A stretch of DNA of 64,000 bases from Rhodospirillaceae bacterium. GTDB taxonomy: Bacteria; Pseudomonadota; Alphaproteobacteria; Rhodospirillales; Rhodospirillaceae. Below, piece by piece: positions 1 through 64,000 of the stretch. A program made the translations under genes and the position numbers. Below the pieces are notes generated by a model. That model was not told the origin of the DNA. It saw only the letters and a list, made by a program, of their open reading frames with translations, and did no database searches. Every line of letters begins with the position of its first letter. The first letter of the stretch is position 1. Location of the stretch: contig JAVJSV010000012.1 of assembly GCA_040219235.1 (NCBI GenBank), positions 186,001-250,000 on the forward strand, read 5' to 3'.

Positions 1-1058
1 TGGTCATGGGGGCTGAGCGGATCAAGGCCATCTCTAGTCCGCTGATGGAAACCGTTGGCGGTGTAGCGGTCACCATCGTCATTGTGTATGGCGGCTGGCG
101 GGTCATCCAAGACACCACCACGCCGGGGGCCTTCTTTTCCTTTATCACGGCGTTGTTGATGGCCTACCGGCCAATGAAGGCCCTGGCAAATCTCAACTCT
201 CAAATTCAAGAGGGCTTGGCTGGGGCAGAGCGTCTGTTCGCGCTACTTGATGAGCACTCAGACCTCAAAGAACAGGCACACGTAAAACCGCTCCAAATTA
301 ACGGGGGCGGCATTCGCTTCAATAAAGTTTCGTTTTCCTATGAGGATCAAACGCAAGTCCTGCGTGAGCTTTCGCTAGAGGCTTTGCCAGGCAAGACGAC
401 GGCGTTGGTTGGTCCGTCTGGCTCTGGCAAAACAACAATCCTTAATTTGATTCCACGGTTTTTTGATCCGGTCTCCGGGGCCGTTGAAATTGATTCCCAA
501 GACATCAAAAGAGCAACGCTGACCTCAGTCCGGGCGTCAATTGCCCTGGTCACGCAAGACGTGCTTCTGTTTGATGACACCGTGGCAAACAATATTCGCT
601 TTGGGAAACCCGATGCGACGCATGAAGAAATTGTGGCTGCGGCAAAAGCAGCGGACGCCGATGTGTTTATCACGGCCATGAAAAACGGCTATGAAACGCT
701 GGTTGGTGAACGGGGTGAGTCCCTGTCAGGGGGGCAGCGTCAGCGCATTGCCATCGCCCGGGCGATTCTTAAAAATGCACCGATCTTATTGTTGGACGAG
801 GCCACCAGTGCCCTCGACGCAGAGACTGAAACGCAAGTGCAGGCGGCCATGGACGCGCTCCGCAAAGATCGCACGACGGTGGTGATTGCGCACCGGTTGG
901 CAACGGTCCAACACGCTGACTGCATTCATGTAGTGGTCGATGGCCAGGTTGTTGAAAGCGGTCGTCACGATGACCTGATCGCCCAGGATGGCGCGTATGC
1001 GCGTTTGTATCGTTTACAATTTGCGGCGTCAGATGCCGTCGATACAGCCGCAGCTTAG
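1..1058 (+). CDS. MsbA-like ABC exporter (C-terminal part, 5' end outside window)
   Basis: The gene is cut by the window edge: its frame is open to the first base, and the ATG at position 6 lies inside the membrane domain. What remains is the end of an ABC exporter transmembrane domain (a hydrophobic helix near codons 18-33 counted from that ATG) and a whole ATPase domain. Walker A GPSGSGKT is near codon 136, the signature LSGGQRQR near 240, and Walker B ILLLDEATSALD near 260-270, followed by a switch His in VVIAHRLAT. Fused TMD-NBD half-transporters of this kind include MsbA, which flips lipid A-core at the inner membrane. The lipid substrate is inferred, not shown. The stop codon overlaps by 4 nt the end of the convergent TPR glycosyltransferase gene. 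Confidence 0.88.
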   Translation, partial: VMGAERIKAISSPLMETVGGVAVTIVIVYGGWRVIQDTTTPGAFFSFITALLMAYRPMKALANLNSQIQEGLAGAERLFALLDEHSDLKEQAHVKPLQINGGGIRFNKVSFSYEDQTQVLRELSLEALPGKTTALVGPSGSGKTTILNLIPRFFDPVSGAVEIDSQDIKRATLTSVRASIALVTQDVLLFDDTVANNIRFGKPDATHEEIVAAAKAADADVFITAMKNGYETLVGERGESLSGGQRQRIAIARAILKNAPILLLDEATSALDAETETQVQAAMDALRKDRTTVVIAHRLATVQHADCIHVVVDGQVVESGRHDDLIAQDGAYARLYRLQFAASDAVDTAAA

Positions 1059-3190
1059 CGGCGCTCTAAAATCAGTTTCTCGAAAACGTCTGATATTTCA
1101 TCGATTGCAGACGTATCGTTAAATAATAGAGCTGAACTCGCAGCTATTTTATTTCGCACAGCCGTACGAAAAGGCAGATCATGCACAAGGCGATAGGCGG
1201 TCTCGACGTAACCTTGTGTACTGTTGACCACGCAGTCCAGGACATCCATTTTTCTGTAAAAGGCGAGGGTGTGTCGCCCCCTCATAAAGCGCCCTGGCCA
1301 ATGCACGATAGGTGTGCCGGTTGCTAAGCTTTCAAGGCTGGTTTTACCACCGGCCCAATGGGGGATATCCAATAAGACGTCTACACAGCGCAGCAGGGCG
1401 ATAAAGTCTTTGCTGGGAACGCGCTTTAACATTCTAACCCGGTCCATATTATCGCCGGCTTTTTGCGCCAGGCGAGACAGGAAAAGCTCATCGGCATGGT
1501 CGGTCAGCGACATAAAATAGAGTCTGGCTGCCGCATCCTTCTCGAGTAGTCCTGCGGCAATATCGTCGAAATCCGGGTGAATTTTATACAAGCTTTGCGC
1601 GCACAGATAAGCAGGTGCATCTGCGATCATTCCAAAGCTGCTTTTGTCCTGCACCATTTCTGGAACGGCGGGCGCTTTCACACAGACCGATAAACCATCA
1701 AGCGGTATCAACTGCTCGGTATAGTGTTCTTGAGCGTCCTGTGGCTCCATATCTGCAACAGACAGAAAGAAATCCATATTTGGAATGCCCGTCGTCACCG
1801 GGTGTCCCCACCCCATAACCTGCACTGGCGCAGACCGGGCGAAGGCCAAAAAGTACACCAGGTCTTCCATGCCAACTTCCGGGAAGTAAATCAGATCGGC
1901 GGCAACCTGAGCAATTTTCTCTCTGGCTTGGATCAGGTTATCTGGCAGATCAATGACCTCATCCGCAGCGCGCGCAAGAACAGGGGCCAAGGGGTCCTCA
2001 ATGGGCAAAACCGGGCAGCGCAACAACACAACCTCAAACCGGTCGCGATCCAGGTGCTCAATTAAACCCCGGCACAAATAGCCCACCGTATGGTTGCGGA
2101 GAAAACTGGAGAGAATTCCAATTCTATATTTCGAGTGTGCGGGCCTCTTTCCAATATGAGGGGCCGTGCGTGCCAGATCCGGACAACAGCTCAGATAAAA
2201 CGCCGCAATGCGCTGCTGAATTTCTTTATCGTCTTCGCCCTGATAAGTCAGATAGAAATTGGTAAATCCGCCAGCGCTGTAGGGGTCTTTCACGGCTGTG
2301 CGTGGTAGCTCGTTTAAAGCGGACAGTATGGCCTGGCGGCTTGTTTGAATTTCTGTGACGCTTTGGCTGATCACGGGAAGGGCCAGCACGCTTTTTAACT
2401 GGGTCAGCGCTCTGAACTCAGGATCAACATCCAGTTCTACAACGCGCGCGTAAAGGGATCTTGCTTGTTCTGTACGCCCAAGTTTTTCTTCGGTCTCTGC
2501 TAGATAGTACAGCGCCTCCGGATGGTTTGGCATTTCCACAAGCACGCGGCTTAGCTCTGTGTGGGCAGCTTCAAGTTTGCGGATCGATAGGTACGCTTGG
2601 CCGAGCAGAAGCCGTGCCACGCTGTTTTCTGAATTTGCAGCCACGGCCAAGTCTGCTGCAGTAATTGCGAGGCGCGGTTGCCCGAGTGCCAGCCGCGCGT
2701 GTGCCAAATGCTGCAGAATTTTACTGTCGTTGGGGCGCAGGTCGGCCGCTTTGGTGAGCCATCCTTCTGCCTGAAGATAAAAGCCGTGATCTAACAGCAG
2801 CCGACCACAATTTAACGCCGCCGCCGCATGTGACGGGTTCATTTGAAAAACCTGCTGAAAGGCATCCACGGCCTCTTCAACGCGGCCCATGCGGGCAAGG
2901 GCCGCCCCAAGTGTATTGAGAATCTCAGGGGTGTTTGGTTTTGAAGTGTTGGCTTTGGTGAGTACGCGGACAGCCTCTTCTTCTTGATCTTGGAGATAGT
3001 AGACGCTCCCAATTTTATAAAGCGCATCCACCGATTCTGGCTGAATCAACAGCGCATTTTCAAATTGCAGCTTGGCTTCGGCAGTCCGCCCTTGTGCGAG
3101 AAGGTCATCACCCGCCGCCATACATCGGACATACAGCCTTAATGTATCGTGGTCTGCTTCAGCATGAGAGGTGTCAGGTGGCTGTGTCAT
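1055..3190 (-). CDS. TPR-containing SPINDLY/O-GlcNAc transferase-like glycosyltransferase (divergent)
   Basis: The 711-residue protein has about eight TPR helical pairs over residues 20-290 (repeats such as ALYKIGSVYYLQDQEEEAVR). A C-terminal half resembles the GT41 O-GlcNAc transferase catalytic region: RIGILSSFLRNHTVGYL near 353-372 keeps the family His position, QVMGWGHP lies near 455, and GGKTSLESLATGTPIVHWPG near 609 matches the nucleotide-sugar pocket. The region is more divergent than in the neighbour at 3275, so donor sugar and acceptor are unknown. It diverges from that paralogue across 84 bp, so both may share regulation. Likely role: soluble O-glycosylation of proteins such as flagellin or surface proteins (inference). 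Confidence 0.8.
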   Translation of the reverse strand: MTQPPDTSHAEADHDTLRLYVRCMAAGDDLLAQGRTAEAKLQFENALLIQPESVDALYKIGSVYYLQDQEEEAVRVLTKANTSKPNTPEILNTLGAALARMGRVEEAVDAFQQVFQMNPSHAAAALNCGRLLLDHGFYLQAEGWLTKAADLRPNDSKILQHLAHARLALGQPRLAITAADLAVAANSENSVARLLLGQAYLSIRKLEAAHTELSRVLVEMPNHPEALYYLAETEEKLGRTEQARSLYARVVELDVDPEFRALTQLKSVLALPVISQSVTEIQTSRQAILSALNELPRTAVKDPYSAGGFTNFYLTYQGEDDKEIQQRIAAFYLSCCPDLARTAPHIGKRPAHSKYRIGILSSFLRNHTVGYLCRGLIEHLDRDRFEVVLLRCPVLPIEDPLAPVLARAADEVIDLPDNLIQAREKIAQVAADLIYFPEVGMEDLVYFLAFARSAPVQVMGWGHPVTTGIPNMDFFLSVADMEPQDAQEHYTEQLIPLDGLSVCVKAPAVPEMVQDKSSFGMIADAPAYLCAQSLYKIHPDFDDIAAGLLEKDAAARLYFMSLTDHADELFLSRLAQKAGDNMDRVRMLKRVPSKDFIALLRCVDVLLDIPHWAGGKTSLESLATGTPIVHWPGRFMRGRHTLAFYRKMDVLDCVVNSTQGYVETAYRLVHDLPFRTAVRNKIAASSALLFNDTSAIDEISDVFEKLILERR

Positions 3191-3274
3191 TCCAGCAGCG
3201 TGTTTCGATTACGATCAATACGCACCTTAATGATATTTCGTTGCCGTGGTGCAGGAACTGTATAGGTTAAGGGC

Positions 3275-5347
3275 ATGACGAATGCCACACCCACAATAGA
3301 AGACCGTTTCCAAGACGCCGTCTCTGCGTATGAACGTGGAGACTTGTCTATGGCATCCGCTTTGGGCGACTCCCTGATCACCGATGCACCAGATTTTGCC
3401 GATGCAAAAAACCTGATGTCGGCCATTGCTCAGGATCTGGGCCAGCTTGCGGAGGCTGAAACGTATGCGCGCTCTGCACTCATAATCGAGCCTACCAATC
3501 CTGTTTACCATAATACCTTAGGCAATACGCTGCGGCGCTTAGGCCGCACGGATGATGCGATCAGGGCGTTTGAGTTGGCGCGACGTGGAATGCCCGATCA
3601 ACCGGATATTTTATTTAATCTGGGCAATGCGCTGCGCGATGCCGGTCGGTTTGACGAGGCAGTCAATGCGTTCCGGGCCAGCCTCTTGATCAAGCCTGGT
3701 GTTGTGGCGGCTTACAACAATCTGGCGATTACCTTGAAGTCGATGGGTGATCCGGAAGGCGCGGCCACCGTTCTCATCGAAGGCTTGGCTTATGCGCCGA
3801 AATCTCCGGAACTCCGCTTTAATCTCGGCAATGCCCTCCAGGCCGCCGGTCGCGCGGATGCCGCAGAATCTTCTTACAGGCGCGCTGTGGATCTTCGCCC
3901 AGAGCATGCGGAGGCGTGGGTCAACCTTGGTGTTGTGCTGGCGACCCAAGGCAAAAAATCTGAGGCGGACGCCGCCTTCAAACATGCCATAGAGCTCGAT
4001 AAGGATTTATCGCAAGCTTATGTTGGCTTGGCCGACCTGGCCGACGACGGCAGTCTTGATGCAGTGGCGCATCGCAGGCAAGTACTGGATATGCGTCCGG
4101 ACCTCGCCGCTATTCGGTCGAGCCTGCTGATGTGCCTTCACTACTCTGCAAAGAGTACACCCGAAGATTTGACGCGAGAACACCTCACTTTCGGCGAGCG
4201 GCACAATAATCCGCAGGCCCAGTGTGTCCGTGAGGGCTACGATGTTCAGCCAAACCGGCAACTGAGGCTTGGCGTCGTTTCCGGTGACTTCCGCTTTCAC
4301 GCAATGCTGTTTTTTGCCTTACCCGTCTTGGCCGCACGCGATCAAGAGGATTGGATATTGTATTGCTATTCAAATACGGCCTTGCCTGATTCCCATACCC
4401 AACGTTTTCGGCAAGCGGCGGACCACTGGCGCGATATTAAAGGCATTTCTGACCAAGCCCTGAGTGCGCTCATTGCGAAAGATGAGATTGACGTGTTGAT
4501 TGATCTGTCTGGCCACGCGCCTCACAATCGACTGCGCGCCTTTGCCGAAAAACCAGCGCCGCTGCAAGTTGCCTGGGGAGACTACGTTGATACCCGGGGG
4601 TTGGACGCGATCGACATTCTGATCGGCGATCCTGTGCACACGCCCCTGTCTGAACAAGACCGATACGTCGAAAAAGTGGTTCAACTTCCCATAGACTATA
4701 TTTGTTATCAGCCCCCGTCTTATCTTCCGCCATCGCCGATGGCGCCCGTTGATAAAAGTGGCTGTGTAACGTTTGGGACGTTCAGTGAACTGACAAAAAT
4801 TCAACCTGAAACGATAGCGTTGTGGGCTGCTGTTTTAAAAGCTGTTCCGGAGTCCCGTTTTTTGGCGAATGGCTATCTCCTGGCTGACGAAGGCCGCCAA
4901 GGTCAACTCTATAGCGCCTTTATGGAGAATGGCATCAGCACGGATCGGATTCTTATTGGAACAGGCGGTGAGCATTCAGACTTTCTGGATCAATATTCTC
5001 AGGTCGATATCATTCTGGATACCTGGCCCTACTCCGGAGGGTTAACCACCTGCGAGGCGTTATGCATGGGTGTGCCTGTTGTGACGCTAAGGGGAGACCG
5101 GTTTTGTGGGCGGCACGCCACGGCCCATCTTGGCGCCGCCGGGTTTCCGCAATGGGTGGCTGAAACGGAGGACGGTTTTGTCCGCATCGCCGCAGATCTT
5201 GCCGCGAAGCCAGAACAGCTCACGACCCTGCGGCGGCAGATCAGGCAAAAAACCTTGGCATCGCCGCTGTGCGACGTGTCGCAGTTTTCGGCGGCATTTT
5301 ACGCTCTGCTCCGCGGCCAGTGGCAAGCCAAAGTAACGTCAGGTTAG
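3275..5347 (+). CDS. TPR / O-GlcNAc transferase (SPINDLY family, GT41)
   Basis: The 690-residue protein has seven to eight TPRs (residues about 13-285; examples NTLGNTLRRLGRTDDAIRAF and FNLGNALRDAGRFDEAVNAF), then a canonical GT41 catalytic region. Visible motifs are LGVVSGDFRFHAML near 330-345 with the conserved His, QVAWGDYVDTRGLDAIDILI near 432, and TWPYSGGLTTCEALCMGVPV near 583 in the UDP-sugar site. Bacterial members transfer a sugar to Ser/Thr of target proteins. It diverges from a weaker paralogue on the other strand, and the following glutamate dehydrogenase gene is convergent with a 30-bp gap. The target protein cannot be inferred from this window. Confidence 0.88.
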   Translation: MTNATPTIEDRFQDAVSAYERGDLSMASALGDSLITDAPDFADAKNLMSAIAQDLGQLAEAETYARSALIIEPTNPVYHNTLGNTLRRLGRTDDAIRAFELARRGMPDQPDILFNLGNALRDAGRFDEAVNAFRASLLIKPGVVAAYNNLAITLKSMGDPEGAATVLIEGLAYAPKSPELRFNLGNALQAAGRADAAESSYRRAVDLRPEHAEAWVNLGVVLATQGKKSEADAAFKHAIELDKDLSQAYVGLADLADDGSLDAVAHRRQVLDMRPDLAAIRSSLLMCLHYSAKSTPEDLTREHLTFGERHNNPQAQCVREGYDVQPNRQLRLGVVSGDFRFHAMLFFALPVLAARDQEDWILYCYSNTALPDSHTQRFRQAADHWRDIKGISDQALSALIAKDEIDVLIDLSGHAPHNRLRAFAEKPAPLQVAWGDYVDTRGLDAIDILIGDPVHTPLSEQDRYVEKVVQLPIDYICYQPPSYLPPSPMAPVDKSGCVTFGTFSELTKIQPETIALWAAVLKAVPESRFLANGYLLADEGRQGQLYSAFMENGISTDRILIGTGGEHSDFLDQYSQVDIILDTWPYSGGLTTCEALCMGVPVVTLRGDRFCGRHATAHLGAAGFPQWVAETEDGFVRIAADLAAKPEQLTTLRRQIRQKTLASPLCDVSQFSAAFYALLRGQWQAKVTSG

Positions 5348-5377
5348 TTGTTGTCCGGGCTAAATTATTTGCCCGCA

Positions 5378-8300
5378 TCAGGCGCTTGAGACAAGCGCCG
5401 CCAGCTGTCGGTTGGTGACGGTCAACATCGCCAGGCTGATCTCTTCTGAATTCCGCAATTCCTCATTGAGCTGGTCAAACCGTTCAACACCGGTGTGATT
5501 ATTTTCAATCCAGTCGGCCAGGATTTGGCCCCCACTCTTTCCTTTTTTGGCCTTTCCGCCTTTGGATGTGCTGCTCAATACTTGCTTGGTAATGGCAGAC
5601 TGCAACGCAAAAATTTCTTCAATGGCAGCGGATACAGCCAGCTTTTGCCAGTGGGTTCCGGAGGACATCGCGCGCGCGCGCGCTCTTAAAACGCCAAGAC
5701 CAAAGCGATTGCCAACACAAAAATAAGTCTCTGCCGTGTCCGCGATCGATTTCTGGGTTGCTTCTGAAATATGTGCCACATCGTTGGCCGCGGCTAACCG
5801 GTAAAGTGAGGCCACTTTGTGGGCAAGAGCCTTCGGCACACCGTTATCAGAATGAGTCGACGCGACACCGTCTATGTAACTTTTCACTTCCGGCGAGACA
5901 ACTTTTGCAAATATGCGTTTGAACTCTGCCACTTGCGGACCAAGCGATTTCAGGACCGCGGCCACGTCAATGGGCGATGGTTTATTACGCAAGAGCCACA
6001 GCACGCTGCGTTCAATCATGCTGTAGACATCTTCCAGCATGTGGGTTTGTGTTAGGGCGGAAACTTTATTGTCTAAAGCTTCAATATCATTCCAGACAGA
6101 ACGCAAATCATAAGCCAGGCGCGTAACCAGATAGGCCCTCACCACGTCAACCGGTCCAACACCGGTGCGTTCCATCATCTGAGTCATAAATGAAGCGCCG
6201 ACCCGGTTGATAAAGCTGTTGGTCGCAACTGTTGCAATGATTTCCCGGCGCAGTTTGTGATTTAAAATCGCATCGGGATATTTCTTTTGTATGGGTTTGG
6301 GGAAGTATGAAATCAGATCATCTTCCATCATCGGATCATCGGGCAGACCGCTTTGAACGACTTTGTTGTACAGCCACATTTTGCTGTAAGGCACCAAAAC
6401 CGAAATTTCCGGTCGGGTGAGTCCCTGGCCTCGCGCACTCCGTTCAACAATCGTTTCATCATCCGGCAAAAACTCTAAGGCCCGGTCTAACAAGCCATCC
6501 CGTTCCATAATTTTCATCGCGCGCTGTTGGGCATCCAACACACTGGCGCCGCGCGCTTCAATAAAGCTGATGGTTTGGGTTTGTTGATAATTATCTCGCA
6601 GTACCAGACCAGATACTTCTTCTGTCATCTTTTCCAGAAGCTGGTTGCGGGCCTTTAAAGTCAGCTTGTTGTTTTGGACCAAGCCATTCAGAAGAATTTT
6701 GATATTCACTTCATGATCAGAACAGTCAACTCCGGCAGAGTTGTCTATGGCATCTGTATTCAGCTTGGTTCCGTTTAACCCGCAGGCGATGCGCCCGCGT
6801 TGCGTAACGCCCAGGTTTGCGCCTTCCCCGATAACCCTGACGCGCACATCGTCTGCATTAATGCGAATGGTATCATTGGCGCGGTCTGAAGCATCAGCAT
6901 GGCTTTCATCGTCTGCTTTAATGTAGGTCCCAATCCCACCAAACCACATCAGATCGGCTTCCGCTGTTAGGATTGCGGTCATCAACTCGTTTGGTGTGAC
7001 CTGAGCTTTCTCTAGCCCCAAGGCTTTGCGAATTTCAGGCGAAATTTTAAGGGACTTGGCGCTACGCTCGAAAACCCCACCGCCTTTAGATATCAGTTTG
7101 GTGTTGTAGTCCGTCCAAGAAGACCGCCCCAGTTTGAACAACCGGTTGCGTTCTTTCCAGCTGCTGGCGGCATCCGGGTCGGGATCAATAAAGATGTGCA
7201 TGTGATTGAAAGCGGCCAGCAGTTGAATATGCTTTGACAGCAGCATGCCATTGCCAAACACGTCACCCGACATGTCACCAACGCCAACAACGGTAAAGTT
7301 TTCCTTCTGGGTGTCTAACCCCAGCTCACGGAAATGCCGTTTGACCGACTCCCATGCCCCTTTGGCGGTTATGCCCATGGCCTTGTGGTCATACCCATAA
7401 GTGCCGCCTGAGGCATAGGCGTCGCCCAGCCAATGCCCGTACTCGTCTTCTGAAACCGCATTGGCAATATCGGAAAAGGTCGCTGTCCCTTTGTCTGCGG
7501 CCACCACCAAATAGGGGTCGTCGCCATCGCGGCGCACCACCTTCTTAGGCGGAACGACTTTATCATTAACCACGTTATCGGTGATATCGAGCAACCCGCG
7601 TTGCATGATTTGATAACAGGCGATGCCCTCCGCTTGGAAGGCTTCCCGACCACCTGCTGCAGGCGGGTTCTTAACAATGAATCCGCCCTTGGACCCGGTC
7701 GGCACAATAACGGCATTCTTGACCATCTGTGCTTTCACCAGCCCGAGAATTTCAGACCTGAAATCTTCGGGGCGGTCCGACCATCTTAAGCCGCCGCGGG
7801 CGACGGCACCGCCGCGCAGGTGCACCGCTTCGACCCTGGGGGAATAAACAAAAATTTCTTTCCACGGGCGTGGTTGCGGTAAGTCATCAATAATCCGGCT
7901 GTTAAGCTTCAGTGACAGATAATCTTTTGCGACGCCGTCCGTGCTGGTCTGAAAAAAGTTTGTGCGCAGCGTTGCCTCAATCAGCATCAGGTAGCGGCGC
8001 AGAATTCTGTCTTCGTCTGCGGATACAATCTCATCCAAGGCACTGATAATCTGTGCGCGCACTTTGTCGGCGTTTGATTTTTTAGATGCGCTTGACTTTT
8101 TAGAAGGCTTCCGGCGCGTTAAGGACGGATCAAACAACGCCATAAACAAGTCTATCAGAAGTCGTGCGACGGCTGGGTGAGACGTAAAGGCGCTTTCCAC
8201 ATAGGCTTGAGAGAACGGGAAGGCCGCTTGCCGGAGAAACTTTGCATACGCCCGTAAAATCACCACGTCCCGCCAGGCCAGGCCCGCCAACGGAACCAAC

Positions 8301-10315
8301 CTGTTAAAGCCGTCGCTTTCCATTTCACCAGACCAGACACGCGAGAAAGCCTCGTGCACACCATCCCGGACTTCCTCTGGTTGAATGACATGACCGTTTG
8401 AGACTTTTAGCGAGAAGTCATGAATCCAAAGCGGACCGCCACCAGTCGTACTTCCACGGGGGGTCACCTGAAAAGGCACCTCGCCGACAACCGTAAAGCC
8501 CATATTTTCGATCACCGGCAACACGTCTGATAAAATCAGCGGCTCGCTCTTCGCGTAGACCTTAAGGTGCAACTGCGTCTCGCGTTTTTCATTACGTTGG
8601 TCATGCAAGTGCAGCGCGACTTTTTGATCACGCAGCACGGCTTCAATTTTACGGATGTCAAAGACAGTCTCTTCAAACGAATAGGTTTCGCGATAGGCCA
8701 CAGGAAAAGCATGTGCATATCTATCGTGCAGGTTTTTCGCTTCGGCCTCACCATGTGCGTTCGCTAACGCCGTCTCAAGGTCATCTTGCCAGGCGCGCGC
8801 CGCGGCAGAAATTTCTGCTTCCAAAGCCTTAACATCGACCAGCGGCATTTTGCCCGGTGCTGTGGCGATAATGTAGTGAATGCGGGCCAGGGCAGAGTCC
8901 GTTACCTGGGTATAGAATGACGAGACCCGGCCGGCGAAAGCTTCAGTCAATAGATCTGCGATGGTTAATCTGAGTTGGGTATCAAACCGGTCTCTTGGCA
9001 CATACACAAGGCAAGACACAAAACGCTCAAAGTTATCACGGCGCACAAATAACGCCGTTTTACTGCGTTCTTGTAAATGCAGCAGACCAAGCGCAACGTC
9101 GATCAGGTGCTCGTCTGTGCTTTCAAAAAGTTCGTCACGCGGCAAATTTTCCATGATGTTCTGCAAGCGTTTGCCATCATGGCTGTGTTTGCGAAAACCG
9201 ATATGGTCGCGAATACGGTCAATCTTCCGTCGCAGAACAGGCACGAAATTTGGGCTGCTGGTGTAGACGTCGGCCGTAAACATACCGGCAAAAAATCTGA
9301 GACTGACAACTTTTCCTTGTTCGTTATAGCATTTTACGATCACCACATCGTAGTGAACCCGGCGATGCACAGTCGCCCGGTGATTGGCTTTGACAATCAA
9401 CAGAGGCTGCGACTCATCTAGAAAATCTGCAAAAAGCGGTGGGACCGGGGCGCCGCTTCGCACGCCATCAAACATCACCAAGGACGGCTTTTTCAAAACC
9501 CCAAGGTTGTTCTCACGCTGCACATGCAAAATTCGGTTTTTGCCTTTGGCTTCGATCGTAAATTCGCGATAGCCAAGAAAAGTGTAATGGTCGTCGTGCA
9601 ACCAATGCAGAAAGTCTTCAACTTCTTGAGCTTGGCTTGTGTCCAGCCCTGGGGATCCGCCATCAAAGTCTGCCGCAATGTGTGCAGCTTGCCGACGCAT
9701 CTCGCGCCAGTCGTCAACGGCTAGGCGCACATCACGCAAAACAGAGCGCATCGTGTCACCAATACGTTCAATCGTCTCGTGATCTGTCTCTTTTGGAATT
9801 TGCACATGCATGACAGATTCAAAATGAACGCCCTTTTCCTCCCGCACGACTTCGTCAAGGAAAGGTTCGTCTTCCGGATAAACGTCAATCAATGTGCCGT
9901 CGGTGTCGCGTTTCACCGGAATCACGGGGTGGATGATAAATAGCGCAGGCTCTCCCAGGCGCTCCAGTTCTGCCGTCACCGAATCAACCAGGAACGGCAT
10001 ATCATCATTGATGATTTCAATGACCGTGCGTTCCGTTGGCCAAACCTCTTTTCGGCCCTTTTTGGTATCTGGGGTCAGCACCCGCAACAGGGGCTTGCCG
10101 ACGGGCCTGTTTTTTGAAAATTCAAACGCCGAGACCGCCGCTGCATAAAGTGCGCCGGGCGAGGCATCCACCAAGTCAGCGGGGGGAGAGTCTTCGTAAA
10201 ACTGCTGAATAAAGTGTTTGAGCGGGCCGCGCATTTTAGAGCGCTCGTACTCAGAGGCGAACGCAACCGTTTTGCGCACCAGACTGGTTTTGGTGTCTTC
10301 GGCTGATTTTGTCAT
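5378..10315 (-). CDS. NAD-specific glutamate dehydrogenase, large (GDH-160/180 class)
   Basis: At about 1645 residues this has the size of the large tetra/hexameric NAD-GDH class, which oxidatively deaminates glutamate to 2-oxoglutarate and ammonium. The long N-terminal regulatory half precedes the catalytic core, recognisable by HLRGGAVARGGLRWSDRPED, then AQMVKNAVIVPTGSKGG with the substrate Lys, and a Rossmann region containing TVVGVGDMSGDVFGNGM. I chose ATG at 10315 because GAGG lies 9 nt upstream; an in-frame GTG at 10330 would add five residues but has no Shine-Dalgarno. It is a single-gene unit, convergent with the O-GlcNAc transferase gene. Family members are allosterically controlled, but no operator is evident here. 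Confidence 0.95.
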   Translation of the reverse strand: MTKSAEDTKTSLVRKTVAFASEYERSKMRGPLKHFIQQFYEDSPPADLVDASPGALYAAAVSAFEFSKNRPVGKPLLRVLTPDTKKGRKEVWPTERTVIEIINDDMPFLVDSVTAELERLGEPALFIIHPVIPVKRDTDGTLIDVYPEDEPFLDEVVREEKGVHFESVMHVQIPKETDHETIERIGDTMRSVLRDVRLAVDDWREMRRQAAHIAADFDGGSPGLDTSQAQEVEDFLHWLHDDHYTFLGYREFTIEAKGKNRILHVQRENNLGVLKKPSLVMFDGVRSGAPVPPLFADFLDESQPLLIVKANHRATVHRRVHYDVVIVKCYNEQGKVVSLRFFAGMFTADVYTSSPNFVPVLRRKIDRIRDHIGFRKHSHDGKRLQNIMENLPRDELFESTDEHLIDVALGLLHLQERSKTALFVRRDNFERFVSCLVYVPRDRFDTQLRLTIADLLTEAFAGRVSSFYTQVTDSALARIHYIIATAPGKMPLVDVKALEAEISAAARAWQDDLETALANAHGEAEAKNLHDRYAHAFPVAYRETYSFEETVFDIRKIEAVLRDQKVALHLHDQRNEKRETQLHLKVYAKSEPLILSDVLPVIENMGFTVVGEVPFQVTPRGSTTGGGPLWIHDFSLKVSNGHVIQPEEVRDGVHEAFSRVWSGEMESDGFNRLVPLAGLAWRDVVILRAYAKFLRQAAFPFSQAYVESAFTSHPAVARLLIDLFMALFDPSLTRRKPSKKSSASKKSNADKVRAQIISALDEIVSADEDRILRRYLMLIEATLRTNFFQTSTDGVAKDYLSLKLNSRIIDDLPQPRPWKEIFVYSPRVEAVHLRGGAVARGGLRWSDRPEDFRSEILGLVKAQMVKNAVIVPTGSKGGFIVKNPPAAGGREAFQAEGIACYQIMQRGLLDITDNVVNDKVVPPKKVVRRDGDDPYLVVAADKGTATFSDIANAVSEDEYGHWLGDAYASGGTYGYDHKAMGITAKGAWESVKRHFRELGLDTQKENFTVVGVGDMSGDVFGNGMLLSKHIQLLAAFNHMHIFIDPDPDAASSWKERNRLFKLGRSSWTDYNTKLISKGGGVFERSAKSLKISPEIRKALGLEKAQVTPNELMTAILTAEADLMWFGGIGTYIKADDESHADASDRANDTIRINADDVRVRVIGEGANLGVTQRGRIACGLNGTKLNTDAIDNSAGVDCSDHEVNIKILLNGLVQNNKLTLKARNQLLEKMTEEVSGLVLRDNYQQTQTISFIEARGASVLDAQQRAMKIMERDGLLDRALEFLPDDETIVERSARGQGLTRPEISVLVPYSKMWLYNKVVQSGLPDDPMMEDDLISYFPKPIQKKYPDAILNHKLRREIIATVATNSFINRVGASFMTQMMERTGVGPVDVVRAYLVTRLAYDLRSVWNDIEALDNKVSALTQTHMLEDVYSMIERSVLWLLRNKPSPIDVAAVLKSLGPQVAEFKRIFAKVVSPEVKSYIDGVASTHSDNGVPKALAHKVASLYRLAAANDVAHISEATQKSIADTAETYFCVGNRFGLGVLRARARAMSSGTHWQKLAVSAAIEEIFALQSAITKQVLSSTSKGGKAKKGKSGGQILADWIENNHTGVERFDQLNEELRNSEEISLAMLTVTNRQLAALVSSA

Positions 10316-10516
10316 GCTTGCTGCCCTCACAATTGTGTGTGCGTGACGCCTTGTGGTAAGTCACCAGAACACGGGATAACGCTCAAAAAGGCGTTACAAC
10401 ACTGGCCGACAATTCTATCACGTTTATCAGAATTAGTACGGAGGTCGGCGTGAACATGTCTGCAAAACGATTAATGAAATGTCTTTTTATTGCTTTGATC
10501 TATATTTGGGATTTCT

Positions 10517-11287
10517 ATGATGACGCCTAACGATAGCGCAGTGGGTGGATATAAGGTACCTGTTGCTGAACTCTCAGTGAATAAAACCAAAATATCTTAT
10601 GCCGCACCCAATCAAGCAGTGTATTGGCGTGTCAGTACTTTTAACACCAAAGAGCCAGAAACCGTGAAATGGATCGCAGGGTTCCAGCCCGGAGAGGTTT
10701 TTGTCGATATTGGCGCAAATATGGGACTGTATAGTCTGTTTGCAGCCGCATACTCCAAAGTTCAGGTGTTTGCTTTTGAGCCCGAATCGCAAAACTATGC
10801 GCTCCTTAATCAAAATATTCGCCTTAATAATATGGCGGACTCAGTGGTAGCGTGGTGTTGTGCACTCACAAATAAACATTCAATTGATCGGCTGTATATG
10901 AGTCATGTTGATGCGGCCACGTCAGGACATGAATTTGGCGACGAAGTTAATCATGAACTGAAACCTGTGCAGTCTGCTTTTGCGCAGGGTTGTTTGGGAT
11001 ATGCTCTCGATGATTTTGTTGCCGCGCAATCTATTCCAGTACCGAACCATGTAAAGATAGATGTCGATGGTTTTGAGCACCTGGTCGTCGAGGGCGCTTT
11101 ACAAACCTTCGCGAATACAAACCTGTGCTCGGTGCTGATCGAGATCAGCCCTCATTTGTCTCAGCACGCTCAATTAATAGATATTATGTGTGATCTTGGA
11201 TTTGTATTCGACCCAAATCAGGTCGAGCGCGCAAGACGCAAAGAAGGCGGCAACAAAGACTATGCAGAATATATTTTCAGGCGCTGA
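10517..11287 (+). CDS. FkbM family S-adenosylmethionine-dependent methyltransferase
   Basis: The 256-residue Rossmann methyltransferase has a SAM motif I, VFVDIGANMGLYSLFAAAY, at residues 61-79, followed by the acidic ribose site VFAFEPES near 88-95 and VKIDVDGFEHLVVEGA near 178-193, all typical of FkbM enzymes that O-methylate sugars or polyketides. The gene is visibly richer in A+T than the glutamate dehydrogenase before it, suggesting acquired surface-polysaccharide DNA. Two adjacent ATGs (10517 and 10520) could start it. Its 3' end overlaps the start of the following oxygenase gene by 26 nt, so the two are probably translationally coupled. The substrate is unknown. Confidence 0.85.
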   Translation: MMTPNDSAVGGYKVPVAELSVNKTKISYAAPNQAVYWRVSTFNTKEPETVKWIAGFQPGEVFVDIGANMGLYSLFAAAYSKVQVFAFEPESQNYALLNQNIRLNNMADSVVAWCCALTNKHSIDRLYMSHVDAATSGHEFGDEVNHELKPVQSAFAQGCLGYALDDFVAAQSIPVPNHVKIDVDGFEHLVVEGALQTFANTNLCSVLIEISPHLSQHAQLIDIMCDLGFVFDPNQVERARRKEGGNKDYAEYIFRR

Positions 11288-11990
11288 AACCTATGTTTCA
11301 AGAAAAATAACTCAAGCCGTTGTTTCACGTGACCCTTTTGAGCACTGCATCATTGATGATGTTCTGCCAACTGCAGTTTTTGATGCAATTCATCAGAATT
11401 GGCCAAAAGATACAGATATGATGCGTCTGCCTGGTACCGGTCGCACAGAAGCATATAAAGAACGCCTGGTCATGCTGTTGGAAGACCGCTTTTTTGCAGA
11501 CCAGCCGCCAGAAATGGAAGAATTCTGGGTCAATGTTGCTTTCGCAGTGATGAGTACAGCCGTGATCACAGCATGCTACCATAAATTTAGGGCTACGCTG
11601 GAGGCCCGCGTTTCACATCTAAAAGGGGTGGGACGATTAGACCCTGAATTGTTGATTGTCAGTGACCGCAGTGATTACAAGATAGGCCCGCATACGGACT
11701 CGCGTGCTCGCTTATTGAGCCTTTTATATTACCTGTCGCCGGATTCAAAGTATCGCACTTACGGCACCGGTCTGTATAAGCCTAAAAACCCAGACATGCC
11801 GGTGAATGATATCTTGCATCATCCCGTCTCAGAGTTTGATTTGGTTAGCCGCGTTGAATACCGCCCCAACCGCCTCGTTCTTTTTCCGCGAACGGACCAT
11901 TCGTATCATGGCGTTGAACCTGTCTCGGTTGAAAATTGTGATCGCCGATTACTTATCGTCAATATTCGGGCGCCGGAGGGTGCTCTTTAA
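11262..11990 (+). CDS. 2-oxoglutarate/Fe(II)-dependent oxygenase family protein
   Basis: The 242-residue protein has the HxD...H iron triad of 2OG oxygenases: H144 and D146 in YKIGPHTDSRA and H216 in TDHSYHGV, with Arg 228/229 before a beta strand (RRLLIVNIRAP) as candidate 2-oxoglutarate ligand. The spacing of about 70 residues between HTD and the distal His fits the prolyl-4-hydroxylase-like fold. The frame is open 24 codons further upstream inside the FkbM gene, but ATG 11262 has AAGGCGG 11 nt before it and gives a sensible N-terminus. It pairs with the FkbM methyltransferase in an A+T-rich block; together they may decorate a glycan or secreted compound (inference). Confidence 0.75.
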   Translation: MQNIFSGAETYVSRKITQAVVSRDPFEHCIIDDVLPTAVFDAIHQNWPKDTDMMRLPGTGRTEAYKERLVMLLEDRFFADQPPEMEEFWVNVAFAVMSTAVITACYHKFRATLEARVSHLKGVGRLDPELLIVSDRSDYKIGPHTDSRARLLSLLYYLSPDSKYRTYGTGLYKPKNPDMPVNDILHHPVSEFDLVSRVEYRPNRLVLFPRTDHSYHGVEPVSVENCDRRLLIVNIRAPEGAL

Positions 11991-12115
11991 AAGTGCTATG
12001 TTAATAACTTGTGGAATGGACAAAAAAACAACAGGCTCAATTGAATGTACTGTAATGAGCTTAGTGTTTAGAAAAAACGGACCGGCTAATACCTCCCCGC
12101 TGCGCGTTTCTGGCT

Positions 12116-12499
12116 CTACAGCGAATGTTTCAGAAACTCGATCAAGTCAGCACGCGCGTCTTTGTCCCGCACACCATGTGCCACCATATCAATACCCGAT
12201 CCCATCATGGTCAGCGGGCTGGCGAGGTATGTGTCCAGAGAGTCTGCCGTCCAGATAATTTTAGAATTTTGCATGGTCTCTGAATAATTGAAGTCCGCCA
12301 AACTGCCAGCCCGGCGGCCAAAAACCCCCGCTAATGAAGGGCCTTGAATAACTTCACCGCGTTTTAAGCTATGACAGCTTTGGCAACTCATTCTGAATTC
12401 CCGTTTGCCGGCATCAATGTCTGGTCGGGCCAGCGTTTGACCGGCACAGAGCATAAGGGTGAAAAATGTGGTGCATAGAACTGCGAGCTGTTTTGCCAT
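12116..12499 (-). CDS. Class I cytochrome c (periplasmic)
   Basis: The 127-residue precursor has a signal peptide (basic MAKQ, hydrophobic LAVLCTTFFTLMLCAG, cleavage near residue 25). The haem attachment motif C39-Q-S-C42-H43 is clear. The distal Met is probably M105 in GSGIDMVAHG, which takes the place of the usual PGTKM, and the C-terminal helix ends DLIEFLKHSL. The size fits a single-haem c2/c550-type electron carrier. It is monocistronic, with AAGGGGA 8 nt before the ATG, and is convergent with the 2OG oxygenase gene. Its redox partner is not in the window. Confidence 0.88.
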   Translation of the reverse strand: MAKQLAVLCTTFFTLMLCAGQTLARPDIDAGKREFRMSCQSCHSLKRGEVIQGPSLAGVFGRRAGSLADFNYSETMQNSKIIWTADSLDTYLASPLTMMGSGIDMVAHGVRDKDARADLIEFLKHSL

Positions 12500-12881
12500 T
12501 TTTTGGTCCCCTTGGTGTGGCGGGCGGTTGGGCTGTGGTAGGGCCTGCGTCCGAGGTAAAATTCAGTCAGGTTCAAGATTAGCGAAACATACGCGAGATT
12601 AGCATTTTACACCGCCATTCTGAACGACCACCGTCACTTATACGCAAAACATTGGTCTTGCATCTTGATATTGATCAACGCGCTCACGGCACAAAGGCCA
12701 GTCTGGCTTATTATGGTGCAGACAGTGCAAAGACGCTAAATATTCCACTAAGTAAGCTCGCGTCATGCGTGAGCGAGGTTGGGTCATGTGGGAGTGCACT
12801 TTCTATGTTTTGACAAACTTAAAGCGACCAATCTAGTTTAAGTCATAACCAGCATACATTCTGAAACGCAAAGGAAGAGCC
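12500..12881. other. Intergenic region between divergent cytochrome c and EncFtn genes
   Basis: These 382 bases hold no credible gene. The cytochrome c leader occupies the left end. An inverted repeat at 12757-12777 (CTCGC, TCA and their complements around TGCG, with one bulged G) lies about 33 bp before a candidate EncFtn promoter at 12810-12837 and could be an operator. The rest shows nothing I recognise. Confidence 0.5.
12810..12837 (+). promoter_or_regulatory. Candidate sigma70-type promoter of the EncFtn gene
   Basis: TTGACA at 12810-12815 is a perfect -35 box. TCTAGT at 12832-12837 after a 16-bp spacer matches the -10 consensus at four of six positions. The start codon at 12882 is about 40 nt downstream, with AGGAAG as Shine-Dalgarno. 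Confidence 0.45.
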
Positions 12882-13169
12882 ATGTCGAACGAAGGGTACC
12901 ATGAACCGGTCAATGAATTGTCTGACGAAACAAAGGATATGCACCGCGCAATAATATCTTTGATGGAAGAGTTAGAGGCGGTGGATTGGTATAATCAACG
13001 CATGGACGCGTGCAAGGACGATGATCTTAAGGCCATTCTTGCTCATAATCGGGATGAAGAAAAAGAACACGCCGCCATGGTGCTGGAGTGGATTCGACGA
13101 AAAGATAAGACCTTCGATAAGGAACTCAAAGAGTACCTTTTTACGGACAAACCACTCGCTCACAAGTGA
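12882..13169 (+). CDS. Encapsulated ferritin-like protein (EncFtn family), orphan and without cargo tail
   Basis: The 95-residue two-helix protein matches the EncFtn family closely (ISLMEELEAVDWYNQR and ILAHNRDEEKEHAAM). By my recollection of the Rhodospirillum rubrum protein, the ferroxidase residues align to E30, W36, E60 and H63, all present. EncFtn dimers form an intersubunit di-iron site, oxidise Fe(II) and normally sit inside an encapsulin shell. Here the protein stops at LFTDKPLAHK, without the usual 20-35 residue tail carrying the shell-docking peptide, and no shell gene follows: the next feature is a tRNA. It may act freely in the cytosol or dock on a shell encoded elsewhere (inference). 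Confidence 0.88.
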   Translation: MSNEGYHEPVNELSDETKDMHRAIISLMEELEAVDWYNQRMDACKDDDLKAILAHNRDEEKEHAAMVLEWIRRKDKTFDKELKEYLFTDKPLAHK

Positions 13170-13351
13170 ACCCTGAGCCTGATGTTCCGTCAGCTTTTCG
13201 AACCATCCTTGCCGGGTTAAACGGCACAGATGTGAGAAAGTAAGTATTCATAGCGCCTGCCCTGGGTGTTTCCCGGGCGCTCCCCCAGCGCACACAAAAA
13301 CACGCATGCCGGATTACATGCGCTCTAACTGACTAATTTCGTGAGAGAAAA

Positions 13352-13426
13352 TGGAGCGGGCGAGGCGATTCGAACGCCCGACCCCAACCTTGGCAAGGTT
13401 GTGCTCTACCCCTGAGCTACGCCCGC
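13352..13426 (-). tRNA. tRNA-Gly (anticodon GCC)
   Basis: On the minus strand a complete cloverleaf of 75 nt reads from GCGGGCG to CGCCCGC, U and an encoded CCA. The D-arm is GCTCAGGGGTAGAGC, the anticodon stem CAACC/GGTTG surrounds TTGCCAA with anticodon GCC, and the T-arm contains GTTCGAATC. Confidence 0.97.
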
Positions 13427-13468
13427 TCGGCGTGCGGTTTAACCAATAGTGACCGCAGAAGGACGCGG

Positions 13469-13496
13469 ACTATACTCAATTAGGTAGTGTTGGCAA
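13469..13496 (-). promoter_or_regulatory. Promoter of the tRNA-Gly gene
   Basis: On the minus strand TTGCCA (13496-13491) and TATAGT (13474-13469) are separated by 16 bp. This places the start near 13462, about 36 nt before the mature tRNA 5' end. Confidence 0.65.
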
Positions 13497-13645
13497 GGGG
13501 TTGGTCGCTCAGGTCCTACGATAATCTGGCCGGTATCCCTTGCGTTGAGGCGCATTTGGTCGCATCTAAAGGGTAATCAAGGCCCAATCGGGCTAACAAG
13601 AAAGCCCAACAGGGCGAACCACGCGTGAAAAGGCGAAGAGGCGTT

Positions 13646-14581
13646 ATGCTAGTAGGAGACACATCTGGCGGGACCACGAGCCCCTCAGCAGCCCCAAATT
13701 CGGGCGATCTCGTCAAGGAAAGCAGCACAGAAACCTTTCAGGCTGATGTGCTTGAGGCGTCCAAGTCGGTTCCAGTCATTGTTGATTTCTGGGCCCCCTG
13801 GTGTGGTCCCTGCAAACAGCTTGGCCCGGCGCTTGAAAAACTGGTCGTCAGTTATGGCGGCCAGGTCAAAATGGTTAAAATCAACGTCGATGAAAACCAG
13901 CCTCTGGCGGCGCAGTTCCGGGTGCAGTCTATTCCGGCTGTGTTTGCTTTTAAAAATGGTCAGCCTGTGGATGGTTTTATGGGCGCGCTGCCAGACAGCC
14001 AGCTCAAAGCGTTTATAGATAAACTGACCGGCGGCCAAGGCTCGCCTATTGATGCGGCGTTGGAGCAGGCGGAAGCCCTGTTTGCGGAAGAGCAGTTCGA
14101 GCAGGCGCTGGCCATTTACCAACAGATTCTGGGCCAGGACCAAGAGAACGTGATCGCCCTGGCGGGGGCGCTGCGCTGTTATATGGGTCTTGGTCAGGAC
14201 GATATTGCCAAAGAGGTGCTGCAACAGTTTCCTGAGGACCTAAAGACGAAACCAGAAATTGCGGCTGTTGTGACGGCGCTTGAACTGAAAGAAGCCACGG
14301 CCTCTGGTAACGATGCCGCTGAAGAGATCGCAGCCCTGGAGAAAAAAATAAAAGCCAAGCCAAAAGACATGCAGGCGCGTTTTGATCTCGCCATGGTGCG
14401 CTATGGTGCCAAAGATCACGCCGGCGCTGTTGCCGGCCTGCTTGAAATCATTAAGCTTAATCGTAAGTGGGAAGATGATGGTGCCAGAAAACAACTCCTG
14501 AAGTTTTTTGAAGCCCTTGGTCCCACCGACCCCGTGACCGTGGATGGCCGCCGTCAACTGTCTTCTTTGCTCTTTAACTAA
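13646..14581 (+). CDS. cnoX: Thioredoxin-TPR co-chaperone (CnoX/YbbN family)
   Basis: The 311-residue protein has an N-terminal thioredoxin fold with an intact active site WCGPCK (C53 and C56) and cis-Pro region SIPAVFAF, followed by a helical TPR-like C-terminal half (about residues 140-310; AEALFAEEQFEQALAIYQQI). CnoX proteins hold HOCl- or heat-damaged clients for GroEL. The E. coli protein lacks the first Cys, whereas here both are present, so thiol-disulfide activity is likely. ATG 13646 is preferred for GAAGAGG 4 nt upstream over a GTG at 13625. It begins a conserved block with the LON-domain, Trm112 and DUF971 genes. Confidence 0.9.
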   Translation: MLVGDTSGGTTSPSAAPNSGDLVKESSTETFQADVLEASKSVPVIVDFWAPWCGPCKQLGPALEKLVVSYGGQVKMVKINVDENQPLAAQFRVQSIPAVFAFKNGQPVDGFMGALPDSQLKAFIDKLTGGQGSPIDAALEQAEALFAEEQFEQALAIYQQILGQDQENVIALAGALRCYMGLGQDDIAKEVLQQFPEDLKTKPEIAAVVTALELKEATASGNDAAEEIAALEKKIKAKPKDMQARFDLAMVRYGAKDHAGAVAGLLEIIKLNRKWEDDGARKQLLKFFEALGPTDPVTVDGRRQLSSLLFN

Positions 14582-14590
14582 GGGTTTATT

Positions 14591-15337
14591 GTGTTCAGCC
14601 CCGTTTCGACAAAACCTTCTGATCTGCCGAAAGAGCTTCCGGTTTTTCCGTTGTCTGGTGCGCTGCTGCTGCCCGCTGGTCGCCTGCCACTGAATTTGTT
14701 TGAGCCGCGCTACCTCAATATGTCTCTCGATGCCCTGGCGACGGGCCGCATCATTGGCATGATTCAACCGAACTACGATGCCATGGGCGGCGTGCACCCC
14801 TCTGACGAAGACGATGACGACATCGGAGCGGATGTAGATCTTGAGTCAGGGGCACCCCTTGATCTGCACGACGATCAAGCACCTCCCTTATATAAAACCG
14901 GCTGCGCGGGACGCATTGTTTACTTCGAAGAAACAGATGATGGCCGGCTGCTTATCGCGCTCAAGGGGCTGAGCCGCTTTCATGTGGTTGAGGAACTCGA
15001 CAGCGTGAAAGGCTATCGCAGAGTTCGCGCCGACTACGGGGCGTTTCCCGATGACATGAAACCCCCGCAAGAGTTTGATCTTGATCGCGAGTCGCTGCTG
15101 GACACCCTGCAACCCTATATTGATGCCCAGGGGATGCGGCTGAAAGTGGAAATTATTAAAGGGTTATCGGATCACACTTTGGTCTCGTCCCTGTGCATGA
15201 TTTGTCCTTTCGACCCGCGCGAGAAGCAGGCGTTGCTGGAAAGCAAAACACCGCAAGACCGGGCGGATATGCTCCACGCCTTGCTGCAAATGGGTGTGTT
15301 TGCCACTGGCACCTCCGACGGCCCGCGGCAGAATTAG
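14591..15337 (+). CDS. LON substrate-binding domain protein (LonB/LAN-type)
   Basis: The 248-residue protein is the N-terminal domain of Lon without ATPase or protease. The diagnostic start LPVFPLSGALLLPAGRLPLN and FEPRYL lie at residues 18-44, followed by a beta-rich core and a helical C-terminus. An acidic insertion (DEDDDDIGADVDLE) sits near residues 76-89. It starts with GTG 9 nt after cnoX and is likely co-transcribed with it. Stand-alone LON domains are presumed to bind unfolded substrates, but the function is unproven. Confidence 0.85.
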   Translation: MFSPVSTKPSDLPKELPVFPLSGALLLPAGRLPLNLFEPRYLNMSLDALATGRIIGMIQPNYDAMGGVHPSDEDDDDIGADVDLESGAPLDLHDDQAPPLYKTGCAGRIVYFEETDDGRLLIALKGLSRFHVVEELDSVKGYRRVRADYGAFPDDMKPPQEFDLDRESLLDTLQPYIDAQGMRLKVEIIKGLSDHTLVSSLCMICPFDPREKQALLESKTPQDRADMLHALLQMGVFATGTSDGPRQN

Positions 15338-15364
15338 AATTAATCTTCAATAGACGGGGGCTCC

Positions 15365-15550
15365 ATGGCGACCGCAGACGTAGACTCTAAATTGTTGGAT
15401 ATCCTGGTGTGCCCAGTAACAAAAGGCCCGCTCGAGTATGATCGTGAGGCCCAGGAATTGATCAGCAAGAAAGCCGGCCTTGCGTTTCCCGTGCGTGACG
15501 GTATTCCGATTATGCTGCCCGATGAGGCGCGGCGCATCGATGAGGACTGA
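15365..15550 (+). CDS. Trm112 family protein (YcaR/UPF0434)
   Basis: The 61-residue protein has the typical Trm112 pattern [17 protein letters not shown] followed by [17 protein letters not shown]. Eukaryotic Trm112 is the activating partner of several methyltransferases; the bacterial role is not settled. Only one Cys is left in the CPxxKG turn, as is common in proteobacterial members, so zinc binding is unlikely. It lies between the LON-domain and DUF971 genes in the same direction. Confidence 0.9.
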
Positions 15551-15598
15551 GGCTGTCGCGGTGCCGTTGCCAACAACAGCGTGCTGTGCTGTGGCTCT

Positions 15599-15970
15599 AT
15601 GACCGATGATGCAACGGATCTGCCCTGGCCGGAGGATCTGGCTTACGATCCAGCCTCAAAAATTCTAACGGTCACGTTTGAAAACGGTGAAACTTTCGCC
15701 CTCCCGGCGGAGTATTTGCGTGTTGAAAGTCCGTCGGCTGAAGTCCAGGCCCATGGGGGCGAGAAGGTGATTGTCGGGGGGCGGCGGCATGTCGGGATTA
15801 TGAAAATAGAGCCCGTGGGCAACTACGCCGTGCGGCTGGTTTTTGATGATCTTCACGACACCGGCATTTACTCCTGGCGCACACTTTATGAATTAGGTCA
15901 GCTGCATAAAGCGCGGTGGGCAACCTATCTTGAGGCGTTGTCCGCCAAGGGTTTAAAACGCGACCCTTAG
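15599..15970 (+). CDS. DUF971 (GBBH-like N-terminal domain) protein
   Basis: The 123-residue protein matches DUF971, the domain found at the N-terminus of gamma-butyrobetaine hydroxylases and as a stand-alone protein next to Fe-S or quinone genes: LTVTFENGETFALPAEYLRV near residues 20-40, the paired motif AVRLVFDDLHDTGIYSW near 80-96, and a final helix of WATYLEAL. A stand-alone role in Fe-S carrier function has been proposed for the family, not shown here. The open frame reaches 15581, but ATG 15599 gives the usual N-terminus; neither start has a strong Shine-Dalgarno. It is last in the cnoX-led block. Confidence 0.82.
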   Translation: MTDDATDLPWPEDLAYDPASKILTVTFENGETFALPAEYLRVESPSAEVQAHGGEKVIVGGRRHVGIMKIEPVGNYAVRLVFDDLHDTGIYSWRTLYELGQLHKARWATYLEALSAKGLKRDP

Positions 15971-15994
15971 TTTGTGTTTTTAGCGCCTCTCCTG

Positions 15995-17236
15995 TTAGCC
16001 CGGCGCGTGACCCCGCATCAGGTTAGGCAAATCCCCCACCTGGCCCATGGCATGGCGCATCAGAGTCTGGCGCAGCGGCGGCAGCACGTTGACCGTTGCT
16101 AGCCCAATATCACGCAGTGTTCTCAGAGGTGGAATGTCGTTCGAGAACAGCCGGTTTAAAAGGTCTGTCGTGCCAGCCATCAATATATTATCGGCCCGCC
16201 GCCAGCGTTGATAGCGTGCCAACCCTGCCGTATGGGCCAAATCAAGGCCGTAGCGTTTGGCATCCACCAGAATGTCTAACAAGGCTGCCACATCGCGAAG
16301 ACCCAGGTTCAAGCCCTGTCCGGCGATGGGATGAATACCGTGGGCCGCGTCACCAACAAGCGCAAGCCGTTGATCCGTGTAGCGTTCTGCAATCTGCAGC
16401 CCCAACGGGTGATCAAAGCGCGGCCCCACCAAAGACAACGTGCCAAGGAATCCGCCAACGCGCTGATCAATTTCTTGCAGAAACGCAGCGTCATCTAACG
16501 CCATGAAAGATCTGTAGGTCGAGGCTTTCTCCGTCCACACCAACGACGACTGATGGCCGCCTTTCAGGGGTAGAATGGCGAATGGCCCAGACGGCAGAAA
16601 CCGTTCATGGGCGATGCCGTTGTGAGACCGTTCGTGTTTAATCGTGGCCACAATGGCCTGTTGATCATACCGCCATCCGGTCACATTAATGCCAGCACTC
16701 TGCCGTGTTTTTGAGGCGCGTCCGTCAGCGGCGACAATCAGTTGGCCAGAGACCAAACGGCCATCATCCAGGTGGACCTCAGTGTGGGTTTCGTCACGTT
16801 TGATGTGATCCACGTTCACGGGTGCGAGCACGGACAGATTGTCCTGCGCTGCCATCAGCGCCAGCAGCCCTGTTCTTAGCGTCCGGTTTTCGGCCATATG
16901 GCCCAGGGGCTGATCGCCAATCTCTTCATGGTCGTAATGCAAAAACATCAAAGACGAACCGTCAGACACCCTGATTTCCCGGATCTCGCCGGTTTGATCG
17001 GCAATCAAGGGCCATAACCCGATGCCCTCCAGGGCAATGCGGCTGGCGTGGGCAATGGCCGAGGCGCGGCCATCGAGGGTTGGGGATAGGGTTGCGGCGG
17101 GGTCAGAGCGGTCAACCATAACGGTTGAGATGCCGTTGGCCGACAATCCACAGGCCAGGGTGGACCCGATCAGGCCCGCCCCTATCACAATAACGTCGGT
17201 TTCTATGCGTTCAGCCATACCGTGGATTTCGCTCAT
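15995..17236 (-). CDS. UbiH/UbiF/COQ6-family FAD-dependent ubiquinone hydroxylase
   Basis: The 413-residue flavoprotein monooxygenase has an FAD Rossmann motif VIVIGAGLIGSTLACGL at residues 15-31, a DG motif in LIVAADGRAS, and the family signature LALVGDAAHGIHPIAGQGLN near 284-303. These enzymes hydroxylate the benzoquinone ring in aerobic ubiquinone synthesis. Which ring position (C5, C6 or C1) cannot be told from sequence reading alone. It is convergent with the DUF971 gene (24-bp gap). Its 5' leader contains the left copy of the 26-bp repeat that bounds the sulfotransferase-like gene. Confidence 0.9.
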   Translation of the reverse strand: MSEIHGMAERIETDVIVIGAGLIGSTLACGLSANGISTVMVDRSDPAATLSPTLDGRASAIAHASRIALEGIGLWPLIADQTGEIREIRVSDGSSLMFLHYDHEEIGDQPLGHMAENRTLRTGLLALMAAQDNLSVLAPVNVDHIKRDETHTEVHLDDGRLVSGQLIVAADGRASKTRQSAGINVTGWRYDQQAIVATIKHERSHNGIAHERFLPSGPFAILPLKGGHQSSLVWTEKASTYRSFMALDDAAFLQEIDQRVGGFLGTLSLVGPRFDHPLGLQIAERYTDQRLALVGDAAHGIHPIAGQGLNLGLRDVAALLDILVDAKRYGLDLAHTAGLARYQRWRRADNILMAGTTDLLNRLFSNDIPPLRTLRDIGLATVNVLPPLRQTLMRHAMGQVGDLPNLMRGHAPG

Positions 17237-17270
17237 GCGCGCGGTCAGGTCAACCGCAATCGGCGGTAAC

Positions 17271-17296
17271 GTCTTCGAAGCGCTTTAATTTTGTGC
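17271..17296. repeat. 26-bp direct repeat, left copy (bounds sulfotransferase-like gene)
   Basis: The unit runs GTCTTCGAAGCGC followed by TTTAATTTTGTGC and recurs identically at 18394-18419, 1,123 bp away. It contains the overlapping palindromes CTTCGAAG and AAGCGCTT. The left copy lies 34 bp upstream of the UbiH-family start codon. Confidence 0.9.
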
Positions 17297-17326
17297 ATTA
17301 TCCGCGCATCGGCAATAATATGAAGA

Positions 17327-18316
17327 ATGATCTTCAGTAAGGCAAAAGCAGTGACTAGCGAAACAACAAAATTGCGTTCTCAGGATTGGTGTCTAATTGC
17401 ATCTCTGAAGAAATCCGGCTCTCTGTATACACATGCTTTACTTCAGGCCGCAGTTAAGTCTTTAGGTCATCCAGATTCACGCCCATACAATGCGACACCT
17501 GTTTCGCAGTGGTATCCCATTCTTCGACATACTCCAAATCTATATTCTCTGTCTGAGCATACTCAAACAGTTTTCGCAGACTCGGAAAATAGAACGCACT
17601 TTAGTTCTTCAGATGTTGCGTTTTACGAAGCGATTTGTTCCGAAAATCTTAGCAAACATGTTTCGGGAATATTGGGATGCCTGAATGACACTGAACGTAT
17701 TACACTGTCTTGTGAACGGATTCACAGGTTGCTGTCTCTCTATCCGGCTGGGAAGCCGACCATAACGGTTGATCCAAATTTCCTGATGGACAACGGTATC
17801 TTCGCAACTAACTTTTTGTTTGAAACCTTAAGGTCCAGATTGTCAGGTATAAACATAAGACCTTTCGTCGTTGTGCGGAATCCGCGCGATGTTATGAATT
17901 CATATATTCAAATGCTCTTCGAGCATGAAAAGGAAACACCTGAGAGTATCAGTAAATCAAAAAATTACTTATTCAAAAAGGCTTATTTCTCAGGAGCGCT
18001 ACATTTGATACGTGGTCACGGTGATGTTGTCGTATTTGATTTCAAATTTCTTAAGGACGATCCTTTGGGTTTTTTATCAACTATCGGTCAACACTTAGGC
18101 ATTAAATTGTTTAACCCTGATACTATCCAGTTGCCAGTAATTCCAAATAAATCAAAGGCCAAAGCCGAAGATATAATGCCAGCGGAAGATTTGGCCCGCC
18201 TCCATGCAGAATTAGTTGGCGAAGTAGAGACTTACAAACAACTTTTTAAACATGGCAGCACTGTTGTTCTCTCGTCTATAGATGTTCCTGAGTACGTCCG
18301 TCAGTTGCCAAAATAA
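17327..18316 (+). CDS. Sulfotransferase-like protein on a repeat-bounded module
   Basis: The 329-residue protein has two weak PAPS-site matches: LKKSGSLYTHALLQ at residues 27-40 (5'-phosphosulfate loop, normally KSGTTWL-like) and PFVVVRNPRDVMNSYI near 180-195 (3'-phosphate loop with R and S). The length fits cytosolic-type sulfotransferases, which move sulfate from PAPS to hydroxyls. A catalytic His is not obvious, so activity is uncertain. The gene is markedly A+T-rich compared with the block around it, has no clear Shine-Dalgarno, and lies alone between perfect 26-bp direct repeats next to tRNA-Thr, which suggests recent acquisition. Confidence 0.65.
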   Translation: MIFSKAKAVTSETTKLRSQDWCLIASLKKSGSLYTHALLQAAVKSLGHPDSRPYNATPVSQWYPILRHTPNLYSLSEHTQTVFADSENRTHFSSSDVAFYEAICSENLSKHVSGILGCLNDTERITLSCERIHRLLSLYPAGKPTITVDPNFLMDNGIFATNFLFETLRSRLSGINIRPFVVVRNPRDVMNSYIQMLFEHEKETPESISKSKNYLFKKAYFSGALHLIRGHGDVVVFDFKFLKDDPLGFLSTIGQHLGIKLFNPDTIQLPVIPNKSKAKAEDIMPAEDLARLHAELVGEVETYKQLFKHGSTVVLSSIDVPEYVRQLPK

Positions 18317-18393
18317 TAGTTAACTTATTCGAAACGTTAAAGTATGTAACTACTGACAGTTGTATCGCGATTTCACCGGTTAAGAGGGGCAAA

Positions 18394-18419
18394 GTCTTCG
18401 AAGCGCTTTAATTTTGTGC
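18394..18419. repeat. 26-bp direct repeat, right copy
   Basis: Identical to 17271-17296. It lies 81 bp upstream of tRNA-Thr. Identity ends sharply at both sides (flanking bases C versus A on the left and A versus G on the right). Confidence 0.9.
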
Positions 18420-18499
18420 GTTCATGCTCTATGGTCCCGCCGCTTTCAAGATTGGGCGGCATCAGTGATTTGCCCAACTTCGTATGCCCAATTTAGTAT

Positions 18500-18574
<75 letters not shown>

Positions 18575-18600
18575 TTTATTCTCGTCAGTCGCCTTTTTGT

Positions 18601-18729
18601 CTAGCAGTTCGGCATCAGCCACACTGTGTCTTCCCGTATGCCCGAGCGAAACCCCATCGCATAGGACACATACATCATCGACGTCATCAGGCCGCCGACC
18701 AGCGCCACCATCATAATGCGTCGCGTCAT
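18601..18729 (-). CDS. Small single-pass membrane protein, 42 residues (unknown)
   Basis: An ATG-to-TAG frame of 42 codons encodes MTRRIMMVALVGGLMTSM, then MYVSYAMGFRSGIREDTVW and LMPNC. A basic N-terminus, one hydrophobic helix (about residues 5-24) and a short polar tail make a plausible inner-membrane microprotein. No strong Shine-Dalgarno is seen upstream. I recognise no family. It occupies the gap between tRNA-Thr and the next exported protein. Confidence 0.45.
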   Translation of the reverse strand: MTRRIMMVALVGGLMTSMMYVSYAMGFRSGIREDTVWLMPNC

Positions 18730-18900
18730 CCGTTTTGCGTTGCTGCTCAAAACCTGCTCCCCACATGCGTTGCCGCATTATGGTTACATATTCCAGCAGA
18801 GCAAAACAGGCGGCTTCAAATATCGCTTCGTTTATTTTTCTGATAGGAGTAACTTTCTCGCATCATGTTCAAGTCTTGGTCTCAGGAAAGGCACCTCATC

Positions 18901-19254
18901 ATGATTATAAAACTCTGCATCGGCGCTGTATTATCTGTGCTGACAGTCACAGCGGTTCAGGCTCAGCCTGCCATGGAGCACAAGGGACCCATGGGTCCCA
19001 TGGGCCGGGGCGAGGGCGGCGCCAGCCCGGTCATGATGAATTGTGCGGCAGACCTCAAAGAATTTTGCGACGGTCAACGCGGCATGCCCGGTGTGCAGTG
19101 TTTGATGGAAAACATCATGGACATTTCAGAGCCCTGTGCCGATGCGTTGGATGAAGCCAGTGCAAATATGGGTCAAGGCCATGGTAATACCGAGGGCAAT
19201 GACGAGGGTGATGCTGAAGATGGCTCCGACCCTGACTCCGGCGCTGAAGACTAA
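18901..19254 (+). CDS. Exported Cys-rich-repeat protein with acidic tail
   Basis: The 117-residue precursor has a signal peptide (MIIKLCIGAVLSVLTVTAVQAQ). The mature part carries one unit resembling the Cys-rich GLG1/FGFR-type repeat found in small alphaproteobacterial secreted proteins: CAADLKEFC, then VQCLMENIMDISEPCADAL, four Cys that can form two disulfides. The tail from about residue 85 is rich in Gly, Glu and Asp. ATG 18901 is preferred to an in-frame start at 18865 because it begins the signal peptide and follows AGGAAAGG. Role unknown, presumably periplasmic or surface. Confidence 0.65.
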   Translation: MIIKLCIGAVLSVLTVTAVQAQPAMEHKGPMGPMGRGEGGASPVMMNCAADLKEFCDGQRGMPGVQCLMENIMDISEPCADALDEASANMGQGHGNTEGNDEGDAEDGSDPDSGAED

Positions 19255-19265
19255 GCTCTCCTTCA

Positions 19266-19313
19266 GCGGGTTTATTTTTACCGGGTTTATTTTCACCGGG
19301 TTTATTTTCACCG
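19266..19313. repeat. 15-bp tandem repeat (3.2 copies) at a convergent gene junction
   Basis: Units CCGGGTTTATTTTCA lie at 19266-19280 (with GC start and TTA end variants), 19281-19295 and 19296-19310, with a partial fourth. They lie between the stop of the Cys-rich protein gene and the convergent solute-binding-protein gene, whose stop codon falls in the last copy. Confidence 0.9.
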
Positions 19314-20855
19314 CGCTGGCGCAAACTCTATGTCGTGATAAGCGATGTTCGGCGGATTAAGGGTCAGCGCCGTTATGTTAGGGCGCGTTGCCATCCGTTG
19401 ACTGGCTGTGGTCAGCAGCAGGGCGGGGGCGATCTCACGCATCATGCCCAACACGGTCTGCAAGTGCTGCTCACGGGCGGCCGGATCCATAATGCGATCG
19501 GTCTGTTCGATGGCGGGCATGACGGACTCATCACAAAAAAACGGCACCGCTTTGGCGCAGGAAAAATTACGCATAGGCCGAATGGCGTCGGCATACGCGC
19601 CGGAATCCCACATCAAAGAAAACGCATCGGTATCGCCCCATGCGTTGCTCTGAAACTTTCTGAGCCATGAAGCAAAAGGTGGCGTGCGCACGGTTGTGTC
19701 GACGCCCACGGCGCGCAAATCCTGCGCCACTTGCTGATAGAGCAAAGTATCAACCGAGCTAAACCCCGTCAGCACTTCAATGGTCAGGGGAAACCCGTCG
19801 CCATATCCGGCCTCGTTCAGCAACGCCTTCGCCCGTGCCGGATCATAGGGTATCGGGTCAAGGTCCGGGTCATAGCCAAAGGTGCCAGCGCTTGCGCCCT
19901 GACTGGCCGGGGCCGCAAGGCCGCCAAATAACACATCGGCAATCAAGGCCCGGTTGACCGCGTAGTTCAGGGCTTGCCGCACTCTTATATCCTGCAACGG
20001 TGAGTCCGGGTTGCCAACCGTGCGAAAGGCGATGGATGACACCTGGGCACCGCCAAAGCTCCACACTTTAAAACCGGCGCTCTCAACCAGCGCGACATCA
20101 TCAACGCTGAGAGATTCCAGCACATCAACTTGTCCGGTCAGCAACGCCTGAATCCGCGTTGTCGCATCGGCGACCGTCCAGAGCTCCAGCACGTCGATGT
20201 TTTTCGGCGCGCGCCAGGACTCTGTATACGCATCAAAGATCATGCGACCGGAGGCTTGGCCCCAGTCGCGCAGTTTGAACGCGCCGGTGCCGACGGGGGC
20301 CTGGGCAAAGCCGTCTGGTCCCAGCGTGTTCCATGTCTTGGGTTCAGGCACAGAGATCAGCGCCATGCGCTTGGGCAAAATGGCATCCGGTGCGGTGGTG
20401 ATCACGGCCAGGGTCAGATCGTCCATCACGTCAAGGTTGGCGATGGTGTCCACTTCGGTCGCGACATAAAACCGCCGTCCGTCGTCACTTTTCAAATACG
20501 TCAAAATGGCTGCAACCGACTGCGCGGTTAACGGTGCGCCGTTATGAAAGGTGACGTTTGGACGAATCTTAAATTCCCACCGCGTGTCGTTCACCAGGGT
20601 CCAGGACTCCGCCAGGCCCGGCTTCAGAACGCCGCCCGGACCGATAACAGTCAAACTGTCAAACAGCGCACTCCACACCCCCGATCCCGGTTGACCAACA
20701 CTGGTCAGAGGATTGCCCAAACTTGGCGGGGCCGCATTGCGGGCAACGCGCAACGTTGTTTCGGCCTGTGAGGACATGCTCATGGACATGCCAATCAACA
20801 GGCAGGCGGTCAGACTCACACCTGTTAAGGCGCGAGGTTTAACTTTGGCGGTCAA
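19308..20855 (-). CDS. ABC transporter substrate-binding protein, family 5 (peptide/opine type)
   Basis: The 515-residue precursor has a signal peptide (hydrophobic ALTGVSLTACLLIGMSMSM, cleavage near SQA-E). The fold signatures are those of OppA/DppA-like binding proteins: GVLKPGLAESWTLVNDTRWE and FKIRPNVTFHNGAPLTAQSV. Start is TTG at 20855, overlapping the TGA of the IclR gene as TTGA, with AGGAG 10 nt upstream. It is therefore in an operon with that regulator, but no permease or ATPase gene is adjacent, so it must work with components encoded elsewhere. Ligand unknown. Confidence 0.88.
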   Translation of the reverse strand: MTAKVKPRALTGVSLTACLLIGMSMSMSSQAETTLRVARNAAPPSLGNPLTSVGQPGSGVWSALFDSLTVIGPGGVLKPGLAESWTLVNDTRWEFKIRPNVTFHNGAPLTAQSVAAILTYLKSDDGRRFYVATEVDTIANLDVMDDLTLAVITTAPDAILPKRMALISVPEPKTWNTLGPDGFAQAPVGTGAFKLRDWGQASGRMIFDAYTESWRAPKNIDVLELWTVADATTRIQALLTGQVDVLESLSVDDVALVESAGFKVWSFGGAQVSSIAFRTVGNPDSPLQDIRVRQALNYAVNRALIADVLFGGLAAPASQGASAGTFGYDPDLDPIPYDPARAKALLNEAGYGDGFPLTIEVLTGFSSVDTLLYQQVAQDLRAVGVDTTVRTPPFASWLRKFQSNAWGDTDAFSLMWDSGAYADAIRPMRNFSCAKAVPFFCDESVMPAIEQTDRIMDPAAREQHLQTVLGMMREIAPALLLTTASQRMATRPNITALTLNPPNIAYHDIEFAPAR

Positions 20856-21646
20856 GATGGTTGCGCTCCTAGAGGTTCTGTAGGGAGGTGTTCCGAGGAA
20901 TATCGTATCCCAATGTCTTTCGCGGTGTTTTTCAAGGGGCCGGCATAGGCCGCAACCGCTTCAGAAAGTGTTTTGGCTGAGGTGTAAAAGCGCAAGACGA
21001 TGCAGGCGATAATGTTGCCGCCGGCAAAAACCGGCACTGATAAATTGCTGACCCGATGAGTGCCTTCCACGGTTGCGTACCCGGAGCGGCGAATCTCAGC
21101 CAATGTGTCCAAAAGTGTCTTTACGTCATCTGCGCTCAGTGTGGATGCGGTTTGTGAGGCAAGCTGGATCAGATCAAGCAACAACTCTCGTTCCGCAGCA
21201 GGACAGAAAGCCAGATAGGTTCGCCCCGCCGCGCTTGTGACCATCGGCATCCGCAATCCCGCCGAGATCAATTCCATGGTCAACGGCGTATCCAGATCCG
21301 TTGTCATTTTCACCACCATGTCGGTCCCAGAGGGGATGCAGAGTGACAGCGGCCACACTACGTTATGACCCAGCGCATCCAGAAGGGGTTTCGCCACCGT
21401 GGTAATCCAGCCTGTGGCCGCATAGCCATCGCTGAGGCCCCGTACATGATCGGTCAGCCAGTACCCGCGATTGGCCAGATCTTTGACCGCGTAGCCTTCG
21501 GCGATAAAGGTCTCCAGCATGCGATAGGTCGTGCCGCGCGACAGCCCTGTGGTTTTGGCCAGCCAGTTCAAGCTGGCCCCATTGTTGCGATTGAGCGTCG
21601 CCAGCAAATGCAAGCTGCGTGCAACAGAGCGGACAGTTTCGGTCAT
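20852..21646 (-). CDS. IclR family transcriptional regulator
   Basis: The 264-residue protein has an N-terminal winged helix (SVARSLHLLATLNRNNGASL, then TTGLSRGTTYRMLETFIAEG, residues 7-50) and a C-terminal IclR effector domain ending in the family's Cys-containing region (NIIACIVLRFYTS). It probably controls the following solute-binding-protein gene, to which it is translationally coupled. The start is ambiguous because ATGACCGA is repeated three times (21672, 21660, 21646). Only ATG 21646 is in frame; the two upstream ATGs encode a nine-codon leader whose stop overlaps it as ATGA. Confidence 0.9.
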   Translation of the reverse strand: MTETVRSVARSLHLLATLNRNNGASLNWLAKTTGLSRGTTYRMLETFIAEGYAVKDLANRGYWLTDHVRGLSDGYAATGWITTVAKPLLDALGHNVVWPLSLCIPSGTDMVVKMTTDLDTPLTMELISAGLRMPMVTSAAGRTYLAFCPAAERELLLDLIQLASQTASTLSADDVKTLLDTLAEIRRSGYATVEGTHRVSNLSVPVFAGGNIIACIVLRFYTSAKTLSEAVAAYAGPLKNTAKDIGIRYSSEHLPTEPLGAQPS

Positions 21647-21672
21647 ACTGTTTCGGTCATACTGTCGGTCAT
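21633..21672 (-). repeat. Tandem duplication of the IclR gene start
   Basis: On the minus strand ATGACCGACAGT (from 21672), ATGACCGAAACAGT (from 21660) and ATGACCGAAACTGT (from 21646) follow one another. The 14-nt step shifts frame, so the upstream copies form a nine-codon open frame that ends at the true start. Confidence 0.85.
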
Positions 21673-21802
21673 GGCAGGTTGGCCCTTTTCTGCTTTGGAC
21701 CTTAAGCGTCTATCACCGTATTTCCGACCGTTTCCAGCATCTAGATCGACAGGCGAACCGCCGTAAACAACATGACGAACCGCCATAAGCCATATTTCAG
21801 GT

Positions 21803-21834
21803 AAAAAAAAGAGCCCGGGCTTTGGCCCGGGCTC
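21803..21834 (-). terminator. Rho-independent terminator of the yccA-like gene
   Basis: A perfect 10-bp stem, GAGCCCGGGC (21811-21820) and GCCCGGGCTC (21825-21834) with loop TTTG, is followed on the minus strand by eight T residues (AAAAAAAA at 21803-21810 on the plus strand). It lies about 57 bp downstream of the Bax-inhibitor gene's stop. Confidence 0.93.
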
Positions 21835-21849
21835 TCTGCATTTATTTTG

Positions 21850-21905
21850 GCAGTCCTTAAGATTATTCGCGATTACCGCAGTCCTTAAGATTATTCGCGA
21901 TTACC
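21850..21905. repeat. 28-bp perfect tandem duplication at the 3' end of the yccA-like gene
   Basis: The two copies are 21850-21877 and 21878-21905. The unit starts GCAGTCCTTAAGATTATT and ends CGCGATTACC. It copies the gene's last codons (GGTAATCGCGAATAA on the minus strand) plus 13 bp of downstream DNA. Confidence 0.95.
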
Positions 21906-22634
21906 AAGGAACATCAGCAGGAACTGGAACAGGTTGATGAAGTTCAGGTACAGAGCAACCGCACCCATTACGGCGGCATGCTCTTCCTTGTCTGAGCCTT
22001 CAACCTGGAAGTAGGTGCTTTTAATGCGCTGGGTGTCATACACGGTTAGGCCAGCGAAGATCAGCACACCGACCACGGGGATGACAAAGCCCATCACGCC
22101 ACTTGGCCAGATCATGTTGACGATCATCGCCACAATCAAACCAATCAGGCCCATCAGCAGGAAGGTGCCCATGCCCGACAGGTCTTTTTTAGTGGTGTAG
22201 CCATACAGGCTGAGCCCTGCGAAAGCCGTCGCTGTAATCACGAAGGTACGGGCGACGCTCACACCGGTGTAGGTCAGCAGGATGGTTGAGAGGCCCACGC
22301 CCATGGTGCCGACAAACAGCCAATACAGAAGCTGCATCGTCCCGGCGCTACGGTTCTGTCCGGCAAAGCTCATGAACAGGATCAGGCCAAGTGGCAGGAA
22401 CATCGAGATCAAGCCGAGACCGGTGTAGCCAGCAAGCCGGCCATCTTCGACCTGAAAAAACAGGTTGATCAGACCAGAATTGGCAACGGCAAAGGCCACA
22501 ATACCGGACAACAACAGGCCGGAGGCCATGTAGTTGTATACTCTCAACATATACGCCCGCAGGCCTTCATGGATGGCGGCGGATTCTACGCCAGCGGCTC
22601 CAGTTAAAGTTCTGCGATCAAGTTCGGTAGCCAT
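21891..22634 (-). CDS. Bax inhibitor-1 / YccA family membrane protein
   Basis: The 247-residue protein has seven predicted transmembrane segments, starting with YMASGLLLSGIVAFAV, and the family's C-terminal region VYDTQRIK, LYLNFINLFQFLLMFLG. BI-1/YccA proteins are inner-membrane proteins; YccA binds and inhibits FtsH in E. coli, and others act as proton-sensitive calcium leak channels. ATG 22634 has GAGGAG 4 nt upstream and is preferred to the GTG at 22646. It is monocistronic, with a strong terminator. The final codons are duplicated just downstream. Confidence 0.92.
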   Translation of the reverse strand: MATELDRRTLTGAAGVESAAIHEGLRAYMLRVYNYMASGLLLSGIVAFAVANSGLINLFFQVEDGRLAGYTGLGLISMFLPLGLILFMSFAGQNRSAGTMQLLYWLFVGTMGVGLSTILLTYTGVSVARTFVITATAFAGLSLYGYTTKKDLSGMGTFLLMGLIGLIVAMIVNMIWPSGVMGFVIPVVGVLIFAGLTVYDTQRIKSTYFQVEGSDKEEHAAVMGAVALYLNFINLFQFLLMFLGNRE

Positions 22635-22821
22635 AGTGCTCCTCACAAAGGTTACGATCAGCTCATCGCGGTTGTGTCATCTCATGACGCCGCTGAGCCA
22701 GTGCCGTTAATATTGGGTCTTTTGGCGCTGTCTTCAACGTTAATCGGATGTTTTTTATGTAAGAATCGTCTCGAGACGGACGATTTTTCGGCTGTAAATC
22801 GATTCGCGCGCGTTTTTGAGA

Positions 22822-25377
22822 CTAATCGTTGCGCAAGAGCGGTGCCGCCTTAATGCCCAAAGCCCGCCAAACGCCAGCAAAACCAGCCAACAAGGTGACG
22901 GCGATACAGGCGACGATGACCCCGCCGACAATCCCAGGGAATAAAATCCAATCAATTTTCATGACGAAAACCAGCACCGCCCAAGCCGATAAGCTGCCGA
23001 CGACGGCGGCAATGGTGCCGGTGGCGAGGCCGAGCAGGCAGTATTCAAACACAAAGGCTTTCAGCACATCAGCGCGGGTCGCGCCCAACACTTTCAGCAC
23101 AACGGATTCATAAATCCGGCGCGCATGTCCGGCGGCAATGGCCCCGGCCAGAACCAACGCCCCTGCCACAATGGCCACCGCTGCGGTCACCCGCACCGCA
23201 GTGCCCAGTGCCCCCAGCACCTGCTCTAAAATTTCCAGGGCTTCACGGACCTGAACAATGGTGACGTTCGGCATTTGATCCACCACCGCCCGTTCAATCG
23301 CTTCTTCGGTACCAGCTTCAGAATTCACTGTTGCAATGTACATCCCTGGTGCGCCGCGCAGCGCGTTGGGGGAAAACACCAAGGCAAAATTCATGGTGCC
23401 GTCTTCCCAGCGGATATCGCGCAAGTTGGCCACTTCGGCGGTGATCTCACGTCCCAGAATATTCACGGTCAGGCTATCGCCAATGTCCAGACCCAGACCT
23501 TCGGCCACCCGGGAGTCTATGGACAGAAAATTTTCGTCCTCGTTGTCTTCCGCCCACCAGTCGCCCTTCACCAGCTTCGCATTCTCAGGCTTAACGGCGG
23601 CGGTTGAAATGCCACGCTCGCCGCGCACCGCCCAGCGGGCATCCGGGGCAATGTTGGCGTCGGCGGCCGGCACGCCATCAATCTGGGAAATCCGCCCCCG
23701 GATCATCGAGGCCAGAGTGACCTTATCCACGCCCGCTTGTGCCTCAACCGTTGCTTTAAACTGCTCGGTTTGATGGGGCTGAATGTCGATGAAAAACATG
23801 CTCGGCGCTTGCTCGGGCAGTTCGCCGTTGATCTGTTCGTTAAGGTTGGACTCAAGCAGCGCAATGCAGACCAACACCGAGAGGCCAAGTCCGAGCGACA
23901 ACACGACCGATGTTGTTGGGTTCCCAGGCCGGTACAGGTTGGCCATCGCCAGGCGCAAGGTCGGGCGGCCCGCCGTCATGCCGCCGCGTCTGCTCGACAG
24001 TTTGGCGGCCAGGTTCATCACACCCGTTGCGGCAAACCGAAACAGCACTAGCGAAACCGCGGCCCCGACGACGAAGAAGAAGGCGAAACTCGGGCGGTCG
24101 GCGGTGAAGATCGTGAAGGCCCCAAGCGCGAGACTCAAAACAATCAGACCGGCCATGTAACGCTTGCGCGGCCAGCGGCGAATGTCACTCAGGAATTGAC
24201 GGAACAAGGCGACCGCCGGAATTTCCCGGGCCTTGGCCAACGGCCACAGTGCAAAGACGGCGGCAGACAGCACACCAAAGATGGCCGCTTTAATCAGTGG
24301 CGCGCTGTAGATGCCAAAGCGCGCGTCCACGGGCAGCATGCCGCCGATGGCATTGGCCGCAAGGAACGGCACGCCAGCGCCGATCAAAAGACCCAACGCA
24401 ATACCGATCACTGACAGCACCGACAACTGTATGGCGTAGATGCTGAAAATTAACCCGCCCGGCGCGCCCAGGCATTTCAAGGTGGCAATGGTGGTCAGCC
24501 GTCCATCCAGATAGGCCCGCGCCGCGTTGGCCACGCCAATACCACCGGTCAGCAGGGCGGTCAGGCCCACAAGGGTGAGGAACAGGGTGACGTTATCCAG
24601 AAACACTTCCAGGCTCCGGGCGGCTTGATTCAAGCCCCGTATCCGCCAGCCGGCATCGGGGAAATCCACCTTCAGGGATTCGCGAAGGTCGTCCGGGTTC
24701 ACGCCAGGGGTGACGCGCACATTGTAAACGTAGCTGATCAAACTGCCCGGCTGGATCAGCTGGGTTGCGGACATTGCCCCAGTGGCGACCATCACCCGGG
24801 GGCCTGCGGTGGCAAAGCTGATCACCCGGTCTGGCTCTTTGTCGATGAAGGCGCGAACTTGCAGATCGCCTTCGCCAACCCGGATGATGTCGCCGATCTC
24901 AATGTCCAGGCGTGTTTTCAAAACCGGATCAACCGCCGTGCCCCAATAGCCGCCGTTCTCTGCCAGAACATCCGGCAGGGGCAGCGCGGGTGTGATGCCC
25001 ATGGCACCGTAAAGGGGATACAGATCATCAACCGCCTTCAGTTCAATCAGCGTGCGTTCGCGGGTGTCGCCCGTAGAGATATCAATGGAGCGCGCCATCG
25101 ACCGCATGGTGATTTGACCGCTGACGTCGCCGGCTGCTTCAAGGGCGGCGCGTTCTTCGGCGTTGACTTCGCGGTAGGTCATGGTGGCTTGCAGGTCGCC
25201 GCCGAGCAACAGTTGGGCGTCTTCTTCAATGCCCGATTGAATGGCCTGGTTCAGGGATCCCGCGCCGGCAATGGCGGCAACGCCTAAGGCCAAACAGGCA
25301 ATGAAAATACGAAAGCCACCCAAGCCGCTGCGTAATTCCCGGAAAGCGTATCGCACGGCGAGAGAAAAAGACGGCAT
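22822..25377 (-). CDS. ybbP: FtsX-like ABC transporter permease (YbbP family)
   Basis: The 851-residue protein has an N-terminal helix (FRIFIACLALGVAAIAGAG), a large periplasmic region, and two groups of FtsX-type membrane helices, near residues 260-480 and 720-850, matching the ten-helix YbbP type. Such permeases, with their ATPase YbbA, belong to the MacB-like mechanotransmission or lipoprotein-type ABC group. The gene lies 7 bp downstream of the ATPase gene in an operon, next to divergent tesA, the same ybbP-ybbA/tesA arrangement as in E. coli. Substrate unproven; export of hydrophobic compounds in partnership with TesA has been suggested for the locus. Confidence 0.92.
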   Translation of the reverse strand: MPSFSLAVRYAFRELRSGLGGFRIFIACLALGVAAIAGAGSLNQAIQSGIEEDAQLLLGGDLQATMTYREVNAEERAALEAAGDVSGQITMRSMARSIDISTGDTRERTLIELKAVDDLYPLYGAMGITPALPLPDVLAENGGYWGTAVDPVLKTRLDIEIGDIIRVGEGDLQVRAFIDKEPDRVISFATAGPRVMVATGAMSATQLIQPGSLISYVYNVRVTPGVNPDDLRESLKVDFPDAGWRIRGLNQAARSLEVFLDNVTLFLTLVGLTALLTGGIGVANAARAYLDGRLTTIATLKCLGAPGGLIFSIYAIQLSVLSVIGIALGLLIGAGVPFLAANAIGGMLPVDARFGIYSAPLIKAAIFGVLSAAVFALWPLAKAREIPAVALFRQFLSDIRRWPRKRYMAGLIVLSLALGAFTIFTADRPSFAFFFVVGAAVSLVLFRFAATGVMNLAAKLSSRRGGMTAGRPTLRLAMANLYRPGNPTTSVVLSLGLGLSVLVCIALLESNLNEQINGELPEQAPSMFFIDIQPHQTEQFKATVEAQAGVDKVTLASMIRGRISQIDGVPAADANIAPDARWAVRGERGISTAAVKPENAKLVKGDWWAEDNEDENFLSIDSRVAEGLGLDIGDSLTVNILGREITAEVANLRDIRWEDGTMNFALVFSPNALRGAPGMYIATVNSEAGTEEAIERAVVDQMPNVTIVQVREALEILEQVLGALGTAVRVTAAVAIVAGALVLAGAIAAGHARRIYESVVLKVLGATRADVLKAFVFEYCLLGLATGTIAAVVGSLSAWAVLVFVMKIDWILFPGIVGGVIVACIAVTLLAGFAGVWRALGIKAAPLLRND

Positions 25378-25384
25378 GGCAAAT

Positions 25385-26116
25385 TTACTCCGCGGCAGCT
25401 GTGGTCAATCCTTCGCCGGCGATCACGCCGTCGCCAATTCTCACCACGCGCTCGCATCGCGCGGCCAGTTTCATGTCGTGAGTAATCAACATCAGTGTGG
25501 TGTTGCTGTTGTCGTGCAATTCAAACAGCAGGTCGATGACCTGTTGTCCGGTGCCACCGTCCAGGTTGCCGGTGGGTTCGTCCGCCAACAGCAGTTTTGG
25601 TTTCACGGCAAAGGCGCGGGCCAGGGCCACCCGCTGTTGTTCCCCGCCAGAGAGTTGCCCGGGGTAGTGGGTCATACGGTGGCTCAGTCCCACCGCCTTC
25701 AATTGTTCTTCGGCGCGATCAAAGGCGTCATCGCGTCCGGCAAACTCCAGCGGCACGGCGACGTTTTCCAGCGCGGTCATGGTGGGAATCAGGTGAAACG
25801 ACTGAAACACAATGCCGATGTTGTCGCGGCGGAACAGTGCCAGGCCATCTTCGTCCAGTGCGGCGTAATCTTGTCCGGCCACCACCACGCGGCCACTGGA
25901 GATGCGCTCCAGCCCGGCGGTGACCATCAACATGGTGGTCTTGCCAGAGCCCGAAGGCCCAACCACGCCAAGGGCCTCTCCTTGAGGCACAGTCAATGAA
26001 ACACCCCGCAAAATATTGACCTTGCCTGCTGGTCCATCCAAGGTGAGGTGAACGTCATTCAGGTCTATGGCCGGCTGGTGACGTGTAACGTCGAGTTGAT
26101 GCGGAGTTTCAGTCAT
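25385..26116 (-). CDS. ybbA: ABC transporter ATP-binding protein (YbbA family)
   Basis: The 243-residue ATPase has Walker A GPSGSGKT, signature [16 protein letters not shown], Walker [13 protein letters not shown] and switch His in LITHDMKLA, of the LolD/MacB subtype (DEPTGNLD). It powers the YbbP permease encoded 7 bp downstream. ATG 26116 is chosen; it shares the palindromic CATG (26114-26117) with the divergent tesA start, so the two start codons overlap on opposite strands. A GTG at 26137 is in frame but lacks a Shine-Dalgarno. Confidence 0.94.
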
Positions 26117-26891
26117 GATTAAGCGCACCCTTACCACGCGGAGGGGTGTTTTGTTAGCCCTCGTTTCATTGGTGATGTTGTCTGGATATTCTGTAGGGTC
26201 TTACGCGGGCCAACTCAACTCAGATCAAAGATTTATCCAGATTGCAGACAGCGGGACGCGTGCCGAAGCACTTCGTATTCTCGTTCTTGGCGACAGTCTC
26301 ACGGCGGGATACGGCCTTGAGGATCTCGCCTTGGCCTTCCCGGCACGCCTGCAAGAAGACCTCCAGGCCAAAGGCTATAATGTCGAAATTCTGGATGCGG
26401 GCATTTCCGGCGATACAACCTCTGGCGGACGCTCACGCCTGGATTGGTCGTTGGCCGAAGACCCCCACGCCGTAATTGTCGAGCTGGGCGGCAACGATGG
26501 TTTGCGCGCCATCGATCCCGATGTCACTTACGATAATCTCAAAACCATTCTCACCCGGTTGAACGCCGAAGGTCTGCCCGTTTTGCTGGCCGGTATGATG
26601 GCGCCGCCCAATCTGGGCCGGAACTACGGCGATCAGTTTTTCGGTGTGTACACGCGTCTGGCCGGCGAATTTGATGTGGTGTTTTATCCCTTCTTCCTCG
26701 ACGGCGTGGCCGGTGAGGCAGATTTGAATCAGAATGATCGTATTCATCCCAATCCCGAAGGCGTGAACGTCATCGTCGGGAAAATCCTGCCCTATGTGGA
26801 ACAGCTCATTGAACGTGCGGAGAAAACCCAAGCGGTGCAGGCAAAAGACTCGCGCTCCCAAGAGCCTCGTTCTTCCGATCCCTCTTTATGA
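26115..26891 (+). CDS. tesA: Arylesterase / thioesterase I (GDSL family, TesA)
   Basis: The 258-residue protein has a signal peptide (RTLTTRRGVLLALVSLVMLSG, processed near SYA-G). The SGNH hydrolase blocks are block I ILVLGDSLTAGYGL at residues 55-68 with the nucleophile Ser, the oxyanion Gly in SGDTTSGG, GGND near 125, and DRIHPNPEGV with the Asp-His pair near 207-216. It hydrolyses acyl thioesters and esters in the periplasm. GGAG lies 8 nt before ATG 26115. The 3' end overlaps the FIST gene by 4 nt. A charged tail after residue 235 is unusual for the family. Confidence 0.92.
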   Translation: MIKRTLTTRRGVLLALVSLVMLSGYSVGSYAGQLNSDQRFIQIADSGTRAEALRILVLGDSLTAGYGLEDLALAFPARLQEDLQAKGYNVEILDAGISGDTTSGGRSRLDWSLAEDPHAVIVELGGNDGLRAIDPDVTYDNLKTILTRLNAEGLPVLLAGMMAPPNLGRNYGDQFFGVYTRLAGEFDVVFYPFFLDGVAGEADLNQNDRIHPNPEGVNVIVGKILPYVEQLIERAEKTQAVQAKDSRSQEPRSSDPSL

Positions 26892-28021
26892 CGCGCTTTG
26901 CCAGCGCTCTTGCAACGGGCGAGGATTGGAAAAGCGTTCTGGCGGACGCGGGTCAGCAACTCGAACACACCAGCCGAGTCAAACTGCCCCATGGGGATGG
27001 TCTCGGCATGGTCTACGTCACCGAACCGCTAGCACCCAATTTCTCTGATATCGTCACCACCCTGAAAGAACGCACCGGTGTGCCAAACTGGGTCGGCTGC
27101 GTCGGGTATGGCATTTGCAGCGCCACCGCCGAGCATCAAGATGCGCCAGCGTTATCAGCAATGATTGCCCCATGGGCGGCGGACAGCTTTCATGTCTTTG
27201 ACTCCGTCACCACGGTCGAGGACATCTCCCCCGTGCTGTCAGGGGCATGGGCAACCTCTCATGGCCCGGTGTTTGGCTTGGCCCATGGCGATCCCCGTAA
27301 CCGTCATATCGCCAGTTTGGTCGAGGCCCTGCCCGCGGCCGGCAATGGCTACTTCGTGGGCGGCCTCACCAGCTTGAATGACACGGCGACCCAGATGGCT
27401 GGCCAACCGACCGGTGGGGGTCTGTCCGGTGTTCTGTTGGCGGCGCAAATCTCTGTCATGGTCACGCACAGTCAAGGCTGCTCGCCGGTCGGGCCGCTGC
27501 ATCGCATTACCGCCGGTGAACGGTCGATCATTGCCGCGCTCGATGGCCGCCCCGCCGTGGAGGTGCTGAAAGAGGATATTGGTGAAGTTCTGGCGCGTGA
27601 TCTCAACCGCATCGGCGGATACATCCATGTTGCCATGCCGGTCACGGGCAGTGACACCGGCGACTACACGGTCCGCAATTTGGTCGGGCTCGATCCCAAT
27701 GGCGGCATGCTGGCGGTCGGCGATGATGTGGATATTGGCGATCAGATTATGTTTGTCCGGCGTGACCCGGGCACAGCGCAGCAAGATTTCACCAAACGTT
27801 TAACAGAACTGAAACATCGCATTGGCGATCGGCCCATCCGTGGCGGTGTTTTTGTGTCGTGTGTGGCGCGCGGTGCGGCCATGTTTGGCGCGGCTGGCCG
27901 CGAGGTTCAGCTGATTGGTGAAACGTTGGGCGACTTTCCGCTCACCGGTTTTTATGCCAACGGAGAATTCTGCGGCAACAGAATGTATGGTTACACTGGG
28001 GTCCTATCTGTGTTTTTATAA
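26888..28021 (+). CDS. FIST domain sensory protein
   Basis: The 377-residue protein has FIST_N (residues about 30-215; WVGCVGYGICS and GNGYFVGGLTSLND) and FIST_C (about 220-370; VRNLVGLDPNGGMLAVGDDV, ending FYANGEFCGNRMYGYTGVLS). FIST domains are predicted small-ligand sensors, often amino-acid-related, usually linked to kinases or methyl-accepting proteins. Here it stands alone, cytoplasmic, without an output domain, and is translationally coupled to tesA (ATGA). The link to esterase function is unexplained. Confidence 0.85.
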   Translation: MTRFASALATGEDWKSVLADAGQQLEHTSRVKLPHGDGLGMVYVTEPLAPNFSDIVTTLKERTGVPNWVGCVGYGICSATAEHQDAPALSAMIAPWAADSFHVFDSVTTVEDISPVLSGAWATSHGPVFGLAHGDPRNRHIASLVEALPAAGNGYFVGGLTSLNDTATQMAGQPTGGGLSGVLLAAQISVMVTHSQGCSPVGPLHRITAGERSIIAALDGRPAVEVLKEDIGEVLARDLNRIGGYIHVAMPVTGSDTGDYTVRNLVGLDPNGGMLAVGDDVDIGDQIMFVRRDPGTAQQDFTKRLTELKHRIGDRPIRGGVFVSCVARGAAMFGAAGREVQLIGETLGDFPLTGFYANGEFCGNRMYGYTGVLSVFL

Positions 28022-28096
28022 AGCTGTCGTCTCGGATGTTTTAACCCGTGCATAAAATTCTTTGCGCGGGCTGATAGGTGAGAGAGGTAAAGCACT

Positions 28097-28654
28097 ATGT
28101 TCCGCTTATTTGTGGGTCTTGCTCTGCCGGAAACCGTCCGCACCCAGTTATCTCTTCTTGCTGAAGGGCTGCCTAGTGCCCGCTGGGTGGATCCAGACAA
28201 TTATCATATGACACTCCGTTTCATCGGTGAGGTTGATCGTCATGCCGCCGCCGATATCGACAGCACCTTGCAGCGGATCGACACACCGCCTTTTGAATTT
28301 ACGCTGTCCGGTCTAGGCACCTTTGGACAAGGCCGCAAAACACGCGCCATGTTTGCCCGGGCGCAACCGTGCCCCGCCCTCACGCACCTGCAAAGCAAAG
28401 TGGAATCAGCGGTGGTGCGGGCCGGTCAACCGCCCGAGCCGCGCAAGTTCAGCCCCCATGTCACCCTGGCCCGGTTCCGTGCGGCGAATCCTGTCCGCAT
28501 TCAGTCTTTTGTGGAACACCACAGCCTGTTCTGGACGGACCCGGTCCCCGTGGATCGCATTGTCATGTTTGAAAGTCATATGGGCAAAGGCGGCTCGGTT
28601 TATGATGAGGTCGCGGCGTATCCGCTCGGCGACTCTGTCCGCATTTCCGCATAA
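28097..28654 (+). CDS. thpR: RNA 2',3'-cyclic phosphodiesterase (2'-5' RNA ligase family)
   Basis: The 185-residue 2H phosphoesterase has both HxTx motifs: HMTLRFIG at residues 37-44 and HVTLARF at 121-127. It opens RNA 2',3'-cyclic phosphates to 2'-phosphates and can act in reverse on half-tRNAs. The N-terminal FRLFVGLALPE is typical. It stands 75 bp after the FIST gene with a weak hairpin in between, so co-transcription is possible. Confidence 0.93.
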   Translation: MFRLFVGLALPETVRTQLSLLAEGLPSARWVDPDNYHMTLRFIGEVDRHAAADIDSTLQRIDTPPFEFTLSGLGTFGQGRKTRAMFARAQPCPALTHLQSKVESAVVRAGQPPEPRKFSPHVTLARFRAANPVRIQSFVEHHSLFWTDPVPVDRIVMFESHMGKGGSVYDEVAAYPLGDSVRISA

Positions 28655-28906
28655 CTGCCGCATCATCTCTGTCCCAACGGCCACCGTGCTCCTCTGCTGC
28701 GCGGTTTGGGTGGATGCCCTGAAAGGCGCGCCATTGCTCGGATTCGAGGCGGACCAGGGTGGACTCCTTCTGATTTCCCTTGACCTGACCGGTCCTGGAC
28801 GATGGTATTGATCACCACTTGATCTGTGCGCCCCGGTTTGACCCATGTGGTGCCTGCGCCAACTATAAGAGCAAGTCCGCTGCCAAATTTGCTGGAGGTT
28901 AATTCT

Positions 28907-29989
28907 ATGCGCCCCTATTTATCCCGATTTCTCTCTGTGATGAGCGGTGTCGCTCTGGTTAGCCTGATCTCTGCGCCTGGATTTGCGCAAAATATGGACC
29001 ATTCTCAAATGGATCATTCTCAAATGGATCATTCGCAGATGGACCACTCCCAAATGGATCATTCTGGCCATGAGATGAGCCAGGAGGAGTACCGCATCCT
29101 CCGCGAAAAGGTCATGCAGTACCAAACCATGAGCGATGAAGAGATCATGGGCAGCATGATGATGATGCCCCCCACCTACGAGCGCTATGTCAGCGCTGCG
29201 TCTCTTAAGGGCGATCTCGGCGTGATCGTTCTGGCCCATGGCGCAGGGGAACCAGGCGATACTTTTTTTGCGGAGTCTCTTGGTGGCTTAGCGTCAACGT
29301 ACCCGACGTCCATTGGCTTTGGTATGGCGATGATGAACGGCGATCATCTTCAAACCGCTGTTGATAATCTGGCCGAGGCGGGCGCAAAGCGCATTGTCGT
29401 CGTCCCCGCCGCCTTGTCCGCCTCCGGCTCGGTGTATGAACAATGGGCTTATTACTTTGGCGAGCGCGAAGAAGCCTCGTATCTGCCCGCACCGCGCGTC
29501 AACCAAACTGTCCCGGTCACATTGGGCGTGCCGCAATCCAGCCACCCGTTGATTACGGAGATGCTCACTGATCACGCTATGGAAGTGGTCAAAGACCCGG
29601 CCAACACGCTCGTGATTATTCTTGGGCATGGCCCTGAAAAATATGAAGACAACGTGCTTGAGTTGGCGGTGCTCGACACCCATGCAGCTCGCATGAAGGC
29701 CGCGGGCGTGTTTGCCGATGTGCGGTCTTACAATCTGCAAGACGATGCGCCTGCACGTATCCGCCAAAACAATGTCGACGTCATGCGCAGTTGGATCGAC
29801 AACGCCGCCGCCTACGGCAAAGACGTGGTTGTGGTTGGATACCTGCTGTCAACGCGCGGCGTGCAGCATAAAATTGCCTCAGACTTCGAAGGTCTGACCT
29901 ATGCCTTTAACGAGAAAGGTCTGTCGTCCAATCCAAAATTTGTGCAATGGATTGAAGCGGGCGTCACCGAATTTGCTGGCAAAATGTAA
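28907..29989 (+). CDS. Exported CbiX/sirohydrochlorin-chelatase-like protein with MDHSQ metal-binding repeat
   Basis: The 361-residue precursor has a signal peptide (residues 1-27, cleavage after GFA). Then come five tandem pentapeptides (four MDHSQ and one MDHSG, residues 30-54) followed by HEM, a Met/His cluster like those of copper-resistance proteins. The folded part resembles class II chelatases, with LGVIVLAHGAGEPGDTFF near 104-121 and a second half starting LVIILGHGPEK near 235. Cytoplasmic CbiX enzymes insert Co or Fe into tetrapyrroles; an exported one with a metal-binding leader is unusual. ATG 28907 has GGAGG upstream and begins the signal peptide. It is monocistronic. A metal-storage or chaperone role is inferred. 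Confidence 0.72.
   Translation: MRPYLSRFLSVMSGVALVSLISAPGFAQNMDHSQMDHSQMDHSQMDHSQMDHSGHEMSQEEYRILREKVMQYQTMSDEEIMGSMMMMPPTYERYVSAASLKGDLGVIVLAHGAGEPGDTFFAESLGGLASTYPTSIGFGMAMMNGDHLQTAVDNLAEAGAKRIVVVPAALSASGSVYEQWAYYFGEREEASYLPAPRVNQTVPVTLGVPQSSHPLITEMLTDHAMEVVKDPANTLVIILGHGPEKYEDNVLELAVLDTHAARMKAAGVFADVRSYNLQDDAPARIRQNNVDVMRSWIDNAAAYGKDVVVVGYLLSTRGVQHKIASDFEGLTYAFNEKGLSSNPKFVQWIEAGVTEFAGKM
28994..29068 (+). repeat. 15-bp coding tandem repeat (five MDHSQ/G units)
   Basis: Five 15-bp units of ATGGAYCAYTCNCAR type occupy exactly 75 bp inside the exported chelatase-like gene. Synonymous differences between units show that the peptide rather than the DNA is conserved. Confidence 0.93.
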
Positions 29990-30054
29990 GCAGAGTTTTT
30001 CAAAGATATCATTTCCCACAGATAGCCACAGATATATTGATCCACCTTTTGGTC

Positions 30055-30077
30055 ATTGCCCTGTTTATCAGGGCAAT
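30055..30077. other. Inverted repeat downstream of the exported chelatase-like gene
   Basis: ATTGCCCTG and CAGGGCAAT form a perfect 9-bp stem with loop TTTAT. No T-run follows on either strand, so it is at most a weak or Rho-assisted 3' end. It lies between the convergent chelatase-like and fructosamine-kinase genes. Confidence 0.5.
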
Positions 30078-30140
30078 CCATGGATCAGCGGATCACCCTG
30101 CCAGAGTGCGGAGGTCGGATGAACCACCTCACCATCAAAC

Positions 30141-31001
30141 CTAAACCCCAAATTTTTTCAACGTGCTGTCGATGGAATCCACATAGCTGCCGCCGAACAG
30201 CTTGGCATGCACCAGCAGGGGATAAAGATTGTACAGGTCACGGCGCACCTCAAAAAACTCCGGCTTGATCGGGCGGTGTTCGGCGTAGCGCGCGAAGAAC
30301 GCATCCCCAAAGGTGTTAAACAAGGTTGCGAACGCCAATTCGATTTCCGGGTCGGCATAGTAAATCGACGGGTCAACAAACCCGGCGATCTTACCCGCCG
30401 CGCACAGCACATTGCCGGTCCACAGATCACCATGAATCAAGCCGGGGGTGTCCGGCTCTTCAATCCATCTGTCCAGCTTTCCGCATAGGGTTTCAATCCG
30501 GCTCACCATCGCAGCGGGAAGCCGCCGCACCGCACGGGCTTCCTGTGCCATATGCAGCAATCGCTGTTCCGCGAAAAAGCTGATCCAGGTGGGTGTTTCC
30601 GGATTGGGTTGAGGCAAGCCGCCAATCAGGGTGTCACGCTCCAGCCCGAACGCCGTGCCCGTTATGCTGTGAAGGTGCGCCAGATGATCTGCGGCACCCT
30701 GTTCAACGGAGGCTGTAATGCCACCCGAAGTCTCAATGTATGACATCACCAATAAATCTGGTTCGCGATGCAACACTTCAGGCACAGGCAGGGCGGTTTT
30801 GGTGGCCAGATAGGCGAGCATCCAGCCTTCCAGGTCCAGTGTCGCTGCCTGACCTTTGCGGGCCGTTTTAACAACCACCCGGCGTCCATCCACTAGGTCC
30901 AGGGCCGACACATCGCCAACGCATCCCCCGGTCAGCGGCGCACTTTTTTTGACCGCGCAGTTCAGGGCTGTTCCGACGCGCACATGGAGGACCGGGCTCA
31001 T
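30141..31001 (-). CDS. Fructosamine kinase family protein (ketosamine-3-kinase type)
   Basis: The 286-residue protein of the FN3K/aminoglycoside-kinase-like fold has the catalytic HGDLWTGN followed by GFVDPSIYYADPEIELA (metal-binding Asp) and ends LLVHAKLFGGSYVDSI. Bacterial members phosphorylate ribulosamines or erythrulosamines on glycated proteins, causing their spontaneous removal. The preceding gene encodes a low-molecular-weight phosphatase, a pairing known for this repair function. The start is uncertain: ATG 31001 is used, but GTG 31043, 5 nt after the phosphatase stop, is also in frame. Confidence 0.87.
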   Translation of the reverse strand: MSPVLHVRVGTALNCAVKKSAPLTGGCVGDVSALDLVDGRRVVVKTARKGQAATLDLEGWMLAYLATKTALPVPEVLHREPDLLVMSYIETSGGITASVEQGAADHLAHLHSITGTAFGLERDTLIGGLPQPNPETPTWISFFAEQRLLHMAQEARAVRRLPAAMVSRIETLCGKLDRWIEEPDTPGLIHGDLWTGNVLCAAGKIAGFVDPSIYYADPEIELAFATLFNTFGDAFFARYAEHRPIKPEFFEVRRDLYNLYPLLVHAKLFGGSYVDSIDSTLKKFGV

Positions 31002-31048
31002 GGCTGTTGTGTCACCTGCTTGGTTTGGAACCTGTGAAAACACCTAAG

Positions 31049-31525
31049 TTAGAGAAAATCGCGCTGAATCGCCTCCAGCAATCCTTTGCTGCCGCTTTCA
31101 ATCAGATCAAGCACGTTATCAAAGCCATCTTCCTCGCCATAATAAGGGTCGGGCACGTCTTCGGTTTTCGCCCCTCGGGCATAGGACATAAACAGCTTTA
31201 CCCGTTCATAGGTGTCCCCTGGGGCCATAGCGGTGAGATGCCGGAAGTGCCCCTTATCCATGGCGACCACCACATCAAAGCGATGAAAGTCTTGCTCGGA
31301 CACCCGCCGCGCCGCCTGACCCGACATGTCATACCCACGGGCTTTTGCCGCCGCGACCGCGCGCGCGTCCGGCGGTTCCCCAATGTGGAACCCCTCGGTT
31401 CCAGCAGAATCCACGTTGATCTCTTTGGTTAGTCCCGCCGCAACCACTAAATGCCGGAATACGCCTTCGGCCGTCGGCGAACGGCAGATATTTCCGGTAC
31501 AAACAAATAAAACCCCAACCGGCAC
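31049..31525 (-). CDS. Low-molecular-weight protein-tyrosine-phosphatase family protein
   Basis: The 158-residue LMW-PTP has the P-loop VCTGNICRSPTAEG (C9, R15) near the N-terminus and the general acid loop DPYYG near residue 125. Members dephosphorylate phosphotyrosine or phosphoarginine, and some act as protein-ribulosamine-5-phosphatases. The adjacent, downstream fructosamine-kinase-family gene favours the last role, where the phosphatase makes the kinase's substrate (inference). Confidence 0.9.
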   Translation of the reverse strand: MPVGVLFVCTGNICRSPTAEGVFRHLVVAAGLTKEINVDSAGTEGFHIGEPPDARAVAAAKARGYDMSGQAARRVSEQDFHRFDVVVAMDKGHFRHLTAMAPGDTYERVKLFMSYARGAKTEDVPDPYYGEEDGFDNVLDLIESGSKGLLEAIQRDFL

Positions 31526-31645
31526 TGGCCGTCTTCCTTATTCCTATGGATCTCTATGGATCCCTGTGGTCCTTTACGCTGTCCTTTGCACTGACCTGAT
31601 CAGGGGCTAGCATAGCTCCAGTTTAGGTCCCCAGCGGCGCGCACT

Positions 31646-32380
31646 ATGCCCCAAAGCTTCACGCCCGAGAAGAATTCTAATATCGTTATCCTCACAGGAG
31701 CTGGAATCTCGCAGGAATCCGGGCTTGAGACCTTCCGCGACCCGGGGGGAATCTGGTCAAAAGTCCGCCTGGAGGACGTCGCGACTCCGCAAGCCTTCGC
31801 ACAAGACCCCGACGCCGTCCATGCCTTTTACAACATGCGCCGCGCCCGACATAAGGTCGCCACCGCCAATCCCAATGCCGCCCATATGGCCCTGGCCCGG
31901 CTGGAACACCACTGGCCAGGGCAGGTGACGGTGATCACCCAGAACGTGGATTCTCTGCACGAGGCCGGGGGCAGCCAAAACCTCATCCATATGCACGGCG
32001 TCCATTCAAAGGCCCGCTGTAATCACTGCCAGCATATCGTTGCCTGGGAAGGTGATATGTCCAGGGCGGATGTGTGCGCCGCCTGCAACAGTCCGGGCGG
32101 CCTGCGGCCCCATGTGGTGTGGTTTGGGGAAACCCCGTTGGAGCTGGATCGTATTCAGGCGGCGTTGCTGGACTGCGATCTGTTCCTCTCCATCGGCACC
32201 TCGGGCAATGTCTATCCGGCGGCGGGCTTTGTCTCGGTGGTCAAACACATTGGCCGCGCCCGCACAGTCGAGTTGAACCTGGAACCGTCGGTGGGGGCCG
32301 ATCATTTTGATGAGGGGGTGTATGGCCCCGCCACGGCAGTCGTGCCCGCCTATGTGGACGACCTGCTGGCGGTCTTATGA
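31646..32380 (+). CDS. cobB: NAD-dependent protein deacylase (sirtuin, CobB-like)
   Basis: The 244-residue sirtuin has the NAD motif GAGISQESGLETFRD (residues 18-32), TQNVDSLHEAGG near 99-110, catalytic H117 in HMHG, a zinc ribbon C125/C128 and C144/C147, and GTSGNVYPAAGFV. Y62 and R65 in FYNMRRAR match the Tyr/Arg pair that lets SIRT5/CobB-type enzymes accept succinyl-lysine. Its stop overlaps the start of the uracil-DNA-glycosylase-family gene as ATGA, so they are coupled. Confidence 0.94.
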   Translation: MPQSFTPEKNSNIVILTGAGISQESGLETFRDPGGIWSKVRLEDVATPQAFAQDPDAVHAFYNMRRARHKVATANPNAAHMALARLEHHWPGQVTVITQNVDSLHEAGGSQNLIHMHGVHSKARCNHCQHIVAWEGDMSRADVCAACNSPGGLRPHVVWFGETPLELDRIQAALLDCDLFLSIGTSGNVYPAAGFVSVVKHIGRARTVELNLEPSVGADHFDEGVYGPATAVVPAYVDDLLAVL

Positions 32381-32976
32381 GCCACGACCCCATGACGAAG
32401 CTATCTGCTCTTTTGAACGATGTGCGCGCGTGCACCCACTGTGCGGCCCATCTGCCGTTGGGGCCGCGTCCGGTGGTGCGCGTTGCGCCCTCGGCCACGC
32501 TGCTGATCATCGGTCAGGCTCCCGGCACGCGCGTCCATGACAGCGGCATCCCCTGGGACGATAAATCCGGCGATCGCCTGCGCGACTGGCTCGCCGTCGA
32601 TAAAGACACCTTTTACGATGATCGCCGCATCGCCATCATGCCCATGGGCTTCTGTTATCCGGGGGTTGATAACAAGGCCGGAAAAAAGGGCGGCGACGCC
32701 CCGCCCCGCCCTGAGTGCGCGCCCCTCTGGCACACAAAGCTGCGGGCGCATCTGCCCAACATTAAACTCACGCTGCTGATTGGCCTGTATGCCCAGGCGT
32801 ATTACCTGGGGAAACGCCGCAAGAACACGATGACGGACACGGTTAAAGCCTGGGCGGAGTATCAGGACGAGGGTTTGTTGCCGCTGCCTCATCCCAGCTG
32901 GCGCAACACCGGCTGGCTGAAAAAGAACCCCTGGTTCGAGGCCGAGGTGTTGCCGGTGCTGCGGCAAGCAGTTTAG
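32377..32976 (+). CDS. Uracil-DNA glycosylase superfamily protein
   Basis: The 199-residue protein has the superfamily motif I LLIIGQAPGTRVH (residues 43-55) and a C-terminal HPSWRN near 175-180 in the place of the HPSPL motif. A single CxxC (C19, C22) near the N-terminus is not enough for the four-Cys Fe-S cluster of family 4/5 enzymes. The branch is therefore uncharacterised to me, and uracil excision is only inferred. It is translationally coupled to the sirtuin gene. Confidence 0.8.
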   Translation: MSHDPMTKLSALLNDVRACTHCAAHLPLGPRPVVRVAPSATLLIIGQAPGTRVHDSGIPWDDKSGDRLRDWLAVDKDTFYDDRRIAIMPMGFCYPGVDNKAGKKGGDAPPRPECAPLWHTKLRAHLPNIKLTLLIGLYAQAYYLGKRRKNTMTDTVKAWAEYQDEGLLPLPHPSWRNTGWLKKNPWFEAEVLPVLRQAV

Positions 32977-33002
32977 ACAAGAATTTCGCCGGACGTCATT
33001 TT

Positions 33003-33054
33003 CCAAAACCCAAGGCCAAAACCACAAGCCAAAACCACAAGCCAAAACCAAAGG
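33003..33054 (+). repeat. Four 13-bp tandem repeats in the phhB leader
   Basis: Units CCAAAACCCAAGG, CCAAAACCACAAG (twice) and CCAAAACCAAAGG run from 33003 to 33054. The AAAGG that ends the last copy begins the Shine-Dalgarno (AAAGGGA) for ATG 33064. Confidence 0.92.
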
Positions 33055-33063
33055 GACACCGTC

Positions 33064-33354
33064 ATGGTTAAAAAATTATCACCCACCGCGCGCGCGAAAG
33101 CGTTGTCTGCGTTGTCTAACTGGACCGAAGTCGAGGGCCGTGACGCCATCCAGCGCACGTTTAAGTTTGCCGATTTCAATGCGGCCTTCGGCTTTATGAC
33201 CCGCTGTGCGCTCAAGGCGGACCAGATGGATCATCACCCCGAGTGGTTCAACGTTTACAACCGGGTCGAGGTCACGCTCACCACCCACGACGCCGATGGT
33301 CTCAGTCAGCGCGATGTGGATCTGGCGACGTTTATGGACGCCGCTGCCGGATAG
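33064..33354 (+). CDS. phhB: 4a-hydroxytetrahydrobiopterin dehydratase (pterin-4a-carbinolamine dehydratase)
   Basis: The 96-residue PCD/DCoH protein has the diagnostic block [20 protein letters not shown] near residues 56-75 with the catalytic His pair, then [15 protein letters not shown]. It recycles the carbinolamine left by pterin-dependent hydroxylases. No phenylalanine hydroxylase gene is in the window. AAAGGGA lies 7 nt before the ATG, part of a tandem repeat. Confidence 0.94.
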
Positions 33355-33397
33355 CGGTCAGATTTTCAGGGGGGTATGCAGCGCAGCACAAAGAGAT

Positions 33398-33484
33398 CGT
33401 GCATGGGCTCGCTCCACATTCATCTAAGCCATTGAAATATATGATTTTGTGGTCTGAAAAACGGGCGTGCATGGGCTCGTTCCA
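33398..33484. repeat. Pair of 19-bp imperfect direct repeats
   Basis: CGTGCATGGGCTCGCTCCA at 33398-33416 and the same with T for C at position 15 at 33466-33484, 68 bp apart, lie between phhB and the DMT permease gene. No function recognised. Confidence 0.75.
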
Positions 33485-33508
33485 AGGTCGGCCTGGACTC
33501 GTAAAAAA

Positions 33509-33540
33509 GGGGTTGGGCCATTAAAAGGGCCCAAAACCCC
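33509..33540. terminator. Bidirectional terminator between phhB and the DMT permease gene
   Basis: GGGGTTGGGCC (33509-33519) pairs with GGCCCAAAACCCC (33528-33540) with a 2-nt bulge. It is flanked by AAAAAA on the left (a T-run for the minus-strand gene) and by GTTTTTA on the right (for the plus-strand gene). It lies between two convergent genes. Confidence 0.8.
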
Positions 33541-33545
33541 AGTTT

Positions 33546-34481
33546 TTAGCGGTTTTCTGGCGTCACAGCCGGGTCAGGCGGCGGCGGCGGCGGGGCCTGC
33601 ACACGGGCGCCCCGCATCACAATGTATAGGGTTGAGGCGACAATCACGGCGGCCCCAATGAAGGTGGCCAGGCTGGGGCGCTCGTTGAAAATCAGAAGCC
33701 CTGCCACTGTTCCCAAAATGATTTGCAGATAATCAATCGGGCTCATCAGCGTTGCCTCGCCGATGGCAAAAGCCCGGATCAGACAGTACTGCCCCAGGCT
33801 GGCACAAATGCCCAACCCCATGAGCAACATCAGGTCGCTCTGGCTTGGGGGCTGCCACACCAGCGCTGCTGGAATAGCAGAGATCACCACCGTGCCAATT
33901 GAGAAGCTCAGCATAATTGTGACCGGTGCGTCGTAGGGCACAATCAGTTTTACCGTCACCAACGCGCCTCCAACAGCCAACGCCGCCAAGAGCCCGGCCA
34001 GGATCGCCGGTTCAATCACCATGCTGCCCGGCTCCACCATGATCAGCACGCCGATGAATCCAACCGCTGTCGCCAGGCCGCGTCGCCAGCGCACAAACTC
34101 ACGCAGAAACACCGCCGCCAGAATGATCATGAACAGGGGCCGGGTGAAATTCAGGGAAATGGCGGTCGCCAGCTCTAACTGTGCTACCGCATAAAAGCCC
34201 GAGGCCATGCCGATCACGGCACAGGTGACGCGGATGAGATGCAGCCCCGGCTTTCGAATGCGCAGCGCGCCCATGCCGCTTTTCATCAGCAGCGGAATCA
34301 CCACCAGCATGCCGAACACACAGCGGAAAAAGACGATCTCAAACGTATGCAGCGTTTGTCCGGCGAGCTTGATCAACACCGCCGTCGCGGAAAAAAGCAC
34401 AACACTGCCCAGCATCCATATCGCGCCACGCAGATTATCGATGGGCAAGCTGTCACTGGAAATTATGGGAGAAGACGTCAA
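33546..34481 (-). CDS. DMT superfamily permease (EamA family)
   Basis: The 311-residue protein has two EamA repeats of five helices each; the first begins AIWMLGSVVLFSATAVLIKL and the second about residue 160. The final helix (FIGAAVIVASTLYIVMRGA) is followed by a proline-rich cytoplasmic tail (VQAPPPPPPDPAVTPENR). The family exports or imports metabolites such as amino acids and nucleotides. Substrate unknown, and the neighbours give no hint. Confidence 0.9.
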   Translation of the reverse strand: MTSSPIISSDSLPIDNLRGAIWMLGSVVLFSATAVLIKLAGQTLHTFEIVFFRCVFGMLVVIPLLMKSGMGALRIRKPGLHLIRVTCAVIGMASGFYAVAQLELATAISLNFTRPLFMIILAAVFLREFVRWRRGLATAVGFIGVLIMVEPGSMVIEPAILAGLLAALAVGGALVTVKLIVPYDAPVTIMLSFSIGTVVISAIPAALVWQPPSQSDLMLLMGLGICASLGQYCLIRAFAIGEATLMSPIDYLQIILGTVAGLLIFNERPSLATFIGAAVIVASTLYIVMRGARVQAPPPPPPDPAVTPENR

Positions 34482-34593
34482 AACATATCCAACAGGCGCA
34501 TAAGCATGCCATTACGCAAAAGTGAGGCGCAGATTGGGCTTTGCACCTGAACACCTCATACTATAGCAAAGACGCAGGATTTGTGACCGGCCT

Positions 34594-34660
34594 TATCTGC
34601 AATGAAGCCATGTCTGCAATGAAGCCATGTCTGCAATGAAGTTATGTCTGCAAGGAAACT
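34594..34660 (+). repeat. 17-bp tandem repeats spanning the acetoacetyl-CoA synthetase start
   Basis: Units of TGTCTGCAATGAAGCCA at 34594-34610 (variant start TAT), 34611-34627, 34628-34644 (ending TTA) and a decayed fourth at 34645-34660. Each junction creates an ATG, and the last unit supplies AAGGAAA before GTG 34665. Confidence 0.9.
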
Positions 34661-34664
34661 ATTC

Positions 34665-36641
<1,977 letters not shown>

Positions 36642-36655
36642 ATCGGAGACCAGGC

Positions 36656-37255
36656 GTGCGCGGATATTTTGGAATCGGGGTCGAAGGCATCACCAAGGCG
36701 TACAATGTTGGCAATGTCTTTCGAACAGCACATGCGTTCGACGCGAGTTTTGTGTTTACGGTTGCGGCGGTGTATCAGCGCCGCCCCGGGGGTCATACAG
36801 ATACGTCCAAGGCGGTCAGCCAATTGCCGTTCTATGAATTTCCGACGATCGAGGCCATGAGTCTGCCAACGGGGTGCGCTCTGGTGGGGGTTGAATTGGA
36901 TGATGCCGCTGTCGAGGTGCCCAGTTTCCGCCATCCGCAAAATGCGGCTTATATTCTTGGGTCCGAGCGGTCTGGGTTGTCAAAGGCAATGATCGCGCGC
37001 TGTGATCACCTGATCAAAGTCCCGACGCGCTTCAGTCTCAATCTCGGGATTGCCGGGGTTGTGGTGATGTATGATCGCCTGGTGTCTCGTGGCCGCTTTC
37101 CGGGCCGTCCGGTTTCGCCCGGCGGACCAACCCAGGCTTTGCCGGAACATGTTCATGGCGGCCCTATTCTGCGGCGTCAGCAAATCCAGCAATACCGCAC
37201 GGACCCGCCTTTGGCAGAGCTTGCAGAAGTTGAAAAAGGGGGGCGAGAAGATTGA
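36656..37255 (+). CDS. SpoU/TrmH family RNA 2'-O-methyltransferase
   Basis: The 199-residue protein has the three trefoil-knot motifs of SPOUT methyltransferases: NVGNVFRTA (residues about 19-27), AAYILGSERSGLS near 99-111 and VPTRFSLNLGIAGVVVMYD near 123-141. It lacks an N-terminal substrate domain, like small TrmH/TrmL types. The exact tRNA or rRNA target is unknown. GTG start with GGAG 7 nt upstream; likely read through from the synthetase gene. Confidence 0.88.
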   Translation: MRGYFGIGVEGITKAYNVGNVFRTAHAFDASFVFTVAAVYQRRPGGHTDTSKAVSQLPFYEFPTIEAMSLPTGCALVGVELDDAAVEVPSFRHPQNAAYILGSERSGLSKAMIARCDHLIKVPTRFSLNLGIAGVVVMYDRLVSRGRFPGRPVSPGGPTQALPEHVHGGPILRRQQIQQYRTDPPLAELAEVEKGGRED

Positions 37256-37323
37256 CTTGCGACTCCGCAGAAACTAATGGCTTGCGTCTGAGCCACAAGA
37301 TCAACACAATCCCCTGGGATGGT

Positions 37324-37336
37324 GACCTCTGAGGTC
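37324..37336. promoter_or_regulatory. Palindrome upstream of the IalB gene
   Basis: GACCTC-T-GAGGTC is a perfect 6-bp inverted repeat 30 bp before the IalB start. It may be an operator, with no known match. Confidence 0.3.
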
Positions 37337-37365
37337 TGATAATAAAACGAAGGGAGTTCTTCTGG

Positions 37366-37887
37366 ATGCGCGCTATTAACGCACTGACAGCACTCACATT
37401 TTTGATGATTGCCCTAACCGGCGCCACAGCGGCATCGGCCCAAGACGTAACTGTGATCGGCACCCATGGTGCATGGACAGCTTATTCGTATCAGGAAGAT
37501 TCTGGAATCGTTTGCTACATGGCCAGCGAACCCACAAAAGCAGAAGGGAATTACACTCGGCGCGGTGATGTCTTTGCTCTGGTCACGCATCGCCCCAGCG
37601 AAGATTCTATGGATGTCGTCAGCATTGTTGCTGGCTATGCCTATAAAGAAAATTCAGATGCGACAGTGTCTGTTGGCTCAAGTTCTTATGAAATGTTCAC
37701 CAATGGCGAGCGCGCCTGGAATCGTGATGAGGCCACAGACAAGGCCATGGTTCAGGCGATGATCCGTGGCTCCTCGCTCACGGTCAAAGGCACCTCCAGC
37801 CGTGACACCCTCACCACCGATACGTATTCTCTCAGTGGTTTTACGGCAGCTCATAAAGATATTACCACCGCCTGCACGTCAGGCTAA
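37366..37887 (+). CDS. Invasion-associated locus B (IalB) family exported protein
   Basis: The 173-residue precursor has a signal peptide (MRAINALTALTFLMIALTGA, processed near ASA-Q). The mature part follows the IalB pattern: WTAYSYQEDSGIVCYMASEP, GNYTRRGDVFALVTHRPSED and KGTSSRDTLTTDTYSLSGF, with Cys near residues 50 and 171 that could pair. IalB was named in Bartonella, but homologues are widespread periplasmic proteins of unclear role in free-living alphaproteobacteria. Monocistronic, with AGGGAG before the ATG. Confidence 0.9.
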   Translation: MRAINALTALTFLMIALTGATAASAQDVTVIGTHGAWTAYSYQEDSGIVCYMASEPTKAEGNYTRRGDVFALVTHRPSEDSMDVVSIVAGYAYKENSDATVSVGSSSYEMFTNGERAWNRDEATDKAMVQAMIRGSSLTVKGTSSRDTLTTDTYSLSGFTAAHKDITTACTSG

Positions 37888-37919
37888 TACCCAGCCCTGC
37901 ACGGCAGACGGGTCTCGTC

Positions 37920-38720
37920 TTATAATCGTGCCGCCAGAAGCTGGGTAATCAAGCCCGGCTGACCATCTCCAATAGGCTGTCCGGCGACAGCGACCAAGGG
38001 CCGTATGCCCAAGGCATTCGTCAGAAAGGCTTCTTCCGCGCGGCTTAAATCTTCCGGGGCAAGGGGCTGCTCCTCGCCACGAAACCGCGCGATGATGTCG
38101 GCCCTCATGACTCCCGGTAACGCGCCTTCGGAGACGGGCGGTGTCAATATGGCACCGTTGATCATGAGGAAGAGATTCGAAATGGTTGATTCTGCCAGCC
38201 TGCCTTCGCTGTTCATCAGCAAGGCGTCATCCGCGCCGTAGGTTTCAGCTTCACGCCGGGCAATCACACTGTCGAGATAACTTAAGGATTTAATCCGCGA
38301 TAGCGGCGAGTGTTCGTTGCGGCGCGTGGTCAACGCAATAATGGCCGTCACAGGCCCGCCGGGCGGCGGCAACGGGGCGGCAGAGATCATCAAAGTTGGA
38401 AATCCGGGATCAGGCGGCAGCAGACCTCTCGGGCCTGGCCCCTGACTCAGCGTCAGGCGCACAACCGCATCGGACAGATCGTTTGCCTCTAATACCCCAG
38501 CAAGCCGTTTTACGATGCCGACATCGGGCGTTGGCATCGTGATGCCAAGTGTACCAGCCCCCTCGCGCAGGCGGGCGAGATGGGCTTCAATACGGTTAGG
38601 CTTGCCGCCGCGCACCCGGATTGTTTCAAACACGCCATCACCCAAGGTAAAGCCGCGATCTGCCGGGTCAATGCGGGCTGAGTCTGCGTTTTGCAAGGTG
38701 CCGTTAAGATCGATAATCAT
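37920..38720 (-). CDS. pabC: Aminodeoxychorismate lyase (class IV aminotransferase fold, PabC)
   Basis: The 266-residue PLP enzyme of fold type IV has DRGFTLGDGVFETIRV near residues 20-35, the PLP Lys in RIKSLSYLDSVIARREAE, and ESTISNLFLMING near 180-192. D-amino acid and branched-chain aminotransferases look alike, but the 4-nt overlap with pabB makes the lyase step of p-aminobenzoate synthesis (folate pathway) the best call. Confidence 0.88.
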   Translation of the reverse strand: MIIDLNGTLQNADSARIDPADRGFTLGDGVFETIRVRGGKPNRIEAHLARLREGAGTLGITMPTPDVGIVKRLAGVLEANDLSDAVVRLTLSQGPGPRGLLPPDPGFPTLMISAAPLPPPGGPVTAIIALTTRRNEHSPLSRIKSLSYLDSVIARREAETYGADDALLMNSEGRLAESTISNLFLMINGAILTPPVSEGALPGVMRADIIARFRGEEQPLAPEDLSRAEEAFLTNALGIRPLVAVAGQPIGDGQPGLITQLLAARL

Positions 38721-40120
38721 GATGACGCTGTGGTCTCAAAAGATGCGGACTCAAAAACCGACAACAAAGGACGTAGTTTTACCATAGCCTCTTCATATTC
38801 AAGGGCGGGAACAGAATCTGCAACGATCCCGCCTCCGGCTTGGGCAATAATCTCGTCCCCATCGATGACAAGACTGCGTATCACAATCGATGAGTCCATG
38901 GCGCCATCGAATCCCATCCAGGTAATCGCCCCGCAATAGGGCCCGCGACCCGCAGGCTCCAGTTCATGAATAATCTCCATCGCGCGAATCTTCGGGGCCC
39001 CCGTCACGGAGCCACCCGGAAAGCAGGCGCGCAATAAATCACTGCAGGTGACATCGGGCCGCAACTGGCCGGTCACGACAGACACCAGATGATGCACCCG
39101 GGCAAAGGTCTCGACCTCACACAGTTGTGGAACGCTGACGCTGGAAGGTTCGCAAACCCGGGAGATATCATTGCGCATGAGATCGACAATCATCAGGTTT
39201 TCGGCACGGTCCTTGACGCTCGCCTTCAGCGCCGTTGCCAAATCCGCATCCACCTCTGGTGCGTTATTGCGCGGTCGTGTTCCTTTAATGGGCCGTGTTT
39301 CGACACGGCCCTGGGTGTCAACGTGTAAAAAACGCTCAGGCGATGCGGACAACACCTGAAAATCTGGAGTGGTAGCAATATAAGCGCCGAAGGGTGATGG
39401 CACCGCCGTGCGCAATTGCCGGAACACATCCCACGCGCTGACGTCTTTTGGTTTCGCGGCCCGGAAGCGCTGTGTGATATTGGCTTGGAAAATATCGCCG
39501 GCCCGAATGTAGGCGATCGCACGGTTGATGCTGGCTTCTATTTCACTCTGAGACTGGTCCGCGTGCCACGTGGCCGTTGATGTTTTTATGGGCCGCGCTG
39601 ATGCTCCGGCGATTTTATCCATAAACCATTGCGCGCGTTTTTGCGCCCTCAGGTCGCGTTGGTGCGTGTCCTGCTCGGGAAAGCCGTTGGCGATGACCCA
39701 AGCACGTTTCTGCTTGTGATCAAACGCGGCAATGACGTCATAAAGACCAACGCTCATCGCCGGGTCAGTGGCTCCAGGTCTGGGGGCGGGAAGGGTTTCG
39801 ACCGCCCGGCCCATCTCGTATCCGATGTAGCCAACCGCGCCGCCACAAAAGGGCGCGGGCGACTCTCCTGATGAAATCGGGAACTGGGCCAGCAGGTCTT
39901 TGAGAATGTGAAACGCATCCCCGGGGATATGAACACCGTCGATGGACGTCTGTAATGTGGCGTTGACGGAAACGACATGAACAGGAGATGCGGCGATGTA
40001 AGACCATCGCCCCATATCTCCAATGCCGTCGCCATGAAGGAGCGCGGAGCCGGGTTCATTAGCAAAGGGCTCAAAGGCGACAAGAGGATCCCGCCACGGA
40101 CGCTCTCTGACGATAAGCAC
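38717..40120 (-). CDS. pabB: Aminodeoxychorismate synthase component I
   Basis: The 467-residue chorismate-binding enzyme has the PabB-type PIKGT (Lys rather than the Ala of anthranilate synthase) in VETRPIKGTRPR, NLMIVDLMRNDISRV, and the C-terminal GSVTGAPKIRAMEIIHELE and GAITWMGFDGAMD. It makes aminodeoxychorismate with the glutaminase PabA (not in this window). An open frame reaches 40225 but overlaps the upstream gene by 83 nt; GTG 40120, 22 nt after that gene's stop, fits better. Operon with pabC. Confidence 0.92.
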   Translation of the reverse strand: MLIVRERPWRDPLVAFEPFANEPGSALLHGDGIGDMGRWSYIAASPVHVVSVNATLQTSIDGVHIPGDAFHILKDLLAQFPISSGESPAPFCGGAVGYIGYEMGRAVETLPAPRPGATDPAMSVGLYDVIAAFDHKQKRAWVIANGFPEQDTHQRDLRAQKRAQWFMDKIAGASARPIKTSTATWHADQSQSEIEASINRAIAYIRAGDIFQANITQRFRAAKPKDVSAWDVFRQLRTAVPSPFGAYIATTPDFQVLSASPERFLHVDTQGRVETRPIKGTRPRNNAPEVDADLATALKASVKDRAENLMIVDLMRNDISRVCEPSSVSVPQLCEVETFARVHHLVSVVTGQLRPDVTCSDLLRACFPGGSVTGAPKIRAMEIIHELEPAGRGPYCGAITWMGFDGAMDSSIVIRSLVIDGDEIIAQAGGGIVADSVPALEYEEAMVKLRPLLSVFESASFETTASS

Positions 40121-40142
40121 GGTATTTATGACCTGTTGTGTA

Positions 40143-41123
40143 TCAGCTTGGAAGGACGCGGTCAGGGAGTCTATGGCCGTCAACGAAAGCCTTGATGTTG
40201 AAGATGACTTTTTCACCCATGGCAATGCGGCCTTCTATGGTTGCTGAGCCCATATGCGGGATAAGAGTGACGTTGTCCAAATCCAACAGTTTTGGGTTTA
40301 CGGCTGGTTCGTGTTCAAACACGTCAAGGCCGGCACCGGCCAATGCGCCGTCTTCGAGCATTTTTACCAAGGCATCTTCATCAACGATTTCACCGCGCGC
40401 AACATTAACCAGGTAGGCATCTTCTTTTAGAAGTTTGAGGCGGCGTTCTGACAGCAGATGGAATGTTGCCGGGGTGTGTGGGCAATGTATGGAGATAACA
40501 TCCATACGGGCCATCATCTGATCCAGGCTTTCCCAGTAAGTTGCCTCTACGTCCTGTTCAATCTCAGGTCTAAGCCGATGCCGGTTGTGATAATGCACCG
40601 CCATGCCAAAACCGCGGGCCCGTTTTGCGACGGCCAGACCGATCCGGCCCATACCAATAATACCCAGACGCTTTCCGGCTAACCTCCGGCCCAGCATATG
40701 GGTCGGGGTCCATCCGGTGAAGCGGCCTTCCTGAATCAGTCGTGAGCCTTCAACCAAACGCCGCGGCACGGCGACAATCAGCGCCATGGCCATATCGGCT
40801 GTGTCTTCGGTCAGCACATCGGCTGTATTGGTGACGGAAATGCCGGCTGTTTGCGCTGCTGCGACATCAATATGGTCAGTGCCATTACCAAAATTCGCGA
40901 TTAAACGCGTCTTTAAGCCCTTCGTGCTTAGCAACTCTGAGTCAATTTCATCGGTCAGAGTCGGAACCAGCACATCGCAGGAAGACAATGCCTTGGCAAG
41001 CGCGTCGCGATCCAACGGCGTGTCATCTGCGTTCAGGCGTACGTCAAACAGTTCCATCATGCGTGTTTCCACGACCTCTGGAAGCTTGCGGGTCACGATT
41101 ACTGTGGGTTTGCTAAGAGTCAT
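40143..41123 (-). CDS. D-isomer-specific 2-hydroxyacid dehydrogenase (glyoxylate/hydroxypyruvate reductase type)
   Basis: The 326-residue NAD(P)-dependent dehydrogenase has a Rossmann motif GKRLGIIGMGRIGLAVAKRA near residues 148-167, NVARGEIVDEDAL near 237-249 and the catalytic Arg/Glu/His set ending in the family's late His (LIPHMGSAT). It probably reduces glyoxylate or hydroxypyruvate. ATG 41123 has CGGAG 7 nt upstream, and the frame's further 76 codons upstream look non-coding. It precedes pabB-pabC in the same direction. Confidence 0.9.
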   Translation of the reverse strand: MTLSKPTVIVTRKLPEVVETRMMELFDVRLNADDTPLDRDALAKALSSCDVLVPTLTDEIDSELLSTKGLKTRLIANFGNGTDHIDVAAAQTAGISVTNTADVLTEDTADMAMALIVAVPRRLVEGSRLIQEGRFTGWTPTHMLGRRLAGKRLGIIGMGRIGLAVAKRARGFGMAVHYHNRHRLRPEIEQDVEATYWESLDQMMARMDVISIHCPHTPATFHLLSERRLKLLKEDAYLVNVARGEIVDEDALVKMLEDGALAGAGLDVFEHEPAVNPKLLDLDNVTLIPHMGSATIEGRIAMGEKVIFNIKAFVDGHRLPDRVLPS

Positions 41124-41231
41124 CCGTGTCTCCGGGCGATAGAAGCGTTTCCCTACCAGCCGCTGCCCGCCTTGTCCAGAATGCCAGTCCCCCGTTGCCA
41201 AAGGCGACTTTTTTGGGCAAGACATGGCTTC

Positions 41232-41780
41232 ATGACCCGACATCGAAAACTTAAGCTCCAGATCGCCCGATTCAGCAGCGCTATTGCTGTGTTCACGCTT
41301 CTTTTGTGGGGTGGACTTGGCGGCGCAATCCAGACCGCTGACGCGCAGCAAGGGCGCGTGTCATCGCTTCCAATTCCGCGCTTTGTGTCTTTAAGAACAG
41401 AGCCCATAAACATGCGGACGGGGCCAGGAGTGCGCTATCCTGTCACGTGGGTCTATCAACGCCGTAATCTGCCCGTAGAGGTCACGGATGAGTTTGATAC
41501 CTGGCGCCGGGTCAGGGATCCGGATGGGGCAGAAGGCTGGGTCCATCAGAGCATGCTCTCGGGTCAGCGCACGGGCTACGTGACGGCTTTGGATTCCACG
41601 CTGTTTAAAGGATCAGCCCCCTCAAGTGCAGTGGTTGCAAAAATTTCACCGGGTGTTGTGATTGTTGTTGATCGTTGCCCGAAGCAGATCGACTTGTGTT
41701 TGGTCGATGCCAAGGGCACCAAAGGCTGGTTGTCCCGGGCCGCGTTCTGGGGCCTCTATGAAAACGAAACCATAGATTAA
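41232..41780 (+). CDS. Exported bacterial SH3 domain protein
   Basis: The 182-residue precursor has a hydrophobic signal (FSSAIAVFTLLLWGGLGGAI, cleavage near ADA-Q). Two SH3-like barrels follow: the first (LRTEPINMRTGPGVRYPVTW, ending GWVHQSML) is clear and the second (YVTALDSTLFKGSAPSSAVV, ending KGWLSRAAFWG) weaker. Such domains bind cell-wall peptides. It diverges from the hydroxyacid dehydrogenase gene with about 108 bp between starts. No enzymatic domain is present. Confidence 0.82.
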   Translation: MTRHRKLKLQIARFSSAIAVFTLLLWGGLGGAIQTADAQQGRVSSLPIPRFVSLRTEPINMRTGPGVRYPVTWVYQRRNLPVEVTDEFDTWRRVRDPDGAEGWVHQSMLSGQRTGYVTALDSTLFKGSAPSSAVVAKISPGVVIVVDRCPKQIDLCLVDAKGTKGWLSRAAFWGLYENETID

Positions 41781-41818
41781 GGCTAAGCTGTGACAGGTGC
41801 CTCGGTTGTCCGGGTGTT

Positions 41819-42445
41819 CTAAGTACTCACAGCGTCTAAGTCACGCGCAAGTTCTGCTTTGGTCTCGTCCTGCAGCACCGCCGTGTGTTTATAGTTTTCA
41901 TGCTCAATACCCAGTGTGACCTGCCCCTCTGTGGTCAAGAAGGCTTTGGCCTGATCGTCGCTAAACGGGAATTTTATGAAATGGACGGCAGATGTTTTGC
42001 CATCTTCTGTGGTGCGCTCAACATCGTCTTCGGGCACACCCGCGACGCGTTCGTCCGCGAACGACAGAACAATTTTATTTTCGATATGTCCTAAGGTCGC
42101 CAGGGTCCGCCGGCGGCGGCCTTCATCTTCGATTTCAATCAGAAGCGTGGCCACCAAATTACGCCCTTGCGGAATGAGGGGGTTGTAAGCCTCAAGCTCG
42201 TCGTCGATCTGCGCGTCACCGCCTTTTTCGATATAGAGCATTTCCTGTACCTGGGCCCACATGGTCTCAAAACTTTCAAAATGAAACGTTGCAAAAGGAC
42301 CCACGTGAATACGGCGTTTCGCTTTTGTCGTAATCAGCTTGCGGCGATAGTCGCGGCGAATTTTGCCGTAGTCTTCAAGCGGCATCAGATCATCGCGAGT
42401 GATGTTCTTTTTTACTGGCGTGTTCGCTGGTGGTTTATCAAGCAT
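41819..42445 (-). CDS. DUF3501 family protein
   Basis: The 208-residue protein has the family hallmarks ITRDDLMPLEDYGKIRRDYR, IHVGPFATFHFESFETM, VQEMLYIEKGG and AYNPLIPQGRNLVATLLIEI. Its biochemical role is unknown; in many proteobacteria it follows a rubrerythrin and an Fe-S CCG protein, as here. ATG 42445 has AGAGG 6 nt upstream; longer reading overlaps the previous gene. Last gene of the Irr-linked module. Confidence 0.88.
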   Translation of the reverse strand: MLDKPPANTPVKKNITRDDLMPLEDYGKIRRDYRRKLITTKAKRRIHVGPFATFHFESFETMWAQVQEMLYIEKGGDAQIDDELEAYNPLIPQGRNLVATLLIEIEDEGRRRRTLATLGHIENKIVLSFADERVAGVPEDDVERTTEDGKTSAVHFIKFPFSDDQAKAFLTTEGQVTLGIEHENYKHTAVLQDETKAELARDLDAVST

Positions 42446-42494
42446 GTGGGCCTCTTGTGTAACGTGGAGTCCCCCAACCCCAGTTCGGTTAAAA

Positions 42495-43847
42495 CTAGAA
42501 TCCGTAGGCTTTCGCCAGAATTTGAATGGGGTGTGTCGCGTGTTCAATTTTAGGCGTGTCGTCACCGCTGGCTGCCGCATCCTGAACGGGTTCCATGCCC
42601 TGGACGATATGTTTTCCAGCCAAAGGACACTCCGAACACACGTAAGATGGTTTAGATGCCGACATTTTTTTCACGGTTTGTTTGGCAAACTTGGTTGCCA
42701 CATCGAAGTTCTGTTTCTTGATGCCCCATGATCCGCCATGGCCTGAGCAGCGTTCGACAACGGTGATCTGCGCATCCGGAATGGCGCGGAGCATCTCGGC
42801 CCCTTTTGGCCCCATGTTCTGCGCGCGGGCATGACAGGCCAAGTGCAGAGCAATCGGTCCACCAACAGGGCTTAGCCCTTCTGCGAGCCCCTCTTTGTTG
42901 GCGATCCGCATCACGTATTCTGAAATATCAAAGGTCGCGCGGGCGAGGCGTTTGACGTCTTCATTGTCGGGCAAAATAAGCGGCCATTCGAATTTCATCA
43001 TCAGCGCGCAGGATGGCACCAGAGCAATGATGTCCTTTCCCGCGTCAACATACGGCTTCAAAGCCGCCGCTGTGGCTTTTGCTTTTTCAGCAACACGGGC
43101 AATGTCGCCCTGCTCAAGCTGTGGCATGCCGCAACACCCTGGGTACACAACCTCGGTCTGTACGCCATTGTGTGCCAGGACGTTCAGGGCGGCGGTGCCG
43201 ATGTCAGGATTATTGTAATTGGCAAAGCAGGTCGCATAGATCACGGCCTCGCGGCCATACGCTGGCGCGTTAGTGTTGACCGTGGGTGGATGCGCTTTCG
43301 CCCGCGCCTGGAAGGTTTTGCCGTGATACTTTGGCAGTTCTGCATCTTTATGAACGTCTGCAACAGCTTCGAGAATAGGCCGTGTCAGGATGTTGCCGCG
43401 TTTTGACGCCCAGTTTGCAATTCCAGAGACACCGCCAGCCAGTTTACCGTTGCGATCTGTCTCGGTGAGTTGTTTGTCGAAAAAGGGAATGCCTCGGTTG
43501 GCTTTTTCGGCGGCCCGGTAGCGCAGCATCAGATGGGGAAAATCAATATTGAATTCGTGGGGCGGAACGTAAGGGCACTTGGTTAAAAAGCACATGTCGC
43601 ACAGCGTGCAGGCATCGACGACAGATTTGAAACTGGCGCTGTCTACCCCCTCAACCTCATCCTCCTGTTCATCCACCAGGTCAAACAGGCGCGGGAAAGA
43701 GTCACACAAATTAAAGCAGCGTCGGCAGCCATGACAGATATCGAACTGCCGGCGCATTTCTGCGTCAAGTTTTTTGGCATCGAGAAAGTCTGGGTTTTGC
43801 CAATCAATTGGGTGACGCGTGGGCGCGTCAAGACTGCCTTCACGCAT
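42495..43847 (-). CDS. GlpC/HdrD-like iron-sulfur protein with CCG domains
   Basis: The 450-residue protein has two N-terminal cluster motifs: C38/C41/C44/C48 (CHGCRRCFNLC) and C80/C83/C86/C91 (CTLCDMCFLTKC), for two [4Fe-4S] clusters. Two CCG-type regions follow, near 235 (VVYPGCCGMPQ) and near 365-390 (HLACHARAQNMG, then VERCSGHGGSWG). This is the plan of GlpC and heterodisulfide reductase D, which pass electrons from a dehydrogenase to quinone or thiols. Between rubrerythrin and DUF3501 it probably supplies electrons for peroxide reduction (inference). Confidence 0.88.
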   Translation of the reverse strand: MREGSLDAPTRHPIDWQNPDFLDAKKLDAEMRRQFDICHGCRRCFNLCDSFPRLFDLVDEQEDEVEGVDSASFKSVVDACTLCDMCFLTKCPYVPPHEFNIDFPHLMLRYRAAEKANRGIPFFDKQLTETDRNGKLAGGVSGIANWASKRGNILTRPILEAVADVHKDAELPKYHGKTFQARAKAHPPTVNTNAPAYGREAVIYATCFANYNNPDIGTAALNVLAHNGVQTEVVYPGCCGMPQLEQGDIARVAEKAKATAAALKPYVDAGKDIIALVPSCALMMKFEWPLILPDNEDVKRLARATFDISEYVMRIANKEGLAEGLSPVGGPIALHLACHARAQNMGPKGAEMLRAIPDAQITVVERCSGHGGSWGIKKQNFDVATKFAKQTVKKMSASKPSYVCSECPLAGKHIVQGMEPVQDAAASGDDTPKIEHATHPIQILAKAYGF

Positions 43848-43893
43848 GGCGGGTTCTCGCGTCTCTATTTTAAAACAGGCATCTAGGAAGTGT

Positions 43894-43921
43894 GTGACCG
43901 GCCAGCTGTCCAGCCGGTCAC
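43894..43921 (-). other. Hairpin between rubrerythrin and Fe-S protein genes
   Basis: GTGACCGGC and GCCGGTCAC make a perfect 9-bp stem around a 10-nt loop. It lies 12 bp after the rubrerythrin stop and has no T-run after it, so it may stabilise the rubrerythrin message or attenuate expression of the next gene. Confidence 0.6.
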
Positions 43922-43933
43922 GACACGTTCAAT

Positions 43934-44356
43934 TTAGCTGTCGAGGCTATCCAGAGCTTTCTGGAAGCGACCGGCGTGAGACTTTTCAGCTTTTGCAAGG
44001 GTTTCAAACCAGTCAGCAATTTCGTCGAAGCCTTCTTCGCGTGCTGTCTTGGCCATGCCCGGGTACATGTCGGTGTACTCATGGGTTTCACCTGCAACGG
44101 CGGACTTCAAGTTAGACGCGGAATCACCAATCGGCTCACCCGTTGCCGGATCACCCACTTCTTCAAGGTACTCAAGGTGACCAAACGCATGACCGGTTTC
44201 GCCTTCGGCGGTTGAGCGGAACAGCGCGGACACTTCGTTCTGACCTTCAACGTCAGCTTTTTGTGCGAAGTAGAGATAACGACGGTTGGCTTGGCTTTCG
44301 CCGGCAAATGCGGCTTTCAAGCTTTCTTCTGTTTTACTGCCTTTGAGTGCTGCCAT
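43934..44356 (-). CDS. Rubrerythrin-type di-iron protein without rubredoxin domain
   Basis: The 140-residue ferritin-like four-helix protein has ligand motifs in [16 protein letters not shown] (E), [10 protein letters not shown] (ExxH), [13 protein letters not shown] (E...E) and [12 protein letters not shown] (ExxH), the di-iron set of rubrerythrins. The C-terminal rubredoxin domain with its CxxC pairs is absent, so electrons must come from another protein, possibly the Fe-S protein encoded 86 bp downstream. GGAGG lies 6 nt before ATG 44356. An Irr-type box lies 111 bp upstream. Role: H2O2 reduction. Confidence 0.92.
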
Positions 44357-44466
44357 GAGTCCCTCCTGGAATTTTGTTTGAGATGGCGGTCTATGAGGAT
44401 TGGACACCAAACACATCCAACCACTGTGACTCTTCTAAATCACGGGCGTAACCCAAGTCAACAAAC

Positions 44467-44481
44467 CTAGAATTATTCTAA
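44467..44481. promoter_or_regulatory. Irr/ICE-like box upstream of rubrerythrin
   Basis: CTAGAA-TTA-TTCTAA is a near-perfect 6-3-6 palindrome fitting the Irr iron-control element (TTAGAA-N3-TTCTAA type), with irr itself as the neighbouring gene. It probably controls the rubrerythrin gene and those after it. Confidence 0.62.
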
Positions 44482-44521
44482 TGTTTCAGACCGCTCAGCT
44501 GGGTCTTTAAGTAACGATGGT

Positions 44522-44953
44522 TCAGCCGTTTATGCGCACGATAACATCAACCCGGGACACGGACTTGCCCTCAGGTGCTTCTGGAATCTGCGCCAGCTTC
44601 ACGTGCCCAACCTCGATATCTTGCAAACGACCAGATTTCTCGAAATAGAAATGGTGGTGATCGCTTGTATTGGTATCGAAATAGGACCGTGTTGAATCAA
44701 TTGAGATTTCCCGCAACAACCCCTTTGCGGTGAACGTGTGCAGCGCATTGTAAACTGTGGCCAGGGATACATTTACCCCTTGCGCCACAGCATCCGTATA
44801 CAGAGTTTCAGCCGTGATATGCCGGTCACCCTGCCGAAACAGGATTTCTGCCAATGCCATACGCTGCCGCGTCGGACGCAGACCAACCTTGCGCAAGTGC
44901 AAGGCTAAGTCATTGTCTGAAGGAACAGTCTCTTTTGGGGTCGATTTTGTCAT
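44522..44953 (-). CDS. irr: Fur family iron response regulator Irr
   Basis: The 143-residue protein has a winged helix in VGLRPTRQRMALAEILF and VSLATVYNALHTFTAKGLL, and the His-rich DTNTSDHHHFYFE block that marks Irr within the Fur family. The ending PEAPEGKSVSRVDVIVRI also fits Irr. Irr is stable when haem is low and binds ICE boxes to repress haem synthesis and iron-using genes or activate others. Starts at 44965 or 44968 are in frame; 44953 gives the usual N-terminus. It probably acts on both boxes at 44467 and 44980. Confidence 0.92.
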   Translation of the reverse strand: MTKSTPKETVPSDNDLALHLRKVGLRPTRQRMALAEILFRQGDRHITAETLYTDAVAQGVNVSLATVYNALHTFTAKGLLREISIDSTRSYFDTNTSDHHHFYFEKSGRLQDIEVGHVKLAQIPEAPEGKSVSRVDVIVRING

Positions 44954-44979
44954 GATGATGAACATCACCTAATTGTGAA

Positions 44980-44994
44980 TTGGAAGCATTCTAA
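44980..44994. promoter_or_regulatory. Irr/ICE-like box upstream of irr
   Basis: TTGGAA-GCA-TTCTAA has the same 6-3-6 layout as the box at 44467, with one mismatch in the left arm. It lies 27 bp before the chosen irr start, consistent with autoregulation. Confidence 0.5.
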
Positions 44995-45065
44995 CAAATA
45001 GGGCCTGAGACATGAAGTGCAAATATGAAGCTTGGTCATTCGCGGGTTTGGTGGGGGTGTAAGGC

Positions 45066-45127
45066 GACGGATCAGCAACACGCTTGAGGACGGGGGAGGG
45101 GAAGAGGGCGCGTGCCACTGATCCGTC
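45066..45127. other. Long hairpin with purine-rich loop (candidate small RNA or leader element)
   Basis: Ten perfect pairs, GACGGATCAG with CTGATCCGTC, then a symmetric CAA/CCA internal loop, then CACGC with GCGTG, close a 26-nt loop with GGGGGAGGGGAAGAGGG. No T-run follows on either strand, so it is not a simple terminator. Read on the minus strand, the loop is rich in C/U and resembles anti-Shine-Dalgarno loops of some alphaproteobacterial small RNAs. Expression and direction are unknown. Confidence 0.45.
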
Positions 45128-45259
45128 TAACTTACCTTACATTCTCATGTAAGCGCTTAATTGTGTCGAATTTCGGGCCAATGCCTAACATAATTGTCAT
45201 AATCGTTGGTATTGGAGAGTGACTTGCCACACCGGCGGAATCAGGTGTAATCCAACACC

Positions 45260-45574
45260 ATGTACCGAACATCATATATTAAGCGCTTGCTGATAGGTTC
45301 CGTGGTCGCCGTTGGAGTCACGGTGGCTCTGACCGTCCTTGTGATGTGGATGAACGGCCTAATCGTTGAAGATAAGCCCAGCCAGATTGCCTACACGCCC
45401 TGCGTCTTTGGTGAAAAAGCGAGCGCAGCTCCAAAAAACCCATATGCAAAAGACCCGCTCGTTTTGGATTGTATTCCTCCTGAAGACGCCAAGCCCCTGA
45501 TTACGCAGTGGTTTGACAGTATTTTGTCGCGCCGCAGTCCGGAAGAGCGTCGCACGGGGCCGTCAGACGGGTGA
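45260..45574 (+). CDS. Small membrane-anchored protein (unknown)
   Basis: The 104-residue protein has one hydrophobic helix (LLIGSVVAVGVTVALTVLVMW, about residues 10-30) preceded by basic residues. A roughly 70-residue polar domain, probably periplasmic, has two Cys (TPCVF and LDCIPPED) and a basic tail. No family recognised. Its stop overlaps the MFS gene's GTG start, so it is translationally coupled to that transporter and may be an accessory subunit (inference). Confidence 0.68.
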   Translation: MYRTSYIKRLLIGSVVAVGVTVALTVLVMWMNGLIVEDKPSQIAYTPCVFGEKASAAPKNPYAKDPLVLDCIPPEDAKPLITQWFDSILSRRSPEERRTGPSDG

Positions 45575-46806
45575 ATGAACCCTCTCACTTAACCCCGGAA
45601 ACAGTCAGTCCAGCCTCCGATTATTCTCGTGGGCTCCGCTCCGTCCTCGTTCTGACGTTCGCCCAGGCATTGTCAATGACCGGCGCTGGAATCGTCATGT
45701 TGGTGACAGCCCTGGCGGGCGACTATCTCGCGACGGACCCGCGTTTGGCGACCTTGCCCCTTGCGATCCAGTTTGTTGCAACCATGCTGGCCACCTTTCC
45801 GGCAGCGCTTTGGATGCGCCACGCGGGTCGTCGCCTCGGTTTCACTATCGGGCAATGCATTGGCATTGCTGGTGCCCTGCTAAGTTGTTTTGCACTACTG
45901 CAAGGCAGCTTTGGTTGGTTCATTGCTGGGGCTGCTTTGCTGGGCGCGCACAATGCATTCTGGGGCTACTACAGATTTGCGGCGGCGGAAGCGGCGCATC
46001 CGGAGCGCCGTGCGCGCGCCATCTCTTGGGTTATGTTGGGGGGAATAGTTTCCGCCTTGCTTGGCCCTGAGTTGGCGAAAGCAACGCGAGATTTATTCTC
46101 ACCAATTCTATTTGCAGGATGCTACGCCGCTATCGCTGGCTTGTGCGTTTTTACGGCTTGTTTAATTCAGGGCGCATCTTTGCCACCGGCACGTCCGCGC
46201 GTCTCAAAGTCTGATGATCAAACACGTCCCTTAAGTGAGATTGTCCGGCAGCCTACCTTTATCGTTGCAGCTGTTGCTGCAATGGTTGGCTACGGCGTTA
46301 TGATTTTGGTCATGAGTGCAACACCGCTGTCTATGGTGGATTGCGGTTTCGCCTTTGACGATGCCGCCTTTGTTATTCAATGGCACGCGCTCGCCATGTT
46401 TGTGCCGAGCTTTTTTACTGGCTCGTTGATTAAACAGTTTGGGCCTTTGAAGATCATACTGACCGGTGTGTTTTTAAATATCGCGTGTATGGCGTTTAAT
46501 TTGTCTGGCATTGAATTTATCAATTTCTGGCTCGGCCTTGTCGCACTGGGGTTGGGCTGGAACTTTATGTTCATCGGCGGCACGGCGCTATTGACCGAAA
46601 CATACCGGGAGGGGGAACAGGAAAAAACACAGGCGGCAAATGACTTCCTGGTGTTTGCAGCCATATCCGTTGCAACCTTTTCCTCAGGCGCATTGCAAAA
46701 CGGTTTTGGGTGGGCTGCTGTTAATGGCGTGATGGTCTTGCCGTTGTCTGCTGCGCTGTTCGCCATCATTTGGCTGAGCTCTAAACAACGGCGTGGCTTA
46801 GCTTAG
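45571..46806 (+). CDS. Major facilitator superfamily transporter
   Basis: The 411-residue protein has about 12 transmembrane helices. The loop 2-3 region contains ALWMRHAGRRLGFTIGQ, a form of the MFS signature. The helices are rich in Gly and Ala, and a cytoplasmic linker near residues 205-220 splits the two halves. The GTG start sits in GTGA, overlapping the stop of the small membrane protein gene. Substrate unknown; the end is convergent with the cold-shock gene, 6 bp apart. Confidence 0.88.
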   Translation: MNEPSHLTPETVSPASDYSRGLRSVLVLTFAQALSMTGAGIVMLVTALAGDYLATDPRLATLPLAIQFVATMLATFPAALWMRHAGRRLGFTIGQCIGIAGALLSCFALLQGSFGWFIAGAALLGAHNAFWGYYRFAAAEAAHPERRARAISWVMLGGIVSALLGPELAKATRDLFSPILFAGCYAAIAGLCVFTACLIQGASLPPARPRVSKSDDQTRPLSEIVRQPTFIVAAVAAMVGYGVMILVMSATPLSMVDCGFAFDDAAFVIQWHALAMFVPSFFTGSLIKQFGPLKIILTGVFLNIACMAFNLSGIEFINFWLGLVALGLGWNFMFIGGTALLTETYREGEQEKTQAANDFLVFAAISVATFSSGALQNGFGWAAVNGVMVLPLSAALFAIIWLSSKQRRGLA

Positions 46807-46812
46807 CTCAGC

Positions 46813-47310
46813 TTAATCTGGTTCAATAATGACTTCGACCTGAGTCGCCATTGGCCCCTTGCTGCCATCCTGGACATGCATACGCACATGCTGGCCAGAT
46901 TCTAAACGATCTAAGTTCGAGCGTTGCAGAGCGCCGATGCCGATGAAAATATCGTGTCCCCCGCCCATAGGCACACCAAAGCCATAGCCTTTGTCGGCAG
47001 CAAAGAATTTGATTTCACCAACGATTACGGTTTCATTACCTTCCGGAACGTCATCGACAACAGTTGAGTTGTCGACCGTTTCTATTTCAGTAACTTGAGG
47101 TCCCTTGGGACCGCCACCCAAAGCGCAGACGATCGTTGCGCCTTGGCGCAAGGTTCTTAAATCCGCCTTGTGCACAACAGAGACGTGAAGAAATGCATCC
47201 GGGCTTCCGTCTGTCGGGGCAACAAAGCCAAAACCCTTTGCAGGGTTAAACCATTTAACTTTTGCCGTAACACCCGATTTTTCGGTCCCGGCCTGGGAAG
47301 ACGATTCCAT
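46813..47310 (-). CDS. Two-domain cold-shock protein
   Basis: The 165-residue protein has two cold-shock domains. The first (about residues 12-75) has VKWFNPAKGFGFVAPTDG with RNP1 KGFGFV and DAFLHVSVV. The second (about 95-160) has IKFFAADKGYGFGVPMGG with a degenerate RNP1 and DIFIGIGAL. A 20-residue acidic linker joins them. Double-CSD proteins of this kind occur in alphaproteobacteria; they bind single-stranded nucleic acid and melt RNA. The second domain may be weaker because it lacks one aromatic residue of RNP1. Confidence 0.92.
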   Translation of the reverse strand: MESSSQAGTEKSGVTAKVKWFNPAKGFGFVAPTDGSPDAFLHVSVVHKADLRTLRQGATIVCALGGGPKGPQVTEIETVDNSTVVDDVPEGNETVIVGEIKFFAADKGYGFGVPMGGGHDIFIGIGALQRSNLDRLESGQHVRMHVQDGSKGPMATQVEVIIEPD

Positions 47311-47507
47311 AAACACCCATAACTTTATCGAACCCGGGCCGCGTTCAAATTCTATCCCAAATTATGGAGACCGCCAATTCGGGCGAGGCAAAGGGATTGT
47401 TTACAGACACTTATAGGGTTTCAGGTCTTTCAATTGTGCACCGCAATAGCTGTCAAAGCTTGGCGACTCCAAATCTGATCAAAAGACTTTGGGCTTTTTG
47501 CCGCGCG

Positions 47508-49001
47508 CTATGGGCTCGACCGGGTACGCAAAACAGCGTTGGTCCACGTCTCTATTTTGGCAGCGCGCTGGTCAGCAGAAATGGATGGTACAAACACACG
47601 CTCAACGCTTCGTAAGGTTTCTAACTCCTCCAAGGAGGAAACAACGCCTGCCCCTAAGCCTGCCAATACTGCGGCCCCCCAGACACTGGCTTCAAGATTA
47701 GTTGGCCGTTCAATGGCAACGTCTAGGACGTCGGCCAGGCTTTGCAGAAGCCAATCATTCGCCGCCATGCCACCGTCGACCCGAAGCAGCGAAAGGTGAT
47801 CACCGGTGTCTGCGTGCATAGCGTCCATAAGGTCTTTTGTTTGAAAGCACACAGCTTCCAATCCGGCGCGCACAATATCAGCCTGTGTTGTGTCGCGCGT
47901 CAGACCATATAACGCACCGCGCGCATCCGGGTCCCAATGTGGCGCACCGAGTCCAGTAAATGCGGGCACAAAAACCACCTTATTATTTGTGCTCGCCCGT
48001 GCGTGTTTATCTGAGTCGGCCGCATGGTTTAGCCACCCCATTTCGTCGCGCATCCATTGTACAATCGTGCCCGCGTTGAACACGCTGCCTTCAACGGCGT
48101 AGGCCGTTTTGTTGTTTAGGCGATACCCAATCGTGGTCAGAAGTTTGTTTTGTGAGAGCGCGGCTTCCTCTCCGGTGTTTAACAACACAAAGGCACCTGT
48201 GCCAAAGGTACTTTTTGCGAGACCGGGCTGAAAACAACTCTGGCCCGCCAAGGCACCTTGTTGGTCACCAACCATGGCTGTGATCGGAAGCGCACGCCCA
48301 AACAATGAGGGCGCAGTTACACCGAACACGCTGGCTGTGTCTTGCACCTCCGGTAACAAAGAACGAGGAATATTGAAGTGATTGAGTAACTCTTCATCCC
48401 ACTTTTGCGTGTGAATATTAAACAGCATTGTTCTGGAGGCATTTGTGGCGTCAGTTTTATGTGACTCGCTACCCGTCAGGCGCCAGAGGAGAAAAGTGTC
48501 TATGGTGCCGAAGGCGAGTTCGCCGTGTTCAGCGCGTTCCCGAATCTCGCGTGAGGCGTTTAAAATCCATTGAAGCTTCGTTGCAGAGAAATAGGAGTCT
48601 GGAATAAGGCCCGTCTTCTGCTGAATGACATCGGCATAACCCGAAGCAAATAAATCACGACAAATATCTGCTCCCCGCCGATCTTGCCAAACAATGGCGT
48701 TGCCAATGGGGTCACCACTTTTACGATCCCAGACAACAGTTGTTTCACGTTGATTGGTGATGCCCAGGGTGGCGACGCGGCTCACATCACCGATCTCAGA
48801 CAACACGGACCGAACACAGTCTTTGACAGTTTGCCAGATCTCTTCCGGATTATGCTCTACCCAGCCATCTTTCGGATAAATCTGCGAGAACGGGCGTTGT
48901 GCGGTCGCGATGGGAGATCCATGCAAGTCGAAGACGATGGCGCGGCTGGACGTTGTGCCTTGGTCAATGGCCAGCAAGAGTTTTTCTGAAGACAGAGTCA
49001 T
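47508..49001 (-). CDS. glpK: Glycerol kinase
   Basis: The 497-residue FGGY kinase has an N-terminal ATP motif LLLAIDQGTTSSRAIVFD, ITNQRETTVVWD and the C-terminal FGGY signature region (LRVDGGMAANDWLLQSLADV). FVPAFTGLGAPHWDPDARG marks glycerol specificity. It makes sn-glycerol 3-phosphate in the cytosol. ATG 49001 is chosen over TTG 49010; neither has a strong Shine-Dalgarno. No glpF or glpD lies nearby, so the gene is isolated from the usual regulon. Confidence 0.95.
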   Translation of the reverse strand: MTLSSEKLLLAIDQGTTSSRAIVFDLHGSPIATAQRPFSQIYPKDGWVEHNPEEIWQTVKDCVRSVLSEIGDVSRVATLGITNQRETTVVWDRKSGDPIGNAIVWQDRRGADICRDLFASGYADVIQQKTGLIPDSYFSATKLQWILNASREIRERAEHGELAFGTIDTFLLWRLTGSESHKTDATNASRTMLFNIHTQKWDEELLNHFNIPRSLLPEVQDTASVFGVTAPSLFGRALPITAMVGDQQGALAGQSCFQPGLAKSTFGTGAFVLLNTGEEAALSQNKLLTTIGYRLNNKTAYAVEGSVFNAGTIVQWMRDEMGWLNHAADSDKHARASTNNKVVFVPAFTGLGAPHWDPDARGALYGLTRDTTQADIVRAGLEAVCFQTKDLMDAMHADTGDHLSLLRVDGGMAANDWLLQSLADVLDVAIERPTNLEASVWGAAVLAGLGAGVVSSLEELETLRSVERVFVPSISADQRAAKIETWTNAVLRTRSSP

Positions 49002-49029
49002 CGCGACCAAGTCACGGCTTTCGGCGTGG

Positions 49030-49644
49030 TCATGTTCTTTTTGCCATTATGTTTTTTTCAATATCTTCTGCGGTCGAAAGATCTTGCGGTGTATTGATAT
49101 TGAAGAACGGGTCAAACGCCGAGGTCTCCCAATTCACGATTGCTACGCCATACCCAGACTGAAAGTCTTGCACAGACTGAGTTCCATTGTTCAAAAAATT
49201 CTCCAATGGAGCGCTAAGTGATGGCGTCCATGCTGCGACAGGGTAATGCGTTTGCCTTCCAGAGCTGGCCACCGCCACATCAGCCTCTTGGCCTGTCAGT
49301 CTTTCAATCAGATCTGTTGGAATAAAGGGTAAATCCACAGGTGTTGTGATCACCCAGTCCGGTTGCGGGTCTTGTTCGCTGGCCCAGTGTAAGGCCGCCG
49401 CAATGCCGCCCAAAGGCCCCATTTTTGGTGACGGGCGATCATAGAGTAGTGGTAAACCATAATCTTTCGCCCAAGAATTTTCTGGCTGCACACTTAGCGC
49501 AATGTGCTGGCAGTGCGGTTTAAGAGCGGCAATGCATCTGTCGATCAATCGTCTGCCATGAACAGATATGAGGGCTTTATCGCGACCGCCCAAACGACGC
49601 GCCCGACCACCGGCAAGAACAACGGCAACGACAGAGATCTTCAT
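49030..49644 (-). CDS. mobA: Molybdenum cofactor guanylyltransferase
   Basis: The 204-residue protein has the nucleotidyltransferase start VVLAGGRARRLGGRDKAL (a variant of LAGGxSxRMGxDKA), the metal-binding ITTPVDLPFIP and the C-terminal FFNINTPQDL, all typical of MobA. It attaches GMP to Mo-molybdopterin to make MGD for DMSO-reductase-family enzymes. It lies upstream of glpK in the same direction with a 28-bp gap. No molybdoenzyme gene is in the window. Confidence 0.93.
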   Translation of the reverse strand: MKISVVAVVLAGGRARRLGGRDKALISVHGRRLIDRCIAALKPHCQHIALSVQPENSWAKDYGLPLLYDRPSPKMGPLGGIAAALHWASEQDPQPDWVITTPVDLPFIPTDLIERLTGQEADVAVASSGRQTHYPVAAWTPSLSAPLENFLNNGTQSVQDFQSGYGVAIVNWETSAFDPFFNINTPQDLSTAEDIEKNIMAKRT

Positions 49645-49728
49645 GTCATGAGGATGCGGCTGCGTTGTTCCCGCGTCAACGTTGAAGCCAAATTCAGCGG
49701 CGATACAATGGCGTCAGTTATCTAGATA

Positions 49729-51735
49729 TTATGCAACTTGACCGATACCAGCCTCTTCTTCCGAGGTTTCACCGTTGAGGAAGGCATCCCAGTCAAAATC
49801 ATCTTCCGAGTCTGTAATGTTAAAGCTCTGAGCCCACACGGGATCAAATGTCTGTTTGTCGCTGGCGTCTTTCATCTGCTTTTCCGCCCGCACCAAATTG
49901 CGCTCGGTCACCGTGGCCATGCGACCTGCGCCATGCTCACCGTAGACAGTCAAGGCGGCCCGGAAAGCTTCGGATGACTGACGCATGTACTCCCACTCGC
50001 CTGTATGCTTGGCCAGCAGAAACAACGCAGAGCCGAGGGTATTCTGAATGGCAGCCCATTGCAGGGGTGCGGTATCTGGGGTGCGCACTTGCAGCGCGCT
50101 CACACAGGATCTGACTGAGTGTTGCAGCACCGGCACGCTGCGGACGTTGTCGCCATAGACCTGAAGAATTTGTGCCAGCGTATTCATGATCTCAGACCAG
50201 CGAATAGGATGAGCATATTTGTCGAACACTTGGCGTGCGGCTTGGCAGGATTGGATGGCTTCGCGCAAGACTTCGTCATCGCCTTCGGCCATGTCAATTT
50301 TGTAAAGCACGCCGCCAAGGCGATACTTCATCATGCCCCACTCAAAGGCTTGAGTGCGCCTGGAAATATGCATCAAGGCTTTGCGGTAGGCGGTCGCCGT
50401 ATCTTTAAGGGTGTCTAGGTCGTTGTCGCGTTCGGCGACGATTTGTAGCGTCAAACCCAGTTGCTGGTGCAGGTGGCCGAGGGCGCGTTCATCTTCAGAA
50501 GGTGTTTTCTCAATTGCCGCGCGCCAACTTTCAATTGCTGTGTGAAACCAGGTGCGATCGCCACTCAGTTGCGCCGCGATCGCTGCCGCATTGCCATAGC
50601 AAGATAAAATGCTGGCCTGTTCATGGCTGTCCATTGCCATGGAGGGTTCAAGACCCAATGTGCGTCCGGATGTCGCCAGCGAAGGGAGGGCAGATTTAAG
50701 AATGCGGCCTTGTGCGATGCTACGCGGGTCCACCGCGGAGAGCACGACGGACCGGATCAGCGCTGTCCATTCCGTATAAAAATCGACCGGGATTGTCAGG
50801 GCGTGATGAGGCTTAAAGCGGCCTGGCCGCTCACCCGGGCTAGAGGCCATGGCGACGAACCGAAGTTGAATTGACCGTCCCGTTTCGTCCACAAAGGCCC
50901 AAACCAAAAGGTCTGCATTCTTTTCGGTCAGCCAGCGGCGGCCTTCCCGGGTGGCTCTAACCAGGACATCATCATTTGGTCCGGTTGGGCCACTGTCGGC
51001 CAGCCCGGGGACCATGCGGGCCAGATCTCGATCAACAGACTCAACGCGCACTCCAGGAACTTCGCTCAAGGCTTCAACGATCATGCCGTGCTGCATATCT
51101 TCGTAATCGTCGTAAACTTTTCCAACCAGAATCAGGATGTCCTGAGGGGGGGGTGCTTTACGGGTTTTCCCTGGGCGGCGAGTCGGATCTTTGACGACAG
51201 CATCGACAATGCGTTCGAAGAGATTTGGTTTGCGCTCTCCTACCAGATTAACCGGCATGGGTCGCCCCATACCTGCTGGTCTAATGGCTGGAGCGGACTC
51301 TTCAGGGGATGTCACCACGACCGGTAACCGCGCCCCTTGTACCGCAGCTTTAATCGCGTCGCCGCGGGTGAGCGGGTCGTCATTGTTGCGTAGGGTTTTG
51401 GCAAGCTTAGACATCACCTTAAAAGCTGTATCCGGCTCTAGCTCGACCCGACGGAGAAACTCTGCCCGTGGAATGGCATGAACGGTGACCTCGGTCTTTG
51501 CGCGGGCAGAGTTATGCCGTGGGCTTTTGTCCAGAATTCCCATTTCGCCAAACAGCTCCCCATCACCCAAAATGGCGTGAGTGACCGGGCCTTCAGGTCC
51601 TGCACCAAAAAGTTCGACGGTTCCGTTGATAATTTCGAAAGCCCAACGGCTTTCTTCGCCTTCAGAATAAATTATGCTGTTTGCGTTGTATGTTTTGGTA
51701 ACGGTCTGCACCGCGTCGCCTCCGTGCATGGGCAT
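49729..51735 (-). CDS. Cyclic-nucleotide-binding-domain protein with C-terminal helical repeats
   Basis: The 668-residue protein has a cNMP-binding domain at about residues 12-125 (FEIINGTVELFG, then GELFGEMGILDKSPRHNSA, where the usual R-S/T-A site reads R-H-N-S-A). An unassigned alpha/beta domain runs about 190-340 (DILILVGKVYDDYEDMQHGM), followed by TPR-like helical repeats at about 385-620 (LGLTLQIVAERDNDLDTLKD) and an acidic tail (DSEDDFDWDAFLNGETSEEE). No signal peptide, kinase or DNA-binding domain is seen. It may be a scaffold whose partner binding responds to a nucleotide. AGGG lies 5 nt before the ATG. Confidence 0.7.
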   Translation of the reverse strand: MPMHGGDAVQTVTKTYNANSIIYSEGEESRWAFEIINGTVELFGAGPEGPVTHAILGDGELFGEMGILDKSPRHNSARAKTEVTVHAIPRAEFLRRVELEPDTAFKVMSKLAKTLRNNDDPLTRGDAIKAAVQGARLPVVVTSPEESAPAIRPAGMGRPMPVNLVGERKPNLFERIVDAVVKDPTRRPGKTRKAPPPQDILILVGKVYDDYEDMQHGMIVEALSEVPGVRVESVDRDLARMVPGLADSGPTGPNDDVLVRATREGRRWLTEKNADLLVWAFVDETGRSIQLRFVAMASSPGERPGRFKPHHALTIPVDFYTEWTALIRSVVLSAVDPRSIAQGRILKSALPSLATSGRTLGLEPSMAMDSHEQASILSCYGNAAAIAAQLSGDRTWFHTAIESWRAAIEKTPSEDERALGHLHQQLGLTLQIVAERDNDLDTLKDTATAYRKALMHISRRTQAFEWGMMKYRLGGVLYKIDMAEGDDEVLREAIQSCQAARQVFDKYAHPIRWSEIMNTLAQILQVYGDNVRSVPVLQHSVRSCVSALQVRTPDTAPLQWAAIQNTLGSALFLLAKHTGEWEYMRQSSEAFRAALTVYGEHGAGRMATVTERNLVRAEKQMKDASDKQTFDPVWAQSFNITDSEDDFDWDAFLNGETSEEEAGIGQVA

Positions 51736-51737
51736 TT

Positions 51738-51816
51738 AAGCCCTATCAAGTGTTGGCGACAGTCTCAGGCAAGGGCTGTTAACAAGCCCTTAAATGAAGG
51801 CATCAAAATGCCTGAG
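51738..51816 (-). promoter_or_regulatory. Structured 5' leader of the cNMP/helical-repeat gene
   Basis: On the minus strand CTCAGGC/GCCTGAG (51816-51810 with 51770-51764) encloses the stem AAGGGCT/AGCCCTT (51791-51785 with 51777-51771). A competing hairpin AGGCAT/ATGCCT (51813-51808 with 51803-51798) uses part of the outer arm. AGCCCT could alternatively pair with AGGGCT at 51744-51739, which holds the Shine-Dalgarno. This suggests a switchable leader. Confidence 0.45.
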
Positions 51817-51891
51817 TCCGTGAGAAAAGTGTTTGGCATTTCGGAATGCTGTTGATTCCCAAGGCAGATTCAGTTTTTGCTAATTACTGTA

Positions 51892-51901
51892 TGTATATGC
51901 A
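51892..51901. promoter_or_regulatory. Candidate MarR operator, copy 1
   Basis: TGTATATGCA, identical to the site at 52410-52419 in opposite orientation, with TTAA following in both. It lies between marR and the cNMP/helical-repeat gene, 157 bp upstream of the latter's start. Confidence 0.4.
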
Positions 51902-51933
51902 TCTTAATCTGCATCAATAAGGTTCATTTACCC

Positions 51934-52404
51934 CTAATCGGGGTTAGCAGGTCCCAGGTAAGAGGCTTTTTCGAGGGCCGTCAGCATGTTCTGGACGGTT
52001 TCTCCGCCCAGTTGCTTGGCCACCAGGCTTTGCGCCTGTTGCCATAAGGGTAACGCGTGATCCAAAGCGACCGCACCCTCGACTGTAAGCTCTATGAGCT
52101 TAATCCGCCCATCTTCAGGGCTTGGGGATTGTGAAATTAAACCAGACTTTAGAAGCGGTTTAATGGTGCGGGAGATTGTCGTGGAGTCGCTCACCAGGGC
52201 ATCAGAGAGCTCCCCAATCCGAATCGGCCCACGGCTGTTTACCACCATTAAGAGGCTGAGTTGCGTCGCTTTCAGACCTGTGGGAGCCAGAAGTTTATCG
52301 AAGATCTGGGTGATCGCGCGCGACGCTTTGCGGGTGTGAAAGCACAGACAAACCTCAATAGCTTGTAGCGCGAGGTCGGACTTTGGAGTGTTATCGTGGC
52401 TCAT
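51934..52404 (-). CDS. MarR family transcriptional regulator
   Basis: The 156-residue winged-helix protein has LLAPTGLKATQLSLLMVVNS, GPIRIGELSDALVSDSTTIS and RTIKPLLKSGLI followed by the wing SPEDGRIKLIELT, the MarR DNA-binding layout. It probably represses its own gene through the near-palindrome GTGCATATACAC, 5-16 nt before its ATG, and perhaps the neighbour at 51735 via the copy at 51892. Ligand unknown. It follows a small unknown gene with a 55-bp gap. Confidence 0.9.
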   Translation of the reverse strand: MSHDNTPKSDLALQAIEVCLCFHTRKASRAITQIFDKLLAPTGLKATQLSLLMVVNSRGPIRIGELSDALVSDSTTISRTIKPLLKSGLISQSPSPEDGRIKLIELTVEGAVALDHALPLWQQAQSLVAKQLGGETVQNMLTALEKASYLGPANPD

Positions 52405-52409
52405 TTAAG

Positions 52410-52419
52410 TGCATATACA
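52410..52419. promoter_or_regulatory. Candidate MarR operator, copy 2
   Basis: TGCATATACA lies immediately upstream of the marR start codon and is the reverse complement of the site at 51892-51901. The surrounding GTGCATATACAC is palindromic except for one central pair. Confidence 0.45.
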
Positions 52420-52458
52420 CCTTAAAACACTAAGACGGAACCATTCACCGCTGTTTCA

Positions 52459-52719
52459 TTAGTGATTTGCGACAGTTTCTTGCTTGATGGCGCCTGAGTA
52501 TAACCGGGCCGTCTTTTCGCCGTGGGTTGCTAAAACGTATGGGTTTCCGTTGGAGTCGGTTTCAAAGGACATTTGAATCTCGCCGGACTCGACAGCAGCA
52601 ATCGCCTGTCCTTCATCTAATTCAAATGCTTTTGAGATTCCTCCCATAAGAGCAGCAATCTCTTCAAACATTTCTCTGTTCGCTTGGTCTTCGTTTTGCT
52701 GATCAATTGTTTCGCTCAT
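52459..52719 (-). CDS. Small acidic protein (unknown)
   Basis: The 86-residue soluble protein has a helical acidic first half (ANREMFEEIAALMGGISKAF) and a beta-like second half (GEIQMSFETDSNGNPYVLAT). No Cys, no membrane helix, no family recognised. GGAG lies 5 nt before ATG 52719. It lies just upstream of marR in the same direction and diverges from the racemase-led cluster, so it might share control with either. Confidence 0.6.
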   Translation of the reverse strand: MSETIDQQNEDQANREMFEEIAALMGGISKAFELDEGQAIAAVESGEIQMSFETDSNGNPYVLATHGEKTARLYSGAIKQETVANH

Positions 52720-52823
52720 CACGACTCCATTTTAGCAGAGTTTATTCAGGCCAGAGAGGTTGCCGCTTAAACGTTGCAGATATTCACCCGCCGGACAGTC
52801 CACCCTTTTGATACGCTCTGTTC

Positions 52824-52848
52824 AATTCAATCCGCACTATATTGAATT
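52824..52848. promoter_or_regulatory. 25-bp palindrome upstream of the racemase-led cluster
   Basis: AATTCAAT-N9-ATTGAATT has perfect 8-bp arms with centre-to-centre spacing of about 1.6 helix turns, typical of dimeric repressor operators. It lies 40 bp before ATG 52889 and 104 bp before the divergent small gene. Confidence 0.5.
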
Positions 52849-52888
52849 TAAACACGATATACAGGTTTCAAACGATACAGGGGAGCGC

Positions 52889-53662
52889 ATGCCTGATACT
52901 GTAATAACTCAAGAGTTAAGCGACGTTCTTGGATACCGCGCCAAAGTCGGCATTCTGGTTCCAGCCAGCAATACAATTGTGGAGCCTGAAATGGCGGCCA
53001 TGCAGCCTCCGGGGGTGACGAATCATGTCTCCCGTATGAGCCGCGTTAACCGCCCCGCCCATGATCTTGAAAAGTATAAAAAGTTCCTTGGCGCTTCCGT
53101 CGATATGGATCTCGCGATTGATGTTCTCACGGCTTGCGCGCCAGACGTTATCGTCCATGGCCACTCAGTTGACAGTTTAGCTAAGGGACTCGCCGGGGCT
53201 GCGGCCATGCGGGCACACATGGAGGCCCTCAGCGGCGGCATTCCAGCGGTTTTGCCCGCTCATGCTCTGCTCAAGGCCCTCGATGTTCTGGGTCAGCCAA
53301 AGAACCTTGGCATTCTGACTCCATGGATGCCACCAGCCGATGAGGCTTGTCAGGCGTTCTTCAATGAGGCGGGCTATAATGTGCTTGCCATCAAAGGCCT
53401 TCAGCATCCAACGCCATTGCATATCGCAACGGCGACGCCAAAGACCCTCAACGCGGCTGTGGACGAAATCAACGTCGATGGTGTCGATTGTATCATTAAG
53501 GTGGGCACCAACTCTTCGATGTCCTTTCTTGTTGAGGAGATGGAGCAGCGTCTGGGCAAGCCGGTGTTAACGGTGAATGTTGTCACGTACTGGGCTGGTC
53601 TGCGTCACATTGGTATTGAGGACCGTCTTAAAGGGTTCGGTCAACTGGCCGCAAACCATTAG
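52889..53662 (+). CDS. Asp/Glu racemase superfamily protein (maleate isomerase/arylmalonate decarboxylase branch)
   Basis: The 257-residue protein has the fold and motifs of the branch: KVGILVPASNTIVEPEMAAM near residues 18-37, PDVIVHGHSVDSL near 85-97 and DCIIKVGTNSSMSFLVEEME near 195-214. In racemases and maleate isomerase each of the last two motifs carries a catalytic Cys; here the positions read H/S and G/T, so both seem to be missing and the reaction is open. GGGGAG lies 4 nt before ATG 52889. It is first gene of the transport-catabolism cluster. Confidence 0.8.
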   Translation: MPDTVITQELSDVLGYRAKVGILVPASNTIVEPEMAAMQPPGVTNHVSRMSRVNRPAHDLEKYKKFLGASVDMDLAIDVLTACAPDVIVHGHSVDSLAKGLAGAAAMRAHMEALSGGIPAVLPAHALLKALDVLGQPKNLGILTPWMPPADEACQAFFNEAGYNVLAIKGLQHPTPLHIATATPKTLNAAVDEINVDGVDCIIKVGTNSSMSFLVEEMEQRLGKPVLTVNVVTYWAGLRHIGIEDRLKGFGQLAANH

Positions 53663-53782
53663 CTCTGATACATAGGAAGTCCTTAACGCCCTCTTGTCCA
53701 AAAATTTGGGCAAGCACCTTCAAGCTTCGTCCTGTCACATATCCGGCGGGGCGAGGGTATTCTCAGTCAAAGGAGAGACATG

Positions 53783-54079
53783 ATGGCAGGTTACATCGTT
53801 GCGGTTGCGCGTATTGATAAAATGACCGATGGACTCAAATCGTACATTGAGAAATCTGCAAAACTGTCGGCTGAATATGGCGCAGAATATGTCGTTCGCG
53901 GCCCAGCCAAAGAAGTGGTGGAGGGCGATTACCTGACAGGCCGCAGCGTCGTGGTCTCAAAGTTTGAGACCCTTGAAAAAGCGGAAGCCATGTACAAGTC
54001 TGATGCCTATCAAAACGAGATTAAGCCGCTGCGTGAAGGTTCAGGTGTTTACGACATTGCTATCTTTGAAGGGCCGTAA
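53783..54079 (+). CDS. DUF1330 family protein
   Basis: The 98-residue protein of the dimeric ferredoxin-like DUF1330 fold has GYIVAVARIDKMTDGLKSYI, YVVRGPAKEVVEGDYLTGRS and VVVSKFETLEKAEAMYKSD. Function is unknown; the fold is shared with small monooxygenases and EthD-like proteins. AGGAG lies before a double ATG (53780, 53783). Its stop lies 4 bp before the GTG of dctP, so the two are in one operon. Confidence 0.9.
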   Translation: MAGYIVAVARIDKMTDGLKSYIEKSAKLSAEYGAEYVVRGPAKEVVEGDYLTGRSVVVSKFETLEKAEAMYKSDAYQNEIKPLREGSGVYDIAIFEGP

Positions 54080-54083
54080 GCCT

Positions 54084-55112
54084 GTGACACATAGACGACG
54101 TTTATCTCTGGGCGCGGCGTGTTTTGTTGTGCTTTCCAGCCTACCCGCAGTTGCAGAAACGCAATGGAATGTCTCAATGTGGGGTGCCAGCCGTGCTGTA
54201 ACGGTTGCCATAGAATACTTAGCGGATCAGGTTCAAGCGCGTACCGATGGCGATTTCAAAATGGTTGTCCATTTTGGTGAGGCGATTTCTCCTGCCCGTG
54301 AAAACATTGATGGTATAGCCATTGGTGCTTTTGAAGCGGCGCATATTTGTCCATCTTATCATCCCGGTAAAACGCCAGCCCTGCTTGCTTTAGAGTTACC
54401 GTTCTTGCCCTTTGATACCGTGCGGGCAGCGCACAAGGTGGCTTTAAAAACCCACAGCCATCCAGTTATTGAAGAAGAATTGAGCCAGTTTAATGCCAGG
54501 GTTCTCCAGCATGTGATTGCCCCCCGGTATGAGTTCATGGGTCGCGGTGAACCTCCTGAAACTTTCGATGCTTGGCAGGGTATGCGTGTCCGCGCGCCTG
54601 GAGCCATTGGTGATGGCGTCCGTGCGCTCGGTGCGCGCCCAACCTCTGTGCCAGCGCCTGAGATTTATACCAGTTTAGAACGTCGTCTGTTCGATGCCGC
54701 AGCGTTACCATTTTCCTATACCTTCGCGAGCTATCGCATTCATGAAGTGTCCGATTGGTATACCTTCAATATGAATATCGCGATCCCCAGTTGCGTCATT
54801 CTGGTGAGTCGTGATGCCTGGGCCGCCTTGCCCAATGAGTATCAGGTATTGATTGAGGAGATTAACGCTGCAGCATATGAGCTGCAATTTGAGGCGCTGG
54901 CAGATGCAGATACTGCTTGGATCCCTGAGTTTGATCAACGCGGTCTGAAGCGGGTGATTTATGATGAGCAGGCGCTGCATGCATTCAAAACCGAAACCGC
55001 ACAGCCGTTGTGGGCGGATTGGGTCAAGCGCTACAGTCGGCGTTTTGCGTCTCAAGAATATCTGGATTTCATCATCGAAGAAGCCACTCTGGCCAATACG
55101 ATGGAGAACTGA
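54084..55112 (+). CDS. dctP: TRAP transporter substrate-binding protein (DctP type)
   Basis: The 342-residue precursor has a signal peptide with an RRR start (RRRLSLGAACFVVLSSLPAV, cleavage near AVA-E). The DctP fold is shown by SRAVTVAIEYLADQVQARTD, the MRVRAPGAIGDGVRALGA region with the carboxylate-binding Arg, and PAPEIYTSLERRLFDAA. The GTG start at 54084 follows the DUF1330 stop by 4 bp. It delivers an organic-acid-type ligand to the DctQM membrane unit encoded two genes downstream. Confidence 0.9.
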   Translation: MTHRRRLSLGAACFVVLSSLPAVAETQWNVSMWGASRAVTVAIEYLADQVQARTDGDFKMVVHFGEAISPARENIDGIAIGAFEAAHICPSYHPGKTPALLALELPFLPFDTVRAAHKVALKTHSHPVIEEELSQFNARVLQHVIAPRYEFMGRGEPPETFDAWQGMRVRAPGAIGDGVRALGARPTSVPAPEIYTSLERRLFDAAALPFSYTFASYRIHEVSDWYTFNMNIAIPSCVILVSRDAWAALPNEYQVLIEEINAAAYELQFEALADADTAWIPEFDQRGLKRVIYDEQALHAFKTETAQPLWADWVKRYSRRFASQEYLDFIIEEATLANTMEN

Positions 55113-55114
55113 TC

Positions 55115-55513
55115 TTGCCGCGTCAGTCTATTGGCCCTGTAGGCCAACTCCCTGACGGTGCAACAAATCCTATCAGCCCTGCTGTGCGTGCGGGTGACTT
55201 TGTATTCATTTCTGGCCTTATGCCTAAGGGTCCAGATGGTCAGATTGCGCCGGGTGGCATTACAGCACAAACAAAGATCGTCATGGAACGACTCCGTACA
55301 GTTCTTGAAACTGTAGACTGTAGTTTTGAGGATGTTGTGAAGTGTACGGTTTGGATTACAGACGCGAAAAATTTTAAAGCGTTTAACAGCCTCTATGAGT
55401 CCTACTTCTTAGGTGCGCCACCAGCAAGGTCCGCGGTGCGCTGCGATCTTCTGTTGGAGGGAGCCCTCCTCGAATTGGAAGCGCTCTGCTATAAGCCAGT
55501 GTTAACGGATTAA
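55115..55513 (+). CDS. RidA family protein (YjgF/YER057c/UK114)
   Basis: The 132-residue RidA-type protein has FVFISGLMPKGPDGQI, the TKIVMERLRTVLETVDCSFE helix and VKCTVWITDAKNFKAF. The end, ARSAVRCDLLLEGALLELEA, keeps the Arg of the active-site pocket near residue 107. RidA hydrolyses reactive enamine/imine intermediates; others act on similar small molecules. Start is TTG 55115, 2 bp after dctP with GGAG 9 nt upstream. Its presence hints that the cluster's substrate yields an imine, or that RidA acts as a ring-product hydrolase. Confidence 0.88.
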   Translation: MPRQSIGPVGQLPDGATNPISPAVRAGDFVFISGLMPKGPDGQIAPGGITAQTKIVMERLRTVLETVDCSFEDVVKCTVWITDAKNFKAFNSLYESYFLGAPPARSAVRCDLLLEGALLELEALCYKPVLTD

Positions 55514-55577
55514 GTTAACGTCTCTTCGACCGCATTCAATTGAGGCGGATTCATCTTAATATAGGAAAGTTAGAGTA

Positions 55578-56210
55578 GTGCGATCTCAAGAAGTTCCGAT
55601 CGGTTCTCTTGCCAGTGTTCATCGGCTTTGGTCCCGCCTTGAAGACGTCTGTGCCGCAGCGGCTGGGGTACTGATAGCAATTGCTATGTGCCTCACGGTT
55701 GTTGAGGTCCTCAGCCGTAAACTGCTCAATGCCCCACTCCCTGGTGTTATTGATATGTTTGATTTGGGCATGGCGGCCGTTGCGTTCTTGGGCGCGTCCC
55801 AGTGTCAAAGATTAGGCGGCCATGTTCGCATGGAGCTCGTTGTCCGCCGTCTGAACGGACGCTCCCTGTGGTGCGTAGAATCACTCACTGCGTTGTTGGC
55901 GCTTTGTTTCATCTTAGCTGTCTGTATTGCTAGTTATGAAGCTGTAACGCGAGCATACCGTGTTTCTGATTCGACCATGGATTTGTTGCTTCCGGTCTGG
56001 CCAGCCAAACTGCTCGTGTCCATTGCGTTGACGGTGCTGTCAGGCCGCCTCGCTTTGCAGTTTATCGACTCCCTGCGTCTAATCGTAAATCCCGACGCTG
56101 TGCCGATTGCCGCGTTGAAAGTTGCCTCTGTTGAAGACCATGCTCGCGAAGAAATAGAAGAAGCGATTGGGCCGCTCGAGTCAGATGCCTCCAACGGCAA
56201 GGGACAATAG
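55578..56210 (+). CDS. dctQ: TRAP transporter small permease (DctQ type)
   Basis: The 210-residue protein has four predicted membrane helices in the DctQ pattern: LEDVCAAAAGVLIAIAMCLT, PGVIDMFDLGMAAVAFLG, ESLTALLALCFILAVCIASY and VWPAKLLVSIALTVLSGRL. It also shows the VEVLSRKLLNAPLPGV element. GTG start. It is longer than usual at the C-terminus, with an acidic tail. It forms the membrane complex with DctM, whose gene starts 3 bp downstream. Confidence 0.9.
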   Translation: MRSQEVPIGSLASVHRLWSRLEDVCAAAAGVLIAIAMCLTVVEVLSRKLLNAPLPGVIDMFDLGMAAVAFLGASQCQRLGGHVRMELVVRRLNGRSLWCVESLTALLALCFILAVCIASYEAVTRAYRVSDSTMDLLLPVWPAKLLVSIALTVLSGRLALQFIDSLRLIVNPDAVPIAALKVASVEDHAREEIEEAIGPLESDASNGKGQ

Positions 56211-56212
56211 GC

Positions 56213-57529
56213 ATGGATCCGTTCTTTATTGGCGTGATTGGCGTCCTGATTCTCTTCGTTCTTGTGATCGCTGGAATGCGTGTGGCCTGGGCCTCTGGCA
56301 TTGTCGGTCTTGGCGGCTTGGTGGTGTTGCGGGGCTGGGACCCGGCTGTTGGTCTTGCCGGTATCCTGACTTATGCGGAAACTGCGCGGTATTCTTTGTC
56401 CGTTCTTCCAATGTTTATTCTCATTGGCCTACTCGCCTTTCATGCTGGCCTTACGCAGAAAGCCTTCGCTGCTGCCCGCGCTTGGGCCGGCCGCCTTCCC
56501 GGCGGCTTGGCGGTTGCGACCGTGTTTGCAACGGCAGGGTTTGCGGCGGTCTCTGGGGCAAGCACAGCAACGGCCGCCGTCTTTACGCGTGTTTCTGTCC
56601 CTGAAATGTTGAAGGCTGGCTATGATCCGAGGCTCGCCGCAGGGGTTGTCGCTGCGGGTGGCACGCTGGCCTCGCTTATTCCTCCCAGTGCCATTCTTGT
56701 GCTGTATGGAATTATCGTTGAAGAGTCCATTGGTGCATTGCTCTTGGCCGGTTTCCTCCCGGGCATTCTGTCTGCCGTTTTGTACGCCGGGTTCATTGTT
56801 GCGCGGGTAAAAATCAGCCCAGAATTGGGGCCGCCATCAACCGTCGCCATTCCTATGTTGGACAAGTTCAAAGCGCTTGGCCAAGCTTGGGGTATTCTCG
56901 CAGTCATCGGGATCGTGATCGTCGGCTTGTACACAGGGTGGATGACCCCGACTGAGGTTGGGGGCATTGGTGCTGCTTTGGTCTTGTTGATGGTGCTGTT
57001 CAATCGAGAGTCCAAAAAATCGCAAATCTTTGAGGCATTTGTCGATACCGCACGCTTAACCGCTATGGTGCTGGCTATCGTCTGGTGCGTTCTTGTTTTT
57101 GTCAGATTTCTTGGGTTTACCGGTTTGCCTGGAGTCTTGGCAGATTGGATTGGTAATCTAGATGTCCCACGCATTGTCATTCTGCTGGCCATCCTCGGCA
57201 TCTATATGGTTCTTGGCATGTTTCTGGATGGTCTCGGCATGCTTTTGCTGACCATGCCGGTTGTCTACCCCGTCATCATTTCATTGGGTTACGATCCGAT
57301 TTGGTTTGGTATATTGGTCGTTAAAATGATCGAGATCGGACTTGTTACACCGCCAATCGGACTTAATTGTTTCATAGTGAACGGCGTCAGGCCTGACATT
57401 AGTCTGGAGACGGTTTTTAGGGGCGTAGGTCCTTTCGTTATAATTGATCTGCTCACCGTTGGCGTCTTGATCGCTTTGCCGGACATCGTATTGTGGTTGC
57501 CCAGAACCATGAATATGGGCGGTTACTGA
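56213..57529 (+). CDS. dctM: TRAP transporter large permease (DctM type)
   Basis: The 438-residue protein of the ion-transporter superfamily has about 12-13 helices. Motifs are SVLPMFILIGLLAFHAGLTQ, FAAVSGASTATAAVFTRVSV, GTLASLIPPSAILVLYGIIV, and near the C-terminus GLVTPPIGLNCFIVNGVRPD. It carries the sodium-coupled translocation path. It directly follows dctQ. Together with dctP the transporter is complete. Confidence 0.95.
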   Translation: MDPFFIGVIGVLILFVLVIAGMRVAWASGIVGLGGLVVLRGWDPAVGLAGILTYAETARYSLSVLPMFILIGLLAFHAGLTQKAFAAARAWAGRLPGGLAVATVFATAGFAAVSGASTATAAVFTRVSVPEMLKAGYDPRLAAGVVAAGGTLASLIPPSAILVLYGIIVEESIGALLLAGFLPGILSAVLYAGFIVARVKISPELGPPSTVAIPMLDKFKALGQAWGILAVIGIVIVGLYTGWMTPTEVGGIGAALVLLMVLFNRESKKSQIFEAFVDTARLTAMVLAIVWCVLVFVRFLGFTGLPGVLADWIGNLDVPRIVILLAILGIYMVLGMFLDGLGMLLLTMPVVYPVIISLGYDPIWFGILVVKMIEIGLVTPPIGLNCFIVNGVRPDISLETVFRGVGPFVIIDLLTVGVLIALPDIVLWLPRTMNMGGY

Positions 57530-57565
57530 GGGGCGGCCTCACAAGAATTGGATGCAAGACACGCG

Positions 57566-58405
57566 ATGAAATTCGTTTCTTACGAATACAATGAAGGCAT
57601 TAAGTTCGGAGCGATCGTTGAAGACGGCATCATCGATTTATCTGATGCTGGGCCGAGTCTGAAATCTGTTCTGCTGACAGGCCCGCTCGACAATTTGATC
57701 GCGGTTGCAGAGAGCCGCTCGCCAACGGTTAAACTCGATCATGTTATTTTGCACCAGGTCATTCCTGATACGACCCGCATTATTTGTGTCGGTAAGAACT
57801 ATCAAGATCATGCCAAAGAAATGGGCGGTGAGGCTCCGACTAATCCCAATTTATTTATGCGCACCGCGCAGTCCTTAGTTGGCCACCGGCAGTCAATCAT
57901 CGCTCCTCGTGTTTCGGATCAGTATGACTATGAAGGCGAATTGGCCGTGATTATCGGCCGAGGCGGCCGGCATATTTCGGCTGAGAAAGCGCTGTCTTAT
58001 GTGGCGGGGTATAGCTGTTTTCTCGATGGAACTCTGAGGGATTATCAGAAGCATTCGTTTACGGCGGGCAAAAACTTCGATTCTTCTGGGGCTTGTGGCC
58101 CATGGTTGGTTCCTGCCGCTGAAATCGCCGATCCGCAATCTCTCACGTTGGTTACTCGTGTGAATGGCGAGGTCATGCAGAACGCGAGCACCAAAGATAT
58201 GATTTTCACAGTCACGGCTCTGATCGAATATGTTTCAGCGTTTACCCATCTGGAGCCCGGCGATGTGCTTGCGACTGGAACGCCAGCAGGCGTGGGGGCG
58301 GGACGTTCACCACCTGTTTGGTTGAAGCCAGGCGATGTCGTTGATGTCGAAATTGAAAATATTGGTGTCTTAACCAACACCGTTAAGGCGGAGTCCGAGG
58401 TCTGA
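57566..58405 (+). CDS. Fumarylacetoacetate hydrolase family protein
   Basis: The 279-residue protein has the FAH core: RIICVGKNYQDHAKEMG near residues 70-86, YDYEGELAVIIGRGGRHIS near 118-136 with the metal-binding Glu residues, LDGTLRDYQKHSFTAGKNFD near 155-174 and PGDVLATGTPAGVGAGRSPP near 230-249. FAH-family members hydrolyse C-C bonds of acylpyruvates, hydrate dienoates or decarboxylate oxaloacetate. The start ATG 57566 lies 37 bp after dctM. It is the best candidate for the catabolic enzyme of the cluster. Confidence 0.9.
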   Translation: MKFVSYEYNEGIKFGAIVEDGIIDLSDAGPSLKSVLLTGPLDNLIAVAESRSPTVKLDHVILHQVIPDTTRIICVGKNYQDHAKEMGGEAPTNPNLFMRTAQSLVGHRQSIIAPRVSDQYDYEGELAVIIGRGGRHISAEKALSYVAGYSCFLDGTLRDYQKHSFTAGKNFDSSGACGPWLVPAAEIADPQSLTLVTRVNGEVMQNASTKDMIFTVTALIEYVSAFTHLEPGDVLATGTPAGVGAGRSPPVWLKPGDVVDVEIENIGVLTNTVKAESEV

Positions 58406-58431
58406 TCTTTCTGCTCCTGATCTCTCAGCGC

Positions 58432-60027
58432 ATGATTTCTCTGCGTCTGGCAGTTATCTGGCTTTTTGTGGCGAGCCAGAGTTTTTTTTCTCCTGCCGCG
58501 AGGAGTGAGACACCGCAAAATATTACGGTCTTCGTTAGTTCATCTGTTGAGAGTGTTGATCCACACCATGCAGTGTCGTTTGCGGAACATGCCGTTGTTA
58601 ACACGCTTCATGTTGGTCTTACAGATTACGGTGAAGATGGCCGACTGCGCCCGGGTTTGGCCAAGAATTGGGTCGTTTCTGAAGATGGCCTGACGTACAC
58701 TTTTACACTCGAGAAAGATTTAACGTGGTTCGATGGCCAGCGTCTTATCGCACAGGATGTAGTTGCCGGAATCAAGCGGGCTCTTAATCCAGATCGCCTG
58801 TCACCCTTCGCGGCAAAGCTGTTTTCCATCACGTCTGCTGAGGTCTATGCCCTGGGACAGATGACGGAGAATGACGTGCTCGGTGTTGCGGCGCTGGATG
58901 ACGAAACGGTTGCCTTTAACTTAAGCCGCAGAGACTATAACTTTTTGCATGTGCTTGCTCATCCTGTCGCAAAGCCAGCGCCAGTTAACACTCCGGACTC
59001 GGTTGCGACAGGTCATATGACGTCCGGCTCGTATAGGGTTGCAGACGATGGAGACATCACGCATCTCGTCAGCCGTGACAAAACACGTACGTTGATCTTT
59101 GAAGTTGTTGCGTCAGCCCAAGAGGCTTGGTCTCGCTCTGAAGATGTAGGTCCGTTTGTGACCGCAGAGATGCCCATCATATCAACACCCTCAGTTGGTG
59201 AGCGCGCCTCAGACATTAAACCGAGTGGTGGAGAACAACTTTACGCTTATGCCGTCAACATGGCACGCGCGCCTTTGGAATCTCTGGAAGTTCGGCATGC
59301 TCTTGCCATGTCGATTGATCGAGCAGCAATCCTTGAGTCTCTTGGGGTTCCCGGTCTTGCGACGGCTACCCAATACGTTCCGAAGACAGCCATGACATAT
59401 AGCGCCTCTTATAAAGTTCCCTTTGGTTCTCTCACCTTTGAAGAGCGTGAGGCCGTGGCTGCCGCTTTGTTAGCGGAACATGGATATGGCTTGTCTAACA
59501 GATTAGCACTTCGTCTCCGCATTCCTTTGGGCGACATACATGCTGATGTTGCCCGGCGTGTCGCAGAGATGTGGGAGATCGCAGGCGTTGATACAGAGAT
59601 TATTGCTGCGCCTTTTTCAGAGCATTGGCAGGCTTTGGAACAAGGTGACTTTGACGCTGCATTCGCTGCCTGGCCCGGTGCGCGGGATACACCGCGCGCA
59701 TTCCTTGAACCGTTGAGTCAGTTCGGAGGGCCTTGGAACTTTCCCCAGTATCAATTTCCCGGATTTAGCGAGCGTTTGATGCGCGCGGCTGAGGGGCGGG
59801 ATGAAGACCCTCGCGCCGGCCAATACCGTGAGGCGGAAAAAGCTCTTATTGAAGACCAAAGTTTGTTGGCTTTGTTCTTTTATAAACCTGCAACCTTTGT
59901 CTCGTCTTGGCTTCAGGGGTGGCAAACTAATCCTGCTGGCATCCATCCGTTACATACATTCAGGGTAGTGGAGGAGAGAAAGGTGCTCGGTTTGTCGCCT
60001 CCCGCTTTACCAAATACGGCCCCCTAG
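58432..60027 (+). CDS. ABC transporter substrate-binding protein, family 5 (OppA/DppA type)
   Basis: The 531-residue precursor has a signal peptide (SLRLAVIWLFVASQSFFSPA, cleavage near ARS-E). The motif RPGLAKNWVVSEDGLTYTFT and EVRHALAMSIDRAAILESL are typical of peptide-type binding proteins. It is followed by a full set of permease and ATPase genes (oppBCDF order) in the same direction. Ligand may be a peptide or another polar compound, and family-5 proteins cannot be assigned by motif. Confidence 0.9.
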   Translation: MISLRLAVIWLFVASQSFFSPAARSETPQNITVFVSSSVESVDPHHAVSFAEHAVVNTLHVGLTDYGEDGRLRPGLAKNWVVSEDGLTYTFTLEKDLTWFDGQRLIAQDVVAGIKRALNPDRLSPFAAKLFSITSAEVYALGQMTENDVLGVAALDDETVAFNLSRRDYNFLHVLAHPVAKPAPVNTPDSVATGHMTSGSYRVADDGDITHLVSRDKTRTLIFEVVASAQEAWSRSEDVGPFVTAEMPIISTPSVGERASDIKPSGGEQLYAYAVNMARAPLESLEVRHALAMSIDRAAILESLGVPGLATATQYVPKTAMTYSASYKVPFGSLTFEEREAVAAALLAEHGYGLSNRLALRLRIPLGDIHADVARRVAEMWEIAGVDTEIIAAPFSEHWQALEQGDFDAAFAAWPGARDTPRAFLEPLSQFGGPWNFPQYQFPGFSERLMRAAEGRDEDPRAGQYREAEKALIEDQSLLALFFYKPATFVSSWLQGWQTNPAGIHPLHTFRVVEERKVLGLSPPALPNTAP

Positions 60028-60161
60028 AATCGTGAAAGTGATTTTTGAATCGTCCTATCATAAGCTTTGTCGGTGCAACTTGGTCTGGTACCAATGAATT
60101 AGGCCCGTTATGGTCAGTCCCTAAATTGTCACACGCCGAACTCTGGAACTTTATCTGATCC

Positions 60162-61097
60162 ATGTGGGCTTTTATTCTCCGTCGTATCTTGATTGCCATT
60201 CCGACTTTGTTGGTTGTCATTACGGTTGCCTTTTTTCTGATGCGCTTGGCCCCTGGCGGCCCCTTTGATCAGGAAGCGCCTCTGCCGCCCGAAATCATGG
60301 CCAATCTCAAAGCGGCGTATGGCTTGGACCAGCCGCTGTGGTGGCAGTACACCAACTATCTCGGCAATCTGCTGCAGGGAGATTTTGGGCCGTCATTCAA
60401 ATACAAAGACTTCTCGGTTACGGAATTGATCGGCCAAGGCTTGCCCGTAAGTGTGCAGAATGGCTTGGCCGCGTTAATTCTCGCAATCTCTTTGGGGATA
60501 CCGCTAGGAGCGATGGCCGCGTTGCGTCAGAACAGCGGCGCAGACCACGCGGCGATGACGGTAGCGATGACAGGAATTGTGGTGCCAAATTTTGTTGTCG
60601 GTCCGCTGCTGGCATTGGTTTTTGGCATCTGGTTGAAGGAGACGGCTTTTGCATTGCCCGTTGCCGGATGGAACAATGGTGCTTTGCCAAACCGTATTCT
60701 TCCGGTTGTTTGTTTGGCGTTACCGTTTATCGCTTATATCGCGCGCATCACCCGTGCCAGCTTGATTGAAACTTTGCGCACCAATTATGTGCGAACAGCC
60801 CGTGCCAAAGGCTTGCCCTTTCGGTTGGTGGTCCTGCGCCATGCCTTCAAAAGCGCGATGATTCCGGTTGTCACTTATCTCGGCCCTGCGACAGTATTTC
60901 TTCTGACAGGCTCGATGGTAATTGAAACTATTTTTGGGCTTCCGGGGATTGGCCGCTACTTTGTGCAAGGGGCTTTGAACCGGGATTATACGCTCGTCAT
61001 GGGAGTGACCATTCTCGCGGCATCTATGGTGATTGCGCTCAATCTTATCGTTGATATCGCTTACGCCTGGCTCGACCCAAAGGTGCGCTATGAGTGA
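60162..61097 (+). CDS. oppB: Peptide-type ABC transporter permease (OppB/DppB)
   Basis: The 311-residue protein has six helices: FILRRILIAIPTLLVVITV first, the N-terminal motif FFLMRLAPGGPFD, and the EAA loop near RITRASLIETLRTNYVRTAR. The last helices end AYAWLDPKVRYE, a typical DppB end. It follows the binding protein gene after 134 bp without clear terminator and overlaps oppC by 8 nt. Confidence 0.95.
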   Translation: MWAFILRRILIAIPTLLVVITVAFFLMRLAPGGPFDQEAPLPPEIMANLKAAYGLDQPLWWQYTNYLGNLLQGDFGPSFKYKDFSVTELIGQGLPVSVQNGLAALILAISLGIPLGAMAALRQNSGADHAAMTVAMTGIVVPNFVVGPLLALVFGIWLKETAFALPVAGWNNGALPNRILPVVCLALPFIAYIARITRASLIETLRTNYVRTARAKGLPFRLVVLRHAFKSAMIPVVTYLGPATVFLLTGSMVIETIFGLPGIGRYFVQGALNRDYTLVMGVTILAASMVIALNLIVDIAYAWLDPKVRYE

Positions 61098-62025
61098 GAC
61101 ACCGTTGAGCAAGCCATCTCGTGTTAACCTCAGTGTGCCGCGCGCCGACGCGTTGGATAAAGCCGCAGATGTTGAAGGGCGCAGTCTTTGGCAAGATGCA
61201 TTTAGTCGCCTGCGGGCCAATCGGGCCTCTATGATTAGTGCGATTATGCTGATTTTGCTTGCCGTTGTCTGCTTTGCAGGACCTTACTTTGTCCCGTGGT
61301 CATATGAAGAAATTGATTGGGATATTCTAGAGGCGGCCCCTCCAAATTTTGAGACGGGCCATTATCTGGGCACGGATTCACTTGGGCGTGACATGCTGGC
61401 CAGAATTCTGCAAGGAGGACAGGTGTCCTTTCTTGTGGGTATTTTGGCAACGTCCGTGGCCTTGGTTATTGGCGTTACTGTAGGCGCGACGGCAGGCTTT
61501 ATGGGGGGCAGGGTTGATCAGTTTCTCATGCGCTTTGTTGATGTTATGTATGCTGTGCCGCTGATGTTTTTCATCATCATTCTAATGGTCGTTTTTGGGC
61601 GTAATTTTTATTTGATGTTTCTAGCAATCGGCTTTGTTGAGTGGCTAACAATGTCGCGTATTGTGCGCGGTCAAACGTTGACTCTGAAAAACAAAGAATT
61701 TGTTGAGGCGGCGCGGGCCTCGGGTGGCTCAACAGCCAGTATTATTATTCGGCATATTGTGCCCAACGTTCTTGGCGTTGTGGTCGTGTATGTCACGCTG
61801 ACCATTCCCCAAGTTATTTTATTGGAAAGTTTTTTGAGTTTCCTCGGCTTGGGGGTGCAACCGCCGATGACCAGTTGGGGTGCTCTGATCGCGGAAGGAG
61901 CGCAAGAAATGGAAATTACACCGAGAACTCTCATTCTCCCGGCAATTTGTCTCTCAACAACGCTCTTCTGTTTTAACTTCCTGGGTGATGGCCTCCGCGA
62001 CGCGCTCGACCCGAAAGACCGTTAA
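61090..62025 (+). CDS. oppC: Peptide-type ABC transporter permease (OppC/DppC)
   Basis: The 311-residue protein has an N-terminal cytoplasmic segment, a first helix MISAIMLILLAVVCFAGPYF, the family motif HYLGTDSLGRDMLARILQGG and the EAA loop TLKNKEFVEAARASGGS. It ends DGLRDALDPKDR. ATG 61090 overlaps the end of oppB by 8 nt; a longer frame inside oppB is not needed. It heterodimerises with OppB. Confidence 0.95.
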   Translation: MSETPLSKPSRVNLSVPRADALDKAADVEGRSLWQDAFSRLRANRASMISAIMLILLAVVCFAGPYFVPWSYEEIDWDILEAAPPNFETGHYLGTDSLGRDMLARILQGGQVSFLVGILATSVALVIGVTVGATAGFMGGRVDQFLMRFVDVMYAVPLMFFIIILMVVFGRNFYLMFLAIGFVEWLTMSRIVRGQTLTLKNKEFVEAARASGGSTASIIIRHIVPNVLGVVVVYVTLTIPQVILLESFLSFLGLGVQPPMTSWGALIAEGAQEMEITPRTLILPAICLSTTLFCFNFLGDGLRDALDPKDR

Positions 62026-62030
62026 CGCTT

Positions 62031-63005
62031 ATGACTTCAGTGTTAGAAATTGACAAACTCACCGTCGCCTTTAGTACGCCGGATGGAACAGTTGAAGCCG
62101 TTAACGATGTGACTCTGTCTGTTGAGGCGGGTGAATGTCTTGGTCTGGTTGGCGAGTCTGGCTCCGGAAAAAGCCAAACCTTTATGGCCGCCATGGGATT
62201 GTTGGCTGACAACGGCACGACATCAGGTGAAGTGCGGCTTGATGGTATTGATCTTCTGTCAGCCAATGAAAAAAAGCTGAACACCTTGCGCGGCGAACGC
62301 ATTGCTATGATCTTTCAGGATCCGATGACGTCGCTGACCCCCCATATGAAAATCGGACGACAATTGTCTGAAGTGCTTATTGAACATCAAGGAGTTGATG
62401 CGGCAATGGGACGCGCGCGTGCGCTCGACATGTTGAGCCGTGTGAAAATTCCCGAGGCTGAGCGTCGATTGGATATGTATCCCCATGAACTCTCTGGGGG
62501 TTTGCGTCAGCGTGTGATGATCGCTATGGCGTTGATGTGTGAGCCCGAGGTCATCATTGCGGATGAACCGACAACGGCTCTTGATGTGACAGTGCAGGCG
62601 CAAATTCTCGACCTTCTGGTTGAGGTTAAAGATAACCTGGGAACGGCGATTGTCTTGATTACGCATGATTTGGGTGTTGTCGCGGGACTGGCTGACCGGG
62701 TTGCTGTGATGTACGGTGGACGTATCGTTGAGCAGGGTCAGGTTGCTGAAATTTTTGCATCCCCCATGCATCCGTATACGCAAGGTTTATTGGCGTGCAC
62801 GCCGCGCTTGGATGTCGATACGGACGCTTTGATCACCATTCCGGGACAGCCCCCAAATTTACAAAATCTACCCACCGGTTGCAGTTTTCATCCGCGTTGC
62901 ATTCATGCGTTTGATCGCTGCACAGCGGAGCGCCCTGTTCTTAAAGGTGTTTCTGAGACGCGGATGAAGGCCTGCTTCCTTGACATGGCGGAGGCCGCCC
63001 AATGA
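62031..63005 (+). CDS. oppD: Peptide-type ABC transporter ATPase (OppD/DppD)
   Basis: The 324-residue ATPase has Walker A GESGSGKSQ near residues 41-49, signature ELSGGLRQRVMIAMAL, Walker B VIIADEPTTALDVT and switch His ITHDLGVVAG. The C-terminal oligopeptide-transporter domain has Cys motifs (TGCSFHPRC, RCTA and KAC) found in OppD/DppD, which bind a [4Fe-4S] cluster in some homologues. It overlaps oppF by 4 nt. Confidence 0.96.
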   Translation: MTSVLEIDKLTVAFSTPDGTVEAVNDVTLSVEAGECLGLVGESGSGKSQTFMAAMGLLADNGTTSGEVRLDGIDLLSANEKKLNTLRGERIAMIFQDPMTSLTPHMKIGRQLSEVLIEHQGVDAAMGRARALDMLSRVKIPEAERRLDMYPHELSGGLRQRVMIAMALMCEPEVIIADEPTTALDVTVQAQILDLLVEVKDNLGTAIVLITHDLGVVAGLADRVAVMYGGRIVEQGQVAEIFASPMHPYTQGLLACTPRLDVDTDALITIPGQPPNLQNLPTGCSFHPRCIHAFDRCTAERPVLKGVSETRMKACFLDMAEAAQ

Positions 63006-63985
63006 GTGATGCGTTTCTGCAGGTTCGTGATCTTAAAGTCCATTTTCCAGTGCGAACGGGTGGTGTTCTCATAGGCCAATATACGCCGCTCAAAGCTGTG
63101 GACGGTGTGAGCTTTGATCTGAATCCGGGTGAAACCTTAGGGGTTGTCGGTGAGTCTGGATGCGGCAAATCCACCCTAGGACGTGCTGTTTTGCAACTCA
63201 TCGGTGCGACGGATGGTGTTGTCTCTTGGCTTGGCACTGATCTCACATCTCTCAGTAAAAAAGAACTGATCGCCGCGCGCGAAAACCTCCAGATCGTCTT
63301 TCAAGACCCGCTGGCCAGCCTCGATCCGCGTATGACCGCTGGTGATATTATCGCAGAACCGTTGCGCAATTACCGCCCCACGCTGACCAAGGCAGACCGT
63401 CGCAAAATGGTTGAGGAGATGATGGAACGGGTTGGCCTCCTGCCGCGCATGATCAACCGCTATCCACATGAATTCTCTGGCGGGCAATGTCAGCGTATCG
63501 GCATAGCGCGCGCAATGATATTACGCCCTAAATTGGTGGTCTGTGATGAGCCTGTGTCGGCGCTGGATGTTTCAATTCAGGCCCAGGTTGTTAACCTGCT
63601 CATGGATCTGCAAAAAGAATTTGGTTTGGCGCTTCTGTTTATCAGTCATGATCTTGCCATTGTCCGTCACATCAGCCATCGGGTAATGGTGCTCTACCTT
63701 GGAAAAGTGATGGAGTTGGCAGACAAGGCCGCACTTTATGCCACGCCGCGTCACCCGTATACGCAAGCTCTTTTGTCTGCTGTGCCAATTCCCGATCCGA
63801 CCAAAGAACGTAACAAAGACCGGATTCTGTTGACAGGCGATTTACCTTCGCCTTTAAGCCCCCCATCCGGTTGTGTCTTTCGCACGCGGTGTTTTAAAGC
63901 TACTGAAAAATGTGCCAAGCAGATTCCTATACTGGAAACAGCCGGTAAGGGGCAGCAGGTCGCCTGTCATCACTGGCAAGACTAA
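63002..63985 (+). CDS. oppF: Peptide-type ABC transporter ATPase (OppF/DppF)
   Basis: The 327-residue ATPase has Walker A GESGCGKSTLGRAV near residues 59-72, Q-loop FQDPLASLDPRM, signature EFSGGQCQRIGIARAM, Walker B LVVCDEPVSALDVS and switch LFISHDLAIVRH. The C-terminal domain ends with the Cys set GCVFRTRC, KC and VACHHW. It completes the transporter and is the last gene in the window; the cluster may continue beyond. Confidence 0.96.
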   Translation: MSDAFLQVRDLKVHFPVRTGGVLIGQYTPLKAVDGVSFDLNPGETLGVVGESGCGKSTLGRAVLQLIGATDGVVSWLGTDLTSLSKKELIAARENLQIVFQDPLASLDPRMTAGDIIAEPLRNYRPTLTKADRRKMVEEMMERVGLLPRMINRYPHEFSGGQCQRIGIARAMILRPKLVVCDEPVSALDVSIQAQVVNLLMDLQKEFGLALLFISHDLAIVRHISHRVMVLYLGKVMELADKAALYATPRHPYTQALLSAVPIPDPTKERNKDRILLTGDLPSPLSPPSGCVFRTRCFKATEKCAKQIPILETAGKGQQVACHHWQD

Positions 63986-64000
63986 ACACCATTCCAAGCT

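Follow-up and report, generated by a model that had tools for sequence, protein, structure and literature searches.

A foreign DNA segment carrying a single sulfotransferase-like gene is inserted between two ordinary genes, ubiH and tRNA-Thr, of a marine alphaproteobacterium. It is well established that this was a clean insertion which duplicated 26 bp of host DNA with no net loss. We consider it rather likely that illegitimate recombination placed a fragment of about 1.1 kb, with a complete sulfotransferase gene, at this site in a single event. The features of the locus are collected in Table 1, in which positions refer to the window, i.e. the whole stretch of 64,000 nucleotides that was analysed.

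Table 1. Position of the insertion and of its neighbouring features in the window.
Feature	Position	Strand	Remarks
ubiH-type FAD monooxygenase, left neighbour	15995..17236	-	alignment of relatives suggests a true start about 20 nt further in
26-bp direct repeat GTCTTCGAAGCGCTTTAATTTTGTGC, left copy	17271..17296	.	duplicated host target sequence; found only twice in the genome
Inserted foreign segment, 1,097 bp	17297..18393	+	40.7% GC; no transposase or integrase; empty site in relatives
Sulfotransferase-like gene, 329 aa from ATG	17327..18316	+	PF00685, E = 1.9e-5
26-bp direct repeat, right copy	18394..18419	.	continues into a conserved tRNA-Thr promoter-like block (CTTTAA ... TATGGTCCCGCCG)
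TATGGTCCCGCCG anchor downstream of the repeat	18430..18442	+	putative -10 region of tRNA-Thr; conserved in 7/7 nearest relatives
tRNA-Thr (CGT)	18500..18574	+	Rfam

Empty site in related genomes

The host is related to metagenome-assembled genomes of the Rhodospirillaceae. Relatives are colinear with the locus from tRNA-Gly, over ubiH and tRNA-Thr(CGT), to transporter and membrane-protein genes further downstream, as had been expected of the block around the insertion, and they lack the sulfotransferase there. The interval from GTCAACC on the ubiH side to TATGGTCCCGCCG on the tRNA side measures 71 bp in six of six same-genus genomes. When the insert and one repeat copy are subtracted, the present locus also measures exactly 71 bp. 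Ungapped identity to these six genomes amounts to 46-53 of 71 positions overall and to 13-18 of 26 within the repeat; in all six, the identity of the repeat is above that of shuffled repeats (p < 0.01). The same interval is 62 bp long in a seventh relative, which belongs to another genus. The same-genus intervals are thus colinear to the base with a locus lacking the insert and one repeat, indicating that the insertion left 26 bp of host DNA in two copies and removed none. Both marks of a target duplication were therefore found, namely an empty site with one copy and no net loss. The original prediction had proposed to compare this interval, and the empty site that it anticipated was present in all same-genus relatives examined.

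Owing to this lossless duplication of the target, each neighbour retains no less than 26 bp of the native DNA upstream of it, and the putative tRNA-Thr promoter is part of what was kept. The conserved TATGGT follows CTTTAA of the right repeat copy at a distance of about 17 bp; judging from conservation, the right copy probably restores this promoter. The tRNA-Thr beside which the gene had been placed was indeed found by Rfam, which detected two tRNAs and nothing else. Directly upstream of tRNA-Thr, a 14-bp imperfect tandem duplication (TGCCCAACTTAGTA) was observed at 18471-18502; the intervals of relatives are shorter.

An assembly artefact or chimera has to be considered, as the genome is a 21-contig draft. 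However, the flanks are colinear on an 894-kb contig, and the foreign DNA would need the host's unique 26-mer at both ends. We regard this explanation as extremely improbable.

The inserted segment and its gene

The insert was originally described as a single A+T-rich gene with no transposase between the repeats, and this description holds. Its GC content (Table 1) compares with 52.7% over 370 kb, in which 0.14% of equal-sized segments are as low. The GC3 of the sulfotransferase-like gene is 0.37, versus 0.63-0.71 for its neighbours. The composition of the inserted gene is foreign. The segment contains this gene only, with 30 bp ahead of the open reading frame and 77 bp behind it. No transposase, integrase or recombinase gene was found in the insert, and no terminal inverted repeats were reported for it.

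The Sulfotransfer_1 profile (PF00685) matched the product with 24.7 bits, above the curated cut-off of 22, in agreement with the predicted sulfotransferase-like identity. PAPS-binding motifs can also be read in the sequence: a P-loop-like KKSGSLYTHALL (5'-PSB) and RNPRDVMNSY (3'-PB, RxPxDxxxS). Because of the profile match and of these P-loop-like and RNPRD motifs, the product is probably an intact sulfotransferase. Its start may be the GTG at 17351, following AAGG, which would give 321 aa and is a likely alternative. A single-sequence AlphaFold model, computed with no alignment, had a mean pLDDT of 34 and was set aside. A hybrid promoter, TTGTGC-17-AATAAT, was considered for the gene and rejected, as the promoter scan gave no plus-strand promoter there.

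Searches of 60 relatives and of 73 genomes from the family, 385 from the class and 398 from the phylum (overlapping sets, about 800 other Pseudomonadota) detected no homologue of the gene, nor did searches of phages, plasmids, IMG/VR or the genome collection (genome_contigs). These searches reach moderately distant relatives only; that there are very distant ones is clear from the PF00685 match. Another sulfotransferase-like protein of the same genome (C16:101855), which is also 329 aa long, has no detectable homology to the inserted gene. Among the plasmid and phage DNA matches listed for the region, only the tRNA was represented.

Homologous recombination with DNA already holding the flanks, for example from a strain of the same species with the gene, would also yield a perfect match and an identical anatomy through lateral spread within the species. 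It would merely push the original insertion one step back, and no such strain was present among the collections searched. We consider such an origin highly unlikely.

The 26-bp repeat

The two copies are identical, and the position and identity reported for them in the original prediction were both correct. An ungapped match between them extends to 35 bp at 91% but is perfect over 26 bp only. The 26-mer occurs twice in the whole genome, both times at the ubiH/tRNA-Thr locus. Beyond these two copies, no match with up to 3 mismatches was found in the genome or in 60 relatives, and no exact match in IMG/VR. The proposed search thus shows that the unit is no dispersed regulatory motif.

Exact separated repeats with copies up to 6 kb apart reached at most 14-17 bp in ten 370-kb Markov-3 resamples; the 26-bp pair is beyond chance. 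It is also the longest separated pair in 770 kb of the real genome, surveyed in sampled stretches, outside tandem arrays and REP-like palindromic units. The only longer separated pairs in this sample came from a 12-bp tandem array at a contig end, a local 34-bp tandem array and a 30-bp REP-like palindrome.

Two palindromes, CTTCGAAG and AAGCGCTT, are located within the repeat and had been likened to recombination cores. CTTCGAAG occurs four times in the window, versus 1.07 expected. Both palindromes are missing from the corresponding position in relatives; they are private to this genome and therefore do not form a conserved recombination core. Moreover, the repeat corresponds to poorly conserved host intergenic DNA, so that an att core or homology arm of this sequence is unlikely to have come with the incoming DNA. 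Host sequence that was duplicated at insertion is a better reading of the 26-bp repeat than a recombination core. Of the mobile single-gene cassette, or excision and integration through short homology, that had been proposed, the insertion is borne out by the empty site. The mobile cassette with recombination cores is not, as no second repeat, gene or similar cassette was found.

The main rival to illegitimate recombination is the integration of a single-gene cassette through a site-specific recombinase supplied in trans, with the two 26-bp repeats as attL and attR. Conservative site-specific integration would leave the pattern observed, with a clean and lossless insertion, an identical core and an adjoining tRNA gene. 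The two palindromes in the repeat are consistent with it, and so are eight tyrosine recombinase matches in the genome; tyrosine recombinases other than the probable XerC and XerD have their genes elsewhere in the genome and could act in trans. The lack of further core copies in the genome, the relatives and IMG/VR argues against this explanation. In addition, the core differs between sister species and its palindromes are private, so that the element would need a core proper to one species, and the site precedes the tRNA instead of lying in its 3' end. The insert has no integrase or recombinase of its own, and neither a core common to other integrations nor a conserved attB was found. We judge integration in trans unlikely; it stays the main rival because, by the anatomy alone, an att core of 26 bp and a target duplication of 26 bp look the same.

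A non-autonomous element making a 26-bp target-site duplication would likewise copy host sequence exactly and cause no net loss. However, 26 bp is far above the usual target-site duplication length of insertion sequences, and of the features by which an insertion sequence or MITE would be recognised, no terminal inverted repeats were reported, no transposase is present in the insert and no other copies of the gene were found. Transposition of this kind appears quite improbable.

Proposed capture of foreign DNA during repair

About 11 perfect tandem duplications with units of 19-34 bp were found in 770 kb of the genome. The 26-bp flanking duplication thus matches in size a local class of mutation that is ordinary in this genome. 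One of these, a perfect 28-bp duplication at 21850-21905, is located at the 3' end of a Bax1-inhibitor-like gene, 4 kb from the insert. It has no counterpart in four relatives, where terminator and gene end follow each other almost directly. A 25-bp duplication at C12:323883 falls in a stretch that is shorter in relatives, in a noisy alignment.

Under illegitimate recombination, we infer that a staggered break with ends about 26 nt apart would have been filled in and sealed around the foreign fragment. Equivalently, a polymerase may have switched template onto the foreign DNA and returned 26 nt behind its point of departure. The insertion would then be a short duplication of the genome's own 19-34 bp class, with foreign filler. 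The foreign DNA may have arrived by transformation or by phage. ComEC is encoded in the genome, so that DNA uptake is possible; ComEC is also present in species not known as competent. No Ku was found in the genome, which makes replication-based or Ku-independent joining likelier than non-homologous end joining; the classical bacterial form of the latter is unlikely.

The locus looks like a one-off repair accident and not like a travelling cassette, and a single event of its kind was seen in 770 kb. The length of 26 bp would also fit an element with a fixed duplication length. An undescribed route, mobilising single genes with no recombination gene of their own and duplicating about 26 bp of arbitrary target DNA, seems very unlikely.

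Comparison with known systems

Genomic islands with attL and attR near tRNA genes resemble the locus in their foreign DNA beside a tRNA gene, their perfect direct repeats and the empty site in relatives. In contrast, the locus has one gene and no integrase, and its repeat precedes the tRNA without belonging to it, with a unique and unconserved core. Integron gene cassettes are also compact single-gene modules with little non-coding DNA. Unlike them, the insert has no attC-like hairpin at its 3' end (folding z-scores of +1.4 and +1.2 on the two strands, worse than shuffles) and its repeats are duplicated host DNA; an integron cassette was therefore rejected.

Illegitimate recombination in transformation usually replaces or deletes host bases, unlike the present event, in which they were duplicated and none was lost. 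Foreign DNA joined to the chromosome without long homology is common to both; double illegitimate and homology-facilitated illegitimate recombination have been described in bacterial transformation (Hulter and Wackernagel 2008; de Vries and Wackernagel 2002; as cited in PMC8116780). In patch-mediated break repair, staggered or paired nicks give rise to short tandem duplications (Vaughn and Bennetzen 2014, as cited in PMC8355091). It shares with the locus a perfect target duplication of a few tens of bases without loss, and tandem versions occur in the same genome. These duplications were described in eukaryotes, with joining largely dependent on Ku or Pol theta (PMC8355091), whereas the locus has a 1.1-kb foreign gene between the copies and no Ku was found.

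When a single foreign gene enters a bacterial chromosome with no mobile element involved, its way in usually cannot be seen, since the junctions decay. At this locus both junctions have been preserved and the empty site is known with single-base precision, so that the footprint, an exact 26-bp duplication with no loss, can be read. This base-exact footprint of a single-gene acquisition without a mobile element was seen once. If the case is general, such footprints could be counted across genomes, which would measure break-repair capture as a route of gene gain.

Other repeated units were noted in the genome. A palindromic REP-like unit, TGGATTCGCCGGTCAAGCCGGCGAATGACA, has two copies 1,075 bp apart (L098 5015-5044 and 6090-6119), and a parS-like site, TGTTTCACGTGAAACA, has three copies within 0.8 kb of one contig (L073 10333-11108). 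In the window, a 15-bp unit (TTCACCGGGTTTATT) is repeated 3.5 times at 19262-19313, after a small secreted-protein-like gene.
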